Assembly (NCBI GenBank): GCA_016868315.1
Contig: VGHE01000010.1
Coordinates: forward strand, 1-64,000
Direction of reading: 5' to 3'
Length of the DNA: 64,000 nt
From: Betaproteobacteria bacterium
GTDB lineage: Bacteria; Bdellovibrionota_B; Oligoflexia; Silvanigrellales; Silvanigrellaceae
The notes under the pieces are model-generated. The model was not told the DNA's origin. It saw only the letters and a list, made by a program, of their open reading frames with translations, and ran no database searches. The translations under genes were made by a program, and so were the position numbers. This document shows, piece by piece, positions 1 through 64,000 of this stretch; the first letter of the stretch is position 1, and every line of letters begins with the position of its first letter.

Positions 1-222
<222 letters not shown>

Positions 223-282
223 GGAAGATGAGTGGTTGGTAACAACTGCTCTAAGGTGGGCTCTTACATAGGCTCACCGACA

Positions 283-308
283 AAGGATTCTCACATTGAG
301 AATTCCTT
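283..308 (+). other. rRNA spacer stem-loop
   Basis: The 16S-tRNA spacer (222-364) holds an imperfect hairpin. An 11-bp stem (283-293 with 297-308, one bulged T) closes a three-base CAT loop. No T-tract follows, so it does not look like a terminator. It may be an RNA-processing signal or a structural element of the precursor. Nothing else recognisable lies in the spacer. Confidence 0.4.
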
Positions 309-364
309 CCAGGTCAACTCTTCACGCACTCTGTGACTTCAATCTCTCTCTTTGAAAAGAATTC

Positions 365-441
365 GGGTCTGTAGCTCAGGTGGTTAGAGCGCGTGCCTGA
401 TAAGCACGAGGTCGGCTGTTCAACTCAGCCCAGACCCACCA
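365..441 (+). tRNA. ileT: tRNA-Ile (GAT anticodon)
   Basis: A 77-base cloverleaf. The acceptor stem is GGGTCTG pairing with CAGACCC, followed by an encoded ACCA/CCA end. The D-arm contains AGCTCAGGTGGTTAGAGC, the anticodon loop is CTGATAA (anticodon GAT, isoleucine), and the T-arm reads TTCAACTC rather than the usual TTCGAxTC. Its place just after 16S matches the classic rrn spacer tRNA, but no tRNA-Ala or 23S gene follows. Confidence 0.95.
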
Positions 442-450
442 TCTTTCAAG

Positions 451-483
451 AATCCTCTGGGGCAACCTAGAGGATTTTTTTTT
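451..483 (+). terminator. Rho-independent terminator after tRNA-Ile
   Basis: Inverted repeat AATCCTCT (451-458) and AGAGGATT (469-476), with extra G-C pairing near the loop, is followed by an uninterrupted run of T to 483. It begins only ten bases after the tRNA CCA end. It should therefore end the 16S-tRNA-Ile transcript here. Confidence 0.88.
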
Positions 484-541
484 GAGCTAACGAAATATAG
501 ATTGCACCAGTATCTTTTAATTTCTTTGAAGCGAGGCTTCG

Positions 542-913
542 ATGTTCTTCCGAAAAGTCCTTTCCGATGATCGTGTTTCTGGGCGCATCCAGAAGATGAT
601 GAGCGAGTTTCATCCCGAGGCAATCGAACGCGTCGAGCAGGCCATTTCTGCCAACAAGGTGGTTGTGGTTGGCATGCGTGGAAATTATTTTGTGAAGAAA
701 GCTCTCAGGAATCTTGTGCGTTGGAATGTAGCTTTCGAGTACTGCGAGTTTGGGAGTTACTTTAGTCAATACAACGAACGCGTCACACTTAAGATGTGGA
801 GTGGTTATTCAACCTTTCCAATGATCTTTGTCAATGGCGTATTGATTGGAGGTAATTCAGATATGGAAGCGGAGAAAGCCGAGGGAAGCTTCGATCGGCG
901 TCTTGTCGGGTGA
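542..913 (+). CDS. Glutaredoxin-fold protein lacking the active-site cysteines
   Basis: A 123-residue protein with a glutaredoxin/thioredoxin-like C-terminal part. A beta strand VVVVGM is followed by GNYF (residues 47-50) at the place of the usual CPYC or CGFS, then by helix VKKALRNL. The cis-proline motif TFP is at 91-93, and the strand IFVNGVLIGG ends in the glycine pair that binds glutathione. Both catalytic cysteines are absent; the only nearby cysteine is C68, outside the active site. The first ~35 residues form a short helical extension. Upstream GCGAGG may serve as ribosome site. It faces the bolA gene tail to tail; glutaredoxins and BolA are known partners in Fe-S/iron handling. Redox catalysis is unlikely, and a binding or scaffold role is inference. 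Confidence 0.75.
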   Translation: MFFRKVLSDDRVSGRIQKMMSEFHPEAIERVEQAISANKVVVVGMRGNYFVKKALRNLVRWNVAFEYCEFGSYFSQYNERVTLKMWSGYSTFPMIFVNGVLIGGNSDMEAEKAEGSFDRRLVG

Positions 914-946
914 ACTCGACTCAGCTTGGCATTTAAGGCAGATTTT

Positions 947-1273
947 TTACAGGCTCGTTTTCGGTTTATTATGGCACCCAGGTGATCTGAAGCCCACGCC
1001 ATCCGACTCTGCTTTTTCCCATTCTTCAGCTGTAAGCGTGTGGAGCGAAAGGGCGCGAATACGGCTGACAACATCGGCGAGCGCGCTCTGTACCAGGCGG
1101 TGACGTGCAAGCAGTTTCAATCCGGTAAACTGTTCTGCCACAACAATCACTTTGTAATGGCTCTGGGCTTGTGCTCCACCGCCGTGTTGCCAACTTTCAT
1201 CTTCTACCTGAAGATGTTTTGGATTCAATTTCTCGGTCAGAATCTCTTCGATTTGTGTTTTGATGAGCGTCAT
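947..1273 (-). CDS. bolA: BolA family protein
   Basis: About 108 residues, the usual length for BolA/IbaG. The protein starts MTLIKTQIEEIL, continues through a segment with SWQHGGGAQAQSHYKVIVV (the BolA loop-strand region with its H and the variable loop), then LARHRLVQSAL and a C-terminal helix before a basic tail. BolA proteins form Fe-S-bridged complexes with monothiol glutaredoxins and influence iron and stress responses. The ATG at 1273 is preferred because an extension to 1324 adds 17 residues not seen in the family. The convergent neighbour is a glutaredoxin-like protein that has lost its cysteines. The 190 bases upstream (1274-1463) hold no other gene. Confidence 0.85.
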   Translation of the reverse strand: MTLIKTQIEEILTEKLNPKHLQVEDESWQHGGGAQAQSHYKVIVVAEQFTGLKLLARHRLVQSALADVVSRIRALSLHTLTAEEWEKAESDGVGFRSPGCHNKPKTSL

Positions 1274-1463
1274 GTCGGTTATCCCCGTTCGCGTGCGACT
1301 GCTCACTTTCTTTACACTGTTCATGCGTTATTGCCGAGTGCGTCTCCATACCCAGTTCGTCCTCTGTAAAAAATTCTTGTTATTTCGAGGTCTTTAGTCC
1401 TGCCTGCGAGCTGGAGGTTTGTTGGCGCAGGTTTTGCTGTCCCTACGCCGGAGGGAGGGTGTT

Positions 1464-2396
1464 ATGAGCTCAGAATTTCCTATGTCATTTCCTGAAGAGT
1501 CGCAGCTGGCCTCGCTACAGCCACAGCGCAAGTCTGAGAAGAAAAGGGTTCAGCATTCCGAACGGACTTCCTCTGCCGATAGGAAATCATCAAACCGGAA
1601 GAACGTCATCCCTCTTTCCCGCCATGCAGATTCGATGCTGGCACCGATGTCGGAGATGGCAGCTGCCCCTGCGAACAACGCTTCGGGCATGGGTGATTAT
1701 CCGCTGAGTGAGTTTTCCTCCGAAGAAGGTACGACTCATTCGTCCAAGCCGCGCACTGGTCGTCGGGTTCTGCGTTCTGTGCTTGGTCTGACCTTAGTTG
1801 GTCTTTGGGTTGCCATTGCAACAGGCCATCTCCACTCAGAGCTCCCTTTGATGGAACAACTGCGGAGTCAACTCTCCCTCTCTGAACACTCTGCCGCCGA
1901 AACGTCGGCGGATCAAAACGCCACTTTACAAGCTCCATCTGTTCCCGAAGTTGTTGCAGGCGATTCGGCGGTAGTCACCAACGCTACCATGAGCTCCACG
2001 GAGCCAACGGCACAAACTGCTTTAGAGAAAAATAGCTCATCAGCGGATGCTGGAGCACCCGCGGCGAGCCAGCCGACGAGTGCTGCGTCCATTTTTGGTG
2101 AGGGAAATCTTCCCGCAACCCCTGCTGCACTAAACGCTCAGGGTGCTGCACAACCCATGCGTGTTCCACCTATTCCTGGTTCGGTGTCTTCTGCCGACGT
2201 CGAAAAGACGGCTAAACTTTTCTTAACTCAGGGTGCACAACTGAATGCCCTCGAAGAGCATCTCGCGCAGCTGTTGTTACAGCATGGTTCAGCCGAAAAA
2301 CTTGATTCTCTACTTGATTCGATGGAGCGTCGTCACAAAGATGCTCTCGAGACGATTCAAGCTCTCCGAAGTCGGGGCAAAAATAGCAAACAATAA
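1464..2396 (+). CDS. Single-pass membrane protein, low complexity, function unknown
   Basis: About 310 residues. The start ATG at 1464 follows GGAGGG at good spacing; an upstream in-frame start at 1419 lacks this. The N-terminal ~100 residues are polar, Ser/Lys/Arg-rich and predicted disordered. A single hydrophobic segment (VLGLTLVGLWVAIATG) lies near residues 115-130, so the N-terminus is probably cytoplasmic. A long Ala/Ser/Thr/Pro-rich stretch follows. The last ~70 residues form a Leu-rich amphipathic helix suited to coiled-coil pairing. No enzymatic motif is visible. A strong terminator follows directly. No family could be assigned. Confidence 0.75.
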   Translation: MSSEFPMSFPEESQLASLQPQRKSEKKRVQHSERTSSADRKSSNRKNVIPLSRHADSMLAPMSEMAAAPANNASGMGDYPLSEFSSEEGTTHSSKPRTGRRVLRSVLGLTLVGLWVAIATGHLHSELPLMEQLRSQLSLSEHSAAETSADQNATLQAPSVPEVVAGDSAVVTNATMSSTEPTAQTALEKNSSSADAGAPAASQPTSAASIFGEGNLPATPAALNAQGAAQPMRVPPIPGSVSSADVEKTAKLFLTQGAQLNALEEHLAQLLLQHGSAEKLDSLLDSMERRHKDALETIQALRSRGKNSKQ

Positions 2397-2424
2397 GCTC
2401 CTCATTCACTGTTCATGGCATTGC

Positions 2425-2456
2425 CCGACAGCGGTGACTCCGTTGTCGGCTTTTTT
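2425..2456 (+). terminator. Rho-independent terminator
   Basis: A ten-pair stem CCGACAGCGG (2425-2434) with CCGTTGTCGG (2440-2449), including one G-T wobble, has a five-base loop TGACT and is followed by C and a run of six T. It ends the transcript of the gene at 1464-2396. Confidence 0.88.
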
Positions 2457-2459
2457 ACA

Positions 2460-2489
2460 TTGCAAGTCATGCTCTGAAAGGGTTACAAT
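2460..2489 (+). promoter_or_regulatory. Putative sigma-70-type promoter of the cyclase-PilZ gene
   Basis: TTGCAA (2460-2465) and TACAAT (2484-2489) are separated by 18 bases and lie between the upstream terminator and the start codon at 2516. The start follows a weak GGAG-like site. This is a motif match only. Confidence 0.4.
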
Positions 2490-2515
2490 TTCGGTAATTT
2501 CCGGAGACCCTCAAT

Positions 2516-3592
2516 ATGTCAGACGTGCAGCACAGCCCCAACGTCTCTGCCTGCGAATTGCGTGCGGTGGTGATGTTTATAGATATCGAAGGGTTCTCTC
2601 GGATTGTCGGCAAAAAAGATCCGGAAACGATTTTCGCTGAATTGCGGAGTTGTCTGAGCCGAATTTCAGCGATCGTTGAGTCTCATGGTGGCCGGGTCAA
2701 CAAAACCCTTGGCAACGGTCTGCTGTGTTACTTTGCCGCAAATGAAACTCAAACAGCACCTCAAACAGATGCTCAGTTGAGTCAGCTTGTGGAGTCTGCA
2801 TTGCGCAGCGCAATTGCCATTCAGCATGACTGGGTTTCAGAGTTCTTGCGGAGTGTGCCAACGCAACAAGGAGAGACCCTCAAGAAGTGGCATGCCCTAC
2901 CTCTTCGAATTGGTCTGAATGCCGGAAGAGTTTATTGGGGGAATGGTAGCATTGATCCTTCTCGGTCTGAGTACACGGTGGTCGGCGAGACTGTGAATTT
3001 GGCGAAGCGCTTGGAGGGGTCTGCAGATATCTTCAAAGTACTGGTGAGCCCTGCGGCTAAAGCCATCTTGGATGAGTCGTCCTTACCTCTCGATTTCGGA
3101 CTTGGAGTTGTTTGGGGAAGACGCTTTCTGCAAATTAAACACCAGACGGGACTTTTTGAAGCTTGGGAGTGTAATCCCTTTGGTTCTGATCCTGAATTGC
3201 TGAAAGCTGCGCTGCGATTAATGCGGACGGGCAACAAGCGAGCCTCTTCACGTGTTCCCTGGTTGTGTGATGTTCCGCTTCAGGTCACGTTGAAGTCAGG
3301 AATTGTTGCGCGCGTTGTTGATTTCTCCGAAGCAGGTTTTTGTTTGGAATTTGAAAATCCATATACGCGCAAGGAGCAGTTTGAGGCAACGCTCAGCACG
3401 GGGCGTGCTGACTGGAACAAGGTTTTGGCGCTCAAGGGGTTGTCGCAGGTGGGCTGCGACGTTCGTTGGGTCGAGAAAGTCGGAGAGAAGCATTGGCACG
3501 GGATCGCATTCGTGGGCTTTCCACAAGAGCAGGCTCGTGCACTTTCAGATCTGTTGATTCAATTCAACAACCGTTCCCACGAGGAGATTTGA
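2516..3592 (+). CDS. Class III nucleotide cyclase domain fused to PilZ domain
   Basis: 358 residues, soluble. Residues ~14-200 match a class III adenylate/guanylate cyclase: FIDIEGFS with metal ligand D23, KTLGNGLL near 63-70, RIGLNAGRVYWGN near 131-143, and GETVNLAKRLE with transition-state residues N161 and R165. The second metal aspartate, normally GD in KxxGDA, is N67 here, so activity may be weak or lost. Residues ~240-350 form a PilZ domain with both c-di-GMP signatures, R242-x3-R246 and D269-x-S-x2-G274. The architecture suggests that c-di-GMP binding controls the cyclase domain or a partner. The last 48 bases overlap, on the opposite strand, the end of a GGDEF gene that could make the ligand. 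There are no membrane segments. Confidence 0.88.
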   Translation: MSDVQHSPNVSACELRAVVMFIDIEGFSRIVGKKDPETIFAELRSCLSRISAIVESHGGRVNKTLGNGLLCYFAANETQTAPQTDAQLSQLVESALRSAIAIQHDWVSEFLRSVPTQQGETLKKWHALPLRIGLNAGRVYWGNGSIDPSRSEYTVVGETVNLAKRLEGSADIFKVLVSPAAKAILDESSLPLDFGLGVVWGRRFLQIKHQTGLFEAWECNPFGSDPELLKAALRLMRTGNKRASSRVPWLCDVPLQVTLKSGIVARVVDFSEAGFCLEFENPYTRKEQFEATLSTGRADWNKVLALKGLSQVGCDVRWVEKVGEKHWHGIAFVGFPQEQARALSDLLIQFNNRSHEEI

Positions 3593-5068
3593 GCTCCCGT
3601 TTTGGCTTGCGAGCGTCACGCAATTCTTTCCTGCCTTTTTGGAAGCGTACATCGCAGTGTCGGCCTCTTGAACAAGTTCCTGCACTGTTTTGGCGGATTC
3701 GGGAAAGCTTGCCACCCCAATACTTGTGGTGACCTTCAGGTCAACGGCTTCGTCAACACCACTGGCATCGCGCAAATCAAATGAACGGCTTTCAAATGCG
3801 ACGCGGATCCGCTCAGCCAGGATGTGGGCACCATCGAGCGCTGTGTTGGGAAGAATGACGCAGAACTCATCGCCGCCGTAGCGAAGCAGTTGGTCGGAGT
3901 CGCGGATAATTTCGCGCAGTGTGCGCGCGGCTGCTTTGATCATTTGACTGCCCACGATGTGTCCGTGGGTGTCATTCACTGCTTTAAAGCGGTCGAGGTC
4001 AAGGAACAGCAATGACACTGGACTTCCGTAACGCTGGCTGCGAGCCACTTCCTGTGCAAGTGATACATCCATGAAACGTTGATTATAGAGACCCGTGAGT
4101 TCGTCGACGAGCGAAAGAGAATTGGCGACGTCCAGATTTTGGAAGGTTCGCGCTGCCTGCATCGTAATGGGAGACACCTGGTTAATGATTTCGAGAAGCT
4201 CGGTGCCGGTCATTCCATCTTTCGTGAGTGCAATGAAGCCACTGTTTGCTGTTGGGCTTCTGAACTCAATCACAACGAATTGTCCACACGGTGAAACTTC
4301 GGTGCGTGGCGCGATTAAGGTGACCGAATCCATTTCTGCGACGTTCTCGGGAATGGTCGCTCGATTGCGTAGAAACGGCGCGAGCGAGCGGTGAATGAGT
4401 TGGCTGGGTTCGGTTCGTCCGATGCCAGCCTGGCGCAGATCGAGAAGCAACTCTGGGAAAGATCGGTGTGCATCGAAAAAGAAAGAGAATCCTTCGCTCA
4501 CTTTGAGTTCGCGAGTGATGAGGCGCAAGTAGGTTTTGAGGAGTGCTTTTTTCTCGGAGAGGCTCGCAAGAGTTTGGGCGATGCTCAGAATGTGCACGGC
4601 GTTGGTGAGGGATTTGTTTTCGCGGAGGAGTTCGCCATGCTGCTGAGCTTTGCGCAGGGCAAGCACCAGGTCTTCCAACTGAATCGGTTTTCTGAGGAAA
4701 TCGACAGCACCTGCTTTCATGGCAGATACGGCAGTGTCGACTGTGGCAAAGGCTGTGAGTGCTACGACCGGAATGTGTGGCCAATGTTTTTGCCAACGCT
4801 CAATCAGTTCGAGACCAGTGCCATCGGGAAGCACCAGGTCGACAAGCAAAAGCTGGGGGCGAAGAGTTTCGGAGGAGTTCCATTCGTCGGCAAGATTGAG
4901 ACGTTCATTGAAAGCTTCTGCCGTCGCAAAATGCTCGACGACCGCGCCTGCATCCTGCATCCAGCGCTGATAGACCCGCGCGGTGGTGAGGTCGTCTTCG
5001 ACAAGGTAAATGCGCACGTCTTGCAGAACGCGCAGAGATTTGGAGAGTTCTGTGCTTTCGTTTGGCAT
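3545..5068 (-). CDS. Response regulator with GGDEF diguanylate cyclase output
   Basis: 507 residues. The N-terminal receiver (about 18-140) carries the acidic pair E24-D25, phosphoacceptor D77 (LLLVD) and K127 (FLRKP). The middle (~150-315) resembles a GAF-type sensor. The C-terminal GGDEF domain (~318-490) has the intact catalytic loop GGDEF at 398-402 and the product-inhibition site RDSD at 389-392, so it should make c-di-GMP with feedback control. An AGGAG lies about 11 bases before the ATG. It is the third gene of a minus-strand run aroC-holA-this gene, with 50 bases to holA. Its 3' end overlaps the cyclase-PilZ gene by 48 bases. The cognate kinase is unknown. Confidence 0.93.
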   Translation of the reverse strand: MPNESTELSKSLRVLQDVRIYLVEDDLTTARVYQRWMQDAGAVVEHFATAEAFNERLNLADEWNSSETLRPQLLLVDLVLPDGTGLELIERWQKHWPHIPVVALTAFATVDTAVSAMKAGAVDFLRKPIQLEDLVLALRKAQQHGELLRENKSLTNAVHILSIAQTLASLSEKKALLKTYLRLITRELKVSEGFSFFFDAHRSFPELLLDLRQAGIGRTEPSQLIHRSLAPFLRNRATIPENVAEMDSVTLIAPRTEVSPCGQFVVIEFRSPTANSGFIALTKDGMTGTELLEIINQVSPITMQAARTFQNLDVANSLSLVDELTGLYNQRFMDVSLAQEVARSQRYGSPVSLLFLDLDRFKAVNDTHGHIVGSQMIKAAARTLREIIRDSDQLLRYGGDEFCVILPNTALDGAHILAERIRVAFESRSFDLRDASGVDEAVDLKVTTSIGVASFPESAKTVQELVQEADTAMYASKKAGKNCVTLASQNGSSNLLVGTVVELNQQI

Positions 5069-5118
5069 GCGTGGCTCAACTCCTGAAACGCTGAATGTTC
5101 CCTCAATTGAAACAGATT

Positions 5119-6111
5119 TCAGCTCAGAAGGCCAGTGAGCTCAACAGCGAGCCAGCTATGCGCATCGCGTTGTGTTCGGGTTTGTTTTTCCAACTCTGCG
5201 GCAACCAAAAAGAATCGAGCCCATTTTTCTGGTGGCAACAACTTCGCCAGGCGTTCGACACGTGCTTGCGAGGGATAAGGGGTTTTCGCCATGTCGTGTG
5301 CCTGGCGTGACTGACTCGTTTTGGCGAGTGCGGCTTGAAAGGCAAGAACCTGGCGACCCGTATAGGCGAGCGCGGAAATCACGCTGCCCGCTTCTTCTCC
5401 GGCCTGTTCAAGTTGCCCGAGGCGCAAATGGACGAGATTTGTATCGCCACTCGAGAGCGCTTCAATGACGTCGAATGCATCTAGGCCTGTCTTAGGAATA
5501 AAGGCAGCTTCGAATGCGAGCCCACCCTTTGCCATCTGTTCGAAATGTAGATCGCATGCCTCCAGATCACCGCTATAGTGGTCGAAACAATGGTGTGCCC
5601 ATGCAAGAAGTTCTGGTTTGTTTGCCTGCGCGAGAATGCCGCCGTGACGAGGGATGAGTGTGGTCAGCAGGTTTATTGCTTCTGCTCGAGCGGGCTCATA
5701 AATCACCAGGACTTCAGCCTTCCAGGGCAGAGCTTTGGGGTCAGGAGCTCCGTGTCGGGTTGCAGCGGGTGCAAAAATATAAAGTTCCTGCCGCGCTGGG
5801 TCGCTCAAATGATTGAGCTGTGTTGTGAATTCGTTCCATTGTTTTGAGGTGATTTTTTCGGGCAACTCGATCCAGACCGGCGCAGGTGCACCAAAAAGGT
5901 CTTGGGTGGAGAGAGCCTCGACAGCCTCTTGGACAGGGTTTTTTCCTGAATGAAGCACAGCGCGTGTTCCGTGAAGGCGCAACAAGCGTTCGGCAGCCAA
6001 ACGGCGGATGAGTGTGTTGTCGGTTAGAACGATCCGCAGTCTCGCCTTTTCAGGTGTAGTTGCTGTCAGCTCCATAATGAATTTTGAAGCATCTACGCGC
6101 TGTGTACTCAT
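5119..6111 (-). CDS. holA: DNA polymerase III delta subunit
   Basis: 330 residues, the usual size for HolA, the clamp-loader subunit that opens the beta sliding clamp. The N-terminal half is Rossmann-like with a divergent, non-ATP-binding fold. The region GDLEACDLHFEQMA and the following segment with FDVIEALSSGD and the helix LVHLRLGQLEQAG match the delta lid and collar region. Sequence similarity in this family is low, so the call rests on the pattern of C-terminal helices and length. Its ATG overlaps the aroC stop by four bases (ATGA), which implies translational coupling. Confidence 0.8.
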   Translation of the reverse strand: MSTQRVDASKFIMELTATTPEKARLRIVLTDNTLIRRLAAERLLRLHGTRAVLHSGKNPVQEAVEALSTQDLFGAPAPVWIELPEKITSKQWNEFTTQLNHLSDPARQELYIFAPAATRHGAPDPKALPWKAEVLVIYEPARAEAINLLTTLIPRHGGILAQANKPELLAWAHHCFDHYSGDLEACDLHFEQMAKGGLAFEAAFIPKTGLDAFDVIEALSSGDTNLVHLRLGQLEQAGEEAGSVISALAYTGRQVLAFQAALAKTSQSRQAHDMAKTPYPSQARVERLAKLLPPEKWARFFLVAAELEKQTRTQRDAHSWLAVELTGLLS

Positions 6112-7250
6112 GCCTTATCCTTGGCTGTGGGCGTTGCTTGAGGCGACGCGAGTGTGTCTTTGCGATTGAGACGGGCGCGCAGAGCATGATCGGCGAGAAC
6201 CAGCCAGGTCATTGCTTCAATCATCGGTACAGCGCGCGGCAAGACGCATGGGTCGTGTCGTCCTTGGGTGATTTGAAGGGTGACGGGATTCCCCTGAGCA
6301 TCAACACTCTGCTGCTCTTTTTGAATCGTTGAAACGGGCTTGAATCCAACTGAAAAGACAATATCCATGCCGTTGCTGATTCCGCCCTGAATGCCGCCGC
6401 TGTTGTTGGTTGTTGTGATGATTTGCCCCGTCACCGGGTCGGCGTCGAAGGGGTCGTTGTGGGTTGAGCCGGTCATGTACGTGGATGCAAGCCCGGCACC
6501 GATCTCAAAACTACGCGAAGCGGGTAGGCTTAACATGGCCTTTGCCAAATCCGCTTCAAGCTTGTCGAAGACAGGCTCGCCCCATCCTGCAGGGGCGCCG
6601 CGCACGACACATCGAATTAATCCACCGGCCGTGTCGCCTGAGGCCATCAACTTTTCTAAATATTCATGCATGCGCGCAGCAGCTGCAGGCACAGGGACTC
6701 GCAGCGGGTGAGCATCGACCTCGGCACGGTTCAGGGGCAGGGTATCGGCAGGACATTCCAGGTGCGCGAGGCGCTGCACCCAAGCGAGCACCTCAATGGG
6801 CTCGGGGCAGATTTGTTTGAGCATCTGTTCGGCCACAGCTCCTGCGGCAACCCGTGCAACCGTTTCGCGCGCGCTCGCACGACCTCCACCGCTCTGGGCG
6901 CGGCGACCAAATTTGGCCTGGTAGGTGAAGTCGGCATGACCAGGGCGATAAGCTGCATTGCTCTGCGCGTAGTCCTGCGGGCGAACGTTGGTGTTCTCGA
7001 CCATCAGCGCAATAGGTGTTCCTAGGGTGACTCCATCTTCGACTCCCGAAAGTACGCGGACAGTATCGGGCTCTGCACGGGGCGAGGTGACCGCGCTTTG
7101 ACCGGGGCGACGCCGATTGAGGGCTGCCTGGAGCGCATCCACATCGAGCACTATGCCCGCAGGGCAGCCGTCGATACAGCATCCCACGGCCGCACCGTGT
7201 GACTCACCGAAACTGCTGACCCTGAAAATAATCCCAATATGACTTGCCAT
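6108..7250 (-). CDS. aroC: Chorismate synthase
   Basis: About 380 residues. It converts EPSP to chorismate with reduced FMN, the last step of the shikimate pathway. Visible signatures are SFGESHG near the N-terminus, the RRRPGQS segment, RASARETVARVAAGA in the middle and GGIQGGISNGMDI in the C-terminal half, all conserved FMN/EPSP-binding regions. The start at 7250 has GGAG six bases upstream; an ATG at 7262 is less well placed. It heads the minus-strand run with holA and the GGDEF regulator, and is divergent from the photolyase gene. Confidence 0.97.
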   Translation of the reverse strand: MASHIGIIFRVSSFGESHGAAVGCCIDGCPAGIVLDVDALQAALNRRRPGQSAVTSPRAEPDTVRVLSGVEDGVTLGTPIALMVENTNVRPQDYAQSNAAYRPGHADFTYQAKFGRRAQSGGGRASARETVARVAAGAVAEQMLKQICPEPIEVLAWVQRLAHLECPADTLPLNRAEVDAHPLRVPVPAAAARMHEYLEKLMASGDTAGGLIRCVVRGAPAGWGEPVFDKLEADLAKAMLSLPASRSFEIGAGLASTYMTGSTHNDPFDADPVTGQIITTTNNSGGIQGGISNGMDIVFSVGFKPVSTIQKEQQSVDAQGNPVTLQITQGRHDPCVLPRAVPMIEAMTWLVLADHALRARLNRKDTLASPQATPTAKDKA

Positions 7251-7332
7251 CTGTCGCTCCAAATCGAGAATGATGGGTTCTAGCCCGAGTTGCGGGCCGG
7301 CTCAACAGCGGCAGGTGGGAGAAGAGCAGCAG

Positions 7333-9015
7333 ATGACCAGTCAATCGCAGCGTTTTTGTGGTGAACTTGCCGAACAAGGCCTTTATCTCGAGCGACTGCT
7401 CGTGCTCGAAGGGGCGAAAGGACGCGATCCTCAGCCGCTGACCTCGTTTAAATCGGCACCACCAGATGCCCTCAAGTGCGCTGCTGTGCTGGAGGCCGCT
7501 GCCCGGGGAGCCACTGTTTCTGGCCGTTACGTGCTTTACTTGATGACCGTGCAGCGTCGAGTCCAGGACAACGCTGGGCTCGCTGTGGCAAGCGCGTTCT
7601 CCAAAGCATTGCGCAAACCCTTGCTCGTGGTTGAGGCGATGTCGGGCAATGCTCCTTGGTCGAGTGCCCGAGTGCACACGTTCATTGGTGAATCCGCAGC
7701 TGCCACTGCGGTCCATTTTCCCGGTTATCTTTTTGTTCCCCAAGGCCACGACCCGTTGGTTGAACCTGAAAAAAACGTTTCTGCGCGAATAGCGTCGCAT
7801 CTCAAGCCTGAAGAGGCCTTCACGACCGGTTTGCTCTCGTCCGCAGAGAAAGTCGCAAACGCATCTTTGGTACCCAGTCTTTTCGATGAGGCTTCCCTTG
7901 TGGTTTGCGATTGGGCTCCGTTTTATATTTTTCCAGATATTGCCTTGCGTGCGCAGCGTACCCTGGAAAAGCGAAATCCACAGGCTGCATTCGTGTGTGT
8001 GGATGATGTTGGCCTAGTGCCCTTGTTCAAGCATCCCAAAGCTGAAGCTGCTGCGCGTTTCATTCGCCCCAAATTGCAGGCCTACATTGGTGCAGCAGAG
8101 CGCGAGCGCGTGGGCCTTGAGAAGATGATTTCGGAGCGTCTGGTGTTCTCAGAGCGTCTGCCTCTGAGCGGAGAGTTGCTCCTCGGAGATGTGGTCGGCC
8201 AAACTCAGTTTGATGCACGTGAGTATGCACAGGCGATGTGTTCTTTTGCTCGCGTGAGTGATTCTGTTCCTGCGGTTAAGAATGTCCTTGGTGGTGCGTC
8301 GGCGGCTTTGCAGCAACTTGAAAGGTTTTTGCAGAGGGATTTAGGCCGATATGGCGAGGAGCGGAATCATCCAAATGAATCTTGTTCTTCAAAACTTTCG
8401 CCATGGCTACACTTTGGCATGATTCATCCGCGGACAGTACTGGCGCGCGTTTCTCACTCGATGGGAGTGCAACAGGCTCTCGAATTGCAGGTCGAATCAT
8501 CTGCTGCAAAGTTTGTCGATGAGCTCGTGACTTGGCGCGAGCTTGGTCAAAATATGGCTCATTTTGCATATCGCAATGGAGTTTCACTTGGCTCTCCTGC
8601 GCTGATTCCCGGGTGGGCTTGGGAAACCTTGAAGAAGTTTGTGCCACCGCCAGCAAAGCAGGTTTCTTTGGAAAAACTCGAAGCAGCAGAAAGTCCTGAT
8701 CCGGTTTGGAATGCCGCGCAGAAGGAACTTCTCAAGACCGGCGTGATTCACAACTACATGCGTATGTTGTGGGGTAAGGGAATTGTGCGTTGGTCAAATG
8801 GTCCGGAGGAAGCTTTGCAGCGTCTTGAATATTTGAATAATAAATATTCCCTCGATGGACGCGATCCAAATTCCTACACGGGTATCTATTGGTGTCTGGG
8901 TAAGTTCGACCGGCCTTGGCCGCCCGCGCGTGAGCCTTTTGGGATAGTGCGGAGTATGTCGACCGCTGCGGCTCAGAAGAAACTGAGAATGGATAAGTAT
9001 TTAAAGACCTGGTGA
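7333..9015 (+). CDS. phr: Class II CPD photolyase
   Basis: About 560 residues. It uses blue light and FADH- to split cyclobutane pyrimidine dimers. Class II hallmarks are YVLYLMTVQRRVQDNAGL near the start of the antenna domain, SPWLHFGMIHPRTV, ELVTWRELGQNMAHF, and the C-terminal FAD-binding portion HNYMRMLWGKGIVRW and NSYTGIYWCLGKFDRPW. The protein is longer than the 450-480 residues typical of the class, with ~50 extra N-terminal residues and an enlarged middle. The start is uncertain: ATG at 7333 follows GGGAG at long spacing, and ATG at 7270 is also in frame. It is divergent from aroC and probably transcribed alone. Confidence 0.93.
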   Translation: MTSQSQRFCGELAEQGLYLERLLVLEGAKGRDPQPLTSFKSAPPDALKCAAVLEAAARGATVSGRYVLYLMTVQRRVQDNAGLAVASAFSKALRKPLLVVEAMSGNAPWSSARVHTFIGESAAATAVHFPGYLFVPQGHDPLVEPEKNVSARIASHLKPEEAFTTGLLSSAEKVANASLVPSLFDEASLVVCDWAPFYIFPDIALRAQRTLEKRNPQAAFVCVDDVGLVPLFKHPKAEAAARFIRPKLQAYIGAAERERVGLEKMISERLVFSERLPLSGELLLGDVVGQTQFDAREYAQAMCSFARVSDSVPAVKNVLGGASAALQQLERFLQRDLGRYGEERNHPNESCSSKLSPWLHFGMIHPRTVLARVSHSMGVQQALELQVESSAAKFVDELVTWRELGQNMAHFAYRNGVSLGSPALIPGWAWETLKKFVPPPAKQVSLEKLEAAESPDPVWNAAQKELLKTGVIHNYMRMLWGKGIVRWSNGPEEALQRLEYLNNKYSLDGRDPNSYTGIYWCLGKFDRPWPPAREPFGIVRSMSTAAAQKKLRMDKYLKTW

Positions 9016-9166
9016 GTGCTGTCCATTCTTTCGACACTCAAGCGGCTCGTTACGGCCGCATTTCTAGTCCGTTGGCGCCAAATTCGTTGGCACACGAGTT
9101 GCTTGTCGTTCCCCAGAAGCACCGGGGCTGTGCTCGGCGCATTGTATCTGAGGTTTTTGGGGAATC

Positions 9167-10120
9167 ATGAACAGTAAGCAATTTCTTCTCGCCACGGCTA
9201 TTTTCTTTGGATGTATCCCAAAAAACCAACCTCCAAGCACCAACCTCAGTTCGGCTTACGAGAGTATCGAAGGATTCGACGCAACGAGCTGCACCTTTGA
9301 AGCAAACGATCCCTTCGAAACCCGTGAACGTATCAGCAAAGGCCCAAACAAAGACTTATGCCTGGACACCCGAAAGTCTCGGCCTGTTGTTCGCCTTAAT
9401 GAACTGCAGGCAAAAAACTATGGCGGCAGTGCCCCCGAGGTTTTGACTGTTGCCAATGTTTCCCACATGGGAAAATTCTATGTAGCGCATATTCCAAGCA
9501 ACAAAATTAAGTCTGCCATCTTTCAGCTTGAATATTTTCCAGCGGTCGTTCCCGCAGGACACACGCAGCTCCGTCTTCAATTTGAGGAAGGCTCTCCTGT
9601 GACATTGGTTTCGCAAGCAAGAGGCGGTGAGACCGCAGTGCACCGTGTCCAGGATTTGGTGCTGAGCGTCGAGGCTCTTGGGCAGCCAGGCTTTAAATAC
9701 GACATCTTCAAAGGCATGAAAGATCACTACGCTGCAGTGTATCGAATAACTTCGCTTGACGAGAAGTATGAGCACATGGTGACCAAGCAGAAGCACCGCG
9801 TGGAACAGTGGAAGCTGAATGTGAGTCCTGACGAGGCGAAAAAGATAATCGTCTCGTACGTTGAGACGAGCGAAAAAAATGGAATGCGCGCGATGTATCA
9901 CACCATCGAACGTAACTGCACAAATGAGATTGTGGCCGCTATTGATGCCGGCATGAACTACAGCTTGTTCGAGAAAATTGGTCGATTCACAGCAAAAACT
10001 ATCGACTTTTATCCGAATGTGATCCGTATATCGCTGCAAAAGCGCGGATTGTTGCCTCGCTTGGGTAGGGGAAATGACCTACCCGAACTCGACAAAGATC
10101 CAACCGCTCTGAGGAAATAA
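9167..10120 (+). CDS. DUF4105-like putative lipoprotein
   Basis: 317 residues. A short hydrophobic N-terminus ends in FFGC (C16), a loose lipobox, so export and lipidation are likely but not certain. The C-terminal half resembles DUF4105: EQWKLNVSPDEAKKII, followed by YHTIERNCTNEIVAAID, where the asparagine-cysteine pair is the family's most conserved point. DUF4105 proteins are envelope proteins of unknown function with a papain-like or NlpC-like look. The start follows GGGGA. Upstream 9016-9166 contains no clear feature; the gene is flanked by photolyase and a secreted glycosidase, with no obvious functional link. Confidence 0.7.
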   Translation: MNSKQFLLATAIFFGCIPKNQPPSTNLSSAYESIEGFDATSCTFEANDPFETRERISKGPNKDLCLDTRKSRPVVRLNELQAKNYGGSAPEVLTVANVSHMGKFYVAHIPSNKIKSAIFQLEYFPAVVPAGHTQLRLQFEEGSPVTLVSQARGGETAVHRVQDLVLSVEALGQPGFKYDIFKGMKDHYAAVYRITSLDEKYEHMVTKQKHRVEQWKLNVSPDEAKKIIVSYVETSEKNGMRAMYHTIERNCTNEIVAAIDAGMNYSLFEKIGRFTAKTIDFYPNVIRISLQKRGLLPRLGRGNDLPELDKDPTALRK

Positions 10121-10221
10121 GCTTCAGATTTTCAACTTCAAGACGGCCAGGAGTTATTCTTGTTGCTGTCTTTTTAGTTTATGTGGCTTAAATAGTTGTA
10201 TTTTTTTGAGGTGCTTTTCTA

Positions 10222-10250
10222 TTGACCGTGTGCGTACATCCCAGTACGAA
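10222..10250 (+). promoter_or_regulatory. Possible promoter before the GH1 gene
   Basis: TTGACC (10222-10227), a near-consensus -35 box, has TACGAA (10245-10250) 17 bases later. The -10 match is weak. The rest of the 218-base gap (10121-10338), the largest between genes here, is T-rich with no other recognised element. Confidence 0.3.
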
Positions 10251-10338
10251 TCGTGCGCGATTTGGTTATTTTTTCTTCCTATTTCAACGGAAACGGGATG
10301 AAAAAATTCAGAGTCAAACACAAACCGGAAGGTGTAGA

Positions 10339-11910
10339 TTGAACGTGTTCGTGAAGAGCATCCTTCTCGCTTTTCTGTGCGGCTCGCTGACTGCGTTTTC
10401 GCAGTCGTTTTCCTTCAAAGATCCATCGCCATTTGTCTTTGGTTTGGCGACTGCTCCTGCGCACAGTGAGGATGCTCTCCCAGATGCATGGTTGAATTTT
10501 GCGCGTGAGGGCGGTGTCGCCGCTTGGAAAAATGTTGCGCGCGCAGATGAACGTTTGCGTTTTTGGTCTGACCCAGATGTTGAGCTCGCTTGGGCGGCCG
10601 CATCAGGTGCAAAATCGCTGCGTCTTGGGCTCGATTGGGGTCGTTTGGTTCCATATGCACCCGGAAGCTTAAAATGCGGCTCCGACACACCTTGCTCAGC
10701 TGGCGTGCAGGATAGGCAAGCGCTTGAACGCTACAAAGAAATTCTGCGATCCGTGCGTGCTTATGGTCTTGAACCGATGGTCACTCTTTTTCACCATTCG
10801 TTGCCAATTTGGGCTGTAGAAATGGGAGGGTGGTCGAATCGACTGGTCGTGGATGCCTTTGTGAGTTTTGTAAAAGATGTGGTGTCGGAGTGCGGCGGTC
10901 TGGTGGACGAGTGGATCACCTTCAACGAACCTACCGTGTTTTCTCTCCTTTCGGATGTTGCCCGAATTTGGCCTCCAGGTGGTAAACAAAGGATCAGCGG
11001 ACTCGTCTCTGTTCCCTTGATCACACGTGGTGCTTATTGGTTGTCACTAGAGAACATGGCCGAAGCTCACAAGCGCGCTTACGACAGCATCCGCTCACTC
11101 GATCGCCAACTTGCTTCAACGCGCAACCCATTCGCGCATGGCCTGCCAGCTCGGGTCGGCTTGGCTCACAACATTAGCTATAACAACGGCGCTCGTTGGT
11201 TTGATTGGGCTTCTGCGCGTTATTTCGATGCAATCTCGAAATACACATTCACTGACCGTATTGTGGGTCAGCTGGATTTTCTCGGTATTAATTATTACGG
11301 CCAGGAAGTTGTCAAAGGGTTGGGGGTGGCGTTTGTCGACCGTGCTGAGTATAGCGAGTCTGGACGTGCGGTATACCCTGAAGGTCTTTCTCTACTTCTT
11401 CTGGATTACCATCAACGTTACAACAAAAAGAAAGTGGCGCGCACGAGGGCGAATACCGAATTGAAGTTTGTGATCACGGAAAACGGTGTTTCCGATAGTA
11501 CAGATGCTTTGCGTGGCGTGTATTTTGTCGAGCACCTTGCGGCCGTTCGCCATGCCCAGGGTCTTGGGGTTCCCGTGGAAGGATATTATTTCTGGACGCT
11601 GTCGGACAATTGGGAATGGGCTGACGGATATTGTCCAAAATTTGGGCTGTTGGAGGTCGACCGGGAAAACAACCTCGAGCGTCGACCACGTCCGAGTTTC
11701 ATTCTGTTCCGTGAAGTGGCGACTCACCGTTCTGTTTCAGCTCAGAGCCGTGACTTGCAGTGGAAGAGATACCTTGCTGCGCAGGGTACGCCTCGTCCAC
11801 AATGCCGCGACGAAAATGGGCGCGATTCACTCGACGAGCCGCGCATGGATATGACTTTCCGTGGCATCGATTTTCGTTTCCGAGGCTCTTTTGGGCAGCC
11901 GGCGCGCTGA
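10339..11910 (+). CDS. Secreted glycoside hydrolase family 1 protein (beta-glucosidase-like)
   Basis: About 523 residues from the TTG at 10339, chosen because GGAAGG sits six bases upstream and because the translation then begins with a signal peptide (KSILLAFLCGSLTAFS, cleavage near residue 20). GTG at 10345 is an alternative. GH1 signatures are the acid/base motif TFNEP with E197, the nucleophile motif ITENG with E381, and the C-terminal YYFWTLSDNWEWADGY aglycone-site block. The enzyme should hydrolyse beta-linked glycosides in the periplasm or outside the cell, releasing monosaccharide; substrate specificity cannot be told. Most GH1 enzymes are cytoplasmic, so the signal peptide is unusual. 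A C-terminal tail of ~70 residues follows the catalytic barrel. Confidence 0.9.
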   Translation: MNVFVKSILLAFLCGSLTAFSQSFSFKDPSPFVFGLATAPAHSEDALPDAWLNFAREGGVAAWKNVARADERLRFWSDPDVELAWAAASGAKSLRLGLDWGRLVPYAPGSLKCGSDTPCSAGVQDRQALERYKEILRSVRAYGLEPMVTLFHHSLPIWAVEMGGWSNRLVVDAFVSFVKDVVSECGGLVDEWITFNEPTVFSLLSDVARIWPPGGKQRISGLVSVPLITRGAYWLSLENMAEAHKRAYDSIRSLDRQLASTRNPFAHGLPARVGLAHNISYNNGARWFDWASARYFDAISKYTFTDRIVGQLDFLGINYYGQEVVKGLGVAFVDRAEYSESGRAVYPEGLSLLLLDYHQRYNKKKVARTRANTELKFVITENGVSDSTDALRGVYFVEHLAAVRHAQGLGVPVEGYYFWTLSDNWEWADGYCPKFGLLEVDRENNLERRPRPSFILFREVATHRSVSAQSRDLQWKRYLAAQGTPRPQCRDENGRDSLDEPRMDMTFRGIDFRFRGSFGQPAR

Positions 11911-11936
11911 ATCTTTTGCGAGGTCTGGACGAGGGG

Positions 11937-11964
11937 TTGTATTCAGACTCTTTGGCCCTACAAT
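11937..11964 (+). promoter_or_regulatory. Putative promoter of pepF
   Basis: TTGTAT (11937-11942) and TACAAT (11959-11964) are separated by 16 bases, 37 bases before the pepF start. The -10 box is the same hexamer as that proposed before the cyclase-PilZ gene. Motif match only. Confidence 0.35.
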
Positions 11965-12000
11965 CCACCGCCTATCCGAAAACTGACTGAGGATTTTTTT

Positions 12001-13842
12001 ATGACAAAAGCCAACTTTGAAGGCCCGCACTGGGACAACGGTGTGGAATACAAAGATCTCACAGCAGCTGAATTTGTGGTCGATCTCGAAAAGCTCAGGC
12101 GAAACGTTGAAAGGCTCAAAGAGCAAAGTACCCTGTTCGACGAGGAGTTGGCCAGAGTCACTCATCTTTCGGGAAGTGATTTGGAACTCATTGAGGCCGC
12201 TGTGCGGATGCGTCGGCTGGCCGATGAGACCTTCGTTCTGGGAGCCAACCTGGGAACATATGTGAGCTGTCTTTTGAGCCTCAATGGTGGGCACACTCAA
12301 GCCAGAAATATGCAGGCCATTTTGCGTCAGCTGATGACTCGGTTGGAGGAGTCGCTGACTTCGATTGAGCTCATCATGACCCAGGCTCCAGATGGTTTCG
12401 TCAGCAGTTGCTTGAGCCGCGCGGAATTCCAGCCGCATTTGTTCAGCATTCAAAAACAGCGTGAGTGGCGACCTTATCTGCTTTCACTCGAGGAAGAAAA
12501 AGTCCTCACTCGTTTCTCGGTCAATGGACCGGATGCCTGGGGTACGCTCTACGACAACATCGCCTCTTCTTTGAGATGCGAAGTTAAACTCGATGGACAA
12601 GATATCAGCATGGGGCTTGCGCGTGCTGCTGGTTGTGCGCAGAGCGCTCATCCGCTGGAGCGTTTGGCTGGATATCGCGCGGTAGAGGGTGCATGGAGTA
12701 CGCAAAAAGAAGCTTGTGCTTCTATTCTGAATGCCCTCGCGGGGTGGCGTCTCGATGAATACAAGACACGCAGTAAAAACAATGCACTGCATTTTCTCGA
12801 TCGACCTCTTCACGAAAGCCGGATTCGCCGTTCAACGCTTGATGCCATGATGCATGTGGTTGAAAAGAATCTTGAGGTCGGACGCTCAGCGTTACGGTTG
12901 AAGGCACGAGAATTGAACTGCGAAAAACTTGGGCCGTGGGATCTTTTTGCTCCTGTTCCCGAGCAAGAAACAGCAGGTGAAACGAAAAAAATATCTTTTG
13001 ATGATGCTGTTGAACTGATTCGCGACGCCTTTGCTGATGTCGATCCGGAGATGGGGCAGTTTGTTGAGTTAATGGTGAAGAACCGTTGGATTGAAGGAAC
13101 TGTTGGAGACAGCAAACGCCCGGGTGCGTACTGCACTCGGTTTGCAAAATCCCGCACTCCGCGCGTTTACATGACGTACAAGGGAACCATGGAAGATGTG
13201 GGCACACTTGCCCATGAACTCGGGCATGCGTTTCACAACTGGGTGATGCGTGATCTGCCGTTGCCGGAAACCTGGTATCCCATGACTTTGGCGGAGACGG
13301 CCAGTATTTTTGCAGAAACAGTGGTGAGCGATGTGATGCTCAAGCGTGCGCCAGATCCCGTTTCCCGGAGAAAAATTCTCTGGGGGGACTTAGGGAGTGC
13401 AGAGTCGTTTCTGTTGAACATCCCTGCGCGCTTCTGGTTTGAAAGCGATTTTTACGACAAACGCCAGGAGAGAACCCTCTCACCGGATGAGTTTTCTGAG
13501 CTCATGAGTCAGGCATGGAAGCGCGCTTACGGAAACGAGTTGAGTGAAATGAATTCAATGTTCTGGTGCAGTAAGCTGCATTTTCATATCAGCGGCACGT
13601 CGTTCTACAATTACCCATATACCTTTGGTTACCTGTTTTCATTGGGTGTTTACGCGCAGCGCGAACGGCAAGGCAAAGATTTTTACACAAACTATGTGCA
13701 GTTGTTACGTGATACGGGGCGCATGGGCGCTGAAGAGTTGGCACGCAAATATCTAAATGTTGATCTTGGCCAGGAGGAGTTCTGGCAGGCGTCAGTCAAC
13801 ATGGTGAAGCGTCAGATTGAAAACTACGTCGCGCTGGTGTGA
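12001..13842 (+). CDS. pepF: Oligoendopeptidase F (M3 metallopeptidase)
   Basis: 613 residues, normal for PepF. It is a cytoplasmic zinc peptidase that trims oligopeptides. The zinc motif HELGH sits at 405-409 (H405, E406, H409), with the third ligand in the following ETASIFAET segment. The M3 C-terminal signature FHISGTSFYNYPYTFGYLFS contains the substrate-binding His/Tyr residues. The N-terminal ~300 residues are helical, as in the M3B clade. There is no signal peptide. The start ATG follows GAGGAT. The gene appears monocistronic, with a lipoprotein gene 79 bases downstream. Confidence 0.95.
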   Translation: MTKANFEGPHWDNGVEYKDLTAAEFVVDLEKLRRNVERLKEQSTLFDEELARVTHLSGSDLELIEAAVRMRRLADETFVLGANLGTYVSCLLSLNGGHTQARNMQAILRQLMTRLEESLTSIELIMTQAPDGFVSSCLSRAEFQPHLFSIQKQREWRPYLLSLEEEKVLTRFSVNGPDAWGTLYDNIASSLRCEVKLDGQDISMGLARAAGCAQSAHPLERLAGYRAVEGAWSTQKEACASILNALAGWRLDEYKTRSKNNALHFLDRPLHESRIRRSTLDAMMHVVEKNLEVGRSALRLKARELNCEKLGPWDLFAPVPEQETAGETKKISFDDAVELIRDAFADVDPEMGQFVELMVKNRWIEGTVGDSKRPGAYCTRFAKSRTPRVYMTYKGTMEDVGTLAHELGHAFHNWVMRDLPLPETWYPMTLAETASIFAETVVSDVMLKRAPDPVSRRKILWGDLGSAESFLLNIPARFWFESDFYDKRQERTLSPDEFSELMSQAWKRAYGNELSEMNSMFWCSKLHFHISGTSFYNYPYTFGYLFSLGVYAQRERQGKDFYTNYVQLLRDTGRMGAEELARKYLNVDLGQEEFWQASVNMVKRQIENYVALV

Positions 13843-13921
13843 ATTGCCTGACTCTTGTGTGCTTATCTTTGATGCAGCAAGCTAGGGATATTGACTTGAC
13901 CAGCATGTTGGAGGTGGAAGC

Positions 13922-14515
13922 ATGGTTTTAAACGCGATGAAGTGGATGCTGGCTTTAGGGCTCTTGCAGGTCTCTGGCTGCAACGAACAATTACCGGGCG
14001 CTCAAGTGGGCAATCTTGCGATTGAAAACTCCTCGTCTGCAGATTCTTCTGTGAACGACCTTAACAAGGTTGTTGCCTGTAAGCGCGATGTTGATAACAG
14101 CGTTCTAAACATCGAACTCACCGATGCCAATGAGGTTGCCAACCTCAAGTTGCGCATTACTGGATTCCGACCCAATCCGCAGCCGTATACCTGCAGGCAG
14201 GCTCCTGACAACCGCTCTGCTGGAAGTTTAGGTTCCAAGTTTGAAACGTGTTTCGTGACTGGGCGTGTGCCTGCATCGAGTACAGGTTCGGAAGTCAACG
14301 GTTACAGCATGTATCGTGATGAAGCCGAGAAGTCTCAGTCTCTCGTGTATGAGGGCAGTTGTGTCATTGATGTTTTGGATGTGGCTTCTTATGTGAAAGG
14401 CACAGTGAAGTGTACCCGCATGATTCAGACCTATCTGAGTGGAGCACCCCGCAATCCGATTGATGCCAGCGTGACCGCTGACGTCAAAGCGACCTTCAAT
14501 TGTCCACTCGAATGA
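13922..14515 (+). CDS. Putative lipoprotein, function unknown
   Basis: 197 residues. GGAGG precedes the ATG. The N-terminus has a hydrophobic stretch ending in the lipobox VSGC (C20), so lipidation and outer-membrane or periplasmic location are expected. The mature part has cysteines at several points (TCRQ, FETCFVTG, GSCVIDV, VKCTR, FNCP) that could form disulfides, and a beta-rich pattern. No family was recognised. Its end lies only 8 bases from the convergent oxyR end, with no room for separate terminators. Confidence 0.72.
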   Translation: MVLNAMKWMLALGLLQVSGCNEQLPGAQVGNLAIENSSSADSSVNDLNKVVACKRDVDNSVLNIELTDANEVANLKLRITGFRPNPQPYTCRQAPDNRSAGSLGSKFETCFVTGRVPASSTGSEVNGYSMYRDEAEKSQSLVYEGSCVIDVLDVASYVKGTVKCTRMIQTYLSGAPRNPIDASVTADVKATFNCPLE

Positions 14516-14523
14516 GCGTTTAA

Positions 14524-15492
14524 TTACCAGGCCGGCAGTGCATCGCTGGCCTGGGTGACTCGGTTTTTTTGCAGCGAGCGCAATTCGTTTGGAAGTGTGG
14601 CGCGAATGGCTTCAGCCAATGCCATGATTGCTTTCCGTTTGAGTTGGCTTCTACGCCACACAAGTGAAACTTGTCTTTGTGGCACTGGAGCTTTGAATGG
14701 TACGATTGTCGCTATTTTTGGGTGCGGTCGCTGCGCGGCCAGCCACGGCAGTAACGTGTAGCCCGAACCGGTTTCGACGAGTCTCTGCAGTGTTTCGAGA
14801 TTTCCTGCAGCAAAGTGAACGTTGCGGAATACCGGCTGCGAGCTTTTCAGAGAGCAAAAACGCAGAATCTGTGAACGCAGGCAGTGCCCCTCACTCAGCA
14901 ACCACATGTCAGAGCCATCTAAATCATCTTCTGAAACACTTTTTCTTTTTGCGAGCTGATGAGAGGTGTGCACGTAGAGCGAAAAAGGTTCGAGAAAGAG
15001 CTTCTCTTCTTCGAGTCCTTCGGCCTTGAGAGGGGTGGCCAGCAGTCCCACATCGAGCGTTTCATTTTCAAGCGAGGCGATGATTTGGTGCGTTTGTAGT
15101 TCATCGATATGAAGCAAAAGTTTGGGAAACATGGTTGCCATGTGTTCAACAAACAGAGGAACAACATAAGGAGCGATGGTTGGAATCACTCCCAAGCGCA
15201 GTTCACCTTTGAGTTCCTTGGAGTCCTCTTTGCTGAGTTGGTTGAGGCGTCTTGCCTCCGAAAGAACGATCCGAGCCTGCGCAATGAGCGCTGCACCTGC
15301 AGCGGTTGGCAGGAGAGGTTGATGACTCCGGTCGAAAAAAATCACTCCGAGTTCTGTCTCGAGCTTTTGGATCTGCATACTAAGTGTGGGTTGTGAAACA
15401 TGGCAGGCCTTCGCTGCCTTGCCAAAGTGTCTGAGCTGGTCGAGCGCCACGAGATACTCGAGTTGTGTGAGGGTGAGAGTGAGGCGGCTCAT
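14524..15492 (-). CDS. oxyR: OxyR-type LysR family hydrogen-peroxide regulator
   Basis: About 322 residues. The LysR N-terminal helix-turn-helix is seen in HFGKAAKACHVSQPTLSMQIQ. The regulatory domain carries GHCLR (C204) and FCS (C213), nine residues apart, exactly the spacing of the redox pair C199/C208 of E. coli OxyR, so peroxide sensing by a disulfide is well supported. The start at 15492 has GGGAG nearby; an ATG ten codons upstream is less well placed. The gene is divergent from an outer-membrane-like gene, with a perfect palindrome between them. Confidence 0.93.
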   Translation of the reverse strand: MSRLTLTLTQLEYLVALDQLRHFGKAAKACHVSQPTLSMQIQKLETELGVIFFDRSHQPLLPTAAGAALIAQARIVLSEARRLNQLSKEDSKELKGELRLGVIPTIAPYVVPLFVEHMATMFPKLLLHIDELQTHQIIASLENETLDVGLLATPLKAEGLEEEKLFLEPFSLYVHTSHQLAKRKSVSEDDLDGSDMWLLSEGHCLRSQILRFCSLKSSQPVFRNVHFAAGNLETLQRLVETGSGYTLLPWLAAQRPHPKIATIVPFKAPVPQRQVSLVWRRSQLKRKAIMALAEAIRATLPNELRSLQKNRVTQASDALPAW

Positions 15493-15528
15493 CGGTTCTC
15501 CCGCTGTGTAACCTTGAGTCAAAAAACA

Positions 15529-15553
15529 ACAATGTTCTGATTCTCAACATTGT
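15529..15553. promoter_or_regulatory. Palindromic operator candidate (OxyR/LysR type)
   Basis: A perfect 8-base inverted repeat ACAATGTT (15529-15536) and AACATTGT (15546-15553) is separated by nine bases. It is centred on a T-N11-A pattern (T15535, A15547), the LysR-family site hallmark. It sits between oxyR (start 15492) and the divergent gene at 15592, where autoregulation sites of LysR regulators usually lie. No T-tract follows. Binding by OxyR is inference. Confidence 0.55.
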
Positions 15554-15591
15554 GACACGATTGTTTCGAGAGACAACTGTGGAGTGTGCTC

Positions 15592-16422
15592 TTGATATTC
15601 GCTCTTGATATAAAAATGAACTGCCTACGCCTCGGTGTGGGTTTATTGTTTCCGACGCCCGCAGCGGCGAAAGTACTTTGGATTGATCAGGCACAGCGTC
15701 TTCAGCAGGTCAGTGCAGCACTTCTTGATACGGTACCTGTGCCGCAGCCGCTCAAAGCAGGTCTTTCCATTGGAATAAGAGCCGATTTGAGTTTTTTACC
15801 TTCCCCGAACCCCACTGTGGGTGCAAAAATCGAGAAGCTCCCCTCGGCACCGGTTCAGAGTATTCCCGTTGTGGCAGCCTCTTTTGGTGTTGAGCTGGGC
15901 GAGTCTGAGAGCGTTGCAACTGAAGTTTGGGTTGGAGTGTTGCCCGCAGGTGTCGAGAAGCTTTTGGGGATTAAAGCCTCATTGTCGCAGACCCACGTTG
16001 GGGCGCGAGCTCAACTCGCAAGCACGCGCTTGGGTCATGCGCGCCTCAGTGTGGGGGCTGGTCTTGCACGTACCCAGTCGAAGATGAGTGGACAAATCTC
16101 CAGTGCTACTGGAAGCGATTTGTTTACCTCAGCAAGCCTCGTGAGTTTTGCGGAAATAGCCTTGCAACACGAGCGCTCTGGGCTGTGGGCAGGAAGTGCG
16201 TTGGGCAAACGCAAAGCAGAGAGCCGTCTGAGTATTGAGGAAGATGAGACAGACCTTGAGCTCACCGATACTCTCGCCGATGCTAAACAACCCTATTGGA
16301 AGCAGTTTTCGCTCGGTCTTAAGACAGACTCTCATTGGAGTTTTGCGCTCTCGGAATTGATGGTTCCTGACCGTCTTGAAATGCCAAGACTCACTTTGGC
16401 ATGGGAAATGCCGCTGCGCTGA
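15592..16422 (+). CDS. Putative exported beta-rich (outer-membrane-like) protein
   Basis: About 276 residues. The start is uncertain: TTG at 15592 has GGAG seven bases upstream; ATG at 15616 has no clear site. The N-terminus contains a hydrophobic stretch ending PTPAAAK, compatible with a signal peptide. The mature part alternates hydrophobic and polar residues (SIGIRADLSF, EVWVGVLPAG, HARLSVGAGL, WSFALSELM) and ends in hydrophobic-alternating WEMPLR, suggesting amphipathic beta strands of a small barrel, though without a terminal aromatic. No family was recognised. Its divergent neighbour is oxyR, which may control it. Confidence 0.6.
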   Translation: MIFALDIKMNCLRLGVGLLFPTPAAAKVLWIDQAQRLQQVSAALLDTVPVPQPLKAGLSIGIRADLSFLPSPNPTVGAKIEKLPSAPVQSIPVVAASFGVELGESESVATEVWVGVLPAGVEKLLGIKASLSQTHVGARAQLASTRLGHARLSVGAGLARTQSKMSGQISSATGSDLFTSASLVSFAEIALQHERSGLWAGSALGKRKAESRLSIEEDETDLELTDTLADAKQPYWKQFSLGLKTDSHWSFALSELMVPDRLEMPRLTLAWEMPLR

Positions 16423-16451
16423 ACCAAAGGTTCTTTTCTTCTCTCGTGTGT

Positions 16452-18773
16452 TTACCCTGTCAGCCGCTCCACGTGGATAACACCGTCGAGTGCTTCCAGT
16501 CTTTCGTGGATGTCACGCAATTGCGAGATGCTATTGACGTGAACTCGCAGTGTGATGATGCCACGTTTCTCAGGTGTGGTCTGGACATCCGCACCGGTAA
16601 TGTTGATTTGGGTGGAAGAGATCAGTTTGGTGATGTTGGCCAACATGCCTTGCTTGTCGTGTGCGGTAATCTTCAGGCGGACGTTGTGTTCCGCATTGCC
16701 TTGTTGGTTCCAACGGCATTCCACCTGCCGTGCGGGATCGTTCGAGAGAGCCCACGGGCAATTCGCCGAGTGGATGGTTACGCCTCGTCCGCGTGAAACA
16801 AATCCGGTGATGGGTTGTCCTGGCAAAGGTTCACAACATTTTGCAAGGCGCACAACGATATCTTCCATACCTTGAACGATAACGGCATCCTCAGCTTTTC
16901 TGTTGCTCCGGCTCTTCATCCGTGAGCGTGGCTGCGACTCTTGTTCGTTGACTTCGAGTGAGGCGAGTTCGGAGAGCAATGACACCTGTGTCATGCTTGA
17001 GCCCATCTCTGGTGCAATGGGCGTCGGGAGCTGGGCGATGATCTTCACAAGTGCCTGTGCAGCATCAATTTTACCGTAGCCAATCTGCAGAACAAAATCG
17101 TCGATACTTCCCACTGGCAGAATGCGGTTAAGGTCGCTGAGCAGTCCAGTTTTGATGGCTCTATCGTAAGTAAGATTATGACGTTCGAGCGCTGTCTCAA
17201 GCATTTCGAGACCAGCACGTTTTGCTTCCTCGCGCTCCTCGCTCCGCAGATATGCGCGGATTTTATTGCGTGCCTTGCTGGTGGTTACATAGGAGAGCCA
17301 ATCTTTGGTGGCTCGGATTTTGTTGCCGGAGAGAATCTCCACAACGTCGCCACTGTGCAGGGTGGTGCGCAGTGGGCTCATGCGGCCATTGATTTTGGCT
17401 CCCGTGGTGCGCAAACCGAGATCCGAGTGCACCCCAAAGGCAAAGTCGAGACAGGTGGAGCTTCTGCGCAGTTCAAAAACGTCGCCCTTGGGCGAAAAAA
17501 CATAGACCTCGTCGTCGAACAGGTCGACTTTGACGGCTTCAAGAAACTCGTTTGGGTCTTGAAGCTCTTTTTGATGTCGTACGATTTGCTTGAGCCAATT
17601 GAACTTGTCGAGATCTTCTTGGCTCAAAGGTTCGTCGCCCGAGCGAGCCTGGTCGCGTCCCCGCTTTTCTTTGTAGGCCCAGTGCGCAGCGATCCCGTTC
17701 TCGGCAATGTGGTGCATTTCGCTTGTGCGGATCTGCACTTCGAGAAGCTCACCGCGTGCTGCAACAACTGTTGTGTGCAAGCTCTGATACAAGTTAGCCT
17801 TGGGCATTGCGATATAATCTTTGAAACGTCCAGGGACTGGCCGGTACATGCTGTGCACAATTCCGAGTGTTTCATAGCATTCGCTGACACTGCTCACCAA
17901 AACACGAAGAGCGAAGAGATCATAGATATCTTCGAATTCCATCTGTTTTTCGGACATCTTCTTGTAGATGGAGTGAAAGTGCTTGGCGCGGCCCTCGACT
18001 TTTGCCTTAATATTATGCTCCTGCAGGGCCTTTTCGAGATGCTCTTTAGCTGCGTTGATGACCTTTTCTCGTTCACCGCGTTTCTGTGCGACTCGGGCAA
18101 CAAGATTCGAATAAACTGATGGTTTGAGTTCTTTCAAGCAGAGATCTTCAAGCTCTGCTTTGATTTTATATATACCCAGTCGCCCCGCGAGCTGTGCATA
18201 GATTTCACTTGTTTCTTCAGCAATGCGCTGGCGTTTCTCGAGCGGCAAGGCCTTGAGGGTGCGCATATTGTGAAGGCGGTCAGCGAGCTTTACCACAATG
18301 ACTCGAATGTCACGTGACATGGCCACAATCATTTTACGGAAATTCTCTGCGAGTTTTTCCTGGCTCGATCGAAATTCAACTTTTGCGAGTTTGGTGAGCC
18401 CATCGACAATTGAGGCAACATTGATTCCAAACTGTTTCTCGACTTCCTGAACACTGACATGAGTGTCCTCAACAACGTCGTGCAGCAGCGCTGCAATCAG
18501 CGAGGTTTCATCCATCCGGTATTCAGCGAGAATTTCGGCCACAGCGATGGGATGCACAATGTAGGGCTCGCCGCTTTTGCGCAATTGTCCTGCATGCAAC
18601 GAGTGTGCGAACAGGTATGCCTTACGCAGCTTTTCGATTGCGGTTTGATCGAGGTAGGTTGAGGAGAGTGATGCCAGGCGTTGAAAAGCGTCATCTGCAA
18701 CCTGGTCGACCGAAATTTCCGGATGCGCCGGTGCATGGTTTTTCTTGGGTTGTTCGGGCGGCGTCTGGTTCAC
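16452..18773 (-). CDS. rel: Bifunctional (p)ppGpp synthetase/hydrolase Rel/SpoT
   Basis: 773 residues, a full-length RSH protein. The hydrolase HD domain has AHSLHAGQLRKSGEPY and the HDxxED motif (H98-D99, E102-D103). The synthetase domain shows RVLVSSVSECY, GRFKDYIAMPK, YQSLHTT and EVQIRT. A TGS domain follows (VYVFSPKGDVFELRR), then a zinc-finger/CC-type region (AKCCEPLPG) and a C-terminal ACT domain. All hydrolase and synthetase motifs look intact, so both making and degrading the stringent alarmone is expected. It starts with GTG at 18773, with GGAGGAG upstream. It is the only RSH gene in the window. Confidence 0.97.
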   Translation of the reverse strand: MNQTPPEQPKKNHAPAHPEISVDQVADDAFQRLASLSSTYLDQTAIEKLRKAYLFAHSLHAGQLRKSGEPYIVHPIAVAEILAEYRMDETSLIAALLHDVVEDTHVSVQEVEKQFGINVASIVDGLTKLAKVEFRSSQEKLAENFRKMIVAMSRDIRVIVVKLADRLHNMRTLKALPLEKRQRIAEETSEIYAQLAGRLGIYKIKAELEDLCLKELKPSVYSNLVARVAQKRGEREKVINAAKEHLEKALQEHNIKAKVEGRAKHFHSIYKKMSEKQMEFEDIYDLFALRVLVSSVSECYETLGIVHSMYRPVPGRFKDYIAMPKANLYQSLHTTVVAARGELLEVQIRTSEMHHIAENGIAAHWAYKEKRGRDQARSGDEPLSQEDLDKFNWLKQIVRHQKELQDPNEFLEAVKVDLFDDEVYVFSPKGDVFELRRSSTCLDFAFGVHSDLGLRTTGAKINGRMSPLRTTLHSGDVVEILSGNKIRATKDWLSYVTTSKARNKIRAYLRSEEREEAKRAGLEMLETALERHNLTYDRAIKTGLLSDLNRILPVGSIDDFVLQIGYGKIDAAQALVKIIAQLPTPIAPEMGSSMTQVSLLSELASLEVNEQESQPRSRMKSRSNRKAEDAVIVQGMEDIVVRLAKCCEPLPGQPITGFVSRGRGVTIHSANCPWALSNDPARQVECRWNQQGNAEHNVRLKITAHDKQGMLANITKLISSTQINITGADVQTTPEKRGIITLRVHVNSISQLRDIHERLEALDGVIHVERLTG

Positions 18774-18878
18774 AGTGGCAGTCTCCTCCGTCGGGAGTTC
18801 TACTCCGACTCGAAAAGCTGGTAAATTGGTCTTGTTGTGATTTTACCGCATTCGGGAACAAGAGAGTGGGCTAACCTC

Positions 18879-19334
18879 ATGGAATTGACAAATCTCCTCT
18901 GGCACCTCGGTGCATTGGTCGCCGCGCTTTGGGCAGGATTTTCCTACCGAGCGCTACTTGCGCGGCAGCAGGAACTTGAGGCGGGCGTGGTTGTTTCGTT
19001 GCTTCTTTCGAAGGCAGAAGTGCCTTTGCCTGAAGCGCCCCGACCGTCGCCCCGACACTTGGCAGCCTTGCGCTCGTCGCGTGTGCGTGCGTTGGCCTGG
19101 TTCGCAGATGAGTTTGAGCGGCGTTATAGCTGTTCAGTGGTTTGGAAGAACAGAGAGTCGTTGTTGGAGTTGACCGATGAACACTGGCGCAATGCGCTAG
19201 CTGCTCTCTATGAGCTTTTGATGCATCCCGAGCCTATTGTTGTGAAGCGCGGCAAGCAGTCTGTGCTCGATTGGCAGCAGCAGGTTTCTGCGGGTGGTCA
19301 TTGGACAGTGGTTTCGGAAAAGGGAGAGAATTGA
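18879..19334 (+). CDS. Small membrane-anchored protein, function unknown
   Basis: About 151 residues. The N-terminal hydrophobic segment (LLWHLGALVAALWAGFSY) acts as an anchor; the rest is a soluble, Arg-rich helical domain. The ATG at 18879 is preferred because the membrane helix then begins the protein; GTG at 18837 is possible. No family was recognised. It overlaps the next gene by one base (TGATG), indicating a two-gene operon divergent from rel. Confidence 0.6.
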   Translation: MELTNLLWHLGALVAALWAGFSYRALLARQQELEAGVVVSLLLSKAEVPLPEAPRPSPRHLAALRSSRVRALAWFADEFERRYSCSVVWKNRESLLELTDEHWRNALAALYELLMHPEPIVVKRGKQSVLDWQQQVSAGGHWTVVSEKGEN

Positions 19335-20269
19335 TGCTTTGCTCTGCTCTACTGCGGCGACTTGGATTGGTTCTTCTCAGTTGTGTTGTAGCGACTGATT
19401 TGTTGAACTCATTGATTGGAAATGGAGTTGCAGCAGCAGAGCTGTCAGCGCTCGCCAAAATCTGTTCCACGACTTCAGCTGTCGGCAAAGAGAGATTCCA
19501 GGATGTTTTGGCTCAGGCCTCGATGGCCTCATCTCAGGAGAGAAATCTTTTGCTGGAGACTCTCCGTGATAAAAACAACGGATGCAGGAAGGAACTTGAG
19601 ATTCGCCTGCAGGAGCTCAAAGACAAGCCTTCTAATTTTAAGAACAACACAGGCCGGCATGCGGCTTTGAATCTTGGATTAATGCTGGACTTGCCGGTTG
19701 CCTTGCAGCTTGTCGAAGCAGAGGCGGCCACAAGCGGTGCGCCAGAGTGGCTCTCCATGCTGTCTCAGTGGGATGAACGCTCCTATTCAACTCTCTTGCG
19801 CAGTTGGGTGCTCTCATCAGCCGAGAAACTGCGCGGTCGCATGGGTCTGCCTAAAGCGACGAGCGAATTGTATGGAAAATCCCAGATTGAGGAGCGTGTT
19901 CAGCAGGGCGAGAAAAGTGTTCTGACACCGCTCGTTCTCGAGCTTTATCTCAAGGATGTGCTCACAAAGCCCAGTGTCACTGTCGATGAATTTGCAGCTC
20001 TCAATATTCATTATGCTGCGGGTAATGCCGGTTCGAGAAGGCTTTTTGGAGAAAACTATATCGTTCTTCTAAAGCGGAATGCAGCTCAATGGATTCCTGT
20101 TTTCCGAGAAGAGCGCCCTTGGACTCAATTTCAAATGATTGACCTCATGGGTCGGGTGGGTGGCTCAGAAATGATCCGTGAGTTGCTTTGGATCAGTCAG
20201 AACCATGCCGACACCCGAATGAAAAGCCGTGCCTCGCAGGCACTCGATGCAGCGCTTAAGATGCGCTAA
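19334..20269 (+). CDS. Exported alpha-helical protein, function unknown
   Basis: 311 residues from ATG 19334, which overlaps the preceding stop and follows GGGAGAG. The N-terminus is basic then hydrophobic (ALLRRLGLVLLSCVVATDLL), a likely signal peptide or anchor. The mature part is helical. Its last ~70 residues (WTQFQMIDLMGRVGG and LLWISQNH) resemble HEAT-like paired helices, but no repeat count could be set. It ends 14 bases from the convergent lipoprotein gene. No function could be assigned. Confidence 0.65.
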   Translation: MLCSALLRRLGLVLLSCVVATDLLNSLIGNGVAAAELSALAKICSTTSAVGKERFQDVLAQASMASSQERNLLLETLRDKNNGCRKELEIRLQELKDKPSNFKNNTGRHAALNLGLMLDLPVALQLVEAEAATSGAPEWLSMLSQWDERSYSTLLRSWVLSSAEKLRGRMGLPKATSELYGKSQIEERVQQGEKSVLTPLVLELYLKDVLTKPSVTVDEFAALNIHYAAGNAGSRRLFGENYIVLLKRNAAQWIPVFREERPWTQFQMIDLMGRVGGSEMIRELLWISQNHADTRMKSRASQALDAALKMR

Positions 20270-20283
20270 ACCGTGCGGCTGCG

Positions 20284-21003
20284 TTATGGTGCGTCGATAT
20301 TAGCCTGCAGCGCTGCTTTGGCTGATGTGCATGTTGCGCTTGCAGAGTCTGCTCCGCGTGCAACACATGCGGATATGACCCCTTTTTGCAGATCGTGAAT
20401 TGCCTTAACCCTGTCCTTTTGCTCTTGGGTTAAGCTCTCGAAGCTGGGCAGAACCGTTTTGAGCTGGGCGACGTATTTGTCTTGGATGACTTTAGCCTGT
20501 GCGACGAAGTCATCGCGGCTAGCGGCCACAGCACGCGCAGCTTCCAAGTCTGTGCGCATGTTTTTCAGAATTTCCTCAACTTTGACGCGTTCAATTCCCA
20601 GAACCGCATCTTTTTTGGCATCAGCCGCTTTCATGAGAGCTAAGATGTCGGCTGGCAAGGCGGGCGGAGGTCCCTTCATACCTTTCGCAGCTCCAGATCC
20701 GCCACGTGAACCGTGGCTACCTTTTGATCCGTGTCCGCCTCTGTGTCCTGGCTTGAACCCTTCAGGCTTTCCAGCTCCTGATTCAACTCCTTCCATGGCG
20801 TAGGGGCGGAGAAAATCTTCGCTTGAGCCGCTTGCGCTGTTGAGGGAGTCGCTGATGAGCTTGCTTGCTTCGTCTGCATCACTCACAACGGCGCTGGAAT
20901 CGCTTTTGTCATTCAGCATTTTCCCGAGTTGGCCGCATCCAACACTCACGGTTCCGAGGCTGAGAAACGCAATGGCAAGGAGAGTTGTCTTCAGGTTTTT
21001 CAT
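20284..21003 (-). CDS. Gly/His-rich putative lipoprotein with Spy-like helical domain
   Basis: 239 residues from ATG 21003. The signal peptide ends in lipobox SVGC (C23). Residues ~84-108 are a Gly/His/Ser/Lys-rich linker with repeated HG and HR pairs that could bind metal or be flexible. The C-terminal part is helical with LTQEQKDRV, reminiscent of the LTxxQ motif of Spy/CpxP periplasmic chaperones, but similarity is limited. An annotation as Spy-like is tentative. The 5' region is AT-rich (21040-21160) and holds an AGTATT/AATACT inverted repeat at 21086-21104 of unknown role. Confidence 0.6.
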   Translation of the reverse strand: MKNLKTTLLAIAFLSLGTVSVGCGQLGKMLNDKSDSSAVVSDADEASKLISDSLNSASGSSEDFLRPYAMEGVESGAGKPEGFKPGHRGGHGSKGSHGSRGGSGAAKGMKGPPPALPADILALMKAADAKKDAVLGIERVKVEEILKNMRTDLEAARAVAASRDDFVAQAKVIQDKYVAQLKTVLPSFESLTQEQKDRVKAIHDLQKGVISACVARGADSASATCTSAKAALQANIDAP

Positions 21004-21170
21004 AGTACACGCCACAGGTTAGCGATGCGGCTGGGTCTCTTTCATCCCTTATGAAGTGCTTATCGGAAAACTATTCTGTCCCTCAAGTATTATCTTTAAA
21101 TACTAAAATTATTGAATTAAAGTGGAGACAGGATATCATATCTAAGTTCAATTTTGTCTCCTGGATAGGA

Positions 21171-22175
21171 TTACAGAAAAAGGTGTGCGGCAGCCCACTG
21201 TGCGTAATAAGTGACTATGAGGTCTGCACCTGCGCGCTTCATTGAGAGAAGCGTTTCGTAAACCGCAGGCTTTTCGTCGAGCCAGTCTTTCTCCACGGCG
21301 GCTTTGAGCATCGCGTACTCTCCGCTTACGTGATACATCACAAGTGGCTTGTGGCTTTGCTGCCGAATGCGACAAAGGATATCAAGGTAACATAAGCCAG
21401 GTTTGACCATCAGCATGTCCGCGCCTTCGTCTTCATCGTATTGAGCCTCCAACAAGGCTTCACGGACATTCGCATAATTTAACTGATAAGTTTTTTTGTC
21501 GAGCCCGCGTGCGCCGGAGCCAACAGCTTCACGAAAAGGGCCATAAAAGGCAGATGCGTACTTGGCGCTGTAAGCAAGAATCCCTACATTTTCAAAATGC
21601 GACTTGTCGAGTTGTTCACGAATGGCTGCAATGCGACCATCCATCATGTCGCTCGGGGCAACAAAGTGCACACCTGCCTCGGCCAAAGTGACAGACATCT
21701 TCATGAGTGCTGCAACCGTTGGGTCATTGAGGATTTGTCCGTCAGTAGAAAGCACACCATCGTGACCATGACTTGTGAAAGGGTCGAGAGCGACGTCTGC
21801 AAAAACGATGAGTTCTGGCGCTGCCGCGCGAACAGTTCGAATGGCCTGTTGGAGAATGCCGTTGGGGTTGAATGCTTCACGTCCGTCGGTGGTTTTCTTT
21901 GCTGCGTCAACCACAGGGAAGAGCAGAACTGACTTCAATCCTAGTTCCTGGATGCGTTTTGCTTCCGCTGCAAGCTCTGCAAGTGGAATGCGCTCGACCC
22001 CCGGAAGACTAGCGATGGGCGTGCGTTCAGTGTTGATTTCAGTAACGAAGACAGGGCAGATAAGGTCGGATTTGTTCAAAACGGTATCTGCAACCATGGA
22101 ACGCAGTGCTTCACTCTGACGCAGACGACGCAAACGTTGCATAGGATGGCCGATGGGGGTGTTCTTTTCGCTCAT
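21171..22175 (-). CDS. hemB: Delta-aminolevulinic acid dehydratase (porphobilinogen synthase)
   Basis: 334 residues. It condenses two aminolevulinates to porphobilinogen in haem synthesis. Schiff-base lysines are K205 (YSAKYASAFYG) and K258 (MLMVKPG). The metal-site segment reads ALDPFTSHGHDG rather than the cysteine-rich CLCEYTSHGHCG of zinc enzymes, so it belongs to the non-zinc (Mg-dependent) class. The ATG at 22175 follows GGAGAGG. HemL, which supplies aminolevulinate, is encoded at 47590, 25 kb away, so the pathway genes are dispersed. Confidence 0.97.
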   Translation of the reverse strand: MSEKNTPIGHPMQRLRRLRQSEALRSMVADTVLNKSDLICPVFVTEINTERTPIASLPGVERIPLAELAAEAKRIQELGLKSVLLFPVVDAAKKTTDGREAFNPNGILQQAIRTVRAAAPELIVFADVALDPFTSHGHDGVLSTDGQILNDPTVAALMKMSVTLAEAGVHFVAPSDMMDGRIAAIREQLDKSHFENVGILAYSAKYASAFYGPFREAVGSGARGLDKKTYQLNYANVREALLEAQYDEDEGADMLMVKPGLCYLDILCRIRQQSHKPLVMYHVSGEYAMLKAAVEKDWLDEKPAVYETLLSMKRAGADLIVTYYAQWAAAHLFL

Positions 22176-22242
22176 GTTCCTCTCCGCAGGGGCACTTTGG
22201 TCGTGGTACCGCAATAAACTCAGTTAAAGTTGTGTGCAATTT

Positions 22243-23061
22243 TCAGTACAGGCGCAATTGTCCGGCATCTGCAAGAATCGTTTGGCCAGTGACTGCGCTG
22301 CTCAATTGAGAAAATAGAAACAGACACAGGGATGCAATCTCCGAAGGTTCGAGAATTCGATTGAGTGGCGATAGCTCTGCCCAGGATTCCTCAATCTTTT
22401 TAAGGTGGGCAGAGTTTGCATCGCCGAAGGTTTTCTCCGCTGTATAATTTTGCAGTTCTTTGAGTTTCTCGGTGCGCACGTAGCCCGGCGCGATGGTGTT
22501 CACGCGGATTCCATTTTTGCCAAGCTCTTCCGCAAATGCTTTGAGAAGAGCCATAAATCCCGCTCGGTATGCCCCCGATAGCGGCAGATTTGGGTTGAGC
22601 TCGCGTACGGTTGTGCTCGATAGAGCAACAACGCTTCCTTTGCGGGGTTCAATGCTCGGGGAAAGAGCTTGGAGAAGAAGTGCAGGGCCACGCAACAGGA
22701 GTGCGTGTGCCTCGTTGTAGTCGTCGACCGAGAAATCGAGTGAACCACCGCCATGCACTCCGCCACCGTTCAATAGCACGCCGCGGAATGTTACCTTGTT
22801 TGCTTGACGGCGCACGGAATCAAAGAGATGTGGATCAGTGAGATCGAGCTCAACGCAGGTCACACTTTTTGCACCAGCCTGGCGGAGTTGTTGCGCGGCT
22901 GCTTGCAGATTCTCCCTATGACGAGCCATGATCCACAACGAGGCACCGTGTGTCGCAAGTTGGTGCGCGATGGAATAGCCCATCCCGGAAGTTGCTCCGC
23001 TGATCCAGAAATTGCAGTTGTCAAATTCTGGACCCGAGGGCTGCGGGATTGGGTATGGCAT
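22243..23061 (-). CDS. Short-chain dehydrogenase/reductase family protein
   Basis: 272 residues, classical SDR length. The nucleotide-binding motif SGATSGMG is at 21-28 and NGGG near 98-101 replaces NNAG. SST at 149-151 and Y165 are present, but the catalytic lysine of YxxxK is F169. Such LSxxxRAG variants occur in a subgroup of SDRs whose reactions are poorly known. The ATG at 23061 follows AAGGAG. It is divergent from clpP with a 122-base gap. Substrate unknown; binding of NAD(P) is expected, classical catalysis less so. Confidence 0.85.
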   Translation of the reverse strand: MPYPIPQPSGPEFDNCNFWISGATSGMGYSIAHQLATHGASLWIMARHRENLQAAAQQLRQAGAKSVTCVELDLTDPHLFDSVRRQANKVTFRGVLLNGGGVHGGGSLDFSVDDYNEAHALLLRGPALLLQALSPSIEPRKGSVVALSSTTVRELNPNLPLSGAYRAGFMALLKAFAEELGKNGIRVNTIAPGYVRTEKLKELQNYTAEKTFGDANSAHLKKIEESWAELSPLNRILEPSEIASLCLFLFSQLSSAVTGQTILADAGQLRLY

Positions 23062-23183
23062 CGGCGAACTCCTTCCGACAATATGCTAAGGTACCAAAAC
23101 TGGTTTGAGTGTCTCGGCAAACGGTTCATCCTGCAAGTGGAGGTTGGGTCATTGCCGAGCGATTGTGAAAGAGGTTTGAAAAC

Positions 23184-23792
23184 ATGCCACTCGTTCCAAT
23201 AGTCGTTGAGCAAACAAACAGAGGCGAACGCAGTTACGATATCTGGTCAAGATTGTTGAAAGACCGGATTATTTTTCTCGGAACGCCGATTTACGACGAA
23301 GTGGCGAACCTGATTGTGGCGCAGCTTCTTTTTCTTGAATCTCAGGATCCTGAAAAAGATATCAACTTCTACATTAATAGCCCAGGTGGAAGCGTGACCG
23401 CGGGACTGGCTATATACGACGCTATGCAAGTGATTCGCCCGCAGGTGCGCACTTATTGTGTTGGGCAGTGTGCAAGCGCTGCGGCGCTGCTGTTGGCGGC
23501 TGGCGCGAAGGGTAAGCGTTATGCTCTTCCCAACTCACGCGTCATGATCCACCAGCCTTCCGGCGGCGCAGGGGGGCAGGCCAGTGACATTGCCATCCAG
23601 GCGCGCGAGATTTTGACCCTGAAAAAAAGACTGAACGAAATTCTGGCGCTGCATACTGGCAAATCCGTTAAGGAAATCGAGACCGACGCGGAGCGCGATT
23701 TCTTCATGGGGGCAAAGGAGGCTAAGGAATATGGAATTGTGGACGATCTGTTGATGCCTCGTCCAGACCGCTCGGCATACACCGGCCTCTAG
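23184..23792 (+). CDS. clpP: ATP-dependent Clp protease proteolytic subunit
   Basis: 202 residues, typical ClpP. Catalytic triad S98 (QCASAAA), H123 (MIHQPSGG) and D172 (ERDFFM) are at the expected spacing. It forms the tetradecameric chamber that works with ClpX, encoded 74 bases downstream in the same direction. Motifs SPGGSV and the GGxxGQASD handle region are present. No trigger-factor gene precedes it, unlike many clpPX loci; an SDR gene is divergent instead. Confidence 0.98.
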
Positions 23793-23866
23793 TCGGAACT
23801 GGGCGGGACGATTGGTTTTGATGAGTTGGTTTTGACTTTGCGAGCTATTTTGAGGGGTGCAACCCT

Positions 23867-25252
23867 ATGACATCACAAGGTATTGATTTTTCAGCAAGTC
23901 GCGGCGGTGGGGGCAACCTTCACGGACTTCACTGCAGTTTTTGTGGCAAGAGCCAGCGCGAAGTTAAAAAACTGATCGCCGGTCCAAACGTCTATATCTG
24001 TGATGAGTGTATTGCACTCTGCAATGACATCATCGCTGAAGAAATGGAAAAAGACGATGTGGTCAGTGCCGTTGAAGGCGTGCCGAGTCCATCTGAAATT
24101 AAGAAGGTGCTCGACGACTATGTGATTGGCCAAGAGCGTGCCAAAAAGGTTCTCTCGGTGGCTGTGCACAACCACTACAAGCGTATTGAGCATTCGAATG
24201 CCCAGGGCAAAGACGAGGTCGAGCTCGCCAAGAGTAACATTCTCCTGATTGGTCCTACGGGTTCAGGTAAAACCCTCTTGGCACAAAGCATGGCACGCAT
24301 TCTGCAGGTGCCTTTCACCATTGCCGATGCCACCAACCTGACCGAGGCGGGTTATGTGGGTGAGGACGTCGAAAACATTATTCTCAACCTGCTCCAGGCG
24401 GCTGATTTTGATGTTGAGCAGGCTCAGAAGGGCATTGCCTACATCGATGAAATCGACAAGATTGCGCGTAAGGGCGAGAACACATCCATAACCCGCGACG
24501 TGTCGGGCGAGGGCGTGCAGCAAGCACTCTTGAAGTTGCTTGAAGGCACCGTATCCAACGTGCCACCGCGTGGTGGACGTAAGCACCCTCAGCAGGAATT
24601 CCTGCAGGTGGATACCACCAACATTCTGTTTATCTGTGGTGGCGCATTTGCTGGGCTCGAAGAAATTATCCGCGCGCGTATGGATTCCAATTCCATGGGT
24701 TTTGGTGCGGATGTGAAGAGTCGCAACAAACTCAACGTGACCGAATTGTTCGCCAAGGTGCGCGTAGAAGACCTTCTGAAATTCGGGATGATTCCTGAAT
24801 TCATGGGACGTCTGCCGGTCGTGGTGACGCTGGCAGAACTTGATGACGTCGCTTTGGTGAAAATCCTGTCGGAGCCCAAGAACGCGATCATCAAGCAGTA
24901 CCAACGGCTCTTTGCATACGAGCGCGTGAACCTGGTGTTTGAGCCTGAGGCGCTTTCGGCTGTCGCGCATGAAGCACTCAAGCGTAAAACGGGAGCGCGC
25001 GGTTTGCGTGCGATTCTTGAAGACGTCATGCTTGAAACCATGTTCGAACTTCCGGGTATGAAGAACGTGAAGGATGTCATTGTCTCGGGTGAGTGCATCA
25101 GCGACGGCAAGACGCCACAGTTTATTTATTTCACGGAAGACGAAATTGCAGCACGAAACGAGCGAATGGCAGCAAAGGCAACGAGCCCCGCAACAAACGC
25201 CCCAGCAGTGAGCAAAACAACCGCGGCAAAATCGACAAGTTCAAAAAAATAA
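23867..25252 (+). CDS. clpX: Clp protease ATP-binding subunit ClpX
   Basis: 461 residues. It has an N-terminal zinc-binding domain with C23-x2-C26 and C45-x2-C48, an AAA+ domain with Walker A GPTGSGKT near residue 129, Walker B (YIDEIDK), the pore loop YVGEDVE, and sensor motifs through GARGLRAI. It unfolds tagged substrates for ClpP. The C-terminal ~35 residues are Ala/Thr/Lys-rich and look disordered. GAGGGG precedes the ATG. A strong terminator follows before lon. Confidence 0.98.
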
Positions 25253-25270
25253 CGCTGGATTTTGTCGGAA

Positions 25271-25312
25271 AAGCACCTCAGTCGAGCAAACCGACTGGGG
25301 TGCTTTTTTTTC
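25271..25312 (+). terminator. Rho-independent terminator after clpX
   Basis: A 14-pair stem, 25271-25284 with 25292-25305 and one G-T wobble, has a seven-base loop AGCAAAC and runs into eight T. It separates clpPX from lon, so lon probably has its own promoter in 25313-25411. Confidence 0.93.
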
Positions 25313-25411
25313 CCCTGTTTATGACATTTTCGCGACTCACCGGCTGCTCGAGCGTTCCTCCACAATAAAAAAAGAGACCGTCCTTTGGACAACTCAAGGA
25401 GACCGCACGGC

Positions 25412-27904
25412 ATGCTGGCTGTTCAAGACAAACTTCCAGAGCAACTCCCTCTTCTTCCCCTCAAAGATATCGTTGTCTTTCCGCAGATGATTCTTCCCGT
25501 CTTCATTGCGGAAGATGTTTGTCTGAAAGCGGTTGAAGCTGCCATGGCAAAAGACAAGTTGCTTTTGCTCTCGGCTTTTCAAGTGGACAGTCAGGCAGCA
25601 CGTGCCCCCGAAACGATGGAAGCAACTGAGCTTAATGTTTCTTCGCCTGTTCCCTTCGACGTTTACGACGTTGGCACAGTGGCCATGGTGATGCGCACGC
25701 GTCGTTTGCCGGATGGACGCGTGAAGGTGTTGGTGCAGGGGATACGCAAAGCACGTATTCAGGAATTGTCTCAGCAAGAGCCTTATCCGCTTGTGCGTGT
25801 TGCCGTTGTGGCAGACCAACCAGTAGCACAGGAGCTCGCGCCTGAGGCCGAGGCGCTGATGCGCACGGTGCGTGAGCAACTCGAAAAGCTGGTCGCTCTG
25901 GGTAAGGCTCTGACACCAGATATTCTCTTATTGCTCGAGGACGTCACCGATGCCGGGCGTTTGGCAGACCTCGTTGCGAGCAATATGAATCTGCGGATTG
26001 CAGACGCTCAGTGGGTTCTTGGAACGGTTGGTGGAATTGAACGTCTGCGCCGAGTTCACAAGCTTCTCGTTCGTGAAGTAGAAGTTCATAGCGCCCAGCA
26101 ACGAATTCAATCGGCAGCAAAAGAAGAAGTTGGCCGCGCAAGTCGTGAAAACTATTTGCGCGAACAACTGCGCGCCATTCGTGCTGAGCTCGGCGAACTC
26201 GACGGCAAAGACGATCTGGAAGAATTGCGAGAACGGGTGCAACGTGCGCAGATGAGCGCTGAAGCAATGAGTGAAGCCACGAAGCAACTCAAGCGCCTCG
26301 AGAGAATGAATCAAGATTCCAGTGAAGCGACAATCACGCGCACCTATATTGAGTGGTTGTGCGACCTCCCTTGGAGCAAGAATAGTGAGACCAATCTCGA
26401 TATTCTCCAGTGCCGCAAGATTCTCGAGGAAGATCACTTTGGACTTGAGAAAGTCAAAGATCGCATTCTTGAATTTATTGCAGTGAAGAAACTCAATCCC
26501 GATGCTAAGGGTCCCATTCTCTGTTTCGTGGGGCCACCCGGTGTTGGTAAGACCAGCCTTGGTCGCTCTATTGCTAAATCGTTGGGACGCAAGTTTGTGC
26601 GTTTGAGCTTGGGTGGAATGCGCGATGAGGCAGAGATTCGTGGGCACCGCAGAACCTATGTGGGCGCGCAACCTGGTCGTTTGATGCAGTCGTTGAAGAA
26701 CGTTCAGGTCAAGAATCCTATCATTATGCTCGATGAAATCGATAAGCTTGGCTCAGACTACAAGGGCGACCCTGCATCGGCTTTGTTGGAAGTCTTGGAT
26801 CCTGAACAAAACCATAATTTCTCAGACCACTACATCAACGTTCCGTTCGATTTGAGCCAGGTGATGTTCATTGCCAATGCCAATCGTCTGGATACGATTC
26901 CTGCACCGCTACGCGACCGTCTCGAGGTCATTGAAGTGAGCGGCTACAGCGAAGATGAAAAACGTGAGATTGCGAAGCAGTACATTATTCCGAAGTCGAT
27001 CGAGCAGACCGGTTTGACATCGGATTTGATTCAGATTCAAGATGCAGCGGTTGAACTTGTTATCAATAGCTACACACGTGAGTCGGGACTGCGCAATCTT
27101 GAGAAACACATTGCAGCTATCACCCGCAAGATTGCGCGCAACGTTGCCGAAGCAGATGCGGGCGGTAAAGATCGCAAAGTGTGGAAGGTGACTCCAAAGG
27201 TTGCGCGTGAATTGTTGGGTGAGGAGCGTTACACGTCCGAGGAGCATGACATCACTGCTCAGCGTATTGGCGTTGCGACTGGTCTGGCCTACACTTCGGT
27301 GGGCGGAGAGATTCTTTACATCGAAGTGAATCTTCTTCCAGGAAAAGGTCAATTGATTCTCACGGGTCAATTGGGAGATGTGATGAAAGAGTCTGCGCAC
27401 GCGGCGTTGAGTCACATCAAGAGCCGCGCGGCGCAGTTGGGAATTGACTCAAAGAAGTTCACAGAATTCGACGTGCATTTGCACTTCCCAGCGGGAGCTA
27501 TTCCTAAAGATGGCCCGAGTGCAGGTGTAACTATCGCGAGCGCCCTGCTCTCGGCCTTGCTTGACCGCCCTGTGCGTCAAGATGTGGCCATGACGGGCGA
27601 ACTGACCTTGCATGGACGCGTGCTCCCCATTGGTGGTCTGCGTGAGAAAATTCTTGCAGCTCTGCGGGTAGGCATAAAGAACGTGTGTGTGCCTGAGAAG
27701 AACAGATCGTCATTCAGTGAGCTTCCTGCATCACTGCGCAAACGTGTTCAGGTTCGGTTTGTTTCCTCGATTGATGATCTCTGGAATGAGACCTTGGTCG
27801 GCGGATGGAGCCCCGCGAACGTCACTCCTGGAGTGGAAGGAGCGGCATCTGCCGGACAAGTTCGGTTGGTGGCAGAGTCAGCGCAGCAGGGTGGCAGCCA
27901 CTGA
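25412..27904 (+). CDS. lon: ATP-dependent protease Lon
   Basis: 830 residues from ATG 25412, which follows AAGGAG; a TTG at 25385 is less well placed. It has an N-terminal LON substrate domain ([13 protein letters not shown] onwards), an AAA+ module with Walker A GPPGVGKT near residue 375, Walker B ([11 protein letters not shown]), and a C-terminal protease domain with catalytic dyad S703 (DGPSAG) and K746 (GLREK). It degrades misfolded and regulatory proteins. Its last 83 bases overlap the 3' end of the convergent nnr gene, and its terminator lies inside nnr. Confidence 0.98.
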
Positions 27905-29363
27905 AGTGCAAAGCTGTTTGTGACTGCATCAAGGCCGCCAAGAGGGCGGCCTTTTTGCTTTCCAGACCTAGAGCAGCCAGGCCGGCAATCAATCCTGCAA
28001 GCACGTCTCCATGTCCCGCATGCGCAAGCAAGGGCGAAGAGTCCATCAGGCTTACAACTTCGCCTGTGGGGTGAGCCACGTGGCTGCGTGCACCTTTGAG
28101 AAGAACGACTGCACCACTCAACCGTGCTGCCGATGCTGCAGCTTCAAGGCGGTTGATACGTTGTGATTGCGACTGGGACGATAAACGTGCTGCAGCCTCG
28201 GGGAACAGGCGAGCGAACTCGCCCAAGTGGGGCGTGAGAATGATGTTGTCGTCGAATAATTTTCCAGCTGCGAGCCATCTTTGTGCAAATGAAAATGCGC
28301 CTGCATCCAGTACGAGTTTGGATTGTCTGAGGTGCAAGATGTGCTCGACTATCTTTTCAAAAACCAATGCATCACCAGGAACCCAGCCGCAGCCGAGTAA
28401 AATTGCATCAAAGTTTGCAAGCGATGGTATACGTTTTTCGAAAATAATTTCTGGCATGAGGGTGAGCAGTGGATTGTGCATGCTTTCGGGCACACAGGCA
28501 TGTATCATCCCTGCACCGGAAAGACCCGCCCCCAAACAGGCTAAGATTCCTGCACCAGGATAGCGCCTCGATCCTGCAATAATCAGAACACGTCCATTCG
28601 AGATTTTGTGTGAGCCTTTTTTGCGGTGTGCAACTTTCAGGAGTTGAGGAAGATCATCTTTTTCGGCAGCAAACCAGGCTGGAGCATTGAGACGATGCCT
28701 TTCTTTGCTGAAACTGAGCGGAATGCAGTAGACGTTTCCCAAAACTGCGAGCGAATTGTCGTCGATGTGAGCGGGTTTAAGAACACCCAGAGCAAGAGTT
28801 GTAGTGGCTTCGATGCATGCTCCGCCGAGAGTACCAAGATCACACGATAGACCCGAGGGCACGTCGATCGCTAAAACCTTCTTTTTTTGTTGATTAAGCC
28901 ATTCGATGAGGCGCGCGGCAACACCTTGAACGGGGCGGTTAAGGCCAAAGCCCAGGAGCCCGTCAATCCATAAATCTGCGTCGAGAAGTGTGGGATTCGT
29001 TTCGGCCTGTTGTGCTTCGCTATCATTGCGAACATAGATGACCTGCCCACCGAGGAGAAGGAATTCTTTCAGCATGGAATCGGTCAGAGGCTTGAGGGAG
29101 CTCTTTTCATTGCAGATGAGCGCCGTAACGCTTCGACCTTCTCGCAGCAGCGCGCTGCCAAGACCTAAAGCATCGCCGCCATTGTGCCCCGTTCCAGCAA
29201 GAAGAGCTGCCTTGGGAAATTTGGATTTGGGGTAATGCTTTAGAACGAAGTGAAAACACCCTTGCACAGCCTCGTGCATAAGCTCTGCGATTGTTTTTCC
29301 ATCGTTCAAGGTCACATTCTCGAGGGCGGCTGTGTCGCACGCCGAAAGAATGTTGAGGCTCAT
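27822..29363 (-). CDS. nnr: Bifunctional NAD(P)HX epimerase/dehydratase
   Basis: 513 residues, the usual two-domain enzyme. The N-terminal YjeF-N epimerase (about 1-215) shows GTGHNGGDALG and WIDGLLGFG. The C-terminal ADP/ATP-dependent dehydratase (about 230-505, ribokinase-like) shows VVLLKGA and GHGDVLAGLIAGL, where GHGD replaces the usual GTGD. It repairs hydrated NADH/NADPH. The ATG shares one base with the stop of the upstream DUF3015 gene (TGATG). The last 83 bases overlap lon, and the lon terminator hairpin lies within it and encodes part of its C-terminal helix. Confidence 0.95.
   Translation of the reverse strand: MSLNILSACDTAALENVTLNDGKTIAELMHEAVQGCFHFVLKHYPKSKFPKAALLAGTGHNGGDALGLGSALLREGRSVTALICNEKSSLKPLTDSMLKEFLLLGGQVIYVRNDSEAQQAETNPTLLDADLWIDGLLGFGLNRPVQGVAARLIEWLNQQKKKVLAIDVPSGLSCDLGTLGGACIEATTTLALGVLKPAHIDDNSLAVLGNVYCIPLSFSKERHRLNAPAWFAAEKDDLPQLLKVAHRKKGSHKISNGRVLIIAGSRRYPGAGILACLGAGLSGAGMIHACVPESMHNPLLTLMPEIIFEKRIPSLANFDAILLGCGWVPGDALVFEKIVEHILHLRQSKLVLDAGAFSFAQRWLAAGKLFDDNIILTPHLGEFARLFPEAAARLSSQSQSQRINRLEAAASAARLSGAVVLLKGARSHVAHPTGEVVSLMDSSPLLAHAGHGDVLAGLIAGLAALGLESKKAALLAALMQSQTALHFSGCHPAALTLPPTELVRQMPLLPLQE
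27931..27957 (+). terminator. Terminator of lon, embedded in nnr coding sequence
   Basis: A perfect nine-pair stem AAGGCCGCC (27931-27939) and GGCGGCCTT (27945-27953) is followed by further T on the plus strand, 26 bases after the lon stop. The same bases are read on the other strand as codons of nnr. Confidence 0.85.
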
Positions 29364-30400
29364 CAGAATAGCCTGTCACAGCGCGTTTTGAGAGCGCGCG
29401 AGCGCTTCAAAGAATCGCGATAGCGTTCCGCAACACTCCGAGGTTGTGCATCTGAAAAAATAAAGTTGAATTGGCCTTGGCTCAATGAAGCGAAGGTATC
29501 GTAGAGACCTTCCTTGTGGCATCCCAACAATTCAGCGTAAGCGCGCAGACTTTCACCATCACCACGTGCAGCATCGATACGTAGGGCGTTGAAATTTGAG
29601 TCGATGAAGATTTCCTGCTCTGCTTGCGACTGCTCTTCATCGACGTCAACGCAGTTGGATGTGCCCGTGCTGATAGAAAATGATTGTGGAAAAAGGCCGT
29701 CGTTAAAGATTGCAGCAAGCCACTGCTCGGAGCGCTGATTCCGCGTGAAAATCATCGAACCCAAGCCACAACCAGCCATGCCATATGTGGGCATCATATA
29801 GCGGTCACCGGAGAGCGAGCCCGGAGGTGAGGGAGGTAGAGTCGGCTGACCCTGCATGGGAACCGAAGGTGCGGGCGGCAGTGTCGGCTGGCCCTGAATT
29901 GGAAACGGTGATGCGGGAGGCTGTGTCTGCTGACCCTGCATTGGAACCGGTGGAGGAATCACCACGGGTGCCGGAGGAATGTAGGAATCCTGCGGCTGGG
30001 GATTTTGCTTTGTTTGAGTGCCCCGACCAGATGTGCTGGTTGGGCTTGCTGGTGCGGCAGATTCGCCTTGCATCGAGGGTTGAACTGCGCCAGCAGCATT
30101 CTCGGGTGCACCCATTTGACTTGGAATTTGTACAGGCATGGGGGGTGCAACGATAGAGGGAATTTGAGTTCCGGGTGGATACTGTTGCGGAAGTTGAACC
30201 GGAGTTTGGCTGGGCGCCTGTACGGGAACAGGTGAGCCTTGATTCATGTTCGGCACAGCGGGTTGTGGCTGAGCGGGTTGGGTGCGTGGGATAGGTTGTC
30301 CCGTGCCGCCAAGTGTGCGGCTGTGGCGCACGCCGCCAGCTAAAACGGGTGAGGCCGCAATGAGGGTCAAAAGAGAGAAATGATAGGTTTTCATGCGCAT
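29363..30400 (-). CDS. DUF3015 family exported protein with Pro/Gln-rich insert
   Basis: 345 residues. The signal peptide is LTLIAASPVLA, with cleavage near residue 21. Residues ~30-198 are low-complexity Pro/Gln/Ala-rich, ending in three 14-residue repeats. The C-terminal ~140 residues form a DUF3015-type domain: YGMAGCGLGS, STGTSNC, and a pattern of cysteines. The family is of unknown function and periplasmic. A near-identical architecture without the insert follows immediately upstream in the operon. The ATG at 30400 follows GGGAG. The stop overlaps the nnr start. Confidence 0.85.
   Translation of the reverse strand: MRMKTYHFSLLTLIAASPVLAGGVRHSRTLGGTGQPIPRTQPAQPQPAVPNMNQGSPVPVQAPSQTPVQLPQQYPPGTQIPSIVAPPMPVQIPSQMGAPENAAGAVQPSMQGESAAPASPTSTSGRGTQTKQNPQPQDSYIPPAPVVIPPPVPMQGQQTQPPASPFPIQGQPTLPPAPSVPMQGQPTLPPSPPGSLSGDRYMMPTYGMAGCGLGSMIFTRNQRSEQWLAAIFNDGLFPQSFSISTGTSNCVDVDEEQSQAEQEIFIDSNFNALRIDAARGDGESLRAYAELLGCHKEGLYDTFASLSQGQFNFIFSDAQPRSVAERYRDSLKRSRALKTRCDRLF
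29822..29947 (-). repeat. Three 42-bp tandem repeats within the DUF3015 gene
   Basis: Three imperfect 42-base units encode residues 152-193. The unit consensus is roughly a PMQGQPTLPP core with variable ends, in the order VPMQGQQTQPPASP, FPIQGQPTLPPAPS and VPMQGQPTLPPSPP. In-frame units of this kind often vary in number between strains. Confidence 0.85.
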
Positions 30401-30411
30401 GTTTATTCTCC

Positions 30412-30960
30412 CTAGCGAACCAAATCTTGGGATTCTGGCACGGCTGCGAGAGTGCAGCTCTGCGCGAGTGCAGGGACTGTATTGAGTTCGAGCTTGAGTG
30501 CATGCAGCGCAGCGATGGCGCCTGGCCGTGAGAATATTTTTTGATGATTCCGCTGCGTGAACTCTGCGAAATCTTTTGTTCTGTTGTGTGGGCAGCCTAA
30601 GCTGTTCGCCAAGCCAGCCAAAGTCTCGCCGTCACCTTGTGCGGCCTCGCGCGCAATGGTTCCGAAGTTGTTTTTCATGAAATGTTCCTGCTCGGCTCCC
30701 ACCTGCTGAAGCGTATCACTTTGGCAGTTGGATGTGCCGCTCGAGATAACGAACACCTGATTCCAAAACAAACCGTTGATGATCGAAGTCAGCGCCTGCG
30801 GGCCATTTGGGAGAAGCACCGAACCGAGTCCACAGCCGGCCATGCCATAGCGGCGTGCCGGAGTGGGCGGACTGACAATCGCGAAATTGCCGCTCTGCTG
30901 TGCAAGACTTTCGACAGGCAGTGCGCACAAGCTGATGAGACAAAAAACGAAACGACGCAT
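30412..30960 (-). CDS. DUF3015 family exported protein
   Basis: 182 residues. The signal peptide is FVFCLISLCALPVESLA. The DUF3015 domain fills the mature part: RYGMAGCGLGSVL, SSGTSNCQSD, EGE/GDGETLAGLANSLGC. It shares the YGMAGCGLGS, TSNC and GDGE-x-L blocks with the larger paralogue 11 bases downstream, so the pair arose by duplication followed by insertion of the proline-rich segment. The ATG at 30960 follows GGGAGAG. No function is known for the family. Confidence 0.88.
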   Translation of the reverse strand: MRRFVFCLISLCALPVESLAQQSGNFAIVSPPTPARRYGMAGCGLGSVLLPNGPQALTSIINGLFWNQVFVISSGTSNCQSDTLQQVGAEQEHFMKNNFGTIAREAAQGDGETLAGLANSLGCPHNRTKDFAEFTQRNHQKIFSRPGAIAALHALKLELNTVPALAQSCTLAAVPESQDLVR

Positions 30961-31058
30961 GAGTGCTCTCCCTGCGTGGAGTTTTCTCGACTTTACCATT
31001 TCTGTGGATGAATTGTCGCAGGTGATAACGCTTATATGTCAAAGCCTTGGAGCTAAGT

Positions 31059-31935
31059 TCAATGCCAGCGGTGCGCCATGCTTTGTAGTGCTTCTTGCCA
31101 GTCTGCTTCGCTGTAGAAAACCCTTTGGAGAGTGAGCGCATGAGCCGGGGCGCATTGTCCGATGCGGGTTCGGTCGAGGTGCTGCAACGCATCAACGAGC
31201 GCTGAACTGCAAAGTTTGCCGGTGGCGACATCAACTGCTGTGCCCACAATATTACGCACCATGTTTTTCAAAAACCCTTCGCCCCAAACATCGACTGTCA
31301 GCGCCTCAGGGTACACAGGGTGTTTCCAGACATCGACCCGCTCTACTTTTCGGACAGTGGATTTTGCCGCGCAGTCAGAAGCGCGGAATGCAGCGAAGTC
31401 ATGTTCTCCGATCACTTGGCTGAGGGCACTTATGAGATTCTCAGGTTCAAAGGAGCGGCTCCGCACAGACCAGGCGGCAGTTGTGAGGGCAGCGTGGTGA
31501 GCGCGGCCGTACCAGAGGCGGTAGCGGTATTGTTTTCCCTGAGTATCAAAGCGTGCATTGAAATCGGGTTCTACGTCGCGCGCCTGGTAGACGGAAATTG
31601 GAACATTCAGTTGTGTGCGCAGGATGCCATTCAGAGAGCGGTAGATTTCTTCGCACGAGCGTACACTTCGGGTGTAGAGGTTCAGAAAATACTGGTTTGC
31701 ATGCACGCCTGCATCGAGCCGCGAACAGCCGTAAAGAACGGTGGTTTCCTGAGTCATGATATGCCAGGCTTTGTTGACCATGTCTTGAACCGTGACCCCG
31801 TGCGGTTGGCTTTGATATCCCATAAAAGCTTCGCCTCTGTAGGATATTTCAAGACAAAGATTACGCACACCAGGCAGTGCACGAAAGCGCACTCCACGGG
31901 GAGTCTCCTCACGGATGATGAACGTATTGTTGAAC

Positions 31936-31946
<11 letters not shown>
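31059..31946 (-). CDS. truA: tRNA pseudouridine synthase A
   Basis: 295 residues. It modifies U38-U40 in tRNA anticodon stems. The catalytic aspartate is D78 in GCSRLDAGVHA. Other family blocks are RNLCLEISYRG near the N-terminus, FNARFDTQGKQYRYR, and KNMVRNIVGT near the C-terminus. An extra ~28 residues precede the first strand. The start overlaps the uvrB end by 11 bases. Confidence 0.96.
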
Positions 31947-34020
<2,074 letters not shown>

Positions 34021-34102
34021 CGGTTGAACTCTGTCGGGGGGTGTGCCAATGTATCGTTTTCTACGTAGCATAACTTGGACTTCAGACAAAGGATTTTGAA
34101 GC

Positions 34103-35509
34103 ATGTCGACAGCTCGAGAGGCACTGACAACAATTGCAGATATCCATGCGGAGCGTGTGGCGTTGGGCAAAGTGACCATTGCTGGTTGGGTACGCACGCG
34201 GCGTGGCTCAAAGAAGTTCTCTTTTTTGGAAGTGAACGATGGAACCTCGGGGCGCTCGCTTCAGGTCGTGATTGATGGCTCTTTGCCTAATTATGAGGCT
34301 GAAATTTTAGCTCTCACCACCGGAGCCTCGGTTCGTGTCGAAGGTCAGCTGGTGTCGAGTCCTGGGCAAGGGCAGAAGTTTGAGCTCCAGGCCTCTTCCG
34401 TGAAGGTATACGGCTTGGCAGACCCCGAAAAATATCCACTCCAGAAGAAGGATATGACGTACGAGTACCTCCGCGATGTTGCACATCTACGCGGGCGTAC
34501 AGCGACTTTTGCGGGTATCTTCCGGATTCGCGCGCGGGTGAGCCAGGCTATCCACCGGTTTTTTTCAGACAACGGTTTTTACTACATTCACTCGCCATTG
34601 CTGACCACCTCCGATGCAGAAGGAGCGGGGGAGACATTCCAGGTCACCACGCTGCCGCTGGCTCAGCCGCCGCGCACGGCCACGGGTGGCATCGATTACT
34701 CGAAAGATTTTTTCGGCGCCCAAGCCATGTTGTGTGTCACGGGGCAACTTGAGGCCGAGGCGCTCGCGCTGGGGCTCGGCAAGGTCTACACCTTTGGACC
34801 CACTTTCCGCGCTGAGAATTCAAATACGAGCAGACACCTTTCCGAGTTTTGGATGATTGAGCCAGAAATGGCTTTCTACGAGCTCGAAGACAACATGACT
34901 TTGGCTCAGGACATGATTCGTTACGTTGTCAAAGATGTTCTCGACCACTGTGCTGATGACCTGGAAAATATCGTGTCGCGCAATGGTGTTGAAACTCGCG
35001 AATATCTGCGTATGGCGCTCGAGCGTCCATTTGTGCGTGTCACGTATACGGAGGCTGTTGATATTCTCAAGGCTTCAGGCCGGACGTTTGAATATCCCGT
35101 TGAGTGGGGCGAAGATCTCAAGAGCGAGCATGAGCGTTATCTGTGTGAAGAGCACTTCAAAGCACCAACGATTGTTTACAACTATCCATCGGTTTTGAAG
35201 GCATTCTACATGTACCAGAATGACGATGGCAAAACCGTGCGTGCAATGGATCTTCTCATGCCCGGTATCGGTGAAGTTATTGGTGGCAGCCAACGTGAAG
35301 ACCGTGAGCATGTGCTGCTCGAAAAAATGAAGACTAAAGGCATTCCATCAGAACACCTCGAGTGGTACATCGACCTGCGCCGCTTCGGTGGTGTTCCACA
35401 CAGTGGATTTGGGCTTGGACTTGAGCGTTTGCTTGTGTGGATTACAGGCATGGGCAACGTGCGCGACGTTATTCCATTCCCGCGCGTGCCAGGTGTTTGC
35501 AAATTCTGA
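34103..35509 (+). CDS. asnS: Asparaginyl-tRNA synthetase
   Basis: 468 residues, class II synthetase. The N-terminal OB fold shows VTIAGWVRTRRGSKK; the catalytic domain has motif 2 (FRAENSNTSRHLSEFWMIEPEM) and motif 3 (GFGLGLERLLVW). The C-terminal RDVIPFPRVPG is typical of AsnS. Its presence means Asn-tRNA can be charged directly. It is divergent from uvrB with an 82-base gap. Confidence 0.98.
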   Translation: MSTAREALTTIADIHAERVALGKVTIAGWVRTRRGSKKFSFLEVNDGTSGRSLQVVIDGSLPNYEAEILALTTGASVRVEGQLVSSPGQGQKFELQASSVKVYGLADPEKYPLQKKDMTYEYLRDVAHLRGRTATFAGIFRIRARVSQAIHRFFSDNGFYYIHSPLLTTSDAEGAGETFQVTTLPLAQPPRTATGGIDYSKDFFGAQAMLCVTGQLEAEALALGLGKVYTFGPTFRAENSNTSRHLSEFWMIEPEMAFYELEDNMTLAQDMIRYVVKDVLDHCADDLENIVSRNGVETREYLRMALERPFVRVTYTEAVDILKASGRTFEYPVEWGEDLKSEHERYLCEEHFKAPTIVYNYPSVLKAFYMYQNDDGKTVRAMDLLMPGIGEVIGGSQREDREHVLLEKMKTKGIPSEHLEWYIDLRRFGGVPHSGFGLGLERLLVWITGMGNVRDVIPFPRVPGVCKF

Positions 35510-35531
35510 TTCAAAGTTCGAAGGCTCGGTT

Positions 35532-36611
35532 CTAGCGGATATAGCGCAACATTCCGCTTGCCGGGCTTTTTCTTCCCTTCAGCAGCAGCGCCATTGTGCC
35601 CGGCGAGAGTCCTTCCTCAACCTTGAACTGGCACGGTGCCAGCTCTGGTGGAGCTTTCTTGAAAAGTTTGTTGATTCGCAATCCATCGCTGGTGACGTGA
35701 ATATTGACGTCGTTAAGAGTTGTGAACGGAAGTTCAGCGCACTCACCAGGTTCAATGTTTGGGCGAGTGGTTTCGCCGTTGAGTTGGTGGCGCAAAAGTG
35801 CCTGGAGAACATCTCCCTCTTTACGTTTCTTCAGCAAAGCCAACAAGGCTGCGGGAGAGGTTGTGAAATCGGAGATCTTGAGTGCCCGAGCGCTCCGCAG
35901 ATCGAAAGTCTGAATCATTTCATTTGCAGCCAGGGGATTGCATGTGTCTCCTTGGCGGGTGCGCATGGTGACAAATCCACCGCGCAAATACTCGACCATG
36001 GTTTTTTCAGAGACAAGCTCACAGGGCTCTGAATTGCGGAGTGATTTGGTCACATGAGTTTCAAATGTGTGTCCCTTGGCCACCCACTCGCCGAGCAGGG
36101 TGATGACAATCGGTTCAGCATTTGCGGGTACACCCTCGACGCCCATGTAAACAGTCTCACAAACCATTTCGGTGTTGGTTGCACCAGGTTCGAGGCATGC
36201 TGCGTTATCATAGCAGAGGTCTAATGTTTTAGGCTTGTTTTCCTTAAGGGTCAAAACTGCCTTTTCGAGAGAGTCCATGCGCTGAAATAGCAATGCGCGT
36301 GGCGAAGAGCAGCGAGGAGCAGCAGCCGATGATTTCGGATCTGCTGGGGAGTTGGCTGCCAACCAAGCATCTGCAAACAGCTCCCATCGACTTTGGTGAC
36401 TCCGCAGTGCAATGCGCGCGCCTGCGGGGGCAGCCTTCTCGAGAGCCTTTTGAGCTTTAGCAAGCCTGTTTAAAAAACGCGCTGCCGTGGGGTCGGCACA
36501 GGCAATTTTGTCGAGAGCCTTGCCGCTGAAGGACGAGCAGTCGTCTGCCCAGGCTTTCAGCGGAAAGACCGAGAGTGCGAGCAGAGCGAATCGTGGCACG
36601 AGATGTGTCAC
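35532..36611 (-). CDS. Exported protein with LprI-like and DUF3298-like parts
   Basis: 359 residues from GTG 36611, which follows AAGGAG and creates a signal peptide (FALLALSVFPLKAWA, cleavage near residue 21). Mature residues ~22-80 resemble the LprI/DUF1311 helical domain: CSSFSGKALDKIACADP then FLNRLAKAQKAL and SRWELFADAW. The C-terminal half resembles the DUF3298/RsiV extracellular fold, with GEWVAKGHTFETH, VEYLRGGFVTMRT and FDLRSARALKISDF. LprI-like domains are linked to lysozyme inhibition, and DUF3298 to lysozyme binding by RsiV, but the match here is by pattern only. The end is 22 bases from asnS. Confidence 0.65.
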   Translation of the reverse strand: MTHLVPRFALLALSVFPLKAWADDCSSFSGKALDKIACADPTAARFLNRLAKAQKALEKAAPAGARIALRSHQSRWELFADAWLAANSPADPKSSAAAPRCSSPRALLFQRMDSLEKAVLTLKENKPKTLDLCYDNAACLEPGATNTEMVCETVYMGVEGVPANAEPIVITLLGEWVAKGHTFETHVTKSLRNSEPCELVSEKTMVEYLRGGFVTMRTRQGDTCNPLAANEMIQTFDLRSARALKISDFTTSPAALLALLKKRKEGDVLQALLRHQLNGETTRPNIEPGECAELPFTTLNDVNIHVTSDGLRINKLFKKAPPELAPCQFKVEEGLSPGTMALLLKGRKSPASGMLRYIR

Positions 36612-36667
36612 TGGTGAATCTCCTTGAACGGGTTTGGGCAGTGCAGATTCTTCATGTGTAGTATAAA

Positions 36668-39600
36668 TCAACGCTGGCGCAGATCAAAGATTCCGTCCCA
36701 ATCCTCTCCAGGGGGAGCCTGTTTGTAGCGCACGGCACGGTCGAGGTACAGCGCAGCGACTTTGTCGGCAGGGTGCTCATCGAGTATCTTCTTCCACCCA
36801 TCAATTGCACTGTCCCATTGACTTGCTTGGAACGCACGGAGTGCAGTCTCGTGACGTTCGAGAGTTTTGAGTTTCATCTCACGTGTGTGGACGCCATCGG
36901 CATTAAAAATCTCTACAATGCTTAGACTGCGCGAAAACCCCGGCGGGCGGACGCGCCCCAACGAGCGGAACGAGAATTGTTTGGGATTCTGAGCTGTTAG
37001 TAACGCATCGTGGCTGGTGATCATTCCCACTGAGAAGATCTTGGTCATGGACTCAAGCCGGGAAGCGAGGTTTACGCTATCGGCTATCACAGTTCCCTCC
37101 ATGCGATCTTCGTTTCCGAGGGTTCCGAGCATCAGCGAACCAAAGTGAACTCCAATTCCGATGCTGATTGGATTACGGAAGGTCGTTTTTCTTTTGTTGT
37201 TGTAGTTTTCGAGCTCTCTGAGAAGATCGATGCCAGCGAGTAGTGCATCGTCTGGATAGTTTGCAAAAAGAGCCATGACAGCATCGCCAATGTACTTGTC
37301 GATAAAGCCACAGTGCTTTCGGATGACCGGATTGACGGTTGAAAAGTATTCGTTGAGGAAATCGAAATTTTCCTTTGGGGACATGCTTTCAGAGATCTTC
37401 GAGAATTGCCTGATGTCGAGAAACATAACTGCCATTTCTCGCATAACTTGATCGCCAAGTCGCACATCAATGATGTTTTCGCGTCCCAACAGTTGCAGGA
37501 AGTCTTGCGGGATGAAACGAGTGTAGGCTCCGTGGACTTTGGCAATCTGGAGATGGTTGCGCATGCGCGCAAGCAATTCGGATTGGGAGAAAGGCTTCAT
37601 GAGGAAGTCATTTGCACCCGCCTGAAAACAGGAAACGAGGTCATTGATTTGATTTTTTGCAGTCAAAATAATGATTGGCAGGTCGGCTGATGAATGGCTT
37701 TTGCGGATTTCATTAAGAACCTCGAGTCCTGACATGCGGGGCATCATCAAGTCGAGGAGAATGATGTCGGGGCGTGTTTCATTGAACATACGCAACCCGG
37801 TCATACCGTCCTCTGCCAGTATGATCTGGTAATCCTCCGAGCGCAGTTGGTTTTCGAGAACCTTCCGGTTAACGGTGTCGTCGTCGATGACAAGCACTCG
37901 AAACCCGCCACCCATTGTTTGCATCCGTTTCTCTGCCGAGGCATCAGCAAACTCTGGCTGTGCAGCTTCCCACCAGGCAGAGTCATTTTGCAGCATCACT
38001 GGACGCGAGCTTCGTGCGCTGCCTCCTGAGTCACGCGGAACTTGCGAGACAAGGGAGGTGTCTGGTTGCGCAGCAGGCAGGGTGAAGGAAAACTCGGAGC
38101 CTCTATCGGGTTCTGATTGAACCTGGATGTTCCCTCCGTGCATCTCTACCAGCTGTTTTGTAATAGTGAGTCCGAGACCAGTACCACCATAGACACGATT
38201 TATTTGCCCGTCGGCCTGTTCGAACGAATTGAAGATGCGTTGGAGTTTGGAAGGATGAATTCCAATGCCGGTGTCGGTAACTAAAACACGCACAAGGCGC
38301 CCCTCGTGTCTCGCGCTGATTGTGATTTGCCCTGAATGAGTGAACTTAATTGCATTTCCAATCAGATTTTGCAGAATTTGTTGCAGTCGGCCTTCATCGC
38401 ATGAGACCGCCGTCAATCCCGGTTCGACGTTGTTGATGAGCTCAACAGGTTTATTTCCCAACAGCGGCTTACTGAGAGCCATCACCAACTGAACCATCGG
38501 GCGCATTTCAACAGTTGCGATCCGCAGTTTGAGCTCGCGTTGTTTGATTTGTGAAAAGTCGAGCAGATCATTGACCAGGTTGGTCAGACGTCGCCCTGAA
38601 ATGGCGATGAGATTAAGATTTTCCCTCAGTCGGGTTGAAAGCGCGCCTTCCGAGCCAGTCAGAACACTTTCGGCAATCCCGACGATTCCGTGCAATGGAG
38701 TGCGAAGTTCATGTGAGGTGTTTGCAAGGAAGTCGTCTTTGAGTTTGTCGGCTCGCCTTAGCTCACGAATCGCATTGAGATTATCAAGCGTCAAACAGAG
38801 GGTTTGCTGTGTGACCTTAATGAAATTGCGTTCCTCGTGAGTGAGGAAAAGGCTTGAATGACATTCAAGCGACAATGTTCCCAGCCACCGTGAATCTTGA
38901 AAAAGTTGAAGTGTCAGAAATTGTCCTGAAACCTGAATGGGATCGCCATCGGGAAGAGGGTGTGTACCTTCGCGCTCCAGAGGCATGGGTAGATTTTCTG
39001 GATTGATTTCATCGCCAAGCGCAATGCTAAAGAATTTATTGATACGCTGCTTATCGGAGGGGAAAATAAGTTCGACGCGTGCTTGCGAAAGCGCTGGAAT
39101 CTCTTTTGCCATAATGCGTAGTGCTGCAAGAATTGCGGCTTCGTGTTGTGATGAACTGGCCAAAGTACGGCTGCCAACCATCAATTGTTCAACCCGTCTG
39201 CGCATGATGAGGGCATACTCATTCATTTTTTGAGTTACACTTCCGACTCCGAGCACTGCACACAGCAGTAGAACTGGAACGAGAATAATTTGTCTCCAGT
39301 CGAGCGGGTCATAAAGCATGATTCCCGACGTGCCTGTGCGCAGATCACGGAGTGATGCGAAGGCCATGAGCAGGGCTGTTGTTGTGACTAGGATGCTTCT
39401 GAAGCGGAAAAAGTAGACAGGATTGAAAAGGTTTTGGTCGGAATCGAGGTTAAGCGCAAGACTGTTTTGGTCATGAAGTGATCGATTTCTAAAGTGCGTC
39501 GAGAGGGAGTAGGCTGTCAGTATGAAAGTGGATGCACCAATAATTAGGTCAGCAAGCCTTTCGAGCTGAGGAGTTGGCGTTTTAAATGAAGTCATTGAGA

Positions 39601-40657
39601 TAATAAAAATTATATAGGTTGACGCACAGCTCGCAGCAAAAACGAGTTTGTTTCTCTGATTAGACTGCTTTGAGTGTGGATTGACCACCAGTTCAGCAAT
39701 CACATAAGCCAGCCAGAACAGTGCAGCAGTGATGACAGCTATTAGTGTCACGCGCAGGCTTGTCCACGAGATGGGTATTCCCAGAAGGTTGAATCCACGC
39801 CCGTCGAGGGCATTTTGGGTTTGTGTGAGCAAGGCCTGAAAACCACGCAAAAATGCATACCCGCTGATGTGAAACATGATGCGACTGCCGTCGAGAATTA
39901 CAGCCATCGCCGCTGCAAGCACTGGAAGCATGAGCGCAAGTAGCGTCGCTGGCAAACTGGAAGCCTGCATTTGCTGAAGAAGTTGCAGATAGGGGGTCGT
40001 TCGGCTTGGAGTCATGAGTGCCACTGGAAGTGTCTGCGGTCCAAACTGTCTTTCGAAAGAAGGAGCGATGATATCGATATTGATTTCTGCGGCTTGGATA
40101 AGCTCTTCGCGGCCGAAGGTGGTCACGGCATTCACCAGACGGCCACCGTGTTGGGTTGCTCCTGCGGGATCGGTGTAAACAAACATCAGATTTTGCGAGG
40201 TGCGCGGAATCACCAAGCTTAACAGCTGTGCATCTGCGGGTTTTCCACTTTTGATCCAGTCGAGCTCATTTATTTTGAATCTGTATTTGAGTCGTGCCGA
40301 GTTGGGAAGTTTTTTTTTGCCTGGCTTCCTTTCGATTTCGTTTAACAGGTTCGGAAAAAAGTGTTGCGTGCGCGGAAAGGTAATGTTGTTTTCATTCGAC
40401 GATATAAGTTCGCAGTGGGAAAGGGTTGTGGAGAGGTGCGGGCAGTAGTAGGGCAGGCCTTGCCATTCATCGAGTGAGATGATCTCCTTGCCTTCCTTCA
40501 AACGGGCAAGAATATTCTCAACGTTGTTGTTGCGTTGAAGATTGAGAATGAAAACCATGAAAAGTGTGACTGCAGCAATGAGCAGCACCCAAGGAAGTGC
40601 CTGCGCTGTTCTGCGCGACGACATGTGGTGTAGGATGCTCTCAAAGACTCCGTTCAC
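36668..40657 (-). CDS. Membrane hybrid histidine kinase-receiver-adenylate cyclase
   Basis: 1329 residues from GTG 40657, preceded by AGGAG at seven bases; GTG 40690 (11 codons earlier) lacks a site. Numbers below use that start. TM1 is near 22-38, an exported region of ~200 residues follows, then six more hydrophobic segments (~240-475). A GAF-like domain (~495-630) precedes HisKA with H649 (TSHELRTP), then an HATPase domain (TGIGIHPS, GTGLGLTI). The receiver has D969. A class III cyclase has D1081 and D1125 metal ligands (LDIRQFS, YIGDAVMA), K1121 and N1196/R1200, all intact; the tail has TPR-like helices. It should couple an envelope signal to cAMP. Confidence 0.93.
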   Translation of the reverse strand: MNGVFESILHHMSSRRTAQALPWVLLIAAVTLFMVFILNLQRNNNVENILARLKEGKEIISLDEWQGLPYYCPHLSTTLSHCELISSNENNITFPRTQHFFPNLLNEIERKPGKKKLPNSARLKYRFKINELDWIKSGKPADAQLLSLVIPRTSQNLMFVYTDPAGATQHGGRLVNAVTTFGREELIQAAEINIDIIAPSFERQFGPQTLPVALMTPSRTTPYLQLLQQMQASSLPATLLALMLPVLAAAMAVILDGSRIMFHISGYAFLRGFQALLTQTQNALDGRGFNLLGIPISWTSLRVTLIAVITAALFWLAYVIAELVVNPHSKQSNQRNKLVFAASCASTYIIFIISMTSFKTPTPQLERLADLIIGASTFILTAYSLSTHFRNRSLHDQNSLALNLDSDQNLFNPVYFFRFRSILVTTTALLMAFASLRDLRTGTSGIMLYDPLDWRQIILVPVLLLCAVLGVGSVTQKMNEYALIMRRRVEQLMVGSRTLASSSQHEAAILAALRIMAKEIPALSQARVELIFPSDKQRINKFFSIALGDEINPENLPMPLEREGTHPLPDGDPIQVSGQFLTLQLFQDSRWLGTLSLECHSSLFLTHEERNFIKVTQQTLCLTLDNLNAIRELRRADKLKDDFLANTSHELRTPLHGIVGIAESVLTGSEGALSTRLRENLNLIAISGRRLTNLVNDLLDFSQIKQRELKLRIATVEMRPMVQLVMALSKPLLGNKPVELINNVEPGLTAVSCDEGRLQQILQNLIGNAIKFTHSGQITISARHEGRLVRVLVTDTGIGIHPSKLQRIFNSFEQADGQINRVYGGTGLGLTITKQLVEMHGGNIQVQSEPDRGSEFSFTLPAAQPDTSLVSQVPRDSGGSARSSRPVMLQNDSAWWEAAQPEFADASAEKRMQTMGGGFRVLVIDDDTVNRKVLENQLRSEDYQIILAEDGMTGLRMFNETRPDIILLDLMMPRMSGLEVLNEIRKSHSSADLPIIILTAKNQINDLVSCFQAGANDFLMKPFSQSELLARMRNHLQIAKVHGAYTRFIPQDFLQLLGRENIIDVRLGDQVMREMAVMFLDIRQFSKISESMSPKENFDFLNEYFSTVNPVIRKHCGFIDKYIGDAVMALFANYPDDALLAGIDLLRELENYNNKRKTTFRNPISIGIGVHFGSLMLGTLGNEDRMEGTVIADSVNLASRLESMTKIFSVGMITSHDALLTAQNPKQFSFRSLGRVRPPGFSRSLSIVEIFNADGVHTREMKLKTLERHETALRAFQASQWDSAIDGWKKILDEHPADKVAALYLDRAVRYKQAPPGEDWDGIFDLRQR

Positions 40658-40705
40658 TCGTATGCTCCTGCGCAACTCAATGTGCTTCACCGTTGCTTCG
40701 GCAGG

Positions 40706-41206
40706 TCAGTAGAGTTCAACGCTGGCTTCAACATCACCGTTCCGGAGAGTGTCGTCGGCGGTGACCGGAATAGTCAGAGAGGTTCGTTGTTGTGATAGAA
40801 TCTCGGAGGTTGCAATAAGACAGATTTGCTCTCCCGACTGGGCACCCGTGCGGCAAGTATAGCGTCCAGCGAGGGTTAGTTTTTGTCGGGTGCGGATGGT
40901 GATCCGTGCATCTCGCGATTGAGCACAGCGTGTGTCCACAGGGCTTGTGAGCACGGTTTGCGTGAGCCCTGGCCTGCGGGGATCTACGGTTGTGCCGAGA
41001 TCTAGAGGATATCTGCAGTAGTTGAGCGTTCCTCCAAGAGATGAGCCACCTGTGAGCCGTGAGCGAGGATCACCGCCCGAATCTTTGGAGTTTGAATCTT
41101 CCTCGACGACCGAGTCTTTTGGACCGCAGCCGATGGTTGTGTTCAGGAGCACGAAACAGGCGACGGTGAGCTTGACAATGGATGCGTTGAGGATGCTTTT
41201 TTTCAT
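40706..41206 (-). CDS. Putative lipoprotein, function unknown
   Basis: 166 residues. The signal sequence has lipobox TIGC (C27). The mature part has cysteines (NYCRY, DTRCAQS, RYTCRTG, QICLIA) likely disulfide-bonded and beta-rich, ending EASVELY. AGGAGG precedes the ATG. The ATG overlaps the stop of the AsnB gene by four bases (ATGA), and the stop lies 48 bases before the kinase-cyclase start, so a transcript can cover all three. A role as ligand-binding partner of the kinase is a guess. No family was recognised. Confidence 0.72.
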   Translation of the reverse strand: MKKSILNASIVKLTVACFVLLNTTIGCGPKDSVVEEDSNSKDSGGDPRSRLTGGSSLGGTLNYCRYPLDLGTTVDPRRPGLTQTVLTSPVDTRCAQSRDARITIRTRQKLTLAGRYTCRTGAQSGEQICLIATSEILSQQRTSLTIPVTADDTLRNGDVEASVELY

Positions 41207-43353
41207 GTTCGGATTCCTCCTCGGCGCAGTGTGAGACGTTCGAATTCTGCGTTCCGCTGTGGTGGATTTTCTTCAACAAGACTTCTCTGAACGATGGCTG
41301 AACAAAAAATAGTTTGCAGAGCGGATATTCTGTGTGTGCGCTGGTATCGTTCCCGCGGTGGCAGTTCCTGACCTGTGCTTGCAATTTCGCGCATAAGACT
41401 CTCACAGATCTTCTGCCCATGGGTCGAGATCCCCATTTTTTCAAGCACTGATTCTACCTCGAATTGCTTTTGCAGCGATTCAAAATCAATGAAAGGTGCG
41501 TTGAACTGTTTTTTGGGAGTCAGTGCAAATTCCCGTGGAAACACTTGAGTATAAGCCTTGCGCAGAATTGCTTTGTCGGTGAAACCTTGCACAAGTGCAA
41601 TGTCGGGTAGCCTCTCGACCAAGCGGCGCAGGCTCCCTGAAAGAAAGGGAGTCCGACCCTCTAAGGTGTTTGCCATTTCCATTCGGTCGCCGACCCAATT
41701 GAGAATCTGAACAGGGAGGTGACTGTGACAGAAGTAGTTTTGCCATAACAACAGCGCGTTTTCAGGCGCAATTAAATATTCCGCATCATCCCTGTTGCTG
41801 TTTTCAAGACCCAATAGATACCAACTGCGCACCGATGGTCCTTGAGATGCGAGCCAGAGCTGAGCATCAGCCTCGCCCAGAATAGCAGTTGTGATGGTTT
41901 CGATTTGTTCGAACAGGGGATGGGGCACGCCCCAGAGCGCAATACTTTTTTCGAAATCATCACCACGCCCTTCGGCACTCGAGCCAGCAAGCCATGGATT
42001 CTCGCTCTGCTTGAGAAATCTTTTAACGTAGACACCATCGCGCCAGCGTTGTCCGAGTGGTGTGCGAGCGGAACGCCCACGTTGGGCAAAAGCCCACCAG
42101 GAGCAATAGCGAAAGCTTGGATAGCCACACAGCAGTTCATCGGCGCCGTCCCCCGTGAGTACGCCTTGAACATGCTGGCGCGCGAACAAACTAAGCCACC
42201 ACTTTGCAGCACCGTTTGTGAAGGGTTGGAGGTTTTCTGAATTGAATACGGCATGCGGATAGCTGTAATTCAGTGCCGCATCGGAGAGGGGCAGGACATG
42301 GGGTTCGAAACCGAGATGCTTTGCGAATGCTATGGCTTCAGTGCTCTCATCGTATCCGGCTGATTCAAAGCCGACCGTGAATGATTTAAGAGCGCCCGGC
42401 TTCCACTGCGCTGAATGTTCCTTTAGAGCACTTGAAAGTTCAAAAGCCACCGCTTTAGAGTCGATGCCACCACTGAGGTAAACTCCAAGTTCAACATCTG
42501 AAAGGAGGCGCTCGCTCACCGATTGTTTCAATGCGATGCGAAAATCCATGAGACTCTCAGATGTATTATCGTTGCTCCAGAAACTTGAACGATTTGAGCG
42601 ACGCACAGACTGAGTACGGGTGCTGACAACGATTTTGTAGCGAGTTGTTGCAGCAGAAGTGTTTTGTAGCGTTGCTAAAACACGTCCTCCCGGTGGGCAA
42701 TGTACGATGTTCTCGAAGGGGGTACAAATGGGTTCAAAAAGTCCAACGAATTGTCTGAGAGCTCCATCGCGGTTCCAGACCTTTTTTCCTGGCAGTGCTT
42801 TCATTTCGCTCGCAAAAGCAATGACAGGCGAGTTGATTGCGTAGTGTGCTCGAGCGTCGGAGAACATCCGGGTGTTGATCTCAGCAAGTGCAAAAAAAAG
42901 TGGCTTCACACCAAAATAATCCCGGGCGGCAAAGCATTCGCTTCCGTCTACGCGGCAGATAACAAGAGCGAATTCACCCTCAAGTTTATCGATGAAAGCC
43001 GCACCCTCGCGCAACCATCCTTCGAGGATAGTTTCTGTGTCACTCTGCGTTTGCCATTCGATAGCACCATGACGGCTCTGAAGATCGCTCCGTAATTTGA
43101 GATGATTGTAGATCTCACCGTTGAAGGTGATGGCGTGCGCTCCGTCGCGCGAAAGCATGGGCTGGCTACCGGATTCGAGATCCTGAAAGGCCAGTCGGAA
43201 ATGGTTCAGGAGCAAAGAGTTGAACTTGATGAGGCGATTGTCATCGGTGCCACGGTGCGCGATTGTTCGAGCCGTCTCCGCAAAGCGGGTTTCCCATTCC
43301 GCAGCGAGCGGATGGGAGCGATTGCCGACAAGGAGACCCGAGAATCCACACAT
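41203..43353 (-). CDS. asnB: Glutamine-hydrolysing asparagine synthetase (AsnB type)
   Basis: 716 residues, about 160 longer than E. coli AsnB. The N-terminal Ntn glutaminase begins with catalytic C2 (MCGFSG) and shows RGTDD (usually RGPDD), TFNGEIYNH and the DYFGVKPLF block. The synthase domain has the PP-loop SGGIDS and TGDGADELLCGY. The middle and C-terminal regions have extra segments. It amidates aspartate, or a related carboxylate, from glutamine. AsnS elsewhere in the window suggests free asparagine is made, but an AsnB-like enzyme in a signalling operon could have another substrate. AAGGAG overlaps the stop of the preceding gene. Confidence 0.9.
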   Translation of the reverse strand: MCGFSGLLVGNRSHPLAAEWETRFAETARTIAHRGTDDNRLIKFNSLLLNHFRLAFQDLESGSQPMLSRDGAHAITFNGEIYNHLKLRSDLQSRHGAIEWQTQSDTETILEGWLREGAAFIDKLEGEFALVICRVDGSECFAARDYFGVKPLFFALAEINTRMFSDARAHYAINSPVIAFASEMKALPGKKVWNRDGALRQFVGLFEPICTPFENIVHCPPGGRVLATLQNTSAATTRYKIVVSTRTQSVRRSNRSSFWSNDNTSESLMDFRIALKQSVSERLLSDVELGVYLSGGIDSKAVAFELSSALKEHSAQWKPGALKSFTVGFESAGYDESTEAIAFAKHLGFEPHVLPLSDAALNYSYPHAVFNSENLQPFTNGAAKWWLSLFARQHVQGVLTGDGADELLCGYPSFRYCSWWAFAQRGRSARTPLGQRWRDGVYVKRFLKQSENPWLAGSSAEGRGDDFEKSIALWGVPHPLFEQIETITTAILGEADAQLWLASQGPSVRSWYLLGLENSNRDDAEYLIAPENALLLWQNYFCHSHLPVQILNWVGDRMEMANTLEGRTPFLSGSLRRLVERLPDIALVQGFTDKAILRKAYTQVFPREFALTPKKQFNAPFIDFESLQKQFEVESVLEKMGISTHGQKICESLMREIASTGQELPPRERYQRTHRISALQTIFCSAIVQRSLVEENPPQRNAEFERLTLRRGGIRT

Positions 43354-43367
43354 GCTGCCAGGACTCC

Positions 43368-45122
43368 TTAGGTGGTGGAAGATTGACCCTGGCCTGAGCG
43401 TGCGTTTACAGCTTGCGTCGCTGGTTGGGGGATTCGAGCATGTGCAGGTTGGCGAGAACTGTCACGAGCCGCTCTCATCATCAGATTCAGGGTTCTTGAG
43501 ATTGGGTTCTGTCCGTAGTGCTCGCTTTGTGCGCCTTGACTTGCAAGCTCAATCAAGAACTCATGCTCACGTGCTCCATCTGCGCCGCTGCGAACGTTGA
43601 TTTTGGCGCGCGTCAATGCCAACTGCAACAGCTGCTCTTCGTGAGGGCTCGAAACACCCAGTGCCTTGAGAGCAGCGAGAGTTTCAGGACGGCTCGCGAA
43701 GAAGGGTGACTTCTTGCGCAGCGCTCGCACAAGGAATTCCACATATTCGACGTGATGTTTTGAGACCTGGAATTGTGGGGTCAGGCTTTCCACATAAAGC
43801 TTTTCGAGGAGCTGAATTGCATAGTCGTGCAACCAGAAGTTCGGAGCCATCAGGAAAATATGTGCTGCGAAGCGACTGGAGTTGCTGACAATCCAGTTCG
43901 GCGGATCGCGCAGATCCTCTTCCCACTTCTGCGATGTGAGTGTGCGCAGCCACTGCCATTGTGCGCGCGTAACAATACGTGTCTCTGGTGGATGCACTGG
44001 AAGCTGCAATGCCCACGGTGTGAATTGGCGCGCATAAACCTGTTGGTTCTGTTCAATTGCAGGGAGCAGATTGATAAAAAACTGATTGACCAAGATGGTC
44101 GCCTTGTTAGCAACCGATGGTGCTGCAGTTTGATTCTGAAATTCAACTTGAACTTGGCTGTAATCACGTTGCAACGAGCGCACGAGACCTTTGATGATCG
44201 ACATGTCGGAAGCCTTTTGGCTCAGCACGCGCCGCATCAATTGCACAACTCCCTGCTCCGCTGCAGGATTCAGAACGGCCTCGCGGAAAAGTCCATCGAA
44301 GAACCATTCTGTAAAAAAGCTAAGTTGGAAAGACGACATCGCACCATCATCGAGAAAAGCTAGACAAGCATCTGCGTTGTGAAGTTTCCAAAGGTGTCCA
44401 CCGAACTGCGAAGAAAGTTTGTAGGCCGCAACACCCTTTAAAGCGAGGGTGTGATCGGCTGTGCTGGAGATCTCCTGGATGATTTGATCTGGTGACGTGC
44501 CCTTGCTCCCAAGCGTTGCTGCATTGCCCAAGGCTGTGGTGATGCGGCTGACCGGAGCAAGCAAATAATCTTTCAGTTTGCTCAGTTGATCTGAGGCCGA
44601 GAACAAGCGCGCTAAGGCAGGGTCGTTTGTCTTCAAGACATTAATAAGACGGAGGCGGTCAGCGTGATTGATATCCGCACTGTCTTGTTCAAGCAGTTTG
44701 TAAACTTGCTGTGCAAAGCCCTCGGTCGAATTCAGGAACTGTCTGCGCAGGAGTGCATCGGAGTGATTTAGATAGACCTGAACTCGGCGCAAAAGGTAGG
44801 CCAGGCCACCGAGTGAGGCCTTGGGAGAAAGCCCTCCGGGAAACTGCGGATGATTTGAGAGAAAGAACAGAAGGTCTGCGCAGTCACCAACGCTGGAGGC
44901 CGTGGTGACGACCTCGATGATTCCGTTGCAGGTTGCGCAATTTAGGGAATCCGCGCTGATTCCGTTTTCCGTGACCTGGGCGCGCACCACATCCGCAATT
45001 GTTTGCGGGCTGACTTTGCGTTCGACAAAACTCATCAAGAGCGTCGAAACGACTTGTTCCGTGGTGGGCGTGGCAAAATTGGGTGCTGCGAACTTATGCA
45101 GTTCAATTCCGTCTCGGCTCAT
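43368..45122 (-). CDS. Large helical protein of unknown function
   Basis: 584 residues from ATG 45122, preceded by GAGGTG at six bases. It is soluble with no signal peptide. It has a cysteine pair CATC near residue 60 and another cysteine (GDCADL) near 76, then a long Leu/Ala-rich helical body and a basic, Gln-rich, disordered C-terminus. The repeated helical blocks suggest an alpha-solenoid or a scaffold. No family was recognised. It is the first gene of the minus-strand run with asnB, 14 bases before it. Confidence 0.72.
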   Translation of the reverse strand: MSRDGIELHKFAAPNFATPTTEQVVSTLLMSFVERKVSPQTIADVVRAQVTENGISADSLNCATCNGIIEVVTTASSVGDCADLLFFLSNHPQFPGGLSPKASLGGLAYLLRRVQVYLNHSDALLRRQFLNSTEGFAQQVYKLLEQDSADINHADRLRLINVLKTNDPALARLFSASDQLSKLKDYLLAPVSRITTALGNAATLGSKGTSPDQIIQEISSTADHTLALKGVAAYKLSSQFGGHLWKLHNADACLAFLDDGAMSSFQLSFFTEWFFDGLFREAVLNPAAEQGVVQLMRRVLSQKASDMSIIKGLVRSLQRDYSQVQVEFQNQTAAPSVANKATILVNQFFINLLPAIEQNQQVYARQFTPWALQLPVHPPETRIVTRAQWQWLRTLTSQKWEEDLRDPPNWIVSNSSRFAAHIFLMAPNFWLHDYAIQLLEKLYVESLTPQFQVSKHHVEYVEFLVRALRKKSPFFASRPETLAALKALGVSSPHEEQLLQLALTRAKINVRSGADGAREHEFLIELASQGAQSEHYGQNPISRTLNLMMRAARDSSRQPAHARIPQPATQAVNARSGQGQSSTT

Positions 45123-45216
45123 CGTGGGCACCTCGCATGGACGTTCACTCCGATTTTAACAGTCCTGGCTACAGGCACACGGGCAAGAATTTCCCTTGGA
45201 AGCAGATTTAAGATAA

Positions 45217-46908
<1,692 letters not shown>

Positions 46909-46925
46909 ATTTCAGGCTGAAGAGA

Positions 46926-47495
46926 TTAAGGCGCCTGAGCCGCGAGGGCAAGGCTGTCCTCGATTTGTGCTTCATACCCAAAGTAGCTGAGCGAGAGAGC
47001 CTTCCAAACCTGATTGCCGCCGCTTGAGACCCGCTGAACTTTCAATGAAAGTCCCCGGCCGAGCTCCGGATTTCCGGAATTGAAGACAAACACTTCGCTT
47101 GCTGCGGGGGTCGCAGTCGACACTGACTTCAAGACCAGGTTTTTGTCGGGTTTTAGGGTTTTGGTTTCATTGATGGCTGTAACGAGTCCGCCGTCGCTAT
47201 CGATGCTAGAATTCCAGGTTCCTTCCTTCTTGTCTTCGTTAAAAAGTACGTCGGCACTCATGTAAATTGGATATTTCGAGCCCGCACTACCCACAAAGCT
47301 GAAAGAGTATTTGAGCTTCATTTGTTTCAGGGTTCCGCTCACGCTGCCGTCACCTCCCGCAAGATCCCTCACGCCCGACTTTTTGTCTTTGTTCAGTGTG
47401 CAGGCTGAACTGGTTAGGACGAGCACTCCTGAAAGCAGCAGACGGAGCAGAGTCAGGCTGTGTTTGTTGGCATTTCTGGTGTATGGATAGCTCAC
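46926..47495 (-). CDS. Putative lipoprotein, function unknown
   Basis: 189 residues from GTG 47495, chosen because GGAGG lies eight bases upstream and because it starts a proper signal (TLLRLLLSGVLVLTSSAC). Lipobox SSAC. The mature part is polar and beta-rich with GTWNSSIDSDGG and GYEAQIEDS. No family was recognised. It ends 17 bases from the pyrG stop and is divergent from hemL. Confidence 0.68.
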   Translation of the reverse strand: MSYPYTRNANKHSLTLLRLLLSGVLVLTSSACTLNKDKKSGVRDLAGGDGSVSGTLKQMKLKYSFSFVGSAGSKYPIYMSADVLFNEDKKEGTWNSSIDSDGGLVTAINETKTLKPDKNLVLKSVSTATPAASEVFVFNSGNPELGRGLSLKVQRVSSGGNQVWKALSLSYFGYEAQIEDSLALAAQAP

Positions 47496-47589
47496 TTCGC
47501 TTGCCTCCGGGAGCCCGAGCTGCCTAAGGTGGCCGGGTCGCTTTAGAGAATGGCATAGAGTTTTTCGTCTTTGGAGTTTGGAGTCAAAA

Positions 47590-48879
47590 ATGAGCATGGA
47601 ACGGCGTCGATCAGTAGAACTGATGCAGCGGAGCCGGAAAATTTTTCCGGGTGGCGTGAACTCTCCGGTGCGCTCTTTTCGAAGTGTCGGGGGAGAGCCT
47701 GTGGTTTTCGCACAGGGTCAAGGCAAGCATTTGACCGACGTGGATGGCAACTCTTACGTCGACTTTTGTGGTTCTTGGGGACCCTTGATTTTGGGTTACT
47801 CGCATCCTGCAGTGCTTGCTGCGGTGCAGAAGCAAGCACTGCGCGCTCTGACCTTTGGGGCACCGAGCGAGGAGGAGGTGCTGCTGGCCGAGAAAATCCA
47901 GGAATGGATGCCAGGCATCGAAATGATGCGATTTGTGAGCAGCGGAACTGAGGCCACAATGAGCGCTATCCGTGCGGCGCGCGCTGCAACAGGTCGCGAC
48001 AAGTTCGTTAAGTTTGAGGGCTGCTACCATGGTCATTCGGATTGCCTTTTGGTGAAGGCCGGCAGCGGTTTGGCAACACTTGGGCAGGCGAGCTCTGCGG
48101 GTGTTCCGGAAGGCTGCGTTGCTGACACAATTACTGGAGTGTTCAATTCCATTGCAGGTATCAAAGATATTTTTTCGCGCTGGGGACAAGAGATTGCAGC
48201 GGTCATTGTGGAACCGATGGCTGCAAATATGGGGCTTGTGCTCCCTGAAAAAGGCTTTCTCGAGGCACTGCGTGCGCTGTGCAGTCAGCATGGCAGTGTT
48301 CTGATATTCGATGAGGTCATGACAGGATTCCGGGTCGCGAAGGGCGGAGCAGCTGAAGCTTTTGCAGTTGAGCCCGACCTGTGGACATTTGGAAAAATTG
48401 TTGGTGGTGGACTTCCGGCAGCTGCTTATGGTGGCAAGAAAAGTGTCATGGAACACGTTGCGCCTCTCGGACGTGCTTACCAAGCAGGAACCCTCAGTGG
48501 TAATCCGCTGGCCATGGCCGCAGGTCTGGCAACGCTTCGTGAAATGGAAGCATGTGGCGCATTTGAGCGCTTGGAGGCAACGGGGCAGGGGCTTGACCGT
48601 TGTGTAGAGAGACATCTTGCATCGCACATAAAGGCAGGCCGTTTGGCATATGTGCGCAAGGCTTCTTTTTTCTGCTTTTTCTTCGGTGCCGCGCGTTTGC
48701 CAACTCACTTCAACGAGGTCACGGCGTGCGACATGAATTTGTTTAACAAGGTGTATCACCGTTGGCTTGAACACGGAATTTACATGGGACCGAGTGGCTA
48801 CGAGGTCGGCTTTTTAAGCACCCAGCATGGTTCAGATGACCTAGAGAGGCTTGTTTGTGTCGTTGCAGAGTCGCTCTGA
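47590..48879 (+). CDS. hemL: Glutamate-1-semialdehyde 2,1-aminomutase
   Basis: 429 residues. It converts glutamate-1-semialdehyde to aminolevulinate in the C5 haem pathway, using PLP. The N-terminal IFPGGVNSPVRSF, middle VSSGTEATMSAIR and KFEGCYHGHSD, DEVMTGFR and PLP-lysine block FGKIVGGGLP are all present. The ATG at 47590 follows GGAG. The downstream dtd starts 25 bases later. A 94-base gap separates it from a divergent lipoprotein. Confidence 0.97.
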   Translation: MSMERRRSVELMQRSRKIFPGGVNSPVRSFRSVGGEPVVFAQGQGKHLTDVDGNSYVDFCGSWGPLILGYSHPAVLAAVQKQALRALTFGAPSEEEVLLAEKIQEWMPGIEMMRFVSSGTEATMSAIRAARAATGRDKFVKFEGCYHGHSDCLLVKAGSGLATLGQASSAGVPEGCVADTITGVFNSIAGIKDIFSRWGQEIAAVIVEPMAANMGLVLPEKGFLEALRALCSQHGSVLIFDEVMTGFRVAKGGAAEAFAVEPDLWTFGKIVGGGLPAAAYGGKKSVMEHVAPLGRAYQAGTLSGNPLAMAAGLATLREMEACGAFERLEATGQGLDRCVERHLASHIKAGRLAYVRKASFFCFFFGAARLPTHFNEVTACDMNLFNKVYHRWLEHGIYMGPSGYEVGFLSTQHGSDDLERLVCVVAESL

Positions 48880-48904
48880 AGCAATTCTTTTTTCCGGTCT
48901 ACGA

Positions 48905-49444
48905 ATGCGTACCGTGCTGCAGCGCTGTCGCAATGCAGAGGTGTGCGTCGAGGGAAAATCTTGTGGAGTTATGTCGGCTGGAGTGTTGGCTCTGGTAGGC
49001 TTTGCGGCTCTTCCTGACTCATCGCCAATCAAGCCCGAGGCGGCTCTCGCGTTTCCACCTGATGAGCTGCGCAGAGCACTTGAGCCCCTGTATCAGCGCT
49101 GGTGGGATAAGGTCTCGCAGCTTCGGGTCTTCAGTGATACCCAAGGCAAAATGAATGACTCGATTCTGCAACAATCAAGTGAATATGGCTTTTATTTGGT
49201 GAGCCAGTTCACACTCTTTGCTGACATGCGCAAAGGCAACCGACCGAGTTACACCAATGCACTCGCCTCATCAATTGCGAAGATCTGTTTCGAGTTTCTG
49301 GTGATTTTCGTTCGCAGCAAGGCTGGCGAGAGGCCGGTATACTCGGGGATTTTCGGCACTGACATGAATGTTTCTTTTATCAACGATGGCCCTGTGACGC
49401 TGCTCTTCGACTGCTCGCTCGATGAGGGGATCGTTGCACTATGA
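48905..49444 (+). CDS. dtd: D-aminoacyl-tRNA deacylase
   Basis: 179 residues from ATG 48905, longer than the usual ~145-150. It removes D-amino acids mischarged on tRNA. Catalytic block SQFTLFAD (100-107) and the Gly-Pro motif NDGPVT (160-165) are intact. The excess is mostly an insertion of ~25 residues around 36-65. No strong ribosome site is visible; translation may be coupled to hemL. The stop overlaps the sensor kinase start by four bases (ATGA). Confidence 0.9.
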   Translation: MRTVLQRCRNAEVCVEGKSCGVMSAGVLALVGFAALPDSSPIKPEAALAFPPDELRRALEPLYQRWWDKVSQLRVFSDTQGKMNDSILQQSSEYGFYLVSQFTLFADMRKGNRPSYTNALASSIAKICFEFLVIFVRSKAGERPVYSGIFGTDMNVSFINDGPVTLLFDCSLDEGIVAL

Positions 49445-50946
49445 AGAGTCTTGCGCGCAATTGGGAGAGAATGCTGGACGTTCTCCGAAATTCGTCTTCC
49501 TCAGCCCAGCGGTTTTTGCACAACACTGGAATTCTACTGCGTGCCGTATTGCCCCTTTCCGTTCACATGCGGATTTGGGTGTTGTTTGTTCTCGTGCTGC
49601 TCCTTGAAGAAACACTCATCAATTACATGCCTTCATTTCTTGTTTTTTTTCTGTGTGCCGCGCTCTCCTACATCATTCTTGCTCGACTTGTAGATCTGCC
49701 GCTCCGGTCGTTGCAACAACTCACACGCCAGGGTGGATTCGACCTCGGTGGAACCGTCGCAGCGGTTGAAGGTTACGATGAGTATTCTCGCCTCGCCCGT
49801 GCCATCCAAGGGATGGGTCGGCGTATGAATATGTCTATTCAGGAAGCGCGCGAACAGAACAGCCGTATCGATGAACTTTTCAATGCGATCGGCGAGGGAG
49901 TGATTCTGTGCACACTCGATGGCAAGGTGCTCAAAATCAATCACACGGTGCGGCGTTGGCTCGAATATTATGGTGATCCTCTTGGTCGTGATTTAATTGA
50001 AGTTGTGCGCAGTGTTGAATTGAATAACCGTTTTGTTGCGTTCTTGAACCGATGTCGGCAGCAATATGCATCTGCGGATGTGGAACCAGAGGTTGTCGAA
50101 TCTATTCATCTCGATGGTACCGAAGCAAAGCGCGTGCGAGCTAAAATGGTTTTGGTGCAGTCCGGGACGCAGCATCCGGTGTGCTTTGTTTTTTTGTTTG
50201 ACATGAGTGACTTGCACAGGCTCGAGCAGTTTCGGCGAGAATTCTTTGCCAATGTGAGCCATGAACTTAAAACTCCGATCGCTTCCATTCGAGGCTATGC
50301 TGAGATCCTGCAAGATCAATTCTCCACGCTGGAGCCTGAAGTAATTCAGCAGTTTCTGGGTGTGATTGTGAAGAATTCGGATCAGGTTTCTACCTTGCTT
50401 CAGGATATGATTCTACTTTCCAACCTCGAGAACAGTCAGATACCACTGACACTGCGTCCCTATGACATTCGCAATGCGCTCGAGCGGGTCAAGGAGACCT
50501 TGAGTCTGAAAGCGAAAGAGGCAGGTGTCAGTGTCATTATTGATGTTGATTCGCGTGTCGATGTTGTTTTGGTCGACGGACAGCGCTTTGATTCTGTGTT
50601 GTTAAATTTGGTTGACAACGGAATCAAGTACAACCGCCGCGGAGGGTACGTAAAAGTTTGCGCACGTGTCGGTGACGATGAATGGCTGATTTACGTTGAG
50701 GACTCCGGTCTTGGGATTCCACACGCTGCGCAGCTGCGCGCATTCGAACGTTTCTATCGCGTCGACAAAAGCCACACACGCCTGGGTGGGGGCTCAGGTC
50801 TAGGTCTTGCAATTGTAAAACACGTCGTGCAGGCGCACGGGGGAGCCATCCAGCTGCGCAGCGAGCCCGGAGTGGGTACGGTGTTCACCGTATCCATTCC
50901 CCGCAACCGAACTCAAGGTCGAATTGCTGCTCTCACACCATTCTGA
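49441..50946 (+). CDS. PhoR-like sensor histidine kinase
   Basis: 501 residues. Two transmembrane helices (about 43-83) with little periplasmic loop, a short HAMP-like linker, and a PAS domain (ELFNAIGEGVIL onwards) precede the kinase core. HisKA holds H274 (NVSHELKTP). The ATPase domain has NGIKYN, DSGLGIP and GSGLGLAIVKHV. This PhoR-like layout, lacking a large sensor domain, often relies on other proteins for signal. The ATG overlaps dtd. A PhoB-like regulator lies 3.8 kb downstream on the other strand. Confidence 0.94.
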   Translation: MKSLARNWERMLDVLRNSSSSAQRFLHNTGILLRAVLPLSVHMRIWVLFVLVLLLEETLINYMPSFLVFFLCAALSYIILARLVDLPLRSLQQLTRQGGFDLGGTVAAVEGYDEYSRLARAIQGMGRRMNMSIQEAREQNSRIDELFNAIGEGVILCTLDGKVLKINHTVRRWLEYYGDPLGRDLIEVVRSVELNNRFVAFLNRCRQQYASADVEPEVVESIHLDGTEAKRVRAKMVLVQSGTQHPVCFVFLFDMSDLHRLEQFRREFFANVSHELKTPIASIRGYAEILQDQFSTLEPEVIQQFLGVIVKNSDQVSTLLQDMILLSNLENSQIPLTLRPYDIRNALERVKETLSLKAKEAGVSVIIDVDSRVDVVLVDGQRFDSVLLNLVDNGIKYNRRGGYVKVCARVGDDEWLIYVEDSGLGIPHAAQLRAFERFYRVDKSHTRLGGGSGLGLAIVKHVVQAHGGAIQLRSEPGVGTVFTVSIPRNRTQGRIAALTPF

Positions 50947-50976
50947 GGGTTGCTCAGAGGTGAATGCGAGGCGGAG

Positions 50977-52491
50977 TTATTTCTGTGCGGTTGCACGATT
51001 TGTCACCGCACCAAAGAAGATATCGTATACGCGGCAGACTCCCTTCGTGCATCCCTGAGCTGCGAATTCTGCGCTGAGGCGAACATCGTTGGGCACAAGA
51101 GAGTCAGTGTGTTGGAGTGCTTCAGTCCGGGCAATTGGTTTGACATTTAGTCCAATCCAGCTCACCTTTTTAGCTTTGAGTGACACAAGTTCGTTGCTTT
51201 CGCTGCGGCCGTTGCCGTTCCTGTCGAACCACAGCTTGAGTTTTGCGTACGCGGGGTCACGCGCGTCGATTCGACCATCAGCATTGGAATCGTATTGAGC
51301 AAGAGCCTCGAATCCGTCGCTTGCTTTTGCTGGGCTACGCATCTGTGTTGCATCACCAAAAAGCTCTCGTCCGTCATCGACTCGGCCATTGCCATTGAGG
51401 TCAAGAGTGAGAAAAGCTGTTGTTTTTCCATCAATCCAGCCGACCTGTTCTGGAGTTCCGTCGGCGTCCAAATCAAATTCAACTCCAGACTGAACGAGTG
51501 GAACAGTGCGAACCATTGATGCTCCGGAAAAATCGAGCACCAATGGGCTCAGCAGGTTCAGCTTTTGTGAACAGCTCTGTGAACCTTCGGCACCCTGAGA
51601 ATCAATTGCAGTGATTTTGACTTCGATGCTCGCGCCAACCCAGCTATTTGGGTTTTTGACAAACTTCTTCAACGGGAGCGCGATCTCACCAGAGTTGCGC
51701 TTCTTCAGAGAGCTGTTCTCGATTGTCACTGCTTCCATTTTGGTCTTGTCAGATTTGTTGAAAGCCTGCACCTTCCATTTGCTCGCACTGCCCTTGACGA
51801 GGAGCAAAAAGTTGTCCCCTCCGGCACGCCATAATTCGCCTGGAATTGCGTTTGGTTTGTTTGACTGCCGGGCGAGTGTGATGAGCGGATTCTGACCTGC
51901 CTCACCCTTTGGATAGTTGGCAAACTTGACCGAGTCGCACTGTGCCGTCATGGTCGGCATTTGGGTGGGAACCGGTGTTGGAGTGATTGTTGCTGATGGA
52001 TTTGGGGAGGCCAAGGGTGTCACGACGGTCTGAGCCGGAGTTGGTGCGGGTGTTTGACCACCCGCATCTGAGTCTGCGACGGCAACAAGTTCCAAAACGC
52101 TCTGCTCAATATATCCTTCAACAAAATCTGCTGAGCCTGAATTTTCACAATCTCGCGTGAGAGAACTGCGCTGTGCTTGCACCAGGAATTGCGAACCTGA
52201 TTCTGCAATCGCATCGATGATTTCGCCGGCTTTAACTTCGCAGGACATAGTCTTTCCTGCTTTGATGTTTGAGTTCACTTTAACGCGGTACTGCGGCATG
52301 TCGCCGTTGGCCTGCACCAACGAGATGACCTTCGAAGAGTCAGCGCCGTCGGGGGATTCGGGAAGTTTACCGAGCGTTTCTTTCCCATAGTAACCCTTCG
52401 CCGCTTGGGGCAGCGAAGCTGCTGTATCGCAACCGGCGACCGTACAACCGAATGCTACGAGCAAAATGTTCCGCGCAACTGGCTTGAGGAT
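50977..52491 (-). CDS. Putative lipoprotein with RTX-type calcium-repeat C-terminus
   Basis: About 504 residues if started at ATC 52491, which lies six bases after GAGGAG. This gives a good lipoprotein signal: basic KPVAR then a hydrophobic core and lipobox VAGC. The only usual start, TTG 52464, gives a very short signal. The mature protein has an SH3-like segment (~35-130), a Thr/Pro-rich linker, a beta domain (~190-340), and a C-terminal module with DLDADGTPE, DLNGNGRVDDG, YDSNADGRID and DRNGNGRS, resembling the calcium-loop region of RTX and EF-hand-like envelope proteins. Calcium binding is likely, and the remaining function unknown. Confidence 0.75.
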   Translation of the reverse strand: MLKPVARNILLVAFGCTVAGCDTAASLPQAAKGYYGKETLGKLPESPDGADSSKVISLVQANGDMPQYRVKVNSNIKAGKTMSCEVKAGEIIDAIAESGSQFLVQAQRSSLTRDCENSGSADFVEGYIEQSVLELVAVADSDAGGQTPAPTPAQTVVTPLASPNPSATITPTPVPTQMPTMTAQCDSVKFANYPKGEAGQNPLITLARQSNKPNAIPGELWRAGGDNFLLLVKGSASKWKVQAFNKSDKTKMEAVTIENSSLKKRNSGEIALPLKKFVKNPNSWVGASIEVKITAIDSQGAEGSQSCSQKLNLLSPLVLDFSGASMVRTVPLVQSGVEFDLDADGTPEQVGWIDGKTTAFLTLDLNGNGRVDDGRELFGDATQMRSPAKASDGFEALAQYDSNADGRIDARDPAYAKLKLWFDRNGNGRSESNELVSLKAKKVSWIGLNVKPIARTEALQHTDSLVPNDVRLSAEFAAQGCTKGVCRVYDIFFGAVTNRATAQK

Positions 52492-52555
52492 GTTAAACTC
52501 CTCGTCCCCATCAGCAAATTTTGCTCCTTATCGGTATCGAGAGACCGACTCTTGA

Positions 52556-53425
52556 TTATTGATCTTTCCAGGCGGCTGCTGTTGCGCCCATACTGGCAGG
52601 ATTACAGGCAAGTTTGAGTGCTGCGCGGGCGGTGTTGAGTTCTGCGATTCGCTTATTCATCTCATCTTCGATGGGCTTAATTTCATCCTCAATCCTTTTG
52701 ATATCGCCGTCAAGCGTGTTGACTTGCTCCTGCAGGCTCGTGAGCAGAGCCTGAGCATCAGCAATCAATCCGCTTTGCCCCGTTGTTGCTTGGAGGAACT
52801 GCAGGAGCTGGCGCTGTTGAGTGAGCTGGCGGTTGAGGGAAAGGAGGATTGCGTTCTTGGAGCTCAACAAAGCTGTCTTTCCATCGAGCGAAGTTTTAAC
52901 ATTCGCTGCTTGTGCGAGAGTCGGAATGTCCTTCCAAAACAGGCGCTGTTCGGTTGCGAATGAAACGAGCCCGGTTGCGGTTTGCTTCTGAACCGTTAGG
53001 GCACAGTGTCCTGCGTTCAAGAGTTCGGGCACACGCGCACAGGCCTGATTTTTCACACTGAGAGCAAGGCTCTGAACTGTGAAAGGATTGAGCATCCCCG
53101 CCGGAATTCCTGCCTGAGCACCTGCGAGGGCGTTGATGGTTGATTCCACATCGCTCAGCTGTAACTTCGATGCCGTGGAGAAAGTTTGGCAGAAGATCAC
53201 GTCTCCCGCGAGTGACTGCAGCGCAAATCTGGTCAAGACTGCTTCAACCCCGCCAGAATTTGGCGCGGAAGGTGTTGTCCCGTTGTTCGGTTGACCCGGC
53301 GTTTGAGCCGTTGAGGGTGCAGGCGCATTTGAGGTGCCTGCTTTTTTGGTGCAGGCCGATACCATCGCTAATACCAACACAGCCCCTGTGACTGCAGCTC
53401 TCGGTTGGGAAAACCACTTCAACAT
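52556..53425 (-). CDS. Putative lipoprotein with coiled-coil C-terminus
   Basis: 289 residues from ATG 53425 (AAGGAGG upstream). The signal ends in lipobox VSAC. A Pro/Ser/Thr-rich linker follows, then a domain with several cysteines (FCQTF, QACARVP, GHCALT) and a long coiled-coil segment near the end rich in Leu, Glu and Asp (RQLTQQRQLLQFLQ and IKRIEDEIKPIEDEM). It may be an envelope spacer or complex subunit. No family was recognised. It is the first of two minus-strand lipoprotein genes here. Confidence 0.72.
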   Translation of the reverse strand: MLKWFSQPRAAVTGAVLVLAMVSACTKKAGTSNAPAPSTAQTPGQPNNGTTPSAPNSGGVEAVLTRFALQSLAGDVIFCQTFSTASKLQLSDVESTINALAGAQAGIPAGMLNPFTVQSLALSVKNQACARVPELLNAGHCALTVQKQTATGLVSFATEQRLFWKDIPTLAQAANVKTSLDGKTALLSSKNAILLSLNRQLTQQRQLLQFLQATTGQSGLIADAQALLTSLQEQVNTLDGDIKRIEDEIKPIEDEMNKRIAELNTARAALKLACNPASMGATAAAWKDQ

Positions 53426-53535
53426 CAACCACCCCTCCTTCCATTTATTCTCCCAAGGTCTTTCGGCCGCCTTTTCGCAAAATTGAGTAAATTTTTTCTG
53501 AAACATTCCGATAGGTAACAATTCGGAGGTTTTGA

Positions 53536-54711
53536 ATGAAAATAGTCTCTTCTTTCCTCGGGATTTTTGGCCTGTTCTTGCTGCAGACGTCTTGCGCAGG
53601 CAAGACTTCGACCGGCCTCAAAGGTACGGCCACCGGTGAAAGGGCAGGTGCTGCGGGGCAGAAGGGCGCCGAAGCCACGAAGAATGATCCGGAAGCGGTG
53701 GCAAAGGAGGCCGAAAAGCCTATCTTCGTTCGTTCGATGGCTCCGATGCAGCTTAAGTGCGACGCGGGCTTTGACCTTCCCTTCATGCTTTCAGAGGGTT
53801 TGAGTCCGAAAAATACTTTTCTGCTCGCTCGCTTCGGTACAGTCGGTTCAACAACATTGCCTTTCGATGCGGTCTCTCTCACCAAGTGGCTCAATGGTGT
53901 TGGTTTCGCAAAGGTGAAGTTGCTGGAAAGCAAGGCGCAGGGGGTGCAGGGGTTTGTTGCCACATCTGCACGAATGAACCTGGTTGTTTTTCGGGGGACA
54001 CACAGCCTCGAAGGTGTCATGACAGATTCTAAATTTTTGGTTCAATCGGCTTTGACTGATGGTCTTCCTGGGGGTGTGCATCAGGGATTTGCGCTTGCTT
54101 ACCGCAGCGTGGCAGCGAATCTTGCACAGGAACTCGAACCTGAGAGCAGCAAATCTGTGCCAACATTTTTTGTGGGACACAGTTTAGGTGGCGCGCTTGC
54201 AACTTTGGCTGCACTCGACATGCACAGAAAGGGCGTTAACATCGCAGGGATGGTGACGCTGGGGCAACCACGCGTTGGCAATGCTAGCTTTGCTGCAGAG
54301 ACTGAGAAAATTCTCGCTGGCAAACAGAAGCGGTTTGTAAATGCGAACGATCCTGTTCCACATCTTCCACCCAGCGGCGCGAGCGCTGATGTTGCATTGA
54401 ACTCGGTTCTTGAACCCTCGACGCGGGGAACAACACTCGCTCTCCTGAATGGAATTGGTGCTCTCACAGGGATGACTTTCGCCAAAGCAAACTTCACCCA
54501 CGCCGGAGTTCCAGACATGCTCGGTCAGGCTGATTACGCAAAGGGTCGATTTGAGTCGGACGCTGTTTGGGATGGGAAATATTGGAATAGCAATGGTCAG
54601 AAAGTTCAACAGGTCGTCGCAAATCTCGCTGCAGCGATGCAGAATCCACTCGTAAATGAGCACTTTGTGCCAAGTTATTTATGTGAGTTGGCGAAGACGC
54701 TAGCGCAGTAA
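53536..54711 (+). CDS. Class 3 (alpha/beta-hydrolase) lipase lipoprotein
   Basis: 391 residues. The signal has lipobox QTSC. Lipase-3 signatures are VVFRGT, GHSLGGALATLAALD with nucleophile S216, and LGQPRVGN. Likely partners are D272 (NDPVPH) and H322 (FTHAG). It should hydrolyse esters of glycerolipids at the envelope or outside the cell. A Lys/Ala/Glu-rich linker follows the lipidated cysteine. The gene ends 20 bases before the convergent phoB-like gene. Confidence 0.92.
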   Translation: MKIVSSFLGIFGLFLLQTSCAGKTSTGLKGTATGERAGAAGQKGAEATKNDPEAVAKEAEKPIFVRSMAPMQLKCDAGFDLPFMLSEGLSPKNTFLLARFGTVGSTTLPFDAVSLTKWLNGVGFAKVKLLESKAQGVQGFVATSARMNLVVFRGTHSLEGVMTDSKFLVQSALTDGLPGGVHQGFALAYRSVAANLAQELEPESSKSVPTFFVGHSLGGALATLAALDMHRKGVNIAGMVTLGQPRVGNASFAAETEKILAGKQKRFVNANDPVPHLPPSGASADVALNSVLEPSTRGTTLALLNGIGALTGMTFAKANFTHAGVPDMLGQADYAKGRFESDAVWDGKYWNSNGQKVQQVVANLAAAMQNPLVNEHFVPSYLCELAKTLAQ

Positions 54712-54731
54712 GTGCGATAGATATTCAGGAT

Positions 54732-55538
54732 TCAGCTACGCACGCCTTTTTGGTTGTCGATGAGCTGGTAGCCAAACCCGTGTACGGTTTCGATCAGAGC
54801 CCCCGCATGCCCTAGTTTTTGCCGCAAGCGTTTGATGTGCGTGTCGACCGTGCGCGTGTTCATTTGACCTTCGTATCCCCACACCCGTTGCAATAACGCG
54901 TCGCGGCTTTGAAGTCGCCCGGCGCGTTCAGCAAGGTAGAGAAGAAGTTGGTATTCGGTTGCTGTGAGCGAAACGCTTTCACCATGGACGAGCACCTTAA
55001 ATTGCTCGGGTAAAATGGTCAGACAGTCGATAGTAATTTGTTTTTCTGTTGAGGTTTCGCCTGAAGGTTGCGAAGTCGGCAATGTTTGAGGCGGCCTTTT
55101 TGCAACGCTCTGCGCTGGAGCCGAAAGCCCGGAGCGGCGCAATAATGCCTGAACACGTAGCAGGAGTTCCCGGGGAGAAAAAGGTTTGGTGATGTAGTCG
55201 TCGGCGCCTGCCTCGAAACCGTCGATTTTGTCGGATTCCTGTGATTTCGCAGTCAGGAGAATGACCGGCACATGCGCAAGTTGTTCGTGCTGGCGCATGA
55301 TGCGAAGAACTTCGGTGCCTTCAATGTGCGGGAGCATAACGTCGAGCAGCACCAACTGCGGCTTGCATTTTGTCATGAATTCGACGGCATCTTTGCCATC
55401 AAAAAGCGACGTGACTTCGTACTCACGAGTCGACTCAAGCGTGAATTTAAGAAGATTATTCAAATCCCGGTCGTCTTCGACAATCAGAACCCGCGAGCGG
55501 TTGTGGGTTTGTGTTTGCGCTAAATGCAATTCAGACAC
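54732..55538 (-). CDS. PhoB/OmpR-family response regulator
   Basis: 268 residues from GTG 55538, eight bases after GGAGG. The receiver has D66 (LVLLD) and K118 (ITKPF). A long linker leads to an OmpR/PhoB winged-helix domain with SLTATEYQLLLYL and RTVDTHIKRLRQKLG. It likely pairs with the PhoR-like kinase at 49441-50946. A convergent lipase gene lies 20 bases away. No phosphate transport gene is in the window, so the PhoB name is not proven. Confidence 0.94.
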   Translation of the reverse strand: MSELHLAQTQTHNRSRVLIVEDDRDLNNLLKFTLESTREYEVTSLFDGKDAVEFMTKCKPQLVLLDVMLPHIEGTEVLRIMRQHEQLAHVPVILLTAKSQESDKIDGFEAGADDYITKPFSPRELLLRVQALLRRSGLSAPAQSVAKRPPQTLPTSQPSGETSTEKQITIDCLTILPEQFKVLVHGESVSLTATEYQLLLYLAERAGRLQSRDALLQRVWGYEGQMNTRTVDTHIKRLRQKLGHAGALIETVHGFGYQLIDNQKGVRS

Positions 55539-55650
55539 GAACAAGCCTCCAAAGTGTTCCCGGAATCGGCATACCAAAGAGAGCGCGTGCCTGTGAAGAG
55601 CGTCACAATTTTTCTACAAAAAAGCCAGAAATCTGAAGCATGCTTCGGGT

Positions 55651-56124
55651 TCAGGCTTCTTTGCGTTGCTGTTTGATTTTCTCTTGCAGCTGCATGATGC
55701 CGTCGATAACGGCCTCAGGCGTGGGTGGGCAACCCGGAATGTAAACATCGACTGGAACAATGCGGTCGATGCCCTGAACAACATGGTACGCGCGGTAAAA
55801 ACCGCCGGAAGACGCACATGCACCCATTGAGAGCACCCACTTGGGTTCGGACATCTGGTCGTAGATGCGACGCAAAACCGGTGCCATTTTCTCAGTTATT
55901 GTTCCCGCAACAACCAGCAGGTCGGCCTGGCGTGGGCTGAAGCGAACAACTTCTGCACCGAAGCGTGACAAGTCGTATTTAGGACCCATGACGGACATCA
56001 GTTCGATTCCGCAGCAGGCCGTTCCAAATGGATATGGCCAAAGAGAGTTGCGGCGTGCCCAGTTCACGAACTGGTCAACCTGTGTGGTGATGAAAAACTC
56101 TTGTCCGTAGCTGTGGTGTTTCAT
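55651..56124 (-). CDS. nuoB: NADH-quinone oxidoreductase subunit B
   Basis: 157 residues. It carries the N2 [4Fe-4S] cluster at the quinone end of complex I. All four cluster cysteines are present: C37 and C38 (TACCGIE), C103 (GACASSGG) and C132 (IPGCPP). No nuoA, nuoC or nuoD lies beside it; the neighbours are a response regulator and an NAD kinase. It may be an additional copy or the only copy, split from the operon. Confidence 0.96.
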
Positions 56125-56215
56125 GTTGGACTCCCTTGGAGCGCTCAGCGAATCGTTCGAGTGTTCAGATAATCATAAATGCACCGGGCTTGTCGATGCC
56201 CTGATGGGGCTCAGT

Positions 56216-57196
56216 TTACAGGAAAAGTTTAAGCATTCCCTCCCGACCTAGGCCGATTTCCAGAGATTCCCCAAAGCCTAAAATACAGGCAGTCATGGGG
56301 CCATCCATGCAGACCATGCCGTGGCGCATACGCGAAAAGAGGGTGATGTGCTCATTGTCGCCGTCTAAGGTCATGCGCGTCAGGTTGAGATGATGCCCTG
56401 GAGGGCTGTAGGGCTCCCTGACAGCGAGCAGAAATTGGTTTGATGTGGGCTGGAGCAGGCCGAGCCCGTAGGAGCGGATAGCCGCAGTGCTCCCTGACGG
56501 TGAAGCTATCCAGACACCACTCGAGAGCTGTTTTTCGGAGCACGCGTGTGGGCCTTCAATGTTGAGCGAATAACGACTTGCCGAGGCAGGGTGCTGATGA
56601 CCGAAATAGATGTCGTTGAGCGCGTAGGGCAGAATTGTTCCGGTTGAGGTGCGGGAGATGAGCCGCCGCACCCATTTTGGTTTTCTCTTATTTTCGAGGA
56701 TTTCCGCTAACCCAGAGAGCAGGGTGTCTGGAGAAAGTTGGCAGAGGTGCCCGACCGAGTGCATCGGAACGGAATTCAGGCCAACCAGAGCAACATCGCC
56801 ACCCACATAGTGGCTTGCGCGGAGCAGAGTGCCATCACCCCCGACGCAAATCACCAGGCTGCGCTTTGGTGTGAGACCTGAGGGTTTGCCAGACTGATAA
56901 AAGCTGAAGGAGGTATGCGTATCTGAGGCAAGATCATCGAGTGTATAAAGCCCGAAGGAAATGTTTTTGTGGGTGAGCTCTGTGAGAAGACGATCGAGGG
57001 TTTCGCAGTGTTGATCGTGCGCCCGCTGGAGGATTTGGTCGCTCTGGCCATCACGCAGGAAATAAGAACGCCCTGAGTCCGAATTGAACTCGGCAGCATA
57101 GCGCTCCAGCGCAGTCCGTTTTTGAATGACGATGACGTCAGGTTGCTGTGTCTGCGCGGAGAGCTGCGAAGCTGTGGTGGCAGGCGGCTGCTTCAC
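56216..57196 (-). CDS. nadK: NAD kinase
   Basis: 326 residues. It phosphorylates NAD to NADP. The nucleotide-binding motif GGDGTLLRA is clear, as are the ALND loop and WIASPSGSTAA, in place of the usual STPTGSTAY. The N-terminal ~50 residues are a polar extension. Its start overlaps the stop of ppiD by four bases, so translation is likely coupled. The Gly/Ser-rich STA motif differs slightly from the consensus, but the fold is intact. Confidence 0.9.
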   Translation of the reverse strand: MKQPPATTASQLSAQTQQPDVIVIQKRTALERYAAEFNSDSGRSYFLRDGQSDQILQRAHDQHCETLDRLLTELTHKNISFGLYTLDDLASDTHTSFSFYQSGKPSGLTPKRSLVICVGGDGTLLRASHYVGGDVALVGLNSVPMHSVGHLCQLSPDTLLSGLAEILENKRKPKWVRRLISRTSTGTILPYALNDIYFGHQHPASASRYSLNIEGPHACSEKQLSSGVWIASPSGSTAAIRSYGLGLLQPTSNQFLLAVREPYSPPGHHLNLTRMTLDGDNEHITLFSRMRHGMVCMDGPMTACILGFGESLEIGLGREGMLKLFL

Positions 57197-58728
57197 CGCA
57201 GCAGCTCCTTGTTGCGCTTGATGTCTTTGTTGCTCGTGTAGATATCAAATAGCTTGCGTTGCATGGTTGAGTAGTAAGTTTGCGCTGCAATGCGTTGTTC
57301 AGCGGATTGCAGGCGACGCAGTTTTTCAGCATCGGGAGCTGTACCGTCTTTACGACTGGCGAGACGCACAATGGATTTGCGGCCGCCAAAGTCGAGCACC
57401 GACTTGGTGGTGTCGCCCGTGTTTTTGAGGGTAAAGAGAGTGCTCATCAGAGGATCCGATGCGCCGAGATCTTCAATGAAGCGTGTTCTCGGGGTAACGG
57501 GTTTCTTAACTACCTTCCAAGAAATCGTGTGGGTCTGAAGCAGCGCTTCGATTTCAGCTGTCTTGCTTTCCGTCAAGAGTGTGTTGATTTGCTTTTCGAG
57601 ATCGGCGGTCAATTCGTTTCTGATTTTCTCGCTTAAGGCGCGCCGAGCCAATTCCTGCTTGACGTCCTCATATTTCTTTTCGACGCGTTCGCGAGACTCT
57701 TGCCATTGCAACAGACGGAATCCAAACGGCGTGTCGATGATCTCAGAGACAGCATTTTCTTTGGTGAGCGCAAACGCTGCCGTTGCTGTTGCAGGGTCGA
57801 TGTTTGTCGAGTCAATCCAGCCGATATCACCCTTTGCTTGTTTCGCACTTGCATCATCGTTGGTTGAGCCTGCAACACTCGCGAACGACTCACCAGCGGA
57901 AATTTTGGCCTTGAGGCTCTCAACAAGTTTGCGAGCATCGTCTTTAGTGCGATTTTTCGCTTCGCCTTCGGCGCGTTGGGCATCCTTGTAGGCAATCAAA
58001 ATGGCGAGTGCCCGAACCTGTGCAGGGCGAGTAAATTCACCTTTGCTGCTCTCCCAAGCATCTTTTAAGCTCTTTTCGTTGCCGGCGTCAGCGACATACT
58101 TTTGCACTTCAGCTGAGATTTTTTCATTGAGTTTAGCTTCGCTGGGCTGCACTTGAGCAAATTCAAGGTTGAACTCTGTGCTGTCACGCATGGCGCGGTC
58201 GCTGAGGATAGATTTTGGCAGTGCCTCTGGTAGCGAAATGAGCGTTCCCATTTTTTCGAAGGAGATAGAGTCGCGGCCTTGCTTGTGGAAGTCGAGTTCG
58301 CTGACATAACCGCTCTTAAGAAATTTCTTGTACTTGGCGATGTCGAATTGTTGGGTCTTTTCATTTTGAAATTCGGGACGCTTGCGGATCCACTGTGCTA
58401 CTTCCTGGTCGTAAGGCACCCAGCCGAGCCGAGTGGCTTCTTCGAGCATAACCTTCTCTTGGATGAGCTGGTTGAGGGCAGACTGTATATTTGCTTCCCG
58501 CCGACCGGGTTCATTTCCGGTTTGCCGGTCGAGATTCTCGAAAGAACGCTGAAGTTCGAACATGGTGACTGTTTGTGAGCCGACTTGCGCTGCCATGTTG
58601 CGGTCTAGGGACGAGCCCCCGGGAGAAATTCCGGTGACGGCAAAGGCGATGGCCGCAACAGCAATAACCGAAAAAACAGCCATTGACTTAACGCTAGGGG
58701 ACAAAAGCTTTTTCGTCGACAAACGCAT
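57193..58728 (-). CDS. ppiD: PpiD/SurA-like membrane-anchored peptidyl-prolyl isomerase
   Basis: 511 residues from ATG 58728, with GAGAGG before it. A single N-terminal anchor (MAVFSVIAVAAIAFAV) near residues 16-31 is followed by a SurA-N-type chaperone region (about 45-200), then a PPIase parvulin-like domain with DDASAKQAKGDIGW and PFGFRLLQW, and a C-terminal chaperone part. It helps fold exported proteins near the inner membrane. It is divergent from mreC. Confidence 0.88.
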   Translation of the reverse strand: MRLSTKKLLSPSVKSMAVFSVIAVAAIAFAVTGISPGGSSLDRNMAAQVGSQTVTMFELQRSFENLDRQTGNEPGRREANIQSALNQLIQEKVMLEEATRLGWVPYDQEVAQWIRKRPEFQNEKTQQFDIAKYKKFLKSGYVSELDFHKQGRDSISFEKMGTLISLPEALPKSILSDRAMRDSTEFNLEFAQVQPSEAKLNEKISAEVQKYVADAGNEKSLKDAWESSKGEFTRPAQVRALAILIAYKDAQRAEGEAKNRTKDDARKLVESLKAKISAGESFASVAGSTNDDASAKQAKGDIGWIDSTNIDPATATAAFALTKENAVSEIIDTPFGFRLLQWQESRERVEKKYEDVKQELARRALSEKIRNELTADLEKQINTLLTESKTAEIEALLQTHTISWKVVKKPVTPRTRFIEDLGASDPLMSTLFTLKNTGDTTKSVLDFGGRKSIVRLASRKDGTAPDAEKLRRLQSAEQRIAAQTYYSTMQRKLFDIYTSNKDIKRNKELLR

Positions 58729-58905
58729 GCATGCCTCTCTGTTGGGCTGATTCGCACGGAAGGCTCCCATCTGGGCGCCCTCTGTGTGTGATGATGGTCT
58801 ATGACATGAACCTCCCAATTCTTTTAGCATGCAAGCTTCCTTTTTCAACCAATTGGCTATAAAATAAATGCGTTTTCAATAACGCTCATCCGTTAGGACT
58901 TCGCC

Positions 58906-59805
58906 ATGCTCGTGTTTCGTAGATATGGTTTTGCCTTGCTTGTTTTGAGTGCACTCATTTTTCCGTTTGCATTCTATTCCTCTGACGTTGCGACCCGGCG
59001 TGACCTGTCGTTCGTGGAGAAGCTCGTCTACACGGTCAGCCGGCCCATTGAGCTGGTCTTTAATCTTGTCACTCACCAGTCACGCGATATGGTGCGCTCA
59101 TATGTTGACCTCCGCGGTGCGCGCGGCGAGGCGGATCACCTCAAGGATGAGAATGCGAAGCTGGCTGTAAAAATTCAGATGCTTCAAGAGGTCGAAAAGG
59201 AAAACGAACGTCTTCAAAAACTGCTCAATTTTGTCCGTCAGGTGAATTTGAAGTTCGTTTCTGGCCAAGTTCAGAGCGGAGACCCGAGCTTTCTGTACAA
59301 GAGTATTCGTCTTAATCGGGGGGAATCCGAAGGAGTCCTTCCTGGGATGGCGGTTGTGGCTGCCGAAGGTGCCGTCGGTGTTGTTATGCGAACCGTTTCC
59401 AAAGCATCCGATGTTCTTCTTCTAAACGACCCCAACTCGAACTTGGACGTTATCGTTGCGCGTAACCGTCGTCGTGGAATGTTGGAGGGTAGCGCAGGTC
59501 AGACCATGCTCTTTAAATACGCCGATCGTGGCAGCCGCGTGCTGGTTGGCGATGAAATTGTGACCAGTGGTCTCACGGGACCTTTTCCGCGTGGCATTGC
59601 TGTGGGCAAGGTGTCTCGCATTCGCGTTGAAAAGGATGGTGTCACTCAAGTTATTGAGGTCGAGCCCGCTGTGAACTTCGCGGAGGTCTCGGAAGCTCTC
59701 ATTCTTTTGCGCAACAGCCGAGAGGTCGACGTTATTCGCCGCGTGGGTGGTGGTGAGTGGATGAAGAAGCTGGTTGAGTCTGTGCCTGGCCGCTCGGGGG
59801 GCTAA
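58906..59805 (+). CDS. mreC: Rod shape-determining protein MreC
   Basis: 299 residues. An N-terminal membrane anchor (GFALLVLSALIFPFAFY) is followed by a coiled coil (ENAKLAVKIQMLQEVEKENE) and the periplasmic beta-barrel domain with NRGESEGVLPGM, LLLNDPNSNLDVIV and GDEIVTSGLTGPFPRG. It links the cytoplasmic MreB filament to PBP2 and RodA in lateral wall growth. The start follows AGGA. No mreB lies upstream; ppiD is divergent with a 177-base gap containing a TATAAAAT box near 58858. Confidence 0.95.
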   Translation: MLVFRRYGFALLVLSALIFPFAFYSSDVATRRDLSFVEKLVYTVSRPIELVFNLVTHQSRDMVRSYVDLRGARGEADHLKDENAKLAVKIQMLQEVEKENERLQKLLNFVRQVNLKFVSGQVQSGDPSFLYKSIRLNRGESEGVLPGMAVVAAEGAVGVVMRTVSKASDVLLLNDPNSNLDVIVARNRRRGMLEGSAGQTMLFKYADRGSRVLVGDEIVTSGLTGPFPRGIAVGKVSRIRVEKDGVTQVIEVEPAVNFAEVSEALILLRNSREVDVIRRVGGGEWMKKLVESVPGRSGG

Positions 59806-59807
59806 TC

Positions 59808-60353
59808 ATGATCCGCTTACGCGCATGGCAGGCACATGCAACCCTCATGATCGTTCTGGCCATGGCTATCGTATACTTCCAGGCCTATGTTTTGGGGCGC
59901 CTCGGTTCCCCTTGGTTGCAGGTTGACCTTGCAACAGTTTTCGTTGTCTACGTTTCCATCGAGCATCTGCTTCTTGGTGCGTTGGTTCGGATTTTTATCG
60001 TCGCTGCCTTGATGCATATGTTTTCTGGTGCACCGGATGGCTTCTATTTGATGTTCTATTTGCTTGCCCTGGTGATTGCGAATGTCCTTGCGAAGTTTTT
60101 TGCGTTGCACAAACTGAGCAGTCAGTTTCTCATTTTTGCAGGTATTTTCTGTTTGAAATTTGTTTTGGTGTACGGAAGTCTATCGAAATTTCAGCGTGTA
60201 GCTGATTTCGGTTCGTTTTTTCGAGAGGTGGCACCCTCTGTTCTCGTGACAACTTTGTGCTCCGTGCCACTGTTCGCATTCTTTTCTGCAATTGACGGAT
60301 TGTTTGATGCTAGCTCCCGGCGCGATCATCGCCAAGAACTTGCGGAAAACTGA
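59808..60353 (+). CDS. mreD: Rod shape-determining protein MreD
   Basis: 181 residues with about five to six hydrophobic segments, the usual size and topology. It starts two bases after the mreC stop. MreD sequences vary widely, and the call rests strongly on position between mreC and mrdA, plus membrane profile. Confidence 0.9.
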   Translation: MIRLRAWQAHATLMIVLAMAIVYFQAYVLGRLGSPWLQVDLATVFVVYVSIEHLLLGALVRIFIVAALMHMFSGAPDGFYLMFYLLALVIANVLAKFFALHKLSSQFLIFAGIFCLKFVLVYGSLSKFQRVADFGSFFREVAPSVLVTTLCSVPLFAFFSAIDGLFDASSRRDHRQELAEN

Positions 60354-60367
60354 GGAGTATATAACCC

Positions 60368-62377
60368 GTGGCTGAAAGTCGATTCCGATCAGAGTTGCTG
60401 GTTGACGCAAAACGAATTTATTTCGCTATTGCGGTTTTCGTTTTTCTGGTGCTGTGTCTCACCGGTCGGCTTTGGTATCTTCAAATTCTCAAAGGCAAAG
60501 ACTTTTCGATTGCCTCGGAGCGCAACCGTGTGCGCGAAGTGACTCGTCCTGCTCCTCGTGGGCAAATCTACGATCGCAACGGCAGTCTGATGCTTTCCAA
60601 TCGGCCCTTTTTTGATTTGGTTGTGATCCCCCAGTATCTCCAGAACCGCGAGCAGACGCTCAAAATCGTTTCTGAGCTGTTTAGTATTCCGTTGGAGCAA
60701 ATTGAAAAGAGATTGAATGAGTCTGCGGGTGTACCCCACTTCGTGCCCGTGCGTATCAAGCGCAACTTGACCCTGCACGAAGTCGCAGTGATGGAATCAA
60801 ATAAGTTCTTTCTGCCCGGGGTGGATGTCGATACTGCGCCGCGGCGAGATTATCAGCGCACCTATTCCGCGCATCTTTTTGGTTACTTGGGTGAGGTTAC
60901 CAACCGCGAGCTCAACAACTTGAACAGCCTTACGCGTGATTATCAATATCGTGTTGGCTCAATCATTGGAAAAATGGGTGTCGAGAAAAAGTACGAGAAT
61001 AGTTTGCGGGGACTGGAAGGTAAGGATTCCCTCCAGGTGGATGCTTTTGGACGTCTGCAGACAAGTGCCAATATGGATTTAGGTCTTAACTCGCGAAAGA
61101 ATGGTCAGCGTGGAAACGATCTTTTCCTCACCATTGATGATGACATCCAGCGCGCGGCCGTTGATGCCTTCAAAAACAAGAACGGTGCAGTCATTGCAAT
61201 CAATGCTCAGAATGGTGAAGTCCTGGCCTACGTTAGTCATCCAAACTTTAGCCTGTCCATGTATCAAGATGGTTTGACCGGTGAAGACTGGCAGTTGCTC
61301 CAAACCAACCCTTTCAAGCCGCTTCTCGATAAAGTCACAGGTGGTGCTTACCCGCCCGGCTCGGTCTTCAAAATCATCACCGCACTGGCTGCCCTCGAGG
61401 AGGGTGTCACCAACCCAAACCGCACTTATTCTTGCAACGGCGTTTTCACTTTGGGTAACGGTAAATGGCGATGCTGGAAAAAGACGGGGCATGGGGTTGT
61501 GAATTTGCGCAGTTCTCTCGAGCAGAGTTGCGACATTTACTACTACCAGGTGGGAAACCTTCTGGGTGTAGATAGAATTGCAAAATGGTCGCGCGCGTTT
61601 GGTCTCGGTGACAAAACTGGTCTGGACCTCAATATGGAAGTCACAGGCATTGTTCCCTCGACCGAGTGGAAACTGCAAACACGCGGAGCACCCTGGCAAA
61701 GTGGTGACACAATCAACGTGTCTATTGGGCAGGGCTATAATCTGATGACTCCCATTCAAATTGCCGTGATGATGGCTGCCATTGGTAACGGTGGAAAAGT
61801 CTATCGACCATTTTTGCTCAAAAGGATTGTCGACGCTGCAGGTAAAGTCGTGAGCGAGGAAAGGCCTCAGTTGCGGCAGCGTGTGACGTTCAAACCGGAA
61901 AACATGGCGGTTGTGCGCGGCGGACTTGAAGACGTGGTCATGGCACCGACTGGAACAGGACGGAAATCGCAGGTTCCTGGATTCGTGATTGCCGGCAAAA
62001 CAGGTACTGCTCAGACTGCTGCGCTAAAAAGAACAAAAGATATGGACGAAGTTTCATTTCAACAGCGTGACCATGCTTGGTTTGCTGCATATGCCCCTGC
62101 CGATAACCCTGAAATAGCTGTTGTCGCTCTGAGTGAATTCGATGGTGGAGGCGGCGGTTCTCAGGCGGCGCCGATTGTGCAGCGGGTGCTCGATGCCTAC
62201 TTGCGCAAGGCTCATCCGGAGAAATTCCCCATAGGCAAAAATTCCGAGAAACTTGCTGAGCGCAAAACCAAGTTGCAGGGCGCACAGAGTTCTGGTGCTG
62301 CAGAATCAGATGAAACTGTTGAGCAGGATGAGGCAGACAGTGATGATTCTGCGAGTGAAACTGTCGAAGGCGATTGA
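60368..62377 (+). CDS. mrdA: Penicillin-binding protein 2
   Basis: 669 residues from GTG 60368. It has an N-terminal membrane helix, a dimerisation region (RPAPRGQIYDRNGSLML), and a transpeptidase domain with nucleophile S332 in SVFK (K335), SCD near 395 and KTG in AGKTGTAQT. It crosslinks peptidoglycan for cell elongation. An unusual C-terminal tail of ~40 residues is Glu/Asp/Ser-rich and likely disordered. It follows mreD by 14 bases; rodA starts 14 bases after it. Confidence 0.97.
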   Translation: MAESRFRSELLVDAKRIYFAIAVFVFLVLCLTGRLWYLQILKGKDFSIASERNRVREVTRPAPRGQIYDRNGSLMLSNRPFFDLVVIPQYLQNREQTLKIVSELFSIPLEQIEKRLNESAGVPHFVPVRIKRNLTLHEVAVMESNKFFLPGVDVDTAPRRDYQRTYSAHLFGYLGEVTNRELNNLNSLTRDYQYRVGSIIGKMGVEKKYENSLRGLEGKDSLQVDAFGRLQTSANMDLGLNSRKNGQRGNDLFLTIDDDIQRAAVDAFKNKNGAVIAINAQNGEVLAYVSHPNFSLSMYQDGLTGEDWQLLQTNPFKPLLDKVTGGAYPPGSVFKIITALAALEEGVTNPNRTYSCNGVFTLGNGKWRCWKKTGHGVVNLRSSLEQSCDIYYYQVGNLLGVDRIAKWSRAFGLGDKTGLDLNMEVTGIVPSTEWKLQTRGAPWQSGDTINVSIGQGYNLMTPIQIAVMMAAIGNGGKVYRPFLLKRIVDAAGKVVSEERPQLRQRVTFKPENMAVVRGGLEDVVMAPTGTGRKSQVPGFVIAGKTGTAQTAALKRTKDMDEVSFQQRDHAWFAAYAPADNPEIAVVALSEFDGGGGGSQAAPIVQRVLDAYLRKAHPEKFPIGKNSEKLAERKTKLQGAQSSGAAESDETVEQDEADSDDSASETVEGD

Positions 62378-62391
62378 CGAAGGAGAGTGCG

Positions 62392-63510
62392 GTGCTTTTG
62401 TTCTGGCAGCTTTTCAAAGAGCGTTTTCGTGGAACCCCGTGGTCGTTGCTGATTACGGTTTACCTCCTCGTCGCCATCGGACTGTTTAATATGTACAGCG
62501 CTAGCGGGGGGGAAATGGCTCCCGGTCGCTTCAATGACCAAGCACAGTGGGCACTGCTCGGTACCGTGGCCATGATCTTCTGGGGAGTTTTGCTCGACAC
62601 CCGCTCTATCGAGCGGTTATCCATTTTTGCATACATCGTCGTGTGTGCCATGTTGTTGGCCGTGGATATTACCGGTCATATTGCGAAAGGTTCGCAGCGC
62701 TGGTTGGCACTTGGACCTGTGCGAATTCAGCCGAGTGAATTGACTAAGTTTGTTATTATTCTCATTGTTGCGCGCAGTTTTGCTTTTGTGAAAGGTGTTC
62801 ATGAATTCACACTGCTCACTCTGTGGCGCCAGATTCTTATTATTTTGGTTCCATTTCTTCTCGTCCTCGTTCAACCCGACCTTGGTACATCGGGTTTGGT
62901 TCTTCTTATTGGCTGTTTCCAGATTGCATTTGTGCGCGTGAATTGGACGAGTATTGCGATTGTTGCCTTTTCTGGTTTGAGCCTCTCGGTCATTGCTTGG
63001 AACTTTGTTCTTTATGATTATCAAAAGTTGCGTGTTTTGAATTTTTTGAATCCTATGCGCGACCCAAAGGGAGCAGGGTATCACTCCATTCAGAGCATGA
63101 TTGCTGTTGGGAGTGGTGGTGTTTGGGGGCGAGGGTTTCAGCAAGGAACCCAGAGCCAGTTGAGCTTCCTCCCTGAACGCCACACCGACTTTGCCTTCTC
63201 GGTTTGGGCTGAGGAGCAGGGTTTCGTTGGCTGTCTTGTGGTCTTTGGTCTTTATATTCTCTTGTTGTTGCAAATCTTTCAGATCGCTGAAAAGGCTCGC
63301 GATTCGTTCTCGGCTCTTGTGGCACTCGGAGTGGCTGGTTTCTTTCTGTTTCATTTCTTCATCAACGTTGCCATGGTTCTGGGCTTCTTTCCTGTGGTGG
63401 GCGTCCCACTTTCACTTGTGAGTTACGGTGGCAGTCATATGCTGACTGTGTTGAGTTGTGTCGGTCTGCTCATTGCAGTTGAGCGGCGCCGGGCAGCATC
63501 TGCGACTTGA
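62392..63510 (+). CDS. rodA: Peptidoglycan glycosyltransferase RodA
   Basis: 372 residues from GTG 62392, six bases after AAGGAG; a TTG at 62374 inside mrdA lacks such spacing. It is a SEDS-family protein with about ten membrane segments. Key blocks are GSQRWLALGPVRIQPSEL, VQPDLGTS (with the catalytic aspartate) and LPERHTDFAFSVWAEEQG. It polymerises glycan strands together with PBP2. Confidence 0.96.
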   Translation: MLLFWQLFKERFRGTPWSLLITVYLLVAIGLFNMYSASGGEMAPGRFNDQAQWALLGTVAMIFWGVLLDTRSIERLSIFAYIVVCAMLLAVDITGHIAKGSQRWLALGPVRIQPSELTKFVIILIVARSFAFVKGVHEFTLLTLWRQILIILVPFLLVLVQPDLGTSGLVLLIGCFQIAFVRVNWTSIAIVAFSGLSLSVIAWNFVLYDYQKLRVLNFLNPMRDPKGAGYHSIQSMIAVGSGGVWGRGFQQGTQSQLSFLPERHTDFAFSVWAEEQGFVGCLVVFGLYILLLLQIFQIAEKARDSFSALVALGVAGFFLFHFFINVAMVLGFFPVVGVPLSLVSYGGSHMLTVLSCVGLLIAVERRRAASAT

Positions 63511-63541
63511 GTTAACGTTCCTCGTCAATAAAGAGGCGACA

Positions 63542-64000
63542 ATGAATTCTCCTGAAGTCAAAGCCCCAATGACCCTCTCGCGTTCGCGCGTTTTTATTTT
63601 GGGCAGTGTTGCCACGATTTTTATGTCGGGTTTGGTGGTGCTGTGTGCGCCGAAGAAGCCCGACCTGATTGCAGATTCCGCTGCGCCACAAAATGCTTAT
63701 CCAGACCTCGCTTCTAACGCTTCGGGCGATGCTCCTACACCGGTTGGACCCTCATCAATGCGTGGCGGAAGTCCTGCTGAGAAACTCTACGGCCGCTTCT
63801 GTGCAAGTTGTCATGGCGCAGATGGTCGAGCGCAGACCACGATGGCGCGGATGATGAGTCCGTCACCCACAAATTTTCAGGTCGGTCCTTGGAAAGGTGA
63901 GCAGAGCGTCGCTGCTATTGTGGAGGTTATCAAGAATGGCAAAGGTGCAATGCCTGGTTTTGCCAAGGAGATAACCTCGGAGGTAGAGTTGAACGCTGTT
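63542..64000 (+). CDS. Membrane-anchored cytochrome c (partial)
   Basis: The reading frame from ATG 63542 (AAGAGG upstream) runs past the window end. A hydrophobic segment at residues ~17-37 anchors the protein or acts as signal. A Pro/Ala-rich linker leads to the haem motif C87-x2-C90-H91 (CASCH), then SPTNF and a likely axial methionine in GAMPGF. It is a class I c-type cytochrome domain of the kind found in terminal oxidase subunits or electron carriers. The C-terminus and partners are not visible. Confidence 0.9.
   Translation, partial: MNSPEVKAPMTLSRSRVFILGSVATIFMSGLVVLCAPKKPDLIADSAAPQNAYPDLASNASGDAPTPVGPSSMRGGSPAEKLYGRFCASCHGADGRAQTTMARMMSPSPTNFQVGPWKGEQSVAAIVEVIKNGKGAMPGFAKEITSEVELNAV

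Follow-up and report, generated by a model that had tools for sequence, protein, structure and literature searches.

The 64,000-nucleotide stretch analysed here (the window) encodes a 358-aa protein that was described in the earlier note as a class III cyclase domain joined to a PilZ domain, with one metal-binding aspartate of the cyclase replaced. Such a protein might act as a cyclase gated by cyclic di-GMP (c-di-GMP) or might use a catalytically dead cyclase domain as a binding module, and the locus raises the question of which of these roles is favoured by its sequence, predicted fold and relatives.

The gene and its domains

The ORF is delimited exactly by its ATG (position 2516) and stop codon (3590–3592), and an in-frame stop six codons before the ATG rules out an overlooked N-terminal sensor (Table 1). 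The proposed fusion was borne out by Pfam matches to Guanylate_cyc (9e-17, residues 18–188) and PilZ (8e-5, residues 241–348), both above the curated cut-off, the latter just so. The AF2 model, built on 101 relatives in place of a poor three-sequence model (pLDDT 55), is confident over nearly the entire chain, including both domains (mean pLDDT 92, pTM 0.89). The assignment of a class III domain is common to sequence and fold, with a Foldseek match at 3.4e-13 and a VIA-align Z of 22 for the first ~225 residues against either CyaC (1wc1) or CyaB (3r5g). The listed fold matches concern the cyclase half only, and the best 60 hits in a profile search of PDB sequences are all cyclases. The PilZ half is modelled as a confident beta-rich fold with a C-terminal helix, and carries both receptor motifs, RxxxR and DxSxxG (general form (D/N)xSxxG), whole and 22 residues apart; both motifs are also kept in the two orthologues. 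These motifs, together with the predicted fold, suggest that the protein binds c-di-GMP.

Table 1. Features of the cyclase-PilZ gene and its convergent neighbour (window coordinates)
Feature	Position	Strand	Basis or remark
Cyclase-PilZ gene without membrane sensor, 358 aa	2516..3592	+	ORF; Pfam; orthologues L008, L046
GGAG, likely ribosome binding site, 9 nt 5' of ATG	2503..2506	+	Sequence reading
Class III cyclase domain, residues 14–225	2555..3190	+	Pfam; AF2 model; VIA-align
D23, first metal Asp, kept	2582..2584	+	
K63, substrate-specifying Lys, kept	2702..2704	+	
N67 (AAC) at second metal Asp position	2714..2716	+	
T154, class IIIb-type substrate residue, kept	2975..2977	+	
N161 and R165, transition-state residues, kept	2996..3010	+	
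PilZ domain, residues 239–350	3230..3565	+	Pfam; AF2 model
R242xxxR246, predicted c-di-GMP motif 1	3239..3253	+	
D269xSxxG274, predicted c-di-GMP motif 2	3320..3337	+	
Response regulator-GGDEF diguanylate cyclase, convergent, GGDEF motif intact	3545..5068	-	48 bp overlap with gene end

The active site and residue 67

Among the six catalytic positions scored, 67 is the sole changed one (motif GGRVNKTLG-N-GLL), which agrees with the earlier reading of an otherwise intact site. Of the two metal aspartates of a class III enzyme, D23 is present and the second is Asn in all three orthologues; the substrate residues (Lys and Asp/Thr in class III enzymes) are represented by K63 and T154, and the transition-state pair by N161 and R165. 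In class IIIb cyclases, a Lys/Thr substrate pair goes with ATP over GTP, and K63 and T154 point to the same preference, should this protein bind nucleotide. No compensating acidic residue was seen in the residue-67 motif; E25 was considered for that role and rejected, since it also occurs in relatives that have the Asp. That codon 67 was misread in sequencing or misassembled was likewise rejected, as three separate genomes agree; near-saturated synonymous sites beside a low dN also speak against chance.

When residue 67 was compared across homologues, as had been proposed, Asn was found in the genus clade and Asp in 108 of the 119 readable family members. The other entries in the family table (n=120) are five Asn, six other residues and one gap, the Asn-bearing proteins being the three of the window clade and two badly degenerate copies in a gene array (L065). 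N67 is common to the three known species of the genus, the three sequences that alone define the clade, and the two same-genus orthologues are 68 % and 60 % identical to the 358-aa protein. The remaining class III cyclases of these genomes (G000, G001, G002) and of G004 have Asp wherever position 67 is readable; the Asn/Arg motif of one fragment in that survey (L145) was unreadable. Because both orthologues carry N67, while most of the family and the other cyclases keep Asp, the replacement was probably a single event, in a clade that is also without the CHASE2 membrane sensor present in its closest kin.

Family, descent and constraint

The fusion is not peculiar to this gene: in the class as a whole there are about 100 longer proteins of the cyclase-PilZ type, and 41 of the 58 genomes in a phylum-wide sample contain a family match at E <= 1e-8. 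Full-length relatives are mostly ~750–850 aa long and usually begin with a membrane sensor, which is of the CHASE2 or 7TMR-DISM type in the nine long relatives scanned (that of L020 scoring below the curated cut-off). The 358-aa protein shares their domain order and is homologous to them along both domains; like both orthologues, it is short and has no N-terminal membrane sensor.

In an unrooted tree, computed without the active-site columns, the three N67 proteins form one clade (SH-aLRT 100) near two Asp-bearing proteins, a 797-aa CHASE2-cyclase-PilZ protein of G004 and a 786-aa paralogue in G002, although the deeper fork is weakly supported. In these nearest Asp-bearing relatives it is the PilZ domain that is altered: the G004 protein is without RxxxR, and the G002 paralogue has lost both motifs and gives no Pfam PilZ match. 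Such opposite losses suggest that PilZ function was kept in the N67 clade while enzyme function was relaxed. The tree, together with the state common to the three orthologues, supports descent from a CHASE2-cyclase-PilZ ancestor, one branch of which came to be without the membrane sensor and to have its metal Asp replaced. The G002 paralogue, a long CHASE2-cyclase protein encoded at L047:2192-4549 (the L009 gene), has both metal aspartates. The upstream 325-aa gene of the window (1419–2396), which lies in the same place in two relatives at 29–36 % identity, was considered as a split-off CHASE2 part; it has no Pfam match and so is unlike one.

Among the orthologues, dN is 0.25–0.38 over the full gene, and dN/dS is not properly computable, as dS is close to saturation or past it. 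Identity is 62–71 % in the PilZ domain and 55–67 % in the cyclase domain, and at six of the 41 columns that are >=85 % conserved in other relatives (62, 67, 91, 145, 159 and 170) all three short proteins deviate. Low dN beside near-saturated dS, with 67 as the only changed catalytic position, indicates that the gene is kept under strong constraint and is not simply decaying.

Tandem cyclase-PilZ pairs in a related genus

In genus g12, long relatives often sit in tandem as pairs of 7TMR-DISM-cyclase-PilZ genes, and the active-site losses of the two genes are complementary in L059, L080 and L082 (also L056, L058, L060, L069, L073, L097 and L065). L065:1880-10853 is an array of four consecutive cyclase-PilZ genes, and several active-site residues are missing from two of them. 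Counts were made by hand from the table for 18 clean adjacent pairs, which exclude the fragment L111, the pair L109 and the degenerate L065 copies, these exclusions having been chosen after the table was viewed. The catalytic Arg, in some cases with the Asn, is lost from the upstream gene in 10/18 pairs and from the downstream gene in 0/18, while the second metal Asp is lost from the downstream gene in 3/18 and from the upstream gene in 0/18; all three of the latter pairs have an Arg-less upstream gene. The losses are related by descent: on the tree there are about four groups of upstream Arg losses and a single group with the Asp loss. In mammalian cyclases, the metal aspartates are contributed by C1 and the substrate and transition-state residues by C2 (PMC4174876), and by this analogy the tandem pairs look like C1/C2-type heterodimers. 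The window protein has the downstream-gene signature, loss of the second Asp alone.

Neighbourhood and genome

The order of the gene and its response regulator-GGDEF neighbour is kept in G001 (L008), and no match to this neighbour was found on the short G002 contig (L046); a fixed functional pairing of the two is thus unsupported. Elsewhere in the window, positions 36671–40705 encode a 1345-aa histidine kinase-response regulator-class III cyclase hybrid that is conserved in G001 and G002. Since the genome (a 3.2 Mb draft) has seven class III cyclase, five GGDEF, seven PilZ and six cNMP-binding matches, both messengers are probably in use.

Interpretation

The explanation favoured here, to which about an even chance is given, is that the protein is soluble and serves as a c-di-GMP receptor, its class III cyclase domain being a pseudocyclase with crippled catalysis. 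A pseudocyclase-type receptor conserved in the genus is the most likely identity, and the protein probably works as a switch or as a partner for binding and not as a normal enzyme, its cyclase domain being retained as a dimerising and probably ATP-binding output module. In such a mechanism the PilZ domain would take up c-di-GMP via its two motifs, and the cyclase domains would pair head to tail, with K63, T154, N161 and R165 still shaping an ATP-type pocket. With Asn at 67, the two catalytic Mg ions would presumably not both be held properly, leaving turnover nil or very low, and c-di-GMP may change the dimer or affect the way in which it binds nucleotide or contacts partners, the output being a conformational change and not cAMP.

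Of the two roles considered in the earlier note, the inactive domain used for binding is thus the better supported, whereas a c-di-GMP-gated cyclase is a more suitable reading for those longer relatives that have complete sites. The preference rests on the genus-wide Asn, set against Asp in almost all relatives, and on the D71A variant of XC_0250, in which alanine at the equivalent Asp abolishes the activity of a bacterial class III cyclase (PMC3770947). Both aspartates are described as essential to metal coordination in soluble guanylate cyclase (sGC) (PMC3591389), and they coordinate the metals in mammalian cyclases (PMC4174876). Some considerations count against the pseudocyclase reading. 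Asn at 67 may differ from Ala in its effect, and may still supply a metal ligand. Moreover, D23 and the other site residues are kept more strictly than a domain serving dimerisation only would need.

The same strictness bears on the possibility that the protein is a slow or metal-shifted (e.g. Mn-dependent) adenylyl cyclase, gated by c-di-GMP and yielding a small cAMP signal: D23, K63, T154, N161 and R165 are invariant in three orthologues whose cyclase domains are only 55–67 % identical, cNMP-binding proteins are encoded in the genome, and class III sites bear some changes, in that XC_0250 is active as a guanylate cyclase although it has no canonical N/R (PMC3770947). This possibility is nevertheless regarded as doubtful, as nearly every relative, and every other cyclase of these genomes readable there, has Asp at 67, and the changes tolerated by XC_0250 are not at the metal aspartates, where D71A is dead (PMC3770947). 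Simple decay towards loss, in which nothing but the PilZ domain would still serve a purpose, is very improbable; the gene is indeed less conserved against G001 (68 % identity) than its downstream neighbours (response regulator-GGDEF, 84 %; 5119–6111, 79 %; 6108–7262, 73 %), yet its frame is intact in three species, all other active-site residues are kept, the low dN beside near-saturated dS extends to the cyclase domain, and gene order is conserved in G001.

The tandem pairs raise a further alternative, in which a C2-like subunit would lend K63, T154, N161 and R165 to a shared site with the metals held on another cyclase, c-di-GMP acting in trans. Within the data set, loss of the second Asp alone (first Asp, Asn and Arg kept) is confined to the window clade and to three downstream tandem-pair genes, whose upstream partners are without the catalytic Arg, and G002 has the CHASE2 paralogue with both aspartates (L047). 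However, no tandem partner lies beside the gene, that paralogue was found in neither G000 nor G001, and a search of G000, G001 and G002 for a partner cyclase with complementary site loss found Asp, Asn and Arg kept where readable, with the reciprocal Arg/Asn loss in no other cyclase of the three genomes (93–98 % complete, so that a missed gene is possible). Because no such partner was found in the genomes searched, the heterodimer is kept only as a rival and is considered rather unlikely. More speculative still is its fullest form, in which the protein would be a diffusible C2-like half that binds c-di-GMP and docks on a different class III cyclase, whose site it either completes or blocks, so that c-di-GMP would control cAMP synthesis in trans. 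If true, this would mean, with the tandem C1/C2-like pairs of the related genus, that heterodimeric cyclases of the mammalian type, controlled by c-di-GMP, arose in this lineage.

Comparison with known systems

A c-di-GMP sensor fused to a cAMP-type cyclase would let one messenger control the other within a single polypeptide, and no description of a c-di-GMP sensor-class III cyclase fusion was found in the literature searched, a coverage with most subscription journals outside it. The N67 clade, in which the sensor motifs are kept and one metal ligand is lost while the nearest relatives show the opposite, constitutes a natural experiment that makes it testable whether PilZ gates a class III cyclase and what purpose a metal-site pseudocyclase has.

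The closest structural likeness is to CyaC of Spirulina (1wc1) and CyaB of P. aeruginosa (3r5g), which share the fold (Z 22, rmsd 2.6–2.7 Å over 190–193 residues), the Thr-type substrate position and the Asn/Arg pair with the 358-aa protein; the latter differs in having Asn at the second metal Asp and a C-terminal PilZ domain, and is only 21–22 % identical to them. RxxxR and DxSxxG are as in PilZ receptors (PF07238), with binding predicted from these motifs; the difference lies in the effector, here a class III cyclase domain. XC_0250, of the Xanthomonas cyclic GMP pathway, is likewise a bacterial class III domain that departs from the canonical site, although it keeps both metal aspartates and has lost N/R, the reverse of the situation here (PMC3770947). 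In having lost a metal Asp while keeping its substrate and N/R residues, the protein resembles the C2 side of mammalian cyclases and the beta side of sGC (PMC4174876, PMC3591389); unlike the mammalian C1/C2 and sGC alpha/beta systems, the 358-aa protein keeps D23, and no partner subunit was found in the genomes searched. Bd1971 of Bdellovibrio also combines cAMP-type and c-di-GMP signalling in one protein, but in Bd1971 an EAL phosphodiesterase is under the control of a cAMP-sensing part, whereas in the 358-aa protein PilZ is joined to a cyclase domain (PMC6717892).
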